Below are positions 1-39,915 of a stretch of DNA of 39,915 nucleotides, piece after piece. Below the pieces are notes generated by a model, which saw only the letters and a list, made by a program, of their open reading frames with translations, had not been told where the DNA came from and made no database searches. The stretch lies in contig JAJZKE010000004.1 of the NCBI GenBank assembly GCA_021809645.1, positions 1-39,915 on the forward strand. Reading direction: 5' to 3'. How positions within the stretch are numbered: position 1 is the stretch's first letter; every line of letters begins with the position of its first letter. This DNA is from a bacterium (GTDB lineage Bacteria > Patescibacteriota > Saccharimonadia > Saccharimonadales > UBA4665). Made by a program: the position numbers and the translations under genes.

Positions 1-72
1 TCATTTACCATAGATTTTAATTGTACTAGATTTTTTAAAACCTTAACAATTTAGGATGTATATATCATATAT

Positions 73-1335
73 CTATCCGCCAAAATATATGTAGGTAAGA
101 CCAGCAGAGGATACAACCCCTTCTGAGAAATTACCATTATATTGAACATTGTATTGATCAACAGTGATCGTTCCATTACTATTTACACTTTTTACCCACA
201 TAGCATGTCCCCACGGATCACTTGAACCACCCATATATATCGCTACCGAATTAACCTTTGGTGTATACCCAATAGGTATACCCGCAGCACTTGCATTAGC
301 AGGCCATTGATTAGCATTACCAAAACCAGTCACATCTATACCATAATTACTGTAAACCATCCAGGCTGTATAGCTAACACATTCCCTATTACACATCCCC
401 CAGCTATCTAAGTATGCACAGCCAGGCTGAAAATCACTTGAATGAGGATAATGACAACCCCAAGGACCATAAGACCCTTGTGCAATATAGGGATAGGTAC
501 CACCACAAGAACCACTATAAATAATCTTGCCAGTGCTAACTAGTTTTTCATTTGCAGCAATTTGTTCTGCCGCAAGTTTTGCTATTTGGCTATTATTTTT
601 CTGTATTTGACTATTGTATGAGGCTTGCTGACTTTGGTTGTAAGATAATAATTGCTGTTGTTGAGCTTGGGCGTTGGCTAGCTTACTTTCTTGTTGTTTC
701 TCAACATTCACCACAATTGCTAACTGCTGTTTTTGCTGTTGAAGTTGAGCTTGAAGCTTGTTGATTTGGGTAACTGTATCTTGAATTTTTTGTTGTACAT
801 CGTTATATGCAATCTGTTGGTCGATATAGTCACTAATATTATTGCTGGTTGCTAACATTTCCACTGGTGTTAACTGGCCAGTTACATACATAGTCTTTAT
901 TACATTTGCTAAGACACTTTTTTCTTTAACTAATTGGGCTTGATTGCTTGATATTTCTGCGGCTAAGCTAGTTTGCTTTGCTTCGTTAATGGAAATTGCT
1001 GATTGCATACCATTAATCTGAGCCTGTAAATTAGCTATAGCTTGTTGATAGTTAGCGGCCTGACGTGAAAGACTATTAAGAGAATTTTGAGCACTAGTAT
1101 TTTGCTGATTTAATGCATTTATTTGAGATTGAAATGAATCTGCTCTTGCAAGTTTAGGTATGATAATAAAAACAATACAGATCAAAACTATACTAGATAT
1201 AACTAGAACTGGTGTTGATCTTAAGCGATCAATAGCTTTAGGTTTGTGAGGTTTTTTGTTGACCATTTTTTTGTTTTTATTCCTAACTCTAATAAATATA
1301 CTCTTTGACAAAGCGTATGTAAACCTCTTACCCAA
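73..1335 (-). CDS. Membrane-anchored coiled-coil CHAP-domain peptidoglycan hydrolase (PcsB-like)
   Basis: N-terminal hydrophobic segment (STPVLVISSIVLICIVFIIIP), long Gln-rich coiled coil, C-terminal CHAP signatures NRECVSYTAWMV and GHAMWVKSV; directly downstream of ftsE-ftsX. Start may be the internal Met (MVNKKPHK) near 1266. Confidence 0.85.
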   Translation of the reverse strand: MGKRFTYALSKSIFIRVRNKNKKMVNKKPHKPKAIDRLRSTPVLVISSIVLICIVFIIIPKLARADSFQSQINALNQQNTSAQNSLNSLSRQAANYQQAIANLQAQINGMQSAISINEAKQTSLAAEISSNQAQLVKEKSVLANVIKTMYVTGQLTPVEMLATSNNISDYIDQQIAYNDVQQKIQDTVTQINKLQAQLQQQKQQLAIVVNVEKQQESKLANAQAQQQQLLSYNQSQQASYNSQIQKNNSQIAKLAAEQIAANEKLVSTGKIIYSGSCGGTYPYIAQGSYGPWGCHYPHSSDFQPGCAYLDSWGMCNRECVSYTAWMVYSNYGIDVTGFGNANQWPANASAAGIPIGYTPKVNSVAIYMGGSSDPWGHAMWVKSVNSNGTITVDQYNVQYNGNFSEGVVSSAGLTYIYFGG

Positions 1336-1413
1336 GTTCTTTCACCCCTATTTAAAATGTAAATAATTTATCACTACAAAAGAATCTTTTATATAACTTC
1401 TTTATTTATCGAT

Positions 1414-2358
1414 TTAAGGTTTCAATTTGAATTTTAGATATCGCCTTGTCGCTATGGTCGCTGATACGGCACCAATCATTATGCCGATTAATATTTGCAA
1501 TGTCAAAAGTATCAGAAAATGATTGTCAAAATATGATGTCGCATAACTTATATTTAAAAGACCTAGCGTAGTTGCCTGTAATGTCGAGCTAGCAGTTACA
1601 AACAAAGAGTTAATTATAACAACCGATATTACAGCAGCTAGAAATCCATATATCCCACTTTCAACAATAAAAGGACCCCTAATATAATTCTTATTTGCCC
1701 CAAGTAACCTCATGATCTGTATTTCGTCTCGACGATTAAAAATTGCCATCTGAATAGTGTTAAAAATTATCAATGCACAGATTACACCGAAGACAACAAC
1801 TGCTACTATTCCCAGTTCTCTTAAAACATCAGTGGCATGAGTTATATTATTAATAGCTTTCTCTAAGCTGCCTGAATAAGATGGTGGATTTGATTGCAAA
1901 TCCTTAATATTGGGTTTTACTAAAAAGGATTTTATATTTTCTATATTATTTAAATTCTTAGGTTTAATATGGATAGTTGCCGGTAAAGGATTTGACGTCT
2001 CGCTAACCGCTAATGCCAATTGTTGATTATTTGCATTTTGAACTTCGTATTGTTTCAAAACTTGAGATTTATCTAAATATTGAACCGATTGAACATTTGG
2101 CAAAGATTTTAATTCCGTAATTAGTTGTGTTGTTTGCGATGGAGTATCCCTATTTCTTAGATAGACAGATATATCAATCTTTGCAGTTATTTGAGAAATC
2201 GTATTAGAAAAAGTGGCATTAACAACTAGCGATAAAAGTAAAACAGTTAAGGTAACGACCATCACTGCTATTGCAGCTATAGATATACTGAAATTACGTA
2301 TAAAATTTACTATTCCAGTTTGTAGAATCCTAAAAAAAGTAATTATCGCTCTCTTCAT
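1414..2358 (-). CDS. ftsX: Cell division protein FtsX (permease-like)
   Basis: Four-TM FtsX topology with extracellular domain (QYLDKSQVLKQYE), 'NRRDEIQIMRLLGA' motif, adjacent to ftsE. Confidence 0.93.
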   Translation of the reverse strand: MKRAIITFFRILQTGIVNFIRNFSISIAAIAVMVVTLTVLLLSLVVNATFSNTISQITAKIDISVYLRNRDTPSQTTQLITELKSLPNVQSVQYLDKSQVLKQYEVQNANNQQLALAVSETSNPLPATIHIKPKNLNNIENIKSFLVKPNIKDLQSNPPSYSGSLEKAINNITHATDVLRELGIVAVVVFGVICALIIFNTIQMAIFNRRDEIQIMRLLGANKNYIRGPFIVESGIYGFLAAVISVVIINSLFVTASSTLQATTLGLLNISYATSYFDNHFLILLTLQILIGIMIGAVSATIATRRYLKFKLKP

Positions 2359-2398
2359 TATACTAAATTTGAATAATATTTTTATTCAATACTCCCCA

Positions 2399-3082
2399 TC
2401 AAAGTTTGTAACTAGCGTGTGCTCTATCAGATATAATTTTGCCATGTTCTAGTGTAACAACTCGCCTTTTGAGCTTATTAACAATAGCAACGTTATGAGT
2501 AGTTAGCAATACTGTAGTACCAAAACGATTAATTTTTTCTAATACCTTAATAACATCCCAGGCATGTTTCGGATCAAGATTGCCCGTTGGCTCATCCGCT
2601 ATTAGTATCTTCGGTTGACGGACAATAGCTCTAGCTATGGCTACACGTTGTCTCTCGCCACCACTCAACTCTAACGGCATATTCTTATCTTTGCCTTTAA
2701 GATTCACTATTTGTAATACTTTTGGCACAGTATTTTTTATCTCATATCCACTAGCACCGACTATCTCGAGAGCAAAAGCAACATTTTCATATACGTTTTT
2801 ATTGGGTAACAATTTAAAATCTTGAAATACTACCCCTATTTTTCTTCTAAGCATAGGTATATCTTTATCTTTTAACTTATCGTAATCAATTCCGCCAACA
2901 ATGATTTTACCTGATGACGGCCTTTCTTCTCTGGTAAGCAACCTAAGTAGAGTAGTCTTGCCGGCACCACTTTGTCCAACAACAATCACGAACTCTTTAG
3001 GTTCGATATGTATACTAACCCTATTTAACGCAGGACCTAAAGCCTTAGAATAGGTTTTTGTTACCCGATCAAGAAGTATCAT
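2399..3082 (-). CDS. ftsE: Cell division ATP-binding protein FtsE
   Basis: ABC ATPase: Walker A GQSGAGKTT, signature LSGGERQR, Walker B ILIADEPTGNLD; adjacent to ftsX. Confidence 0.95.
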   Translation of the reverse strand: MILLDRVTKTYSKALGPALNRVSIHIEPKEFVIVVGQSGAGKTTLLRLLTREERPSSGKIIVGGIDYDKLKDKDIPMLRRKIGVVFQDFKLLPNKNVYENVAFALEIVGASGYEIKNTVPKVLQIVNLKGKDKNMPLELSGGERQRVAIARAIVRQPKILIADEPTGNLDPKHAWDVIKVLEKINRFGTTVLLTTHNVAIVNKLKRRVVTLEHGKIISDRAHASYKL

Positions 3083-3143
3083 CTAGGTATATTATAGACG
3101 AAATCTTAAATGAATATAAGAGATTAAGTAATTAATTTATCTA

Positions 3144-4229
3144 TTATTCACCTAAGCTTGCTACATGATCTAGATAGGAGTCTATTAAAGGGTCTATGTG
3201 GCCATCTAAAATTTTTTCAGGATCCTTTGATTCAAAACCTGTTCTTAAATCTTTAATTTGTTTATATGGATGAAGAACATATGACCTTATCTGATTGCCC
3301 CACTCTGCTGATACATTAGGACCCTTTAGGGTAGATATTTTTTCGGCATGCTGCTCCAGTTGCATGCTAAGCAATCTAGATCGCAAAATAGTTAAGGCAA
3401 GTTCTTTATTTTGAAGCTGTGATCGTTCATTCTGTATAACAACAGATATATTTGTTGGTATGTGGGTAATACGGACCGCTGAATCTGTTGTATTAACACT
3501 TTGACCGCCATGCCCACCGCTCCTGAAGACATCAATTTTCAGATCTTTTTCATTGATTGTCACCTCGTCTGGTTTTTCAACTTTGGGATATACTTCAACT
3601 TTCGCAAAACTAGTTTGCCTCAAATTATCTGCGTTAAAAGGGCTCAGCCTAACTAATCTATGGACACCATTTTCACTCTTTAGTTTACCATAAGCAAATG
3701 GACCTGATATATCTATCGAAACACTCTTTATTCCTGCTTCTTCACCAAGAGTTTGATCTAAGACAGCAAAACTATAACCATTCTTTTCTGACCATCTGCT
3801 ATACATTCTAAAAAGCATCTGAGACCAATCTTGGGCATCCGTTCCACCTGCTCCAGCAAATATATTTAAGATAGCATCATAGTCATCATACTTAGCTGAC
3901 AACTTTAATTCTTCCTTGAGATGATTTATCTTTTCATTTAGTAAATCAACCTGTTCTAATAATTCTTTATTGACACTCTTATCGTTAAAATTCACCAGTT
4001 CTTTAGCTTCAGCAATTGAGTCTCTAAGTTTAAACCAAGGCTCTAAACGATTTTGCAATTTTGATATTTGTTTCATAGTATTTTGTGCTTTTATATTATC
4101 TGACCAAAAATCAACAGCCTGAGATTCCTTTATGAGTCTCTGTAATTCTTTATCATTATCTGATAGTTTTAGCTTCGAAGCTAAATTGACATATTCTTTT
4201 TCAAGTTTACTAATTCTATCCCCTAGCAT
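3144..4229 (-). CDS. prfB: Peptide chain release factor 2
   Basis: GGQ motif (GGHGGQSVNTTDSAVRITH) and RF2 SPF tripeptide (VRLSPF). Track ORF starts at 4271, but Met at 4229 lies just after the upstream stop and is the better start. No in-frame programmed-frameshift stop seen. Confidence 0.93.
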   Translation of the reverse strand: MLGDRISKLEKEYVNLASKLKLSDNDKELQRLIKESQAVDFWSDNIKAQNTMKQISKLQNRLEPWFKLRDSIAEAKELVNFNDKSVNKELLEQVDLLNEKINHLKEELKLSAKYDDYDAILNIFAGAGGTDAQDWSQMLFRMYSRWSEKNGYSFAVLDQTLGEEAGIKSVSIDISGPFAYGKLKSENGVHRLVRLSPFNADNLRQTSFAKVEVYPKVEKPDEVTINEKDLKIDVFRSGGHGGQSVNTTDSAVRITHIPTNISVVIQNERSQLQNKELALTILRSRLLSMQLEQHAEKISTLKGPNVSAEWGNQIRSYVLHPYKQIKDLRTGFESKDPEKILDGHIDPLIDSYLDHVASLGE

Positions 4230-4233
4230 ATAT

Positions 4234-5517
4234 CTACCATAGAACAGATAATTGTTTATACAATTCATCAACTAGTTGATGACCACAATTACCGAGAACT
4301 CCTAAAATCCATAACTTATCATCAAACATCATATTAGCAACCTTAACCATCTCTTCTCTAGTAATGGCTCCTATCCTTTTAGGAATCCTATAATAATCTT
4401 CAACCACGCCATCAAAAAAATACCTGTTACTATAACCATTTGCAGTACCACCTACTGTTTGTGCTGATCTCTGAAATCTTCCCAGTGCATATTGTTTTGT
4501 AGCATCAATGTCATCCTGCTTCAAATCCGCTCGACAAACCTTTGATAACTCACTTATAAAAATATCTACTAAATCTTTTGAGTTTTTATCAGAAACTTGA
4601 GCACCAAACCACCAGTTAGACGCATCTTTGGTTTGAGATAAACCTGAGTTCATATCATAAAGAAGCCCTCTTTCGCGAGCTGTACCTAATATTTTAGAAT
4701 ATAGTGTTTCCGTAAGATAAGTATTTAAAAGATTTAAAGCATCTGCTTCACTGTCACTTAATCTAGTCCTTTTAAAAGTATCAATGTAGAAAAAAAGGTT
4801 ATCTACAGTATCGTTATGAATATAAATAGGCTTATCTAACATCTTTGGCTGTTCATTTGGTAATTCAAACCTTTTTTTACCCCTCGGAAGTTCAATGCTC
4901 TCAAGACAAGAAATTAAAGCTTTTGTTCTAGCCGATGTAAAATTACCAGCAACGACAAATCTCATATTAGAAGTAAAGTGAGTTTTTTTGTGATGATTGA
5001 TAACGTCTTCAAGGCTAACATTTTTCATCAGCTCCAAACGTTCACTATCTGTTTTTGCTATGAATCCAATCGACTTTCTCATCTCGAGAGACAATCTCCT
5101 AAAATGATTATTGGAACGAGCTGACATTTCTTCCTGTACGTTACCGAATTCGGCTTTAAACTCATCTTCTAAGAATAAAGGTTTTGCAATGGCGATCAGC
5201 AATAAACTTAGTACCCTAAGCCACTCGAAATCTGCACATTCAGCTTCGTAATTTATGTCGTAAACGCCAGTTGAAGCATTGGAATATGCTCCGTTTTTTT
5301 CTAGTTCAGCGTGAAAATCTCTGGCCTTTGGAATCAATTCGTTTGCACCCAAAAGAACATGCTCCATTAAATGTGGAACCTCCCATTTCTCAGGCTTAAC
5401 CAAATATTCACCAGCCCTGAAATTAATATCGTAAGTCATTACCAAAGCATTTGGTATATGTATGATAAGTCCCTTGGCACCATTCTTTAATTTTACTTCA
5501 GTAACCGTATGCTTCAT
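4234..5517 (-). CDS. M16-family zinc metallopeptidase
   Basis: HxxEH motif (HLMEH) near N-terminus, M16 fold-like repeats (FVVAGNF, RERGLLYDMNS). Confidence 0.85.
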   Translation of the reverse strand: MKHTVTEVKLKNGAKGLIIHIPNALVMTYDINFRAGEYLVKPEKWEVPHLMEHVLLGANELIPKARDFHAELEKNGAYSNASTGVYDINYEAECADFEWLRVLSLLLIAIAKPLFLEDEFKAEFGNVQEEMSARSNNHFRRLSLEMRKSIGFIAKTDSERLELMKNVSLEDVINHHKKTHFTSNMRFVVAGNFTSARTKALISCLESIELPRGKKRFELPNEQPKMLDKPIYIHNDTVDNLFFYIDTFKRTRLSDSEADALNLLNTYLTETLYSKILGTARERGLLYDMNSGLSQTKDASNWWFGAQVSDKNSKDLVDIFISELSKVCRADLKQDDIDATKQYALGRFQRSAQTVGGTANGYSNRYFFDGVVEDYYRIPKRIGAITREEMVKVANMMFDDKLWILGVLGNCGHQLVDELYKQLSVLW

Positions 5518-8126
5518 TATTTATGACGCCTTTTTTTAGCTGCAGTTTTTCTTTGCCTTTCAGTTTTTCTAGCTTTTTTAATATTTTTAGTTTGTTTCTT
5601 TTTCGGTTTTGGGGTTTTACTATTAAAATCTTTTTCCTCAAATTCCGTTTGGTTTTCAACTATTTGATTAGCATTTTCGACCGAGCTTTTAGCAGCTAGT
5701 GTTAAGTCTGTCTCCATAGCTTTATCTAGATCCTCTTGACTAATAGGTTCAGCATGGAAAAGAACTCTTAATACTTCGTGACGAAGTTCATTCTGCATTT
5801 CTTCAAATAGTAACTGTCCACGCCGTCTATATTCAACTAATGGATCTTGCTGCCCAACACTAATCCAGTGAATCCCTTCCCTTAAATGATCCATATTCTC
5901 TAGATGTTGCATCCATAGATTATCTAAAACTTGAAGATAAATTTCTCTTTCTGCTTTCCTGATAATTTGAGAAGTAAACTCTTTTTCTTTTTGGCTATAC
6001 ATTTTTTCAGCTTCAGAAATAAGTAAGTCTTGGAATTTATCAGCATCACTATCAAATAATTTATCCATGGTTGATTCATTAAATGGAAATACTTCTCTAA
6101 CAATGTCTTCAAACATATCTGTAGTAACTTCTGGGGAAGCGGCTAGAGACTGACCTTCTTCGGTAATAAATATTTTGATTCGTTTCGAAATATCTTTAGA
6201 TCTTAATATTTCTCTTCTCATGGAATAAGTAGCTTTACGATGACGATTCATAACATCATCGTACTGGACTACATTCTTACGCTGATCAAAATGAAACCCT
6301 TCAACCTTTTTCTGTGCTCCTTCTAAAGACTTCGAGATAATACGATTCTCAATCGGTGTTTCATCGTCCACCTTAAGTCTATCCATTACTGAGGCTATTC
6401 TTTCACCCCCAAATATTCTCATCAAATCATCTTCAGTACTTACAAAGAACTGGGTAATGCCAGGATCTCCTTGACGACCAGATCTACCTCTTAGCTGATT
6501 ATCAATTCTCCTCGATTCGTGACGTTCACTACCTAGTACGAAAAGACCACCAAGTTCATTTTTAACCTCTTCATCTAGAACAATGTCGGTACCTCGACCA
6601 GCAATGTTGGTAGCTAATGTTACAGCACCACGTTGACCAGCATTAGCAATAATTGATGCTTCTCTTTCGTTATTCTTGGCATTTAATACCTGATGCGGAA
6701 TATTTGCCTTGTTAAGTAAATTACTTAATAATTCATTTTTCTCAATAGAAACGGTTCCGATTAAAACCGGCTGACCTTTTGTATGTAATTGTCTTACTTC
6801 TTTAATAATGGCATTAAACTTGCCTTTCTCAGATTTATAAATTCTGTCTGATCGATCTTCCCTAACGATTGGTTTATTGGGTGGTATCTCGACTACATCC
6901 AACTTATATATCTGATGAAATTCCTCGGCTTCTGTGGCTGCCGTACCAGTCATGCCAGCTAATTTATGATAAAGTCTAAAATAGTTTTGAAAAGATATGG
7001 TTGCTAAAGTCATACTTTCTTCTTGGACTTCTACGCCTTCTTTAGCTTCAATTGCTTGGTGAAGACCTTCATTGTACCTTCGACCTGGCAATAATCGACC
7101 AGTGAACTCATCAACTATAACAACCTCTCCGTCTTGAGTTACCACATAGTCCTTGTCTTTATGAAAAAGAGCATGGGCTCTTAAAGCTTGTTGCAAGTGG
7201 TAAATAGTACGTATATTCTCTGAGCCATATAAGTTATTGATATTCAATATTTTTTCAATCTTGTCGATTCCTTTAGTGGTAAGTATTACTGTTTTTTGTT
7301 TTTCATCGGTTTCAAAATCTTTATCCTTAACTAGCTGTCTAACTATCTTTGAAAATTGGGCATAAGCTGATCCACTGGTTGCACTTGGAGCACTAATAAT
7401 CAAAGGTGTCCGCGCTTCATCTATTAAAATTGAGTCGACTTCATCAACTATTGCAAAATTTAAATCACGCTGCCGAAGTTGGTCGACTTCTATAACCATA
7501 TTGTCTCTTAAATAATCAAAGCCGAATTCATTGTTTGTTCCATAGGTAATATCGGCTGCGTATGCTTCCGTCCTAGAACATGGTCTTAGATGTTTAAACC
7601 TTTCGTCCTCGTGTTCTTTATTGTTATGGCTAGAATCATAAATATAACTTTTATCAGCGATAATTACACCTGTTTTCATACCTAAGTAATCATATATTTG
7701 GCCCATCCATCCGGCATCTCTTTGAGCAAGATAATCATTAACCGTAACAATATGTACGCCTTTTTCAGATAACGCGTTTAGATATACAGGTAACGTAGCT
7801 ACTAAAGTTTTCCCTTCTCCAGTTTTCATTTCGGCGACATTTCCTTCGTGAAGAACAATACCTCCAATAAGCTGGACATCAAAATGCCTTTGACCTAGTG
7901 TTCTGGTAGCTGCCTCTCTTACAACAGCAAAAGCATCAGGTAATATACTATCCAAGCTTTCTTTTTTTAATCTTTTTTTCAGAATATCGGTCTGTGCTCT
8001 TAGCTGGTTGTCTCCTAGTTTTTTATATTTAGCAGCTAGCGCATTGATAGCCAATACCTGTTTTCTAAGTCGCTTTAAGTTTCTTGCTTGTGGATCGCCA
8101 AGAATTTTTTTAAAAACTATATTCAT
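5517..8126 (-). CDS. secA: Preprotein translocase subunit SecA
   Basis: EMKTGEGKTLVATLP, VDEVDSILIDEARTPLIIS, AGMTGTA, TNIAGRGTDI, QLRGRSGRQGDPG motifs; Lys/Arg-rich C-terminus. Confidence 0.98.
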   Translation of the reverse strand: MNIVFKKILGDPQARNLKRLRKQVLAINALAAKYKKLGDNQLRAQTDILKKRLKKESLDSILPDAFAVVREAATRTLGQRHFDVQLIGGIVLHEGNVAEMKTGEGKTLVATLPVYLNALSEKGVHIVTVNDYLAQRDAGWMGQIYDYLGMKTGVIIADKSYIYDSSHNNKEHEDERFKHLRPCSRTEAYAADITYGTNNEFGFDYLRDNMVIEVDQLRQRDLNFAIVDEVDSILIDEARTPLIISAPSATSGSAYAQFSKIVRQLVKDKDFETDEKQKTVILTTKGIDKIEKILNINNLYGSENIRTIYHLQQALRAHALFHKDKDYVVTQDGEVVIVDEFTGRLLPGRRYNEGLHQAIEAKEGVEVQEESMTLATISFQNYFRLYHKLAGMTGTAATEAEEFHQIYKLDVVEIPPNKPIVREDRSDRIYKSEKGKFNAIIKEVRQLHTKGQPVLIGTVSIEKNELLSNLLNKANIPHQVLNAKNNEREASIIANAGQRGAVTLATNIAGRGTDIVLDEEVKNELGGLFVLGSERHESRRIDNQLRGRSGRQGDPGITQFFVSTEDDLMRIFGGERIASVMDRLKVDDETPIENRIISKSLEGAQKKVEGFHFDQRKNVVQYDDVMNRHRKATYSMRREILRSKDISKRIKIFITEEGQSLAASPEVTTDMFEDIVREVFPFNESTMDKLFDSDADKFQDLLISEAEKMYSQKEKEFTSQIIRKAEREIYLQVLDNLWMQHLENMDHLREGIHWISVGQQDPLVEYRRRGQLLFEEMQNELRHEVLRVLFHAEPISQEDLDKAMETDLTLAAKSSVENANQIVENQTEFEEKDFNSKTPKPKKKQTKNIKKARKTERQRKTAAKKRRHK

Positions 8127-8196
8127 TAGCTACAAATATCCCTTCCTAAAAGATAACTAGACTTACAGTCGTTATATTGATAAATATTATACCTGC

Positions 8197-8565
8197 TTAA
8201 ACAATTTTAGGCAGCTTTTTTAAAGTTTTTTTGGCCAGATGATGCCTAAATCTTGGATTACCGTGTATTTCTTTGTATTTTTGTATACGATTTTTCAGTT
8301 TCTCTTCAATAATATCAATGGCCGCAAAAATACTTACCGTAGATTCCTTGGCATTAATAGTTTCCTTGGGTAAATGAAGAGTCACTTCGCAAGTATATTT
8401 GTTTTTCTTATCTTTATTGGCCTTTAATATAACCTCTGCATGAGCAGACTCTTTAACATGCTTGGGCATATATCTATCTAGACGACCAATTTTTTTATTT
8501 ACATACCTTCTTGCACTTTCGTCAACTTCTATATGTATGCTTTCAATATCAAGTTTTTCTATCAT
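8197..8565 (-). CDS. hpf: Ribosome hibernation promoting factor / sigma-54 modulation family protein (short form)
   Basis: N-terminal HPF/RaiA pattern (VDESARRYVNKKIGRLDRYMPK...AEVILKANK...AAIDIIEEKLKNRIQKYKEIH); next to secA. Confidence 0.85.
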   Translation of the reverse strand: MIEKLDIESIHIEVDESARRYVNKKIGRLDRYMPKHVKESAHAEVILKANKDKKNKYTCEVTLHLPKETINAKESTVSIFAAIDIIEEKLKNRIQKYKEIHGNPRFRHHLAKKTLKKLPKIV

Positions 8566-8576
8566 TTTTCCTTCTT

Positions 8577-9875
8577 TTATATAACTGTTTTACCATTCAT
8601 ATATTGCTGCAATACTTTCGGTATTTTAACCTGACCGTCTTTGGTTTGGTTATTCTCCATTATAGCAATTGGGATTCTACTTAATGCAAAAGCTGTAGCA
8701 TCATTAGTATGAGCAAGTTCGATTCGACCATCTTTTCTTTTAATTCTAGTCTTTAGCCGTCTTGTTTGAAAATCAGTTATATAATCAGCAGAATGAGTTT
8801 CTCGGTATCTATTTTGGCCAGGAAGCCAAGTATTGATATCAATTCCTCTTGCATTAGGAAAACCTATATCAGCTGTACACTTTAGTATGACTTGATATGG
8901 TAATTCTAATTGATTCATTAAATATTCTTCGATAGCTACTAAAAGAAGATGCTCATTATATGATGTCTCAGGCGTAGAAAAGATTTCCATTTCTAATTTA
9001 TCAAATTGATGGGTCCTAAACATACCCTCCATATCTTTACCATAACTACCCGCCTCCCTTCTAAATGAAGTACTATAACCAATCATTCTTATAGGTAATT
9101 CTTCTTCAGGTATTATTTCATTCATATACATCGTACATAAACTATGTTCCGCAGACGCATTCAGCCAAAGGTCATCCTGGTCTATCTTATATGTAATTTC
9201 TTCAGCATCTAATCTAGCTGAGGCTTCATAGACTTCTGTTTTAATTAATGCTGGTGGTATTACAGGTATAAATGGTTTAGGACTGATATCTAGGGAATTA
9301 TCGCTAACTATTTTTTTAATTACAGATGAATCACCCAAAGTATCAAGAGTATATCTAATAATGGCAAATTGTAAATTAACAAGATCTCCTTTTAGATAAA
9401 AGAATCGGCTACCAGCAATTTTTGCTGCTCTATTAGTATCGAGCCACCCCCTATTTTTAGCTAATTCTGCATGATTAATGGGGTTAAAATCAAAGTTTGG
9501 CTTATCTCCCACTTCTTTAATTATTTGATTTTCTTCCTCACTCTTACCAACCGGTACATCCTCATTCGGCATATTTGGTACCTTTTTTAGAAGATTTGTA
9601 AGACTTAATTCAATTGCCGATAATCGATGTTCAGTTGTTAATAGATCATCCTTTAATTTACGTCCCTCTTCAAGACTGTCAGGTGATGGCTTTTGACCTT
9701 TAGCTGAAGAGGCTATCTGTTTACGTTTTTGTCTTAATTTTTCAATATCAGCTATAAGTTCTCGTCTTTTCTGATCGAATCCAAGAATCTCATCAGTATC
9801 AACATCGTAGCCCTTGTTCTTGGCTTTTTGCTTAATCAATTCTGGGTTTTCTCGAATTAACTGTATATCTATCAT
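8577..9875 (-). CDS. serS: Serine--tRNA ligase
   Basis: N-terminal coiled coil, class II motifs (SFRREAGSYGKDMEGMFRTHQFDKLEME; THSADYITDFQTRRLKTR). Confidence 0.97.
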   Translation of the reverse strand: MIDIQLIRENPELIKQKAKNKGYDVDTDEILGFDQKRRELIADIEKLRQKRKQIASSAKGQKPSPDSLEEGRKLKDDLLTTEHRLSAIELSLTNLLKKVPNMPNEDVPVGKSEEENQIIKEVGDKPNFDFNPINHAELAKNRGWLDTNRAAKIAGSRFFYLKGDLVNLQFAIIRYTLDTLGDSSVIKKIVSDNSLDISPKPFIPVIPPALIKTEVYEASARLDAEEITYKIDQDDLWLNASAEHSLCTMYMNEIIPEEELPIRMIGYSTSFRREAGSYGKDMEGMFRTHQFDKLEMEIFSTPETSYNEHLLLVAIEEYLMNQLELPYQVILKCTADIGFPNARGIDINTWLPGQNRYRETHSADYITDFQTRRLKTRIKRKDGRIELAHTNDATAFALSRIPIAIMENNQTKDGQVKIPKVLQQYMNGKTVI

Positions 9876-9894
9876 CGTTAGGTATTATATATTA

Positions 9895-10668
9895 TCAAGC
9901 CTTTAATGCTCTTAAAGTTAATTCAGTACGTTTTTTAGCATAATCACAAAATTCACAATCTCCACCCATAGCTGCCTTACCAACTTTCGGTATATTACCC
10001 TCTAAACATAACTTGATTTTATTTAAAGTTTCTTCCATCCAAGAATCATCACCTTGATACTCAATTAATTTGGTTGTAAAAAGTAACTGGTCATTAAAAC
10101 CGTCAAGTTCCAAACGTCCATTAGTATATACAAAAAATGCTTTATTGCTAACGTTGAAACCGTTTTGTTTTAATAACCATTGGTAAATTTCCACTTGCCT
10201 TTTATAACTAATTTGCCAATCAGAATCAATCGATATCTCGCCGTTCTTTGCCGTAGCTTTATAGTCGACAACCATAAGTTCATCGTCTTCATTAACCCAA
10301 ATATCATCAACAGCACCAAATATAAATAAATTTGTAGGCTTATGAAGCGTACTGACCCCGACAAAGTTTTCTCGCCATCTATCCAAATCTTCGTGCCAAT
10401 AAGGAACAGCTTTTATATTGTTATCGACCATAATTGGATGTGGTTGAGCAGTTTGTCTATAGCTATCAAATTCTTTTTTTAGAAGTTCGTCTACGGCTTT
10501 ATTGAGATTAAATGGTGGACCTGAAGGTCTTTTTATTTTTAATCTAGCGTCTAACCAAAAACATCTTTGGCATTGTAAAAATAATTCAATTTTCGATCGA
10601 CTAATTTTATATGGTGCCTTTTGACCTGGAATATATGCACCTGCATTTCTATTTGTTGTTGTCATCAT
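9895..10668 (-). CDS. PD-(D/E)XK superfamily (RecB/Cas4-like) nuclease with four candidate Fe-S cysteines
   Basis: FGAVDDIW ... VVDYKAT (D...DxK), QxxxY-like 'QVEIYQWLL', CxxC near N-terminus (CQRC) and CxxC near C-terminus (CEFC). Confidence 0.78.
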   Translation of the reverse strand: MMTTTNRNAGAYIPGQKAPYKISRSKIELFLQCQRCFWLDARLKIKRPSGPPFNLNKAVDELLKKEFDSYRQTAQPHPIMVDNNIKAVPYWHEDLDRWRENFVGVSTLHKPTNLFIFGAVDDIWVNEDDELMVVDYKATAKNGEISIDSDWQISYKRQVEIYQWLLKQNGFNVSNKAFFVYTNGRLELDGFNDQLLFTTKLIEYQGDDSWMEETLNKIKLCLEGNIPKVGKAAMGGDCEFCDYAKKRTELTLRALKA

Positions 10669-10696
10669 TAATTATTTTAGCAGGTTATTTGGAATG

Positions 10697-11185
10697 TTAT
10701 GGATTTGTTACTATATAATCTTTACCATTAGATAAAATAGCTATAAGTTTATAACTGCTACAGATCAATGCTTGATTATTACATCCCTTGGGGCCAACTT
10801 CATATGCATAACCGTTAACAGTTGGAGAACTAAATAGTTTTTTAACATCAGATGCTGGATCACTAAATTTAGATCTGTTTAAATTTGGATTAAAAACCTC
10901 GAAGGTTGATGAATTGATCTGCTTAAGGGTAGGGTAATTATGATAGAGACTATAGTATCCATTGAGAGTATTAGAAATATATCTCAAATCTTGTTTTCTG
11001 ATATTGTTTTGGTTGTTATTATTAATATTATTATAGATATAAAACCCGACCAAGCTTAAAACTGCTAGGACGATTAAACTAGTTAATACAAACATTGTAT
11101 GTTTAACTTTTGGTATTTTATTACCCCCATCAACATCCTCTAAGGGAGTTTCTGAGTCAGTTGGTTCTGGTAAAATATCTGACAT
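10697..11185 (-). CDS. Single-pass membrane protein with pilin-like periplasmic domain (uncharacterised)
   Basis: One TM (MFVLTSLIVLAVLSLVGFYIY) followed by pseudopilin-like pattern (YYSLYHNYPT ... YAYEVGPKGC ... YKLIAILSNGKDYIV). Confidence 0.6.
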   Translation of the reverse strand: MSDILPEPTDSETPLEDVDGGNKIPKVKHTMFVLTSLIVLAVLSLVGFYIYNNINNNNQNNIRKQDLRYISNTLNGYYSLYHNYPTLKQINSSTFEVFNPNLNRSKFSDPASDVKKLFSSPTVNGYAYEVGPKGCNNQALICSSYKLIAILSNGKDYIVTNP

Positions 11186-11211
11186 AAAAATCTAATTTAT
11201 TATAACATAAG

Positions 11212-11847
11212 TTAGCTAATTTCCCAAGATATAAGTACTTTAAACAACTGATTGCTATTATGAACAACAACCGTAGGTGCTTTTTTGGCTAATAATTCTG
11301 GATCGTTATATCCCCAGCTTACTGCTACTACAGGCACATTAACGCTTTTGGCTGCTTCTATGTCTCTTATCTCGTCACCTACATAGATAATATCTTCCGG
11401 TTGCATTTTATTTTTAACGATTATTTTTCTTAAAGCTCTAGCTTTGTTAAATAACCCAATATTGCCATAGACATTATTAAAATAACTACTTAATCCATGT
11501 GTCGATAAAAAACTAGAAATATTTTTATTACTATTAGTACTCATAATATACATCGTATATCCTCTTTGATGTAGTTCAGCTAAAACATTATTGATACCTT
11601 CAAAGGTTTTGATTTCATTTAATCTTAGGCCCATTTCTTTGCGACCTTTATATATTAGAAATGGCCATTTATATTTTGGTATTTTAAGTTTTTTAGCTAC
11701 TTTTACCAGACTATCACGTTTAAGCTCAATTATAATTTTAGGATTTAATAATGATTCATGGCCAGTAAGCTTATGGGCTATATCTATAGTTAATGCAAAA
11801 GTATCAGCTATTGTGCCATCAAAATCAAATATTATTATTTTCATCAA
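11212..11847 (-). CDS. HAD-family hydrolase (phosphoglycolate phosphatase-like)
   Basis: Motif I IFDFDGTIADT, motif IV YVGDEIRDIEAA. Confidence 0.88.
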   Translation of the reverse strand: MMKIIIFDFDGTIADTFALTIDIAHKLTGHESLLNPKIIIELKRDSLVKVAKKLKIPKYKWPFLIYKGRKEMGLRLNEIKTFEGINNVLAELHQRGYTMYIMSTNSNKNISSFLSTHGLSSYFNNVYGNIGLFNKARALRKIIVKNKMQPEDIIYVGDEIRDIEAAKSVNVPVVAVSWGYNDPELLAKKAPTVVVHNSNQLFKVLISWEIS

Positions 11848-12143
11848 GAAACTTTTACTTCACGCCAAAAAGCCAAATAATTACTAAAATCTTTCTTTAC
11901 TATTTCAATAGCTGTTGGTTTCGGTTTTGGATAACTCCAAGCATTATCTTTACTCCAGTTATCTCCTTCTCCAACATCAAAATATTGACATTCACCTTTC
12001 CAAGGACAAGTATATGGCGTCGGGCTTTTTCTTAAATATTCCGACTTAACTGATGATGGTGGAAAATACCAATTACCTTCAATATATATAAGTTCTTCTT
12101 TATCAGCTTCAGCTATAGTTTTACCATTCCAAATTGCTTTCAT
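11844..12143 (-). CDS. DUF427 domain protein
   Basis: Small protein with W.G..IA.. YIEGNWYFPP..V..EYL..S.T.YTCPWKG.C.Y pattern typical of DUF427. Confidence 0.8.
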   Translation of the reverse strand: MKAIWNGKTIAEADKEELIYIEGNWYFPPSSVKSEYLRKSPTPYTCPWKGECQYFDVGEGDNWSKDNAWSYPKPKPTAIEIVKKDFSNYLAFWREVKVS

Positions 12144-12153
12144 ATTTATTATT

Positions 12154-12534
12154 TTACTCCTCCAGTGACTTTATGGCAGGATGATCTAACCCATAGTAAT
12201 GAGCTATTTCGTGCCAGAGAGTATGCCTTATCTCTTCTTTTAGTTCTTTTAAATTATTTACCATAGACTGTATAGGAATTTTAAATAAAGTTATTTTATC
12301 TGGCAAAGTTTTTTGAAGACCTTGACGTTTACTCAAGGGCACGCCTTCATATAAACCAAGTAAAGTTTGGTCACCTCTTAATTTTAAGGTCTCTCGTTGT
12401 TCAGCTGAGGGTATATCTTCAACAATTATGGCGACGTTATTTAAGTTCTCAACATGTTCTTTAGGCAAAGTTAACAATGCTTCGTTAACTAAATCATGAA
12501 ATTGTTTATTAGTTACTTGAAACATGTTCACCAA
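12154..12534 (-). CDS. Metallopeptidase family protein (small zincin, DUF1025-like)
   Basis: HEIAHYYGLD zinc motif near C-terminus; LLGLYEGVPLSKR pattern; overlaps 3' end of lysS. Confidence 0.8.
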   Translation of the reverse strand: MVNMFQVTNKQFHDLVNEALLTLPKEHVENLNNVAIIVEDIPSAEQRETLKLRGDQTLLGLYEGVPLSKRQGLQKTLPDKITLFKIPIQSMVNNLKELKEEIRHTLWHEIAHYYGLDHPAIKSLEE

Positions 12535-14041
12535 ATATTTCAGGATATATTGTTTTAGTAACTTGATCTATCTCTGATCTAAGCTGAGGGAAAGGTACCC
12601 CTTCTCTAGCGGAAACTCCTTCCAAGACCCAAAAAAACCTTTCACTATATCCCCAACCACAAGCTGGAGGCATACCGTATTCAAGCATCTCAACATAGTC
12701 TATATCTAACATCTGGGCTTCTTTATCACCGGCGTTACGTAATTGTTGTTGAGACATAAAACGATTAAGTTGATCAATTGGGTCATTTAATTCCGAATAA
12801 CCATTGCCCATCTCTGTTCCGGCGATCACCGGATGAAAGCGTTGAGATATTCTAGAATCACCAGGATCACTTTTGGCCAATGGCGATATTATCGTTGGTT
12901 CATGAATTAACCAAAATGGACCTGCTGATTGTTGTCTTATGATTTTCCAAACGCTATCCATAGCTCTAATCTCGTTTATATTTCCTTCTAATTCGACCTT
13001 GTTAGCAGCTAATATCTTTTTTAATTCATCAAGATTTGGGTTGAATACGTCTACGTTATATCGTTCTTTCATGATATCGGCGTATTTAATAACAGGCCAT
13101 TTTCCTTCTAAATTAATGTCGAAGTTATTAACTTTAAATTGAAGTTTACCCCAAGTTGATTGGGCAACTTCTTTCATCATGTCTTCGTAAAAAGTCATCC
13201 CTTCTTGATAATCTTGGTAAGCACTATAGCTTTCAAGGGCAATATGCTCCGGTAAATGCTCGTCTGAATAGTTTTCATTTCTAAATCTAGGTCCAATATC
13301 ATATATTTTTTCGAAACCAGCACCAATTAATCTCTTTAAGGGTAACTCTTGACTAATTCTTAAATAAAAATCTTGATCCAAAGAATCCATATGAGTTACA
13401 AAAGGATTAGCGTCAGCTCCACCTGTAGTATGCTCGAGGATCGGTGTATTGATTTCTATAAACCCATTATTATTCATATAGTCTCTAGTAGCCTGCCAAA
13501 AATTACTACGCCGTACAAATCTTTCCCTAACATCGAGATTAACATTTATATCAATATACCTTCGACGTAATCTCTCTTCTTTATTTTTAAAACCTTCTTG
13601 TTTTGTAGGTAATGGGCGCAAGGATTTAGTTAATATTCTAAGATAGGTAACATCAACTGAAATCTCGTCAGTTTTTGTTTTAATAACCTGTCCTCTGGCC
13701 TCTATGAAATCACCGCTATCTAATAAGTTAATTTCGTTAAAACCAATTTTACTCTCATCTATAGCAATATTAAGCTCTTCCACTTTTGAAGACTGTAGAA
13801 ATAACTGTAATATACCGCTTTGATCACGAATAACAATAAAGGCTATCGCCCCGAATTTTCGAATATTTTCTATTCGACCAACAACACAAACATCTTGGCC
13901 ATTAAGACTATCAAAATTATTCGATATATCAATAAGGTTATGTGTTCTTGTTGAATTCGGCGGATAAGGATTAACGCCTAATTTCTTAAGATATTCTAGT
14001 TTTCTAAGACGTTCGTTTCTAAGTTCTTTTAATGTTGCCAT
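12509..14041 (-). CDS. lysS: Lysine--tRNA ligase, class II
   Basis: OB fold N-terminus (VVGRIENIRKFGAIAFIVIRD), motif 2 FRNENYSDEHLPE, motif 3 PPACGWGYSERF. Confidence 0.96.
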   Translation of the reverse strand: MATLKELRNERLRKLEYLKKLGVNPYPPNSTRTHNLIDISNNFDSLNGQDVCVVGRIENIRKFGAIAFIVIRDQSGILQLFLQSSKVEELNIAIDESKIGFNEINLLDSGDFIEARGQVIKTKTDEISVDVTYLRILTKSLRPLPTKQEGFKNKEERLRRRYIDINVNLDVRERFVRRSNFWQATRDYMNNNGFIEINTPILEHTTGGADANPFVTHMDSLDQDFYLRISQELPLKRLIGAGFEKIYDIGPRFRNENYSDEHLPEHIALESYSAYQDYQEGMTFYEDMMKEVAQSTWGKLQFKVNNFDINLEGKWPVIKYADIMKERYNVDVFNPNLDELKKILAANKVELEGNINEIRAMDSVWKIIRQQSAGPFWLIHEPTIISPLAKSDPGDSRISQRFHPVIAGTEMGNGYSELNDPIDQLNRFMSQQQLRNAGDKEAQMLDIDYVEMLEYGMPPACGWGYSERFFWVLEGVSAREGVPFPQLRSEIDQVTKTIYPEIFGEHVSSN

Positions 14042-14077
14042 TTAATGTTAAGTATATCTTATAAAAAGAATAAATAC

Positions 14078-14533
14078 TTAGGATATGTCCACAATCTTAT
14101 ATCTAGTGATGTCATTAGGTGCCTTGATTTCAATTTCTTCACCAACTTTTTTCCCAAGAAGAGCAGCACCTATTGGTGATTCATCAGATATCTTGCCACT
14201 TAAAGGATCAGCTTCAACCGTTCCTACTACCTGGAACTCTTTGGTAACACCGTTTTTAAGTTTAACTACCGAACCAAGCTGAACTTTGCTATCACCTTTC
14301 GGTTTTTTAATTATTTCAACGTTCTGTAAAATACCTTCAATTTCACTAATCCTCGTCTCATTTCTATCCTGCTCTACTCTAGCTGCCTGATATTCAGCAT
14401 TTTCAGCTAAATCACCTAATTCACGAGCCGTTTTTATAGACTCGGCAATATCTGCGCGCTTTGATATCAGGCTTTCTAGCTCAATACGTAACTCCTCGAC
14501 ACCTTCTTTGGTCAAACGGTATAACTTCTTCAT
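14078..14533 (-). CDS. greA: Transcription elongation factor GreA
   Basis: TKEGVEELRIELESL...GDLAENAEYQAARVEQ; strong Shine-Dalgarno GGAGGAGG upstream. Confidence 0.96.
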   Translation of the reverse strand: MKKLYRLTKEGVEELRIELESLISKRADIAESIKTARELGDLAENAEYQAARVEQDRNETRISEIEGILQNVEIIKKPKGDSKVQLGSVVKLKNGVTKEFQVVGTVEADPLSGKISDESPIGAALLGKKVGEEIEIKAPNDITRYKIVDIS

Positions 14534-14602
14534 GATGACCTCCTCCTATAAATAAGTCCGTTTTTTTGAATAGTTTAATAAATATATCACCTAGTTGATT
14601 GA

Positions 14603-15850
14603 TTATCTAGCGGTAAGTTCACTTATTTTATCGATTTTTATAAGTTCTATCTTATCAGAAGTTCTATATTTTATTTCTACAACACCCTTATCAACAGTAT
14701 TTTTACTAACCACTAGTCTTATTGGTATGCCCAACAAATCAGCATCAGCAAATTTCTCTCCGGCTCTAACATTTCTGTCATCATATATGATATCGATATG
14801 ATTCTTATATTTTGTATATATTTTTTCAGCTTCGCTTATAACTTCCGGTTCATCTCCTATTCTAACAATACAGACTTTTGCTGGAGCAATACTACTGGGC
14901 CAAACTAAACCTTTGTTATCTGCAAAATGTTCCGCTATTAGTCCCATTAATCGGCTAATACCTATACCATAACAACCCATTATTACTGATTGCTTTTTAC
15001 CATTTTCATCTAGAAAATAAAGTCCTAATGAATCACAATATTTTGATCCTAAAGAAAATATATTTCCAACTTCAACAGATTTTTTTTCGACTAAATTATC
15101 CTCTTTCAAACCAATATCTTGTAAAACTTCTGGCCGATATACCTCCTTATTAACGGCGATATTCTTTTCTTTATCAAAAAATATAGTATCTTCGCCGATA
15201 TCGCTAATGGTTTGAAACTCATCGCTAAACTTTGAGAAATAACCGCCATCAGCAAACGTTCTTACAGTAATATCTCCTATTCCTAGTTTTGAATATATTC
15301 TTAAATATGATTGGGCAACTTTTTCATAAAAATCTTGGTGTTCTTTTTGGTTCATTGAAAAAGAATAAAGATCCTTCATTATGAATTCTCGACCTCGCAT
15401 TAAACCACTTTTTGCTCTTAGCTCATTTCTAAATTTACTTTGTATTTGATAGATATATACCGGAAGATCTTTATATGAATTAACAAATGGCAGAAGAGCA
15501 TTAATTATTGGTTCTTCATGCGTTAAACCAATACCGACCTCACTACCATTGGCTAATTTTGTTTTAAACCAATTATCAATTACTTTATCATCCCATCTGT
15601 TTGTTTTCAGCCAAAGTTCCCTGGATTGCATAATGCTCATTTGAACTTCTTGTCCACCGATGCTGTTCATTTCATCTCTAACTATTTGGGATATGTTGTC
15701 GATTACTTTTTTACCTAAAGGCAAAAAACTATAGACTCCAGCCATTTCTTTATGAATAAATCCCGCCTGAATTAATAATTGAGCATTTTTTGATGGTTCG
15801 CCAGCTATAATCGTCTTTGAAGTTTTAGTATAAAGTTTAGATAATCTCAA
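14603..15850 (-). CDS. proS: Proline--tRNA ligase, short form lacking the INS editing domain
   Basis: LTHEEP, KFRNELRAKSGLMRGREFIMKDLYSF, GCYGIGISRLMG; 415 aa with motif 2 and 3 separated only by a short linker. Start codon appears to be TTG. Confidence 0.93.
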   Translation of the reverse strand: MRLSKLYTKTSKTIIAGEPSKNAQLLIQAGFIHKEMAGVYSFLPLGKKVIDNISQIVRDEMNSIGGQEVQMSIMQSRELWLKTNRWDDKVIDNWFKTKLANGSEVGIGLTHEEPIINALLPFVNSYKDLPVYIYQIQSKFRNELRAKSGLMRGREFIMKDLYSFSMNQKEHQDFYEKVAQSYLRIYSKLGIGDITVRTFADGGYFSKFSDEFQTISDIGEDTIFFDKEKNIAVNKEVYRPEVLQDIGLKEDNLVEKKSVEVGNIFSLGSKYCDSLGLYFLDENGKKQSVIMGCYGIGISRLMGLIAEHFADNKGLVWPSSIAPAKVCIVRIGDEPEVISEAEKIYTKYKNHIDIIYDDRNVRAGEKFADADLLGIPIRLVVSKNTVDKGVVEIKYRTSDKIELIKIDKISELTAR

Positions 15851-15919
15851 TTCTTATTTTCTCCTTCAGTTTTTTAAACTGACTATATTTTATAGCTTGT
15901 TTTAAAAATTAACTAAAAA

Positions 15920-16732
15920 CTAAATATGTAAAGTTAATAATGGAGCTAGATAAATAATATAATACGCCACCCCATTGTTAATAGCATGAAGACCCATGCC
16001 AGCCCATAGGCCACCTGATTTTTCTCGTAAATATATTAAAATTAATGAAAGTATAAAAGTCTCGATAAAACCAACCCAGAGTAAACCTGTCGTTCCTTCT
16101 GGAAGATGAGCACTAGCAAAAATTAAGCTTGTTAGTAAAGCAGCAACTATCTGAGGTAGGCCCTTTTTTAAGCTTGAGTATAAGAAACCCCGGACTAATA
16201 TTTCTTCTGCTATAGGCGGAAGTATCACAAGGCTAATAAAAGTAACTACTAACTGAGCAACACCATGAACATGATTAAACCCAACATTTTGAGCTTCCGA
16301 TACATTTAAACCTTTAATGAATGTCGACAATATAATAATAATAACTATGTATGAAATATAGTACACGGGCACTGCAGCAAGAGAATATAGAGGATCCTTA
16401 AGTTTTGGTTTCCTAAGACCGATTACTTTTTTATCTACCTTAAACCACTTCAGTAACTGCAATACTGATAGGACAGTAAAAACCTCTACAATTAATATAT
16501 AAAAGAATTGAGCATATATATCATTACTCAGCCAATTTGATATTCTTGGTCCTGACCAATGTAAAAGTACTGGGTATATCAGAATGACCAAACCGACAAC
16601 TTGAGACAATACATAGATCGCTAATACCAAAAGTACACCTACCCAAGGATTCCATTTAACACCTGGCGCTCGTGATTCGCTATTTTTGTCATTCTTGATT
16701 TTTATTATTTTATTTTTATTCTTACTAAACAT
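15920..16732 (-). CDS. CPBP-family intramembrane metalloprotease
   Basis: Multi-TM; EExxxR-type motif (AEEILVRGF) and GLHAINNG motif. Confidence 0.88.
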   Translation of the reverse strand: MFSKNKNKIIKIKNDKNSESRAPGVKWNPWVGVLLVLAIYVLSQVVGLVILIYPVLLHWSGPRISNWLSNDIYAQFFYILIVEVFTVLSVLQLLKWFKVDKKVIGLRKPKLKDPLYSLAAVPVYYISYIVIIIILSTFIKGLNVSEAQNVGFNHVHGVAQLVVTFISLVILPPIAEEILVRGFLYSSLKKGLPQIVAALLTSLIFASAHLPEGTTGLLWVGFIETFILSLILIYLREKSGGLWAGMGLHAINNGVAYYIIYLAPLLTLHI

Positions 16733-17907
16733 CAGAAGAACCTTTTAATGTCAACATAAGTCACTATGCCTACAAGCAATAATAGAACAAACATACCTAT
16801 AGCGTTAACTACTTCTTCGGTATTTGCTGTCATTGGGTGTCTTATTGCTCTGGATATAAGTGTTAACCATAGCCTACCTCCATCTAAAGCTGGTACTGGC
16901 AAAACATTCATGATTGCTAAAGTTAATGAAATAATCGCAACTATGAAAAGCATAAACTGAAAACCAATCACACTACCATCTTTAAGAATTACAAATATTC
17001 CTACTGGACCGACAACTTGACTACTAGCAGTTGTTTGAGCATTTTTACGTGCCGCAACATTATTAGTGGCAAAACCAGCGATAATGCCTCCGAGACCTTT
17101 TAGAGCATGTCCTAGTCCCTGAAAAGTCAAAAATATCACTTGCTTAGTTAGCCCCACTGCTACAATTGGTGCCGCCCATGTGTACCTAACTAAAGTTATT
17201 CCATTACTATAACTACCAATACCAACACCTAGATATACTTTCTGTTTACCGATAGTAGCCTCTGAAGTTGTATTAAGTATTGTTGACGTTTGTTGTTCTT
17301 TATTGTTTATCTTGTAGTCTATCTGAACTTTTTGGCCGGCATATTCTTTTGTTACTGACTGTAACGAAGATATCGAATTTATATTAATCAAATGATTTTT
17401 TGGTCCTATTGCAATAATGTTATCACCAGATTTGAGCCCAGCCCTAGAAGCGGGACTATTTTTTAGTACTGAACTAACTTGGACTACTGTTGTTGATCTA
17501 CTGATGGTATGACTGTTACTCGGAATATTGAATTGGTTGGGTATCAATTTTGGTATACCAATTAACGCAAGGATAATTAGAAAAAATATACCGACTAATA
17601 AATTACTGAATACTCCGGCTAACATTATTTTTGTTTTTACCCATAAACTTGCAGCACCGTAACTACCAGGCTCATTATCACTATCATGCTCTCCTTTTAG
17701 TTTTACATATCCACCCAAAGGTAAAATATTAAACCTAAATATCCAGCCATTTTTAGTTATTCGCTTATATATAGTGGGGCCGAAAAAAATAGCAAATTCT
17801 TCTACGTCAACGCCGTTGCGTCGGGCTACTATAAAATGTCCAAACTCATGAGCTACTATTAAACTAATGAATAGAATAATTCCAATTATTAAGATTAAAA
17901 TAGCCAT
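16732..17907 (-). CDS. rseP: Site-2 protease RseP / M50 zinc metalloprotease with PDZ domain
   Basis: HEFGH near N-terminus, PDZ (SPASRAGLKSGDNIIAI), NVLPVPALDGGR. Confidence 0.93.
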   Translation of the reverse strand: MAILILIIGIILFISLIVAHEFGHFIVARRNGVDVEEFAIFFGPTIYKRITKNGWIFRFNILPLGGYVKLKGEHDSDNEPGSYGAASLWVKTKIMLAGVFSNLLVGIFFLIILALIGIPKLIPNQFNIPSNSHTISRSTTVVQVSSVLKNSPASRAGLKSGDNIIAIGPKNHLININSISSLQSVTKEYAGQKVQIDYKINNKEQQTSTILNTTSEATIGKQKVYLGVGIGSYSNGITLVRYTWAAPIVAVGLTKQVIFLTFQGLGHALKGLGGIIAGFATNNVAARKNAQTTASSQVVGPVGIFVILKDGSVIGFQFMLFIVAIISLTLAIMNVLPVPALDGGRLWLTLISRAIRHPMTANTEEVVNAIGMFVLLLLVGIVTYVDIKRFF

Positions 17908-18039
17908 ATATTATTCCCTAACATAAACCCAAAATAGATCTACTCAGATCTTATTTGATTTTTGTATCAATCCAATCAATTATACCAACAAAAAAGTATC
18001 GATGACTACTAAAGATGAAATCTCTAAGCTTTTTTAAAG

Positions 18040-18603
18040 CTATATATTTAATATCTCGTTTTCTTTTTCTTTGGCTTTATCCTCTATAATTTTCCTTTTT
18101 TCAGATACATTTTCATCTATAATTTTTTGTTGACGCTTGGCCTCATCTTCTCCAATAACTTTATCTTTCTTTAATTTATCAATTGCATTCATGGCATCAT
18201 GACGTATATTTCTAATCTTGACCATACAATCTTCTTCCTTAGACCTAATTTGTCGCGTCATTTCCCGTCGTCTTTCCTCTGTCAAAGGTGGTATAGGTAA
18301 TCTAATAATTTTTCCATCATCACTTGGATTTAAACCTAAACTTGAATTATTTCTGATAGCCTCAGATATATTCGCAATATTACTTGGATCAAACGGTGTG
18401 ACTTGTAATAATTGTGCTTCAACAGCTACTACGTTAGCTATCTGTTTTAGGGGCATATACGTACCGTACGCTTCAACGGTTACCCCATCAAGAATAGCTG
18501 CATTGGCTCGTCCAGTTCGAATTGTCTTTAGATCCTCAATAAAATAATTAAATGCTTCTTCTAATTTACTTTTAGTTATTGGCACTATTTGATCAATTTG
18601 CAT
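18040..18603 (-). CDS. frr: Ribosome recycling factor
   Basis: LKTIRTGRANAAILDGVTVEAYG; PPLTEERRREM; C-terminal helix. Confidence 0.97.
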   Translation of the reverse strand: MQIDQIVPITKSKLEEAFNYFIEDLKTIRTGRANAAILDGVTVEAYGTYMPLKQIANVVAVEAQLLQVTPFDPSNIANISEAIRNNSSLGLNPSDDGKIIRLPIPPLTEERRREMTRQIRSKEEDCMVKIRNIRHDAMNAIDKLKKDKVIGEDEAKRQQKIIDENVSEKRKIIEDKAKEKENEILNI

Positions 18604-18625
18604 ATATAAATTTTACACTAAACTA

Positions 18626-19222
18626 TTAGTTAATCTCTCCTAAGGCCATCCGACAGAATCTTCTAACAACAATATTTTCGCCTAATCTAGCTCCATGTTC
18701 TTTAATATATTCACCGACACTAATATCCTGATTTTTAATAAAAGGTTGATCAACTAAACATTTTTCTTCAAAATATTTTGTTATTTGACCATTGACGATT
18801 CTATCTATCATATCGTCAGGCTTACCTTCATTTTTAGCTTTTTCTTTAAGTTCAGACTCTACTTTATTTTTTTCTTCGGGTGAAATTTGACTTTGATCAA
18901 CATACTCGGGGTTAGAAGCTGCAATATGCATTGCTATATCTTTTACTAAATTAGTAAAAATCTCATTTCTGGCAACAAAATCAGTTTCACAATTAACTTC
19001 TACTATTACTCCGATACGACTATCGTGTATATAACTTCCTATAACTCCCTGTCGAGCTTCTCGTTCACTCCTCTTCTCTGCTTTAGTCAATCCTTTCTTC
19101 CTCATCGCTTGTAAAGCCTTATCGAAATCACCAGAAGCTTCTTCAAGCGCAGCTTTGGCGTCGGTTAACCCTACTCCAGTAAGGTCTTTAAGCCTCTTGA
19201 TCTCATTAATATCGATTGCCAT
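18626..19222 (-). CDS. tsf: Elongation factor Ts (short form)
   Basis: IKRLKDLTGVGLTDAKAALEEASGDFDKA; EVNCETDFVARNE. Confidence 0.97.
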   Translation of the reverse strand: MAIDINEIKRLKDLTGVGLTDAKAALEEASGDFDKALQAMRKKGLTKAEKRSEREARQGVIGSYIHDSRIGVIVEVNCETDFVARNEIFTNLVKDIAMHIAASNPEYVDQSQISPEEKNKVESELKEKAKNEGKPDDMIDRIVNGQITKYFEEKCLVDQPFIKNQDISVGEYIKEHGARLGENIVVRRFCRMALGEIN

Positions 19223-19230
19223 AAAATCTC

Positions 19231-19956
19231 CTATTTACTATCAATCTTTTCATTGCTTTTAGATTTAGCCCGACCACGTTCAATGGCATTTTTTATATAC
19301 TCGGCTATCAACTGTATAGTTTTGATAGCATCATCATTGGCTGGTATTGGATAAGTAACTTTTTTAGGATCAGAATTGGTATCTGTAATAGCAACAACTG
19401 GAATACCAAGCTTATTAGCTTCTTTAATAGCTAAGTTATCATGTACGGTATCGATTACGAATACTACTCCTGGTTTACCATTTAATTCCTTAATACCGCC
19501 ATAAGTAGCATTAATGCTGTCAATTTCTTCCTGAAAACGCTGAACTTCTAGCTTGTTATACTTGTTGGCAATTTCACCGCTAGACATTCTTGCTTCTAGA
19601 TCTTTTACATATTTAACCCGTGCACCTATCGTAGACCAGTTTGTTAATGTTCCACCCAACCAACGATCTGTAACATACGGCATATTAGTATCAATGGCTA
19701 GCTTCTTGATTGGGTCCTTAGCCTGATGTTTAGTACCAACCATCAAGATTTGTTTACCCTCAGCAGCTTGTTTCTCGACAAAATCAAGAGCTTCTTTCAA
19801 ACAATCAACTGTTTTAGTAAGGTCTATGACATGAATGCCGCCTTGTTTCTTATAAATATATGGCTCCATTTTTGGATGCCACCTACTTGTTTTATGACCA
19901 AAATGAGCACCAGCCTCAAAAAGATCTTTAATATCTACAGTTTTTTCTGCAGCCAT
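19231..19956 (-). CDS. rpsB: 30S ribosomal protein S2
   Basis: LFEAGAHFGHKTSRWHPKMEPYIY; RWLGGTLTNW; IPANDDAI. Confidence 0.98.
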   Translation of the reverse strand: MAAEKTVDIKDLFEAGAHFGHKTSRWHPKMEPYIYKKQGGIHVIDLTKTVDCLKEALDFVEKQAAEGKQILMVGTKHQAKDPIKKLAIDTNMPYVTDRWLGGTLTNWSTIGARVKYVKDLEARMSSGEIANKYNKLEVQRFQEEIDSINATYGGIKELNGKPGVVFVIDTVHDNLAIKEANKLGIPVVAITDTNSDPKKVTYPIPANDDAIKTIQLIAEYIKNAIERGRAKSKSNEKIDSK

Positions 19957-19975
19957 AACTTTCCTTTCTCTTTAA

Positions 19976-20015
19976 TCGAGTGCTCCTTTATACCAAGGAG
20001 AGGAATGTATCTCGA
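19976..20015 (-). promoter_or_regulatory. Candidate rpsB leader hairpin (possible S2 autoregulatory element)
   Basis: Minus-strand ATCGAG...CTCGAT outer stem (TCGAG arms 19976-19980/20011-20015) enclosing CTCCTT-ggtata-AAGGAG (19983-19988/19995-20000), ending ~20 nt before the rpsB start codon. Confidence 0.5.
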
Positions 20016-20253
20016 TCTGTTTAATATTATTGTTAGCAATTTTATCTTAAAAATATACGAATGTCTATGTTTTGTGCACTTATTCAATACATCGAAGTGC
20101 CATATCCAAGTAATTTTCGATTGATTTTCAAGTTATAGACAATACCGTTAGATGTATTCGATTATCCTTCTTCTAATTAAATTAATTACATAAGCTATTA
20201 TATAGGTCACGATTATCTACGATCTTTTAGTATTGCCATTTTTATTGAAGGGA

Positions 20254-20282
20254 TTGACCGATGTAATATCCTAATATATACT
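20254..20282 (+). promoter_or_regulatory. Sigma70-type promoter for the rpmE-prfA-prmC operon
   Basis: TTGACC, 17-bp spacer, TATACT; predicted TSS ~20289, only ~8 nt before the rpmE ATG at 20297. Confidence 0.75.
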
Positions 20283-20296
20283 AAACACCCTAAGTT

Positions 20297-20629
20297 ATGA
20301 GAAAAGATATTCACCCAAATAATTATAGGCTGGTTGTTTTTAAAGATCTTAATGACGAGACTACTTATTTAACTCGTTCTACTGTATCAACAGACGAGAC
20401 TATTGAAATAGATGGTCAAACTTATCCTTTAGTAAAAGTACATATAAGTAGTAGCTCACATCCTTTCTTCACAGGAGAAGAAAGAATTGTCGATATTGAA
20501 GGACGAGTCGATAAATTTAAAGCTCGTGCTGCTGCCGGAGCTGCTGCAAGAGAAAAAAGAGCTAAAGCAGCTCAAAAACATGCCCAACGCCAAGCTCAAA
20601 AAGCAACCAAAGAAGCATCTAAGAGTTAA
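20297..20629 (+). CDS. rpmE: 50S ribosomal protein L31 (type B-like, with Ala/Lys-rich tail)
   Basis: [17 protein letters not shown]...[23 protein letters not shown]; long basic Ala-rich C-terminal extension. Confidence 0.93.
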
Positions 20630-20670
20630 CTATTCATAAATCTCTACTTATGTAGAATATAATTAATTAT

Positions 20671-21732
20671 ATGGATAGTATTGAAACTAAAATAAGAGAA
20701 GAGTTTGCCAATCTACAGGATAGAATGGCAGATAGTAGTATATATTCTTCACCTGAATACCCTCAAATTGCTAAAAAATATAGTGAGCTATCCAATGTTA
20801 TCGAACTATATAATCTACGAGGTGACTTAGAGAAAAAACTAATTGATACTAAGGAGTTAAAAAACAGCTCAAAAGATCCTGAGTTTTTAGAACTTGCAAG
20901 ACAAGAAGTAGAGGATCTAAATACAAAAATTAAGTCCCTTAATGAAGATATAAAAAATAAGCTTAGGGTTGAAGATCCAAATAATGCACGTAATGTAATT
21001 ATCGAGATTAGAGCTGCTGCCGGTGGAGATGAATCAAGTCTATTCGCCGGAGAGTTATATAGAATGTATTGCCGGTGGGCTGAGAGACATGGTTTTCGTT
21101 ATGAATTATTAAGCGAAAATCCAAATGAGGTAGGTGGTTTCAAAGAAATAATATTTTCCGTCAATGGTAAAGATGCGTATAAATATCTGAGATTTGAAGC
21201 AGGAGTTCATCGGGTTCAAAGAGTTCCCGTTACAGAAAATCAAGGAAGAGTACATACATCGACTGTTACAGTTGCGATATTACCAGAAGCTGAAGAATCA
21301 GACATAGAAATTAATACTAATGATTTACGAATTGATGTCTATAGATCGAGTGGCCATGGAGGACAATCAGTTAACACTACCGATTCTGCAGTACGAATAA
21401 CTCATTTACCTACCGGGATTGTAGTTGCCAACCAAGATGAAAAATCTCAAACAAAAAACAAGGCCAAAGCAATGAGTATATTAAGATCAAGACTTTTATC
21501 TTTAAAAATTGATAGCGAACAGCAGGCATTATCTGAAGCTAGACGTAAATTAATTGGCTCTGGTGATAGAAGCGAAAAAATAAGAACCTATAACTTTCCT
21601 CAAGATCGTATTACCGACCATCGAATTAGTTATTCTAGGTCAAATATTTCGGCAGCCTTAGATGGCGATATTGACGACCTTATAGAAAAACTTCAAGAAG
21701 CAGAATTAAACCTTATTGATTCTGAACAATAA
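20671..21732 (+). CDS. prfA: Peptide chain release factor 1
   Basis: GVHRVQRVPVTENQGRVHTST (PxT tripeptide), SSGHGGQSVNTTDSAVRITH. Confidence 0.97.
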   Translation: MDSIETKIREEFANLQDRMADSSIYSSPEYPQIAKKYSELSNVIELYNLRGDLEKKLIDTKELKNSSKDPEFLELARQEVEDLNTKIKSLNEDIKNKLRVEDPNNARNVIIEIRAAAGGDESSLFAGELYRMYCRWAERHGFRYELLSENPNEVGGFKEIIFSVNGKDAYKYLRFEAGVHRVQRVPVTENQGRVHTSTVTVAILPEAEESDIEINTNDLRIDVYRSSGHGGQSVNTTDSAVRITHLPTGIVVANQDEKSQTKNKAKAMSILRSRLLSLKIDSEQQALSEARRKLIGSGDRSEKIRTYNFPQDRITDHRISYSRSNISAALDGDIDDLIEKLQEAELNLIDSEQ

Positions 21733-21754
21733 AAGTATAATTGATCATCAAATA

Positions 21755-22597
21755 ATGACTATCAAGCAATATTTAGATTATGCAACCAAGGAGTTAGAGA
21801 ATAGTAATATTGCTACCGCCAGGCTTGATGCATTAGTACTTATGGAATTCTTTTTAAATATCGACCGGTCTAAACTATTGGCTTATCAAAATGATCAACT
21901 GTTAACAGAGCGACAAAAAAATGTACTCAACCGAGTTTTGAAAAAAAGATCAATGCACATACCGATTTCATATATTACTCACAACACTGAATTTTATGGG
22001 CGTAATTTTTATATTGATAATAACGTGTTGGAGCCTCGTCCTGAGTCGGAAACTATAATAGATTTATATAAACGAGTTGTTCTTTCTGATGATGTAATTT
22101 CTAAAAAAATTAGAAGTCAAGAAAAAATTAGAGTTGCAGATATCGGTACAGGATCTGGCGCACTTGGTATCACTATTGCCCTAGAAGATATAAATTCTTT
22201 AGTAGACTTAGTAGACATCGATAAAAAAGCTATAAGGATTGCTAAACGGAACGTTGTTTTTCATACAATTAATGTACGTTGCTTCCTAGCAGACCTAATA
22301 CCTAATACACCCTATGTACATGATGTTTTTGTTTGTAATTTACCGTACATCCCAGATAGTTTTAATATAAATTTAGCCGCTAGCCATGAGCCTCATATTG
22401 CTATATTTGGCGGTTATGATGGTCTGGAACTTTACCGTAAACTTTTTAAAACTATGGATCTTTTACAACATAATCCGTTGTATATTATTACCGAATCACT
22501 TCCTTTATCTCATCCCCAACTTAAACTTATCGCAGAAACTAACGGTTATAAGTTGGCTTTGGCCGAAGATTTCGTTCAGGTTTTTAAGAAATATTAA
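21755..22597 (+). CDS. prmC: Release factor glutamine methyltransferase
   Basis: Rossmann motif VADIGTGSGALGITIA, catalytic-site variant NLPYIP, GGYDGLELYR; directly after prfA. ATG at 21755 preferred over the track start 21716. Confidence 0.92.
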   Translation: MTIKQYLDYATKELENSNIATARLDALVLMEFFLNIDRSKLLAYQNDQLLTERQKNVLNRVLKKRSMHIPISYITHNTEFYGRNFYIDNNVLEPRPESETIIDLYKRVVLSDDVISKKIRSQEKIRVADIGTGSGALGITIALEDINSLVDLVDIDKKAIRIAKRNVVFHTINVRCFLADLIPNTPYVHDVFVCNLPYIPDSFNINLAASHEPHIAIFGGYDGLELYRKLFKTMDLLQHNPLYIITESLPLSHPQLKLIAETNGYKLALAEDFVQVFKKY

Positions 22598-23910
22598 GTA
22601 CCAGGCTCTTTGCCTAGTGTTAGATTGACATGTATGTATTTACCATTCCTTAGAACCGTTAGGGTTACGTTAGTTCCAGGCATATATTGATCAATCAAAC
22701 CTATAAGACTATGAGTTTGATTAATTTTAGTTCCATTAATTGCTGTAATGATATCATTGGTTTTCAACCCAGCTTTTGCTGCAGGAGAACCTGCTATAAC
22801 TGATGGACTTGAGGGATTACTGCTAGGTGCGATAAAGGCACCGTTTTTAACGCTTAGTCCATATTCATTTGCAACGTCCGCGGTTAAAGGTATATAGCGT
22901 ATTCCAATATATGGGATACTTAATTTACCCGTCTTAAGCACCTGATTTATCAATCCTTTAACATCATTTATTGGTATTGCAAAACCAATATTTTGAGCAT
23001 TGCCTGCTATTGCTGTATTAATCCCTATAACTTGGCCGTTGAGATTGACTAAAGGACCACCTGAGTTACCTTCATTGATCGCAGCATCTGTCTGAAATAA
23101 ATCAGCAAGATTTTCTGTAGTTCCGGTAGAGGATCCTAACCCTCCGGTACTAGCAGTCGCCGTTACACTTCTTCCATAACCAGAAATAATGCCACTGGTA
23201 ACAGTATTCTGGAATTGTCCTAGAGCATTGCCTATAGCAACAACTTCATCGCCTACTTTCATTTGAGAAGAGTTACCGATAGCTGCAGGTACTAATTTTT
23301 GACCGTCAGCATTATTAATTTTAAGGAAAGCAATGTCTAAACTACTACTAGAGCTAGTTCGACCTATAATACTAACATCTTTAAGTTGAGTGCCGTTGCT
23401 AAGTGTTATGCTAACATTAGTAGTACCCTTTGGTACAACATGTCTATTGGTCATAACTATACCGTTTGATGAAATTATAATTCCTGTTCCAGCAGCTTGT
23501 TCTTGTACTGGTTGAGAAAAACCAAATAATCCAAAACCTCCAGTATTCGACGTGCCACTATTGGTGGTAGTAATAGCCACATTAATACTTACCACACTTG
23601 GTCCAACTGTTTTAGCGATATCGCTAATTAATTGGCTGTCGCTAGTTATTATTTGTTTCTGGCTGCCCAAGCTAGTATTGCCTATGACAACAGCATTACC
23701 GTTAGACTCTAACCAACCTCCTAAAAATCCACTACCAATTGCAGCTGCAATAAATAGTACAGCAACTAAGGTATAGCGGATTCTTTTACTTTTGGGCATT
23801 TTTATATTGGGTTTAGGTAAAGTGATCGTATAAGTCTTATTTTGTTTTTTGGGCTCAGTAGATATACTATTTGGTTTATCTTGATTGTTGTTCTCGTCTT
23901 TTTTATCCAT
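22594..23910 (-). CDS. htrA: HtrA/DegP-type trypsin-like serine protease with PDZ domain, membrane-anchored
   Basis: N-terminal TM, catalytic triad contexts TNRHVV, SLDIAFLKI, NEGNSGGPL, PDZ GSPAAKAGLKTNDII. Confidence 0.94.
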   Translation of the reverse strand: MDKKDENNNQDKPNSISTEPKKQNKTYTITLPKPNIKMPKSKRIRYTLVAVLFIAAAIGSGFLGGWLESNGNAVVIGNTSLGSQKQIITSDSQLISDIAKTVGPSVVSINVAITTTNSGTSNTGGFGLFGFSQPVQEQAAGTGIIISSNGIVMTNRHVVPKGTTNVSITLSNGTQLKDVSIIGRTSSSSSLDIAFLKINNADGQKLVPAAIGNSSQMKVGDEVVAIGNALGQFQNTVTSGIISGYGRSVTATASTGGLGSSTGTTENLADLFQTDAAINEGNSGGPLVNLNGQVIGINTAIAGNAQNIGFAIPINDVKGLINQVLKTGKLSIPYIGIRYIPLTADVANEYGLSVKNGAFIAPSSNPSSPSVIAGSPAAKAGLKTNDIITAINGTKINQTHSLIGLIDQYMPGTNVTLTVLRNGKYIHVNLTLGKEPGT

Positions 23911-23927
23911 AATTTATCCTCCTCAGT

Positions 23928-24674
23928 TTATACAACCTTTGCTCCCCAATTAGAGAAAATTATTACCACTACGACTACGACTACCATTACTGTTATAAAT
24001 TGGCGTCTAATAGATTTGCTAAGCTTATTATTATGATCTAGATAATATAAAACTGCTAAACCATAACCTAGAGTTGAGAGAAGAAGTGCTGGTTGTGATA
24101 ATAGCCGATAATATATCAACCAATGTGACAATAACCAAGCTAGAGAAGCACCAAAGTATCCCCAAGTATAAGACAGTAATTTAGCATAAGGTTCGTCGAA
24201 TCCATCAAAGAAGTGTCTTGCCGCAAAATAACATACTATTCCAGTTGTTAAAGTTAGCCCATATAAAGGCCCATTAGCCCAAGCTAGATAAATAGCCATT
24301 AAGCCACAAAGTTGCCCTATAAAAGCCTGTGTAGATACCATAATTAAGGTACCAGCAGGTTTTATAGCAATCAACCATAAGACATACAGCATAACCCATA
24401 AAATCTGATATGGTAATGTACTATGCATCATAAATATAACTATTGATAAACCAACAATTATATCTATTGCATTAGCCCTAATATTAGATGGCCAAAACCT
24501 GGGTTTAACTGCTACCATACGCCATTTACTTAATAACACTAGACTGAATGCCAGCTGAATAAAGTTTAGCCGTATTAACAGTAATATAGCTATCGGTAGA
24601 AAAATTAATAAGATGATATGTAAAACGCGAGCAAATCCAGCAGTTGGTCGAATTTTATTAATCATTGGTCTCAT
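23928..24674 (-). CDS. Polytopic membrane protein of unknown function
   Basis: ~7 hydrophobic segments; C-terminal VMVVVVVVVIIF tract; no family recognised. Confidence 0.6.
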   Translation of the reverse strand: MRPMINKIRPTAGFARVLHIILLIFLPIAILLLIRLNFIQLAFSLVLLSKWRMVAVKPRFWPSNIRANAIDIIVGLSIVIFMMHSTLPYQILWVMLYVLWLIAIKPAGTLIMVSTQAFIGQLCGLMAIYLAWANGPLYGLTLTTGIVCYFAARHFFDGFDEPYAKLLSYTWGYFGASLAWLLSHWLIYYRLLSQPALLLSTLGYGLAVLYYLDHNNKLSKSIRRQFITVMVVVVVVVIIFSNWGAKVV

Positions 24675-24744
24675 TGATAGTTTTATGATATCAAATTATA
24701 GAGTTATATAATACTGCAACGGATTCATGATATAGTTTAAAGCT

Positions 24745-25401
24745 ATGGAAGATCAATATAAGCATAAAGAGTCTTTTATCAATAACGCTACCGATAGTAA
24801 TAGTCATAAGCTAAATAAAAGACATGCACTTCTAGATTTCTTATCGACTTTGATTATATTATTGGCAGCTTTTATTGTATCCGTCTTAATGATAATCTTT
24901 GTCTTTCGTTCTTATCAGGTAGATGGACCAAGCATGGAGCCAACCCTTCAGAATAATAATCTTCTAATAATATGGAAACTGCCTAGAACTTGGGCCGATA
25001 TAACTGGTCATCCATATATACCTAAAAGAGGTGACATAATCGTATTTACTGAATCTGGTCTTTCAAAGTTTGGTCAGCAAAATACTAAACAGTTAATAAA
25101 AAGAGTTATTGGATTGCCTGGTGATACCGTAGTCGTTAATAATGGTCAATACACAATATACAATAAAAAACATCCCAAAGGCTTTAATCCAGATAAAACA
25201 TTACCCTACTTTAAGGGAAAAAATATTCCTTATACATCGGGTAATATAAAAATAAAATTAGGGCCAAATCAATTATTTGTATCCGGAGATAATCGTCCAG
25301 ATTCATTAGACTCAAGAGATTTTGGACCAATAAATGCTAATCAAATAGTTGGTCAACTAGTACTTAGGATTTATCCTCTAAATAAAATAAAGGTCTTCTA
25401 G
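24745..25401 (+). CDS. lepB: Signal peptidase I
   Basis: VDGPSMEPTL (catalytic Ser), LIKRVIGLPGD (catalytic Lys), GDNRPDSLDSRDFG. Confidence 0.97.
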   Translation: MEDQYKHKESFINNATDSNSHKLNKRHALLDFLSTLIILLAAFIVSVLMIIFVFRSYQVDGPSMEPTLQNNNLLIIWKLPRTWADITGHPYIPKRGDIIVFTESGLSKFGQQNTKQLIKRVIGLPGDTVVVNNGQYTIYNKKHPKGFNPDKTLPYFKGKNIPYTSGNIKIKLGPNQLFVSGDNRPDSLDSRDFGPINANQIVGQLVLRIYPLNKIKVF

Positions 25402-25453
25402 ATACAATTATAGAATTATTTAGTAAGGTGTTTTCATGGTATATTCATATAAT

Positions 25454-26320
25454 ATGGATAAGCCAATAAAAAAAGGATTAGGAAGAGGGTTTGAGGCTCT
25501 TCTGCCACAAAACTTTGATAAAAGTATTCTTTTATCACCAGAAGATCGTATTGAAAAAATTAATATAGATAAACTTTGTCCTAACCCTTCACAACCAAGA
25601 AAGAATTTTGACGAAAGATCTCTTACTGAATTATCTGAATCAATAAAACGATATGGCATTATACAACCATTACTGGTAACACCAGAAAAAGACGGCTACA
25701 TTATTATCGCTGGAGAAAGACGATGGAGAGCAGCTAAAAAAGCTCGATTATCAACAGTACCAGTAGTAATACATAAAAGAAAAGAGCTGGAGCAAATAGA
25801 AATTGCACTTATAGAAAACGTACAACGAGTTGATCTTACGCCGTTAGAACAAGCACTAAGTGTTGAGAAATTACATGAACAATTTAATTTTACTTATGAG
25901 GAAATTGCAAAACGATTAGGAAAGGCAACTTCTACAGTTACAAATACAGTCAGATTGCTTAAATTACCCAAGGAAGCGAAAGATGCTCTATCTAGAAATT
26001 TAATATCCGAGGGACATGCTCGACAAATTTTAGCTATCTCCGATCAACCAAAACAACAGGAATACTTACTCAAAGCAATTATTAAAAACGGCTGGAATGT
26101 TAGACAGGCAGAACAATTTGTTACAAGCCTTAAAACTGGTATTGTTGAAACAAAGAAAGCAAGTGCTAGAACTTCAGCCCAAACAAAAGAAACAAAGTTA
26201 CTATCAAGGCGTCTTGGTACAAATGTCAGCTTAAGACGCATGGCTCATGGAGGAAAACTCGAAATTGCTTACAAAGATGATAATGATCTGGCAAGAATAA
26301 TAAATCTTTTTTCTCTATAG
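25454..26320 (+). CDS. parB: ParB/Spo0J chromosome partitioning protein
   Basis: KKGLGRGFEALLP, IAGERRWRAAKKA, IENVQRVDLTPLEQA, HTH TYEEIAKRLGKATSTVTNTVRLLKLP. ATG at 25454 preferred over 25436. Confidence 0.95.
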   Translation: MDKPIKKGLGRGFEALLPQNFDKSILLSPEDRIEKINIDKLCPNPSQPRKNFDERSLTELSESIKRYGIIQPLLVTPEKDGYIIIAGERRWRAAKKARLSTVPVVIHKRKELEQIEIALIENVQRVDLTPLEQALSVEKLHEQFNFTYEEIAKRLGKATSTVTNTVRLLKLPKEAKDALSRNLISEGHARQILAISDQPKQQEYLLKAIIKNGWNVRQAEQFVTSLKTGIVETKKASARTSAQTKETKLLSRRLGTNVSLRRMAHGGKLEIAYKDDNDLARIINLFSL

Positions 26321-26321
26321 A

Positions 26322-27095
26322 TTAATCTCTGGTTCGCACAACTATTTCTTTGGTTAATGTTTTATAGGCTTTTGCACCCTTACTTCTCTTGTCATATTCA
26401 AGTATTGTTTTTCCAAAGCTCGGAGCTTCAGCAAGTCTAACGTTCCTTGGTATAACAGTTTTAAAAACAATATCATTAAAATAGTTCAGCAACTCGTCTC
26501 TAACCTGAGAGCTTAATGCATTTCGGCTATCATACATGGTCATCAATACTCCCAAAATTGATAAATTAGGATTAGTAGATACTTTAACTGCTTGAATAGT
26601 GTTCAATAACTGACTTAGACCCTCTAAGGCATAATATTCTGTTTGTACGGGTATTAATACATAATCTGAGGCAGTTAAAGCATTGACTGTTAAAAGTCCA
26701 AGAGAGGGCGGACAATCAATTATTACATAGTCATAATTAAGATCGTTATCGTCTAATGAAGATTTCAATAAATATTCTCTATTTATTTTAGAAACTAGTT
26801 CTACTTCAGCTCCCGACAAATCAGTATTACTACCTATAAGATATAAATTTTCAAAACTAGTTTTCAAAACAAAATCGTTAATACTATTATTCTCACTAAT
26901 AAGTAACTGGTAACTTGTATTTTTTAATTTATTTTTATCAATACCTAGACCGCTTGTTGTATTGGCTTGTGGATCTAGATCGATCAGTAAAACTTTATAG
27001 TCTCTCGAAAGATAGGCTGCAGTATTAATAGCAGTAGTCGTTTTACCAACTCCTCCTTTTTGATTAACTATAGCTATAGTTGTTCTTTCTGTCAT
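26322..27095 (-). CDS. parA: ParA/Soj partitioning ATPase
   Basis: Deviant Walker A NQKGGVGKTTTAIN, DLDPQANTTSGLG, IDCPPSLGLLTVNAL. Confidence 0.97.
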   Translation of the reverse strand: MTERTTIAIVNQKGGVGKTTTAINTAAYLSRDYKVLLIDLDPQANTTSGLGIDKNKLKNTSYQLLISENNSINDFVLKTSFENLYLIGSNTDLSGAEVELVSKINREYLLKSSLDDNDLNYDYVIIDCPPSLGLLTVNALTASDYVLIPVQTEYYALEGLSQLLNTIQAVKVSTNPNLSILGVLMTMYDSRNALSSQVRDELLNYFNDIVFKTVIPRNVRLAEAPSFGKTILEYDKRSKGAKAYKTLTKEIVVRTRD

Positions 27096-27142
27096 AGTCT
27101 ACTTACTAGTAGTATATCTGATAGTTTGATAATAATCACTTA

Positions 27143-27171
27143 CAATAAAAAACACAGCCCTATAAGCTGTG
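27143..27171 (-). terminator. Rho-independent terminator on minus strand between rplU and parA
   Basis: Minus-strand CACAGC-TTATAGG-GCTGTG followed by TTTTTTATT. Confidence 0.65.
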
Positions 27172-27185
27172 CATTATTTTGTTTG

Positions 27186-27220
27186 AGGGCTCCCCGATTT
27201 TTTTCGGAAAGCCCTTTATT
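27186..27220 (+). terminator. Hairpin with T-rich tail (terminator-like on + strand)
   Basis: AGGGCT cc CCGA tttttt TCGG aa AGCCCT followed by TTATTTTTAT. Confidence 0.45.
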
Positions 27221-27522
27221 TTTATGTGATTTTTTACCAATTTTTGTTGGCAAGGGAGACTATTTAAAATAACCAACCCTATGACAATTAGTATCTCGCG
27301 AATAACAGGGGTATGCAAGGATTTTTTGAATAATTTTTATACCCATATCATAGTCAGTGTTACGACATATTTTTTAACGATTTTCGTTGTATTTTATGCA
27401 TTTCTGACAAATAAACCCTTACGACTAAACATTCATTTAAAAATTTCTGACAATATCCAACAACAATAATGTAGTATTTTCGATAACTACGTACTTTTAG
27501 GTATAATACTTATCCACAAGAG

Positions 27523-27831
27523 CTAACTAATCTTTAGTACCTTTATTGCAGTATGTCGCTGTCTATGACCACGTACTTTCTTTACACGTTTTTTTGCTTT
27601 ATATCTTATTGATACCACTTTATCAGATTGCTTATCCGATTCGATAATCTGAGCCTCTACTTTATTGTCGTTTAGAACAGGCTGACCGACAGCTACTTTT
27701 TGATCATCAATAACAAGCAAAGGTTTAAATAATAAACTTTTAGTAGAACTCTTTATTAATTCTACTTCTAGCGTATCACCTTCAGATACTAAATACTGTT
27801 TTCCACCTGTTAAAATTACTGCCTTCTTCAT
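27523..27831 (-). CDS. rplU: 50S ribosomal protein L21
   Basis: ILTGGKQYLVSEGDTLEVELI... KRVKKVRGHRQRHTAIKV. Confidence 0.96.
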   Translation of the reverse strand: MKKAVILTGGKQYLVSEGDTLEVELIKSSTKSLLFKPLLVIDDQKVAVGQPVLNDNKVEAQIIESDKQSDKVVSIRYKAKKRVKKVRGHRQRHTAIKVLKIS

Positions 27832-27883
27832 AAGTATTATAGGTTATCAAATATTAGCCGTTCTGTAAACTGTAATTTCTTTT

Positions 27884-30793
27884 TTAAGGATTATTTTTAT
27901 TTTCTTTTGATATCTTAATTTCTAAATCTTGGCCTTCAATCTTAACAATAGTTACGTAACTATATTCTTTTCTGCTGTTTAATGAAATTGCTAGCGTCTC
28001 TTTTATGATTTCATGAAGAAGATTTTCATTTTTGAAGGATGTTGTAATAAGTTTACTATCAGAATTAAGACCAAGGCTTATTCTATCGTTAACTTCAAGT
28101 CCTGCATCTTTTCTTGCTTGCTGAACATTTCTTATGATTTCTCTAGCTACGCCCTCCAATCTTAAATCATCTGTAATCTTAGTATCTAGCTTCACTAACG
28201 TTTTATCATTTGTTACATGATAATCTATACTTTTTACATTCAATTCTTCTTGAATGATCGACAATATATCATCATCCTTTTTTCTATTTGTTTTAATTAC
28301 AACCTTTGATAAAGGTTGCCTTAGTTTTAGTCCAATACTTGCTCTCTGACTCAAGCCCTCATTTATTACTTCCCTAGCCCAATCCATGGAATCAATGACT
28401 ATATTGTTAACATAACCCGGGTTAGGCCAATCTAGAAGATGTACTGATTCACCACCTATAAGATTTTGATATATTTCTTCAGCTAAGAATGGAATAAATG
28501 GGGCTGTAATTATTGATAGCTGTGTTAAAACATAATGGAGTGTCTTGTAGGCATTGTTTTTATCTTCATCGTTATCTGTTTTCCAGAATCGTTTTCGGCT
28601 TCTTCTGATATACCAATTGCTAGCATCATCCAAAAACTTAAAAATTGGTTTAGTAGCATTAGGTATATCGTATTTCTGCATATTTTCATCGATCGACTGA
28701 CCTAATTGATGAACTCGACTAACGATCCATTTATCTAAAATATTTGTAAGGTTATCGATCGGATCTTCTGGTAGTTCTCCCGGCTTCAATCCTGAATCCC
28801 AATCATCAACGTCAGCATATAATGTGAAGAAATCATACATATTCCAAATCATTGATAATTTTCGATATACATCAGAAACATCTTTATCTTGAAGAGAAAA
28901 ATCTTCGCCATTTAATAAAGGTGATGATAGGAATAAAAAGCGCAATGAATCTGCACTATATTGATCCATTAGCTCATTTGGGTCAGTATAATTACCATAA
29001 CTTTTACTCATCTTACGACCATCGTTACCTGAAATAGTACCGGTTACAATAACGTTGTTAAAAGCTCTATTATCAAAAAGTGCTACAGATACGCTATGTA
29101 GATAATAAAACCATGCTCTTACCTGACCGATATATTCTGCTACAAAATCACCAGGAAAATTACTTTCAAATTTATCTACATTTTCAAATGGATAATGATA
29201 CATAGCAAAAGGCATAGATCCTGATTCAAACCAACAATCCAAGACCTTGCCTATGTGTTTATATTTAATACCATCAATTTCAAATTCAATAGCGTCTATC
29301 CATGGCCGATGGTAATCTTCTAATCTAATACTGGATAAATCTTCAAGTTCCTGATATGATCCAACGACTATCACTTTTTCGTTGCCGTCTTTATCTTTTC
29401 CTTTCCAGACGGGCATTGCTGTTGCCCAAAAACGATCACGACTTATATTCCAGTCAGGTGCACTTTCTATAGTATTGGTAAACCTTCTATTCTTTATATG
29501 TTCTGGGAACCAATTTATATCTGAATTGTTATCAAGCATAGCTTGACGCTGATCATCGATGTTTAAAAACCAACTTGGATGAGCACGATATATTAATTTA
29601 GTGCCACATCTATGACAATGAGGATAGCTATGTCTATAGTAATGAATCCTCCAGACTTTACCTTCTTCTAAGAAAGTTTTAGCAATATCTTTATCAACAT
29701 CCCATACTTGCTGACCTTTCCATGGGCTATCAATTAAAAATCCACTGTCATCGATTACACTAACTACTGGAAAATCTTTGCTTTTAGCTAAAATATAGTC
29801 TTCTTCTCCATAGGCTGGAGCTTGAGATACTATCCCAGTACCTTCATCTAGAGTAACGAAATCTGCATTATGAATTTTATGAGCTTTTGGACCATAATCC
29901 TTAAAAATAGGTTCGTATGCTTTTCCGACTAATTCCTCTCCTTTGAAATCGCGAATTAACGTATACTCAATTTGTTGATTCTTTTCATTGATTAAAACAC
30001 TCTTTAACAATTTCTTAGCTATAATAAAATTACCATCACTAGTACTTACTTCGGAATATACTGCACTTTTATCGACTGCTAGGCCAGTATTTGCAAGTAA
30101 TGTCCATGGAACAGTGGTCCATACCAAAAGATAGCTTTCGGAATCTTTTAATTTAAACTTAGCATATACTGATGGGTCAGTTATATCTTTATATGAATTA
30201 TCCATAGCAACTTCTGCTTTCGATATAGGTGTTGCATCTCTTATACAATACATAAGTACTTTTTCACCTTCATATATCTTGCCTCTATCATAAATCTCTT
30301 TAAAAGCCCACCATACTGACTCCATATAGTCTTTATCCATGGTTTTATATGCACCCTGGAAATCTACCCATCTACCAATTCTATCTATAGTTACTTCCCA
30401 CTCATTACCCGTTTGTATCATATTGTCACGGCAAGCAGTTATATACTCCTCTAAGCTTATTTTTGTACCAATATCTCTTTTATCTTTTATACCTAGTTTT
30501 TGCTCCGTATACACTTCTGCCGGCAAGCCATGACAATCCCAGCCCCAAATTCTTTCAACCCTCTTCCCTTTCATCGTCCAATATCTTGGAACAGTATCTT
30601 TAACTATGCTTGACAGTAACGTACCTTGATGTGGAACGCCTGTAATAAAAGGAGGGCCATCATAAAATACATAAGAATTTTCTTTAGGCCTTTGTTCTAC
30701 AGATTTTTCAAATAATTTATTAGTCTTCCAATAGATAATTAGATCTTTTTCATAGTCATTTGGTAAACGTCTAGTTTTTTGCTTAAACTTCAT
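27884..30793 (-). CDS. ileS: Isoleucine--tRNA ligase (eukaryotic-like type)
   Basis: PPFITGVPHQGTLLSS (HIGH region), GWDCHGLPAE, VPWTLLANTGLAV editing domain, RKMSKSYGNY (KMSKS). Confidence 0.96.
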   Translation of the reverse strand: MKFKQKTRRLPNDYEKDLIIYWKTNKLFEKSVEQRPKENSYVFYDGPPFITGVPHQGTLLSSIVKDTVPRYWTMKGKRVERIWGWDCHGLPAEVYTEQKLGIKDKRDIGTKISLEEYITACRDNMIQTGNEWEVTIDRIGRWVDFQGAYKTMDKDYMESVWWAFKEIYDRGKIYEGEKVLMYCIRDATPISKAEVAMDNSYKDITDPSVYAKFKLKDSESYLLVWTTVPWTLLANTGLAVDKSAVYSEVSTSDGNFIIAKKLLKSVLINEKNQQIEYTLIRDFKGEELVGKAYEPIFKDYGPKAHKIHNADFVTLDEGTGIVSQAPAYGEEDYILAKSKDFPVVSVIDDSGFLIDSPWKGQQVWDVDKDIAKTFLEEGKVWRIHYYRHSYPHCHRCGTKLIYRAHPSWFLNIDDQRQAMLDNNSDINWFPEHIKNRRFTNTIESAPDWNISRDRFWATAMPVWKGKDKDGNEKVIVVGSYQELEDLSSIRLEDYHRPWIDAIEFEIDGIKYKHIGKVLDCWFESGSMPFAMYHYPFENVDKFESNFPGDFVAEYIGQVRAWFYYLHSVSVALFDNRAFNNVIVTGTISGNDGRKMSKSYGNYTDPNELMDQYSADSLRFLFLSSPLLNGEDFSLQDKDVSDVYRKLSMIWNMYDFFTLYADVDDWDSGLKPGELPEDPIDNLTNILDKWIVSRVHQLGQSIDENMQKYDIPNATKPIFKFLDDASNWYIRRSRKRFWKTDNDEDKNNAYKTLHYVLTQLSIITAPFIPFLAEEIYQNLIGGESVHLLDWPNPGYVNNIVIDSMDWAREVINEGLSQRASIGLKLRQPLSKVVIKTNRKKDDDILSIIQEELNVKSIDYHVTNDKTLVKLDTKITDDLRLEGVAREIIRNVQQARKDAGLEVNDRISLGLNSDSKLITTSFKNENLLHEIIKETLAISLNSRKEYSYVTIVKIEGQDLEIKISKENKNNP

Positions 30794-31013
30794 ATCTTTT
30801 TAACCCGCTTAAAATAACAAAGTCACCCTATTTTTTTGCTGGAGTCCATTTTAACGGACGTTACCATCCAGCTTCTAATTAGGATGACCTAAAAAGCTCT
30901 TGATTAGTTATATCGTTAACCAAACGGTAGGTTCTACTCAGTTAAAATCACCTTTCTTCCTACTTCCGTTTCTGTAAAATACAGAATTGCGACTGATTAT
31001 CGCTCATACGGAT
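30794..31013 (-). promoter_or_regulatory. Candidate T-box riboswitch leader of ileS (ultrashort Stem I / translational type suspected)
   Basis: Minus-strand GCTGGA[TGGTAAC]GTCC-GTTAAAAT-GGACTCCAGC (30838-30872): one-sided 7-nt bulge resembling T-box UGGNACC between two helices; upstream hairpin GCGA-TAATCAG-TCGC with AUC in its loop (30989-31003); intermediate stem CGGaagTAGG...GAGTAGAACCTACCG. Confidence 0.6.
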
Positions 31014-31020
31014 TTTCGAT

Positions 31021-31026
31021 ATTATA
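31021..31026 (-). promoter_or_regulatory. -10 element upstream of the ileS leader
   Basis: Perfect TATAAT on minus strand (ATTATA on plus) just 5' of the structured leader; -35 weak. Confidence 0.5.
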
Positions 31027-31052
31027 TCATATACATCACTTAATTAGCTAAT

Positions 31053-31313
31053 TTAAGAGATATATGACTTAACTTCGTCTATTAAAGGTATTGTTGATCC
31101 TAACCATAAATGTTGGACTACTCCATCATCTCGAAGAACCATTATTGCCGGATAGCTGGTGATGTCATAAAGAGAAGCAATAGATATTCCCTCTCTTGTA
31201 TCAATATTTAACGTCTCTACTTTAATTGAACCATCTTTTCTAAGATTATCTACAAATTCCTCAATAGATCTCCTGTGCTCAGAATTGAGCCTATATAACA
31301 CTAACACTTTCAT
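31053..31313 (-). CDS. Small thioredoxin-fold-like protein without CxxC
   Basis: MKVLVLYRLNSEHRRSIEEFV...VETLNIDTREGISIASLYDITSYPAIMVLRDDG (thioredoxin-like cis-Pro context YPA) with no cysteines. Confidence 0.6.
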   Translation of the reverse strand: MKVLVLYRLNSEHRRSIEEFVDNLRKDGSIKVETLNIDTREGISIASLYDITSYPAIMVLRDDGVVQHLWLGSTIPLIDEVKSYIS

Positions 31314-31367
31314 TAGTATTTAGGTTATATTAATAGGGATCAATAGGTCAAGTATTACATTCATTAT

Positions 31368-34166
31368 CTAGCTACAACCAGTAGTTGATCCACAAGAAGT
31401 ACAAACATAACAACTACCTGACCTTTGGGTCTGATTACCACAATTGTAACAAAGCGGTGCGGTACTATCTTGATGAGGTATTTTAGAAGAATTAATTGTT
31501 GATTTTGGTATCTCTAGTAACATAACTGTTTCTTTTTTAACTTCTTTTTCTTTTAAAGTTATATCACCACTCTGATCTTCTTCGATAACTAATTCGTTCT
31601 CTTCTTGATCTTTAATTAGGCTTAGTTGACTATCTGGCATATCATCTATAGACACTAATCCAAGTTCTAATTGATCATCAAAGCTCAGATAATCTAACGC
31701 TAATCTTCTCATTATATAATCAATGATCGAACTAGCAGTTCTGATATCAGGATCATCTGTTATGCCAGAAGGCGCAAAACTTGTTCCTCTCAAGGCTTTT
31801 ATATATCGTTTTAACGGTACTCCGTATTGCAAACCATTACTAACACTTATTGCAAAAGAATCAGTGAGACCAGACAGTGTTGATCCTTGTTTGCTTACAT
31901 TAACAAATAGCTCTCCGGGTGCTCCGTCCTCATATTCACCTACCGTAAAATATCCTTCCAAATCAGCTATTTGAAATTTATAAGTTCGACTGTTCCTAAC
32001 TTTGGGAAGAGGACGTCGTACTGCTCCTTTGATTATTATTTTATCTTCAGTAATTGGTTGTTCTTCGTTGTCTTTTTCATCACTGTCCTTTTTAGCCATA
32101 CTTAGAGGCTGAGCTACTTTACAGTTATCTCTATAAATAGCGATGGCCTTAAGACCCATTTTCCAGGCGCTGATATGTAATTTCTCAATATCTTCAACAG
32201 TTGCACTTTCCGGCATGTTAACTGTTTTACTTATAGCTCCAGATAGAAAAGGTTGTACAGCTGCCATCATCTTTACATGTCCCATGTAATCAATAGAGTT
32301 ATCACCCATTGAACAAGCAAAAACAGCCTCATCTTCTTTTTTCAAATAAGGAGCTCCAATAATTGTCTTTTCTACATCAATATATTTAATTATGGCTTTA
32401 ATTTCTTCTGTCTTATAGCCAAGTGCTTTGAGGGCTCTTGGAACGGTTTGGTTAACTATACTCATGGTGCCGCCACCAACTAATTTTTTTACTTTTACCA
32501 ACCCCAGATCAGGTTCAATCCCAGTAGTATCACAATCCATCATCAAGGCAATTGTTCCAGTCGGAGCTAATAAACTTGCTTGGCTATTTCTAACACCATA
32601 CAGTTCCCCTAGTTCTACGGCTTCATCCCAGGAACTAGCAGCTGCACTTAATAATTCTTCACTAACAAGACTAGCATCAATATTAGAGACTTCTTTACGA
32701 TGCATCCTTAATACTTTAAGCATTCCGTCTTTATCTTTGTTATATCCTGCAAATGGACCAACTTGTTTAGCAATTTTAGCGCTAGCGGCATATGCATGTC
32801 CGGTCATTAATGCAGTAATAGCTGCTGCTTGAGCTCTACCTTCATCACTATCATAAGGTAAACCTTGGGCCATTAATAAGGCACCCAGATTTGCATAACC
32901 TATACCCAATTCTCGATATGCCCTGGCATTCTGAGTAATCTTCTTAGTTGGATAAGAACTATAACCAACCAATATCTCCTGAGCCGTAAATACTAAGTCA
33001 ATAGTATGTTTAAAATCTTCAATAGCAAAACTAAAGTCATCATTCAAATATTTCAGCAAGTTGATTGACGCAAGATTACATGCTGAGTTATCTAAATGCA
33101 TGTACTCACTACATGGGTTACTCCCGTTAATCCGACCAGCGTTTGGTGTAGTATGCCAACGGTTAATAGTTGTATCAAATTGCATACCTGGATCAGCACA
33201 TTCCCAAGCTGCTTCCGAAAATTGTCTAAATAAATCTCTAGCCTTAACTGTTTTTACTGTTTTGCCAGTAGTAACAGCTTTTAAATCCCAGTCGCCGTTC
33301 GATTCTACCGCCCTCATGAAACTATCTGTAACCCTAACTGATATATTAGCGTTCTGATACTGTACACTGAAAGAATCCTTGCCATCCAAACTCATATCCC
33401 ATCCCATATTTTGAAGATCTCGTGCTTTCCTCTCTTCAATAGCCTTACTCCAGATAAAATCAGCAACATCAGGATGATCAACATTTAGAATAACCATCTT
33501 AGCAGCTCTACGAGTTTTGCCGCCACTTTTAATGGCCCCAGCCGAGGCATCAGCTCCACGCATAAAACTCAATGGTCCGCTAGCTGTTCCGGCGCTCTTA
33601 CCCAATGGCTCTACAGATGATCTGATAGGACTAAGATTAACACCAGAACCACTGCCGCCTTTGAAAATCATGCCTTCTTCAACATACCAATTAAGAATTG
33701 ATGGCATAGTATCTTCAACAGACAATATGAAACATGCACTTGCTTGCTGTGATCTTTCGGAAACACCTATGTTAAACCAAACTGGCGAGTTAAAAGCAGC
33801 TCTTTGGGTAGCTAATACATATTTAAGTTCCTCACGAAAATCTTCAGCATCACTCGCAGTTTCAAAGTATCCTTCTTGTTGGCCCTGTCGAGTAATCGTA
33901 TCCACTACTCGGTCTACTAACTGCTTTAATGAACGTTCTCGACTATCTAAGCCTGGAGTACCGCTAAAGTATTTTTGAGCCACAATATTTATTGCATTTT
34001 GCGACCATCCCTCTGGAAATTCTACATCTTTTTGTTCAAAAACAGGTTTGTTTGTTAGCGGATTCTCTATTATGGCGTCCCTTTTTACCCATTTCAATAA
34101 ATCGTAAGCTCGACTTTTTTTAGGGGTAAAAAGACGACCCACACCCTGATTGGTTGTTTGTCCCAT
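31368..34166 (-). CDS. nrdJ: Adenosylcobalamin-dependent (class II) ribonucleotide reductase
   Basis: FNSPVWFNIG, GGSGSGVNLSPIRSS, NPCSEYMHLDNSACNLASINLL, LLAPTGTIALMMDCDTTGIEP, C-terminal CYNCGNQTQRSGSCYVCTSCGSTTGCS. Confidence 0.95.
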   Translation of the reverse strand: MGQTTNQGVGRLFTPKKSRAYDLLKWVKRDAIIENPLTNKPVFEQKDVEFPEGWSQNAINIVAQKYFSGTPGLDSRERSLKQLVDRVVDTITRQGQQEGYFETASDAEDFREELKYVLATQRAAFNSPVWFNIGVSERSQQASACFILSVEDTMPSILNWYVEEGMIFKGGSGSGVNLSPIRSSVEPLGKSAGTASGPLSFMRGADASAGAIKSGGKTRRAAKMVILNVDHPDVADFIWSKAIEERKARDLQNMGWDMSLDGKDSFSVQYQNANISVRVTDSFMRAVESNGDWDLKAVTTGKTVKTVKARDLFRQFSEAAWECADPGMQFDTTINRWHTTPNAGRINGSNPCSEYMHLDNSACNLASINLLKYLNDDFSFAIEDFKHTIDLVFTAQEILVGYSSYPTKKITQNARAYRELGIGYANLGALLMAQGLPYDSDEGRAQAAAITALMTGHAYAASAKIAKQVGPFAGYNKDKDGMLKVLRMHRKEVSNIDASLVSEELLSAAASSWDEAVELGELYGVRNSQASLLAPTGTIALMMDCDTTGIEPDLGLVKVKKLVGGGTMSIVNQTVPRALKALGYKTEEIKAIIKYIDVEKTIIGAPYLKKEDEAVFACSMGDNSIDYMGHVKMMAAVQPFLSGAISKTVNMPESATVEDIEKLHISAWKMGLKAIAIYRDNCKVAQPLSMAKKDSDEKDNEEQPITEDKIIIKGAVRRPLPKVRNSRTYKFQIADLEGYFTVGEYEDGAPGELFVNVSKQGSTLSGLTDSFAISVSNGLQYGVPLKRYIKALRGTSFAPSGITDDPDIRTASSIIDYIMRRLALDYLSFDDQLELGLVSIDDMPDSQLSLIKDQEENELVIEEDQSGDITLKEKEVKKETVMLLEIPKSTINSSKIPHQDSTAPLCYNCGNQTQRSGSCYVCTSCGSTTGCS

Positions 34167-34257
34167 GATTGTTTTCCTCTCTTTTATTATCTGCTATGTA
34201 ACCTCCCAGATACATAACATTTTTTTATATTAATTATTTATATGTTTATTAGAGTTT

Positions 34258-34282
34258 GCTCAAGGATAATCCTTGATTGAGC
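34258..34282. repeat. Bulged inverted repeat between nrdR and nrdJ
   Basis: GCTCAAGGATAATCCTTGATTGAGC; possible terminator or leader hairpin, no strong T tract. Confidence 0.5.
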
Positions 34283-34316
34283 TCTCTGCGATATCTAATC
34301 TTTAGAAACCGAAGAG

Positions 34317-34348
34317 AACTGTCAAATAATCTCTACTATTTGACAGTT
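34317..34348. repeat. Perfect 12-bp inverted repeat overlapping the nrdR stop codon
   Basis: AACTGTCAAATA (34317-34328) ... TATTTGACAGTT (34337-34348). Confidence 0.75.
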
Positions 34349-34800
34349 TGTTGACGACGAATATGTGACAGTTCTTGTTCAAAGCCTGCAATATCCTTAA
34401 ATCGCCTGTAAACGCTGGCGAATCTAACATATGCTACTTCACTAAGTTCAGGTAATCGATACATTACTAATTCCCCTATCTTAGATGAATTGACTTCTTG
34501 GTCTCCGCAGGCATAAATTTCTTGTTCTATGTCACTAACCAGTTTTTCAAGCTGAAGACTAGTAACAGGAGTTTTTTCACAAGCCCTATAAAGACCGGCT
34601 AAAAGCTTATTCCTATCGAACAATTCTCTTCTTCCCCCATTTTTTATAACGATTAATTGAGGACGTTCGACTCGCTCGTAAGTTGTAAACCTATAGCCAC
34701 ACTTAACACACATACGGCGCCGACGAATTGCTTGATCATCTGCCACATCGCGTGATTCTATAACCTTAATATCATCACTATGGCACTGACTACATCTCAT
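34336..34800 (-). CDS. nrdR: Transcriptional repressor NrdR
   Basis: MRCSQCHSDDIKVIESRDVADDQAIRRRRMCVKCGYRFTTYER zinc ribbon plus ATP-cone; next to nrdJ. Confidence 0.97.
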   Translation of the reverse strand: MRCSQCHSDDIKVIESRDVADDQAIRRRRMCVKCGYRFTTYERVERPQLIVIKNGGRRELFDRNKLLAGLYRACEKTPVTSLQLEKLVSDIEQEIYACGDQEVNSSKIGELVMYRLPELSEVAYVRFASVYRRFKDIAGFEQELSHIRRQQTVK

Positions 34801-35002
34801 CCGTACACCTCCTGTATCTGCTGTAATAGCATTTTCCTATCACAGCAATATGATTTTAGCTGTTTAAAGAACTATCTAAGTACGTTTTTTTGTTTAGCTG
34901 TATTGCTACATATAGTGCTTAGTAAATTCACTATAACTCTAGCTGTAGCGTTTTAGCAATATTTTTTTGCTGTATTTTTTATTACAAAGACTGTGCGCAA
35001 TC

Positions 35003-36316
35003 CTATGAATCTGAGTCTTTTCGTCTCTTAAGCCTTCTTAAGAATGAAGGTTTCTCTAGGTCTTCCTCGAGAGAAGAAGTTACAATCCGTTGATCATCTG
35101 AAGAATTGTCCATTCCTTCACTATCATCATCTTTACTGTTTTCTTTTTCGCTATTATTTTCAGACTCTTCTTCATCAATCGACCAAATATTTGACATAGC
35201 GCTATCTCCGCTGCCAAAATCATTGTCTATTTTTTGTTCATCTAAATTCATGTCTATATCTGACATATGATCATCAACATCATCTTTACCTGTTAATACT
35301 TTATCGGTCAGTGGCAACTCTTGGTTCTTTCTCTTGTTACTCTTACTCCCAGAAAAGTATGAAGCATCAAAACCAGTTGCAACTACTGTAATTATGATTT
35401 CGCCTTCTAGATCGTCGTTGATAGTTGCACCAAATATTATATTGGCTTCGGGGTCAGATGCTGACGTAATTGTCTCTGCAGCAGTATTGATTTCATGCAT
35501 CGCCAGATCATTACCGCCGATAACATTAAACAATATACCTCTAGCACCATCAATTGATACTTCTAAGAGTGGTGACTCAATTGCTTGCTGAGCTGCTGCA
35601 ACAGCCCTATCTTCCCCGCTAGCCCTTCCTATGCCCATTAGGGCAGTCCCGGCATTAGCCATGACAGCTTTCACATCAGCAAAATCAAGATTTATTAATC
35701 CGTGAACGGTTATTAAATCTGATATACCTTGAACACCCTGTCTTAAAACATCATCTGCTACCTTAAAAGCTTCTAAAAGTGGCGTCTGTCGATCAATAGT
35801 TTGCAGTAAACGATCATTTGGGATAATAATTAATGTATCAACAGAATCTCTTAATCTGTCTATGGCAATTTCAGCGTTCTTGCGACGTCTTTCTCCCTCA
35901 AAAGCGAACGGTTTTGTAGCAAATCCTACAACTAATATATTCATTTCTTTAGCAATCTTGGCAACAATATGACCAGCACCGCTACCTGTACCACCACCAG
36001 CCCCCAAGGTTACAAAAACCATATCGGCACCTTCAATAGCTTTTCTAATTTCATCTAATGATTCTTCGGCTGCCTTTTGACCTAAAGCAGGATCAGCTCC
36101 TGCTCCCAAACCTTTGGTAGTTTCTTTACCAATATGTAGCTTGATTTTGGCTTTAGAATGATGAAGTGCTTGAGCATCAGTATTGATTGCTATAAACTCT
36201 ACTCCCTCTACACCTGCTTCAACCATTCTATTTATTGCAGCGCCTCCAGCTCCGCCAACTCCAATAACTTTTATTTGGGCGAAAGTCTCGATAGCGGGCT
36301 CAACTACTTGTGACAT
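35003..36316 (-). CDS. ftsZ: Cell division protein FtsZ
   Basis: [35 protein letters not shown]; acidic linker and C-terminal [13 protein letters not shown]. Confidence 0.98.
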
Positions 36317-36350
36317 TATTACCTCTAATTACTGAACAATTTATAGAAGT

Positions 36351-36378
36351 AGTATAAACCATATAAGCTGCTAGTCAA
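36351..36378 (-). promoter_or_regulatory. Sigma70-type promoter of ftsZ
   Basis: Minus-strand TTGACT, 16-bp spacer, TATACT; followed by AGAGG-type Shine-Dalgarno and ATG. Confidence 0.7.
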
Positions 36379-36381
36379 AGC

Positions 36382-36395
36382 ATGTTGACCAACAT
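36382..36395. promoter_or_regulatory. Inverted repeat just upstream of the ftsZ -35 box
   Basis: ATGTTG-AC-CAACAT, perfect 6-bp arms. Confidence 0.45.
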
Positions 36396-36471
36396 ATTTA
36401 ATATCACGAATAAATGTATGTGCTAGATCGGATAATAACTTTCATAAAAATGAAATGTAATAATATTTATT

Positions 36472-37701
36472 TTATTCTCTTACTTTTTTAAACAATGAAC
36501 CTAAAAATCCTTTAGCACCCTCCTTATAATTAAGATGATTTTGAGTAGCAGGTGGCAAAGAAGGCAATAAAAGCATATCTAAAAGCATTAAACCAACAAC
36601 AACTGTATAAGATTGATCTTCAACGGCTTCAACTAAACCGCTGACATTTTCTAATCTAGCTATTCTGCTAGCCAATTGAAGCTTATTTTTAGTAAATTCA
36701 GCTAATCCTGGTAGTTTTGATGTACCACCGGTTATTACTACTCCACCAGGTAATTTTCTAGACTTCTTAATTTTTTGAAGTTCTTTCTCTACAAAATCCA
36801 ATAATTCCTCAACTCTTGCTTCTACAATCATAGATAACTCTTCGTTATTAAAAAGCTCAGTTTTACCATTAACCTTGACACTTACATTCTGCTTGGAATT
36901 GTCACTCTTTAAGTTTGCATGCTCAATCTTAACGGCTTCTGCTATTTCTAAATCTGTTCTTAGACCAATCGCTAAATCGTTAGTTATATGTTGACCTCCG
37001 ATCGGTATAACTGCTATATGCTGTACTTCACCATCTTCAAATATAATCATATTAGTTGTACCAGCTCCTATATCTAATAATAGGGTCCCGGCTTCTTTTT
37101 GAGATCTAGTTAATACTGCCTCTGCTGCTGCCAAGCTAGAAACAGTATGATGTGAAGCAACTACTTCTGCTCTTTCCAGAGCCGCATCAAGATTACGCAT
37201 ATTCGGTGTTGAGGCAGTAACTATATGAGCATCAACTTCTAAGCGAACACCGTGCATCCCTACTGGATCTTTTATATTCTTCTGACCATCCAAGCTGTAA
37301 TTCTTAGCAAAAAACTGAATAATCTCTCTGTTCTGAGGTAAATTCACAATTGTAGCTGCTTCTTCGACTCTTAATCTATCTTCCGGAGTTATTTCTCTAT
37401 CAGCCGCACTGATCGCTATTACACCTTGCGAATTAATTCCTTCCACATGAGCACCATTAACATTAACTGTAGCTCTTCTGATAGAAACGCCCGATATTCT
37501 CTCCGCTTCAGTTATGGCTTTTATAATTGATTCAGCTACTTCCTCGGCATGAACTACTGTACCTCGTCTCATCCCCTGATTAGGAGAACTTCCATGACCT
37601 ATTATTGAAGGATTATTGTTCCCATTTTGATCGAACATTCCTACCACACATCTAACAGTACTGGTTCCGATATCCAATCCAACAAAATGTTCTGGTTTCA
37701 T
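36472..37701 (-). CDS. ftsA: Cell division protein FtsA
   Basis: FVGLDIGTSTVRCVVG, LLLDIGAGTTNMIIFEDG, GGVVITGGTSKLPGL; upstream of ftsZ. Confidence 0.96.
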   Translation of the reverse strand: MKPEHFVGLDIGTSTVRCVVGMFDQNGNNNPSIIGHGSSPNQGMRRGTVVHAEEVAESIIKAITEAERISGVSIRRATVNVNGAHVEGINSQGVIAISAADREITPEDRLRVEEAATIVNLPQNREIIQFFAKNYSLDGQKNIKDPVGMHGVRLEVDAHIVTASTPNMRNLDAALERAEVVASHHTVSSLAAAEAVLTRSQKEAGTLLLDIGAGTTNMIIFEDGEVQHIAVIPIGGQHITNDLAIGLRTDLEIAEAVKIEHANLKSDNSKQNVSVKVNGKTELFNNEELSMIVEARVEELLDFVEKELQKIKKSRKLPGGVVITGGTSKLPGLAEFTKNKLQLASRIARLENVSGLVEAVEDQSYTVVVGLMLLDMLLLPSLPPATQNHLNYKEGAKGFLGSLFKKVRE

Positions 37702-37740
37702 GATAGGAGTAGTATAACGCTTGTACTTCTAATCAAGCAA

Positions 37741-38517
37741 CTAGCTATTTTTATATTCCGTTAATATTTCTGAACTATTATCAGTAATTAATACAGTATG
37801 TTCAAAATGAGCAGCTAAACTTCCATCAGACGTAAGAATAGTCCATCCGTCTTGAGCGACTTTTACAGATTCTTTGCCCAAAGTCACCATAGGTTCAATA
37901 GCTATAGTCATATTTTTTCTTAACCAAGGTCCTGTATGAGCTCGACCATAGTTTGGTATATTGGGCTCTTCGTGTAAATTATGACCAACTCCATGACCAA
38001 CTAAATCCCTAACTATACCGTATTTATATTGACTTAAATAAGTTTGAATTGCATTACCAATATCGCCAGTTCTAATAGAATCTCTAACTACCGAAATTCC
38101 TTCCATTAAAGATTGCTCCGTACGATTTACAAGCTCAATATGACTTTTATCTTTAGCCTTACCAGCTATTACACTCCTGGCTGCATCGGTTATCATACCT
38201 TCATAGGTAACACCAAAGTCTAAACCTACAATGTCTCCTTCACAAATTTTTCTGGCATTACTAGGTATACCATGAACAACTTCATCGTTAATGGAGACGC
38301 ATAAAACATCAGGGAAACCCTGATAACCAAGAAAGCTAGGTTGACCACCTAGAGCTTTAAGCTCTTTTGATGCTATGTCAGATAAATATTTAGTCGTTAA
38401 ACCAGGTTGAACTGTTTTAACTAGGATATCTAAAATTGAAGCAAGTATTTTTCCAGATTGACGAATTGATTTTATTTCTCTGTGAGTTTTAGGCCTTGTT
38501 ATCATAATTAATCCCAT
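37741..38517 (-). CDS. map: Type I methionine aminopeptidase
   Basis: SINDEVVHGIPS, GDIVGLDFGVTYEGMITDAARSV, GHGVGHNLHEEPNIPNYG, TIAIEPMV. Confidence 0.97.
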   Translation of the reverse strand: MGLIMITRPKTHREIKSIRQSGKILASILDILVKTVQPGLTTKYLSDIASKELKALGGQPSFLGYQGFPDVLCVSINDEVVHGIPSNARKICEGDIVGLDFGVTYEGMITDAARSVIAGKAKDKSHIELVNRTEQSLMEGISVVRDSIRTGDIGNAIQTYLSQYKYGIVRDLVGHGVGHNLHEEPNIPNYGRAHTGPWLRKNMTIAIEPMVTLGKESVKVAQDGWTILTSDGSLAAHFEHTVLITDNSSEILTEYKNS

Positions 38518-39057
38518 TCAAGATATATTTTTTATGATAGCCATTATTTCTCTATGAACAAGATCCGGTTTCTGGTCAGAATTAATTTCATGAACTTTTA
38601 TGTTATTTCTTATAAAAAATTTAATAATCGGCATCGTTTTTGTGTCGTACTCCCCAAAACGCTCCTTTATAACCTCTTCGTTATCGTCATCTCGTCCTCT
38701 TCTAAGAAGCCTTTCTTTTACAACCTCGTGGGATGCTATTAAATTAAATACTTTTTCAATCTCGAATTTTTTTTGATGTATTTGGCTTATTAACCATTCA
38801 GCTTGAACAATCGTTCGAGGAAAACCATCTAGAATAATTTTTTTTCTATCATCAATAGTTTTTAAGGTATTCTCAACTAATGCAATAACCTCTTTATCAT
38901 CAAGAAGCTTACCGCTATTCAGTTCTTTATGACGTTCATCTGATAAAGAATTTCTAAATATCTCTCCAGTTGATACCCAACTATATCCTAAGCTACTTGC
39001 CAACAATCTTCCCTGAAGACTTTTACCTGATCCTGCTACACCCATTAAAATAATCAT
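38518..39057 (-). CDS. adk: Adenylate kinase-like nucleoside monophosphate kinase (short, no LID insertion)
   Basis: P-loop GVAGSGKS, STGEIFR, ILDGFPRT; 179 aa. Confidence 0.82.
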   Translation of the reverse strand: MIILMGVAGSGKSLQGRLLASSLGYSWVSTGEIFRNSLSDERHKELNSGKLLDDKEVIALVENTLKTIDDRKKIILDGFPRTIVQAEWLISQIHQKKFEIEKVFNLIASHEVVKERLLRRGRDDDNEEVIKERFGEYDTKTMPIIKFFIRNNIKVHEINSDQKPDLVHREIMAIIKNIS

Positions 39058-39497
39058 CGACCTAACTCAACCTTGACCAATCTAGCAATATCTCCTCCCT
39101 CGGCTCTACCAGCGGTCTTAGATTTAACCTCGCTTATAATCTGTCCCATATTAAATTCTGGATGATCTTTGATTATTGATTGAATGAGATCTTTTAAATC
39201 ATCTTCACTTATTTTAGACGGAAGATAAACTTCTATCAGAGATTTTTCGTACATTTCTTTTTGAGCACGATCTTTTTCTCCTACTTTGGTATATAGATCA
39301 GCACTTTCTTGACGTTTTTTTGCTTCTTTTTGAAGTATCTGAATAGCATCTTGATCCGACAAAACAGTATCTCTCTTACCTAATGAAACTTTAGCATACA
39401 AAAAAGCACTCTTAACACCCCTCAAAGTGCTTATTTTGGTAACATCTCGAGATAACATAGCAGCCTTAAGGTCCTGCTCAATCTGATCCTCGATCAT
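39054..39497 (-). CDS. GatB/YqeY domain protein
   Basis: DLKAAMLSRDVTKISTLRGVKSAFLYA...AIQILQKEAKKRQESADLY...E; follows rpsU. Confidence 0.93.
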   Translation of the reverse strand: MIEDQIEQDLKAAMLSRDVTKISTLRGVKSAFLYAKVSLGKRDTVLSDQDAIQILQKEAKKRQESADLYTKVGEKDRAQKEMYEKSLIEVYLPSKISEDDLKDLIQSIIKDHPEFNMGQIISEVKSKTAGRAEGGDIARLVKVELGR

Positions 39498-39498
39498 T

Positions 39499-39720
39499 CT
39501 AAAATTTTGGCCCTAACTTTATAATTTTGTTAAATTTAGTGCTTTTTCTTTGCTGCCTAATAATAGCTTTTCGTCGACGTTCAATCTTTGAAATTGGTTT
39601 TTCAAAAAATTGCTTTTGTTTAACAACAGCTACATTACCCGATTGTTGTACTTTTCGGTTAAAACGTCTCAATAGGCTTTCTAATGATTCTCTTGTATCT
39701 TTTTTGGTAACTCTTATCAT
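39499..39720 (-). CDS. rpsU: 30S ribosomal protein S21
   Basis: MIRVTKKDTRESLESLLRRFNRKVQQSG...KPISKIERRRKAI. Confidence 0.93.
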   Translation of the reverse strand: MIRVTKKDTRESLESLLRRFNRKVQQSGNVAVVKQKQFFEKPISKIERRRKAIIRQQRKSTKFNKIIKLGPKF

Positions 39721-39915
39721 CCTGTAACTCTCTTTTGATTAGTGCGTTGTGATTTTAACACAATACTCTGTAATTCTTTAAATATAGGAAACTGCTTATT
39801 AGTCGAATAGACCTTAGTATTACCTTGCTTCTCGGCTACTAAAAATCCGACTTTTTCTAGTTTTTTAAGCTCTCTTTGAATATTACCAGCATCTTCCTTA
39901 ATTAGCTTAGCTAGC
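39717..39915 (-). CDS. Partial winged-helix (ArsR/MarR-like) regulator, truncated by window edge
   Basis: My translation: LAKLIKEDAGNIQRELKKLEKVGFLVAEKQGNTKVYSTNKQFPIFKELQSIVLKSQRTNQKRVTG*; ATGA overlap with rpsU start; not in the supplied ORF track. Confidence 0.65.
   Translation of the reverse strand, partial: LAKLIKEDAGNIQRELKKLEKVGFLVAEKQGNTKVYSTNKQFPIFKELQSIVLKSQRTNQKRVTG

Follow-up and report, generated by a model that had tools for sequence, protein, structure and literature searches.

How ileS is regulated in a bacterium of the Saccharimonadales is the question raised by the minus-strand leader of this gene (30794-31013) in the window, as we call the whole stretch of 39,915 nucleotides that was analyzed, and for which a preliminary description had proposed a T-box. 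The regulated gene is an open reading frame of 969 amino acids (27884..30793, minus strand) that matches TIGR00392 at 787.5 bits, against a cut-off of 621. Its transcript is expected to start near 31014, judging from a probable extended -10 promoter, TGATATAAT (31021..31029, minus strand), whose assignment comes from reading the sequence alone because a scan upstream of the ileS leader returned no promoter consensus containing a -35 box. The same strand carries, just before the leader, an 86-aa thioredoxin-like open reading frame without a Pfam match (31053-31313), flanked by ileS on one side and by an apparent ribonucleotide reductase (31368-34166) on the other.

From its 5' end on the minus strand, the leader opens with an ultrashort Stem I, GCGA-UAAUCAG-UCGC (30989..31003), which displays an AUC (Ile) specifier at 30997-30995 in a 7-nt loop. 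Between Stems I and II lies an extra hairpin, UUCUGUA-UUU-UACAGAA (30970..30986), a perfect 7-bp helix that is absent from most relatives in the alignment of leaders and constitutes a lineage-specific insertion. Stem II, GUAGG/CCUAC (30927..30963), contains the S-turn strands AAGAA (30958-30954) and AGUAGAA (30938-30932), and is followed by a Stem IIA/B pseudoknot region with an F-box-like CGNNA (30906..30926). The purine string AAGAG (30897..30901), an instance of the RRRxG motif defined 5' of Stem III (PMC7583486), precedes Stem III itself, which has a UUAGG-UCAU-CCUAA core and then AA (30873..30896). The antiterminator (30838..30872) is built from helices A1, GCUGGA/UCCAGC, and A2, GUCC/GGAC, with the bulge UGGUAAC at 30866-30860. 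Compared with dinucleotide shuffles the window leader has a more stable fold, by 3.9 sd; it is a slightly degenerate copy, with its UGGUAAC bulge, a G-C for G-U at the base of A2, and an interrupted U-tract, UUUGUUAUUUU.

The comparison set comprised 80 Saccharibacterial ileS loci, and covariation was tested on a MAFFT alignment of 47 Saccharibacterial ileS leaders. An in-register pattern search recovered the antiterminator with its UGGN bulge, together with the AUC hairpin, in approximately 67 of the 80 leaders. Across the 47 aligned leaders, whose members are not independent within the clade and for which the slid-register and swap controls retain relatedness or composition, 90.5% of cells in the named ON structure are paired, versus 70.9% in shuffles and at most 47% in slid registers, and two-sided changes number 418 versus 138 in shuffles. 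Stem I is paired in 100% of cells with two-sided changes at 4/4 pairs, and Stem II in 95.7% (outer helix) and 90.1% (inner helix) with two-sided changes at 8/8 pairs, around an S-turn in which UAGA is invariant. The pseudoknot is partly supported, the IIA helix being paired in 95.0% of cells and IIB in 56.2% on a MAFFT alignment that misregisters that loop. The RRRxG purine string is present in 64/67 leaders, the flanks of Stem III are conserved as AAGNG/AA, and Stem III also carries compensatory changes, with 88.7% pairing in a register test versus 70.5% (maximum 75.4%) when strands were swapped between genomes. Helices A1 and A2 are 98.6% and 96.1% paired, with compensatory changes at 4/6 and 5/5 pairs, respectively. 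The antiterminator bulge reads UGGUACC in 58/67 leaders and UGGUAAC, as in the window, in 4/67; at the base of A2, where a G-U pair acts in T-boxes as the steric sensor of charging, GU is the commonest pair (22/47), and GC, which the window has, UA and AU also occur. Two leaders (L026 and L042) have long GC-rich hairpin insertions inside Stem III, of the GCAAAACC...GGUUUUGU type. The antiterminator topology, the AUC hairpin as an ultrashort Stem I and the S-turn-like Stem II with AGUA/GAA sequences, all of which had been pointed out in the window by eye, are thus upheld by the alignment, in which the helices covary and UGGU and AUC are conserved among related leaders. A competing CAUCC/GGAUG pairing that had been suggested to hide the UGGU is present in the window, but is not conserved in the alignment as inspected by eye.

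The identity of the tRNA is predicted from the specifier and the bulge. The loop conforms to NNAUCNN in Saccharibacterial ileS leaders wherever Stem I could be located, and AUC is the codon read by a GAU anticodon. Among the tRNA matches examined in the window's own 91%-complete assembly none was a tRNA-Ile(GAU), probably due to an assembly gap, and the tRNA sequence was therefore taken from relatives in the same order, where 9/9 tRNA-Ile(GAU) genes end in ACCA, complementary to UGGU. The pairing proposed earlier between UGGU and the tRNA-Ile end is consistent with these genes, and the proposed isoleucine identity agrees with the TIGR00392 assignment of ileS, the AUC specifier, the ACCA ends and, in relatives, a specifier that matches the gene.

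This match extends to 60 CPR leaders found outside the Saccharimonadales, in which nearly all of the downstream genes are synthetases (SerS was left out of the agreement). The IleS leaders in this group have AUC in 29/29 cases, two of them by a shifted register, and in the other CPR classes the specifier tracks the gene, with ValS mostly preceded by GUC, AspS by GAC or AAC, ThrS by ACC and TyrS by UAC. Being independent, this agreement between specifier and synthetase argues more strongly than any other result that these RNAs read tRNAs. Three AspS-type genes (L153, L156, and L173) lie behind T-boxes with AAC (Asn) rather than GAC, as expected if the AspRS were non-discriminating and charged tRNA-Asn as well. 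A non-synthetase gene, by look of the carbohydrate-kinase or NAD(P)H-hydrate dehydratase type, comes after a T-box with a GUC (Val) loop at two further loci (L131 and L175), where valS may lie further downstream. Approximately two dozen Saccharibacterial loci likewise have other genes between the T-box and ileS (including L006, L018, L022, L026, L031, L034, L045, L050, L051, L059, L073, and L074); these encode a CYTH-domain protein (confirmed at L034 by PF01928), a cupin-like protein at L022 (a weak match), proteins that by eye resemble GNAT or glycosylase families, or unknown small open reading frames, and may be co-regulated by tRNA-Ile charging.

A search of the window with Rfam at the gathering cut-off returned no match, and RF00230, a check that had been proposed at the outset, does match the window, but at 19.7 bits, far below its cut-off of 93; above that cut-off, RF00230 matched 0/61 related genomes. 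Such a score is what one would cite in favor of a chance resemblance, that is, a structured leader that does not sense tRNA. However, RF00230 also scores Actinobacterial ileS T-box leaders below its cut-off (40.4 and 31.9 bits), so that the sub-threshold score reflects a limit of the Rfam model, and a chance resemblance is highly improbable given that the tRNA-contacting elements are conserved and covarying and that the specifier fits the synthetase for several amino acids. A covariance model built from the 47-leader alignment matches 77/80 Saccharibacterial ileS loci (the window at 127 bits), 114/147 Saccharimonadales genomes and 144/384 genomes sampled phylum-wide, some with two to five copies. 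A second match of this model in the window (10104-10275, E 0.37) falls inside a coding gene and was taken as noise. Collectively, the sequence comparisons indicate that the window ileS leader is almost certainly a tRNA-sensing T-box, and that a T-box of this kind is almost certainly common to most Saccharibacteria and many other CPR bacteria.

The output of this T-box was indicated by a second structure. RNAalifold, run unguided, joined the segments on either side of the antiterminator into a helix. When bases were counted outward from A1 and position -n was compared with +n in register (n = 7 to 16), 81.5% were paired, versus 61% (maximum 69% in 500 swaps) when the downstream strands were exchanged among genomes and no more than 59% in slid registers; the resulting enclosing helix is 82.4% paired, with 108 two-sided changes versus 33 in shuffles. 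The Stem III region supplies its 5' arm, and the antiterminator stays intact inside. In the window, this putative OFF-state terminator spans 30811..30890 on the minus strand, with AGGUCAUCCUA (30890-30880) pairing UAGGGUGACUU (30830-30820), and the downstream strand repeats the sequence of the Stem III 5' strand. As both Stem III and the enclosing helix are supported, the single 3' strand of Stem III has two partners, and pairing of the shared positions with both partners reaches 77.3%, versus 59% (maximum 66%) when only the downstream strand was shuffled.

Folding in steps gives a similar picture. Up to the end of A1, Stem III and A1 both form in 65/70 Saccharibacterial leaders; with the next 24 nt added, at least 7 enclosing pairs form in 65/70 and A1 is kept in 64/70, with a mean gain of 11.5 kcal/mol, and the fold of the window goes from -19.9 to -28.9 kcal/mol once the downstream strand is added. 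This gain suggests that the default state is OFF, with Stem III given up and the antiterminator retained. The enclosing arrangement is preferred over the canonical one in 64/69 classifiable Saccharibacterial leaders, and in the other CPR classes a crude energy rule assigns 23 leaders as enclosing, 16 as canonical and 15 as unclear. Six leaders (L023, L051, L129, L132, L144, and L148) have no distinct Stem III, and the purine-string segment itself (AAGUCCAC and similar) is the apparent 5' arm of their terminator; they appear to represent a more extreme form of the enclosing switch.

A single fold can accommodate both the antiterminator and the enclosing helix, and hence the antiterminator itself does not enforce mutual exclusion. 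This would be in keeping with an enclosing helix that terminates constitutively or serves as a processing hairpin, with the T-box decoupled from it or modulating RNA stability only. We consider such an arrangement improbable, however, as the downstream strand and the Stem III 5' strand both covary with the same 3' strand, as a switch requires, and a constitutive terminator ahead of an essential gene would be costly.

Whether the strand swap in Stem III acts on transcription or on translation can be judged from what lies beyond the enclosing helix. A U-tract follows it in most Saccharibacterial leaders, namely the 69 classifiable ones; a handful lack one by the rule used, including the window, where the tract at 30821-30811 (minus strand) is U-rich but interrupted. 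The preliminary description had noted that no U-tract follows the antiterminator-like hairpin and had favored translational control; the former is correct for that hairpin alone, but a U-rich tract does follow the larger enclosing helix, and the latter is not supported by the position of the switch. In all 47 leaders with a recognizable Shine-Dalgarno sequence (the window has no clear one), it is never inside the enclosing helix and lies a median of 10 nt downstream. No consistent pairing partner of the Shine-Dalgarno was found among the leader segments, and its region is approximately 56% unpaired in folds, so that some minor translational effect may exist; making the downstream strand unavailable raises the unpaired fraction from 0.56 to 0.62. 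Sequestration of the Shine-Dalgarno was accordingly tried as a mechanism and set aside, as neither its position nor its accessibility supported it. Three properties of the helix, namely its terminal U-tract, its position ahead of the Shine-Dalgarno and its competition with Stem III, make transcriptional attenuation by the Stem III strand swap the likely switch, as read from these sequences.

Two Actinobacterial ileS leaders (Nonomuraea and Tsukamurella) and one Firmicute leader (Sutcliffiella), taken from public records, served as controls, with the GC-rich Actinobacterial ones classed by direct folding because duplex energies are spurious there. The Saccharibacterial sensor resembles Class III T-boxes, known from the ileS genes of Nocardia farcinica and Mycobacterium (Actinobacteria), in its ultrashort Stem I without a tRNA-elbow module, apical AUC, Stem II S-turn, Stem III with RRRxG/AA flanks, UGGN antiterminator or antisequestrator, and ileS target. 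Both the Nonomuraea and the Tsukamurella leader are matched by our covariance model (E ~1e-8), and T-boxes with ultrashort Stem I are mostly translational (PMC10482949). These similarities, together with the imperfect U-tract of the window and the slight opening of the Shine-Dalgarno when the downstream strand is withheld, would favor a translational T-box like that of Actinobacterial ileS, in which a sequestrator helix gates ribosome access to the ileS start. Such an output is nevertheless unlikely, given that the whole of the switching helix precedes the Shine-Dalgarno in 47/47 scorable leaders, that the Shine-Dalgarno is without a consistent partner, and that U-tracts follow the helix across the clade. 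In the Actinobacterial leaders, by comparison, a helix joins the 3' strand of A1 to the Shine-Dalgarno region (in Nonomuraea, CUUCACGC/GCGUGGAG), whereas the output helix here swaps with Stem III and ends in a U-tract; moreover, the specifier loop is 7 nt here and 5 or 6 nt in Class III, a class in which Stem II is required.

The element is also similar to Class I T-boxes of the Bacillus tyrS type, with which it shares the logic of attenuation, an S-turn, the UGGNACC bulge and a terminator with a U-tract; these T-boxes, which RF00230 describes, have a long Stem I in place of the ultrashort one found here. In described T-boxes the 3' strands of A1/A2 become the 5' strand of the terminator (PMC7583486), and the Sutcliffiella ileS control (146 bits with RF00230) has such a textbook terminator, GUCCCUG/CAGGGAC, formed from the A1/A2 3' strand. 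Here, by contrast, the terminator 5' strand is Stem III, with the antiterminator folded inside, and the OFF switch by strand swap appears different from that of described T-boxes. Canonical T-boxes of other CPR bacteria (e.g., L171, L174, and L178) have the same sensor, are found by the same model and have synthetase genes downstream, but, unlike the Saccharibacterial enclosing form, use the 3' strand of A1, together with sequence downstream, for their terminator.

We therefore propose, with good confidence, that the ileS leader is an ultrashort-Stem-I T-box acting by transcriptional attenuation through the Stem III swap; that the RNA binds tRNA, senses its charging and terminates transcription, and in which direction it responds, is inferred. 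Uncharged tRNA-Ile(GAU) would base-pair at two points, through its anticodon at the AUC of the Stem I loop, with the S-turn of Stem II as a brace, and through its ACCA end at the UGGU of the antiterminator bulge. Such pairing would lock the discriminator unit (the purine string, Stem III and A1/A2), and with Stem III held closed RNA polymerase would continue into ileS. When tRNA-Ile is charged, the discriminator unit would be left unlocked, and the strand just after the antiterminator could invade Stem III and pair with its 3' strand and loop; the long helix so formed would surround the antiterminator, itself still folded, and would end in the U-tract and stop transcription. As the terminator encloses rather than destroys the antiterminator, locking by the tRNA would have to act through Stem III. 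The discriminator needs Stem III and its purine flanks in order to bind the tRNA end (PMC7583486).

The preliminary description knew of no such element in Saccharibacteria, and our literature searches (Saccharibacteria, CPR, Patescibacteria, and Parcubacteria) likewise retrieved no paper on T-boxes in CPR bacteria or on the Stem III-swap topology; subscription papers were outside the scope of these searches, so that priority is not proven. A 2008 survey placed T-boxes in few phyla (PMC2494555), and in TBDB the ultrashort-type model was run only in Actinobacteria, besides re-testing truncated matches of the standard model (PMC7778990); both the Rfam model and this Actinobacteria-only search would miss the elements described here. 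CPR bacteria probably harbor a large uncatalogued branch of ultrashort-Stem-I T-boxes serving several synthetases, within which Saccharibacteria would trade Stem III for an intrinsic terminator that encloses an intact antiterminator. If so, a transcriptional output would be added to ultrashort-Stem-I T-boxes, which have been described as mostly translational, and the charging decision would be readable through Stem III, making the discriminator role of this stem directly testable by strand-swap mutants. Control by tRNA charging would then be central to regulation in a host-dependent radiation of reduced genomes whose regulation is poorly known.
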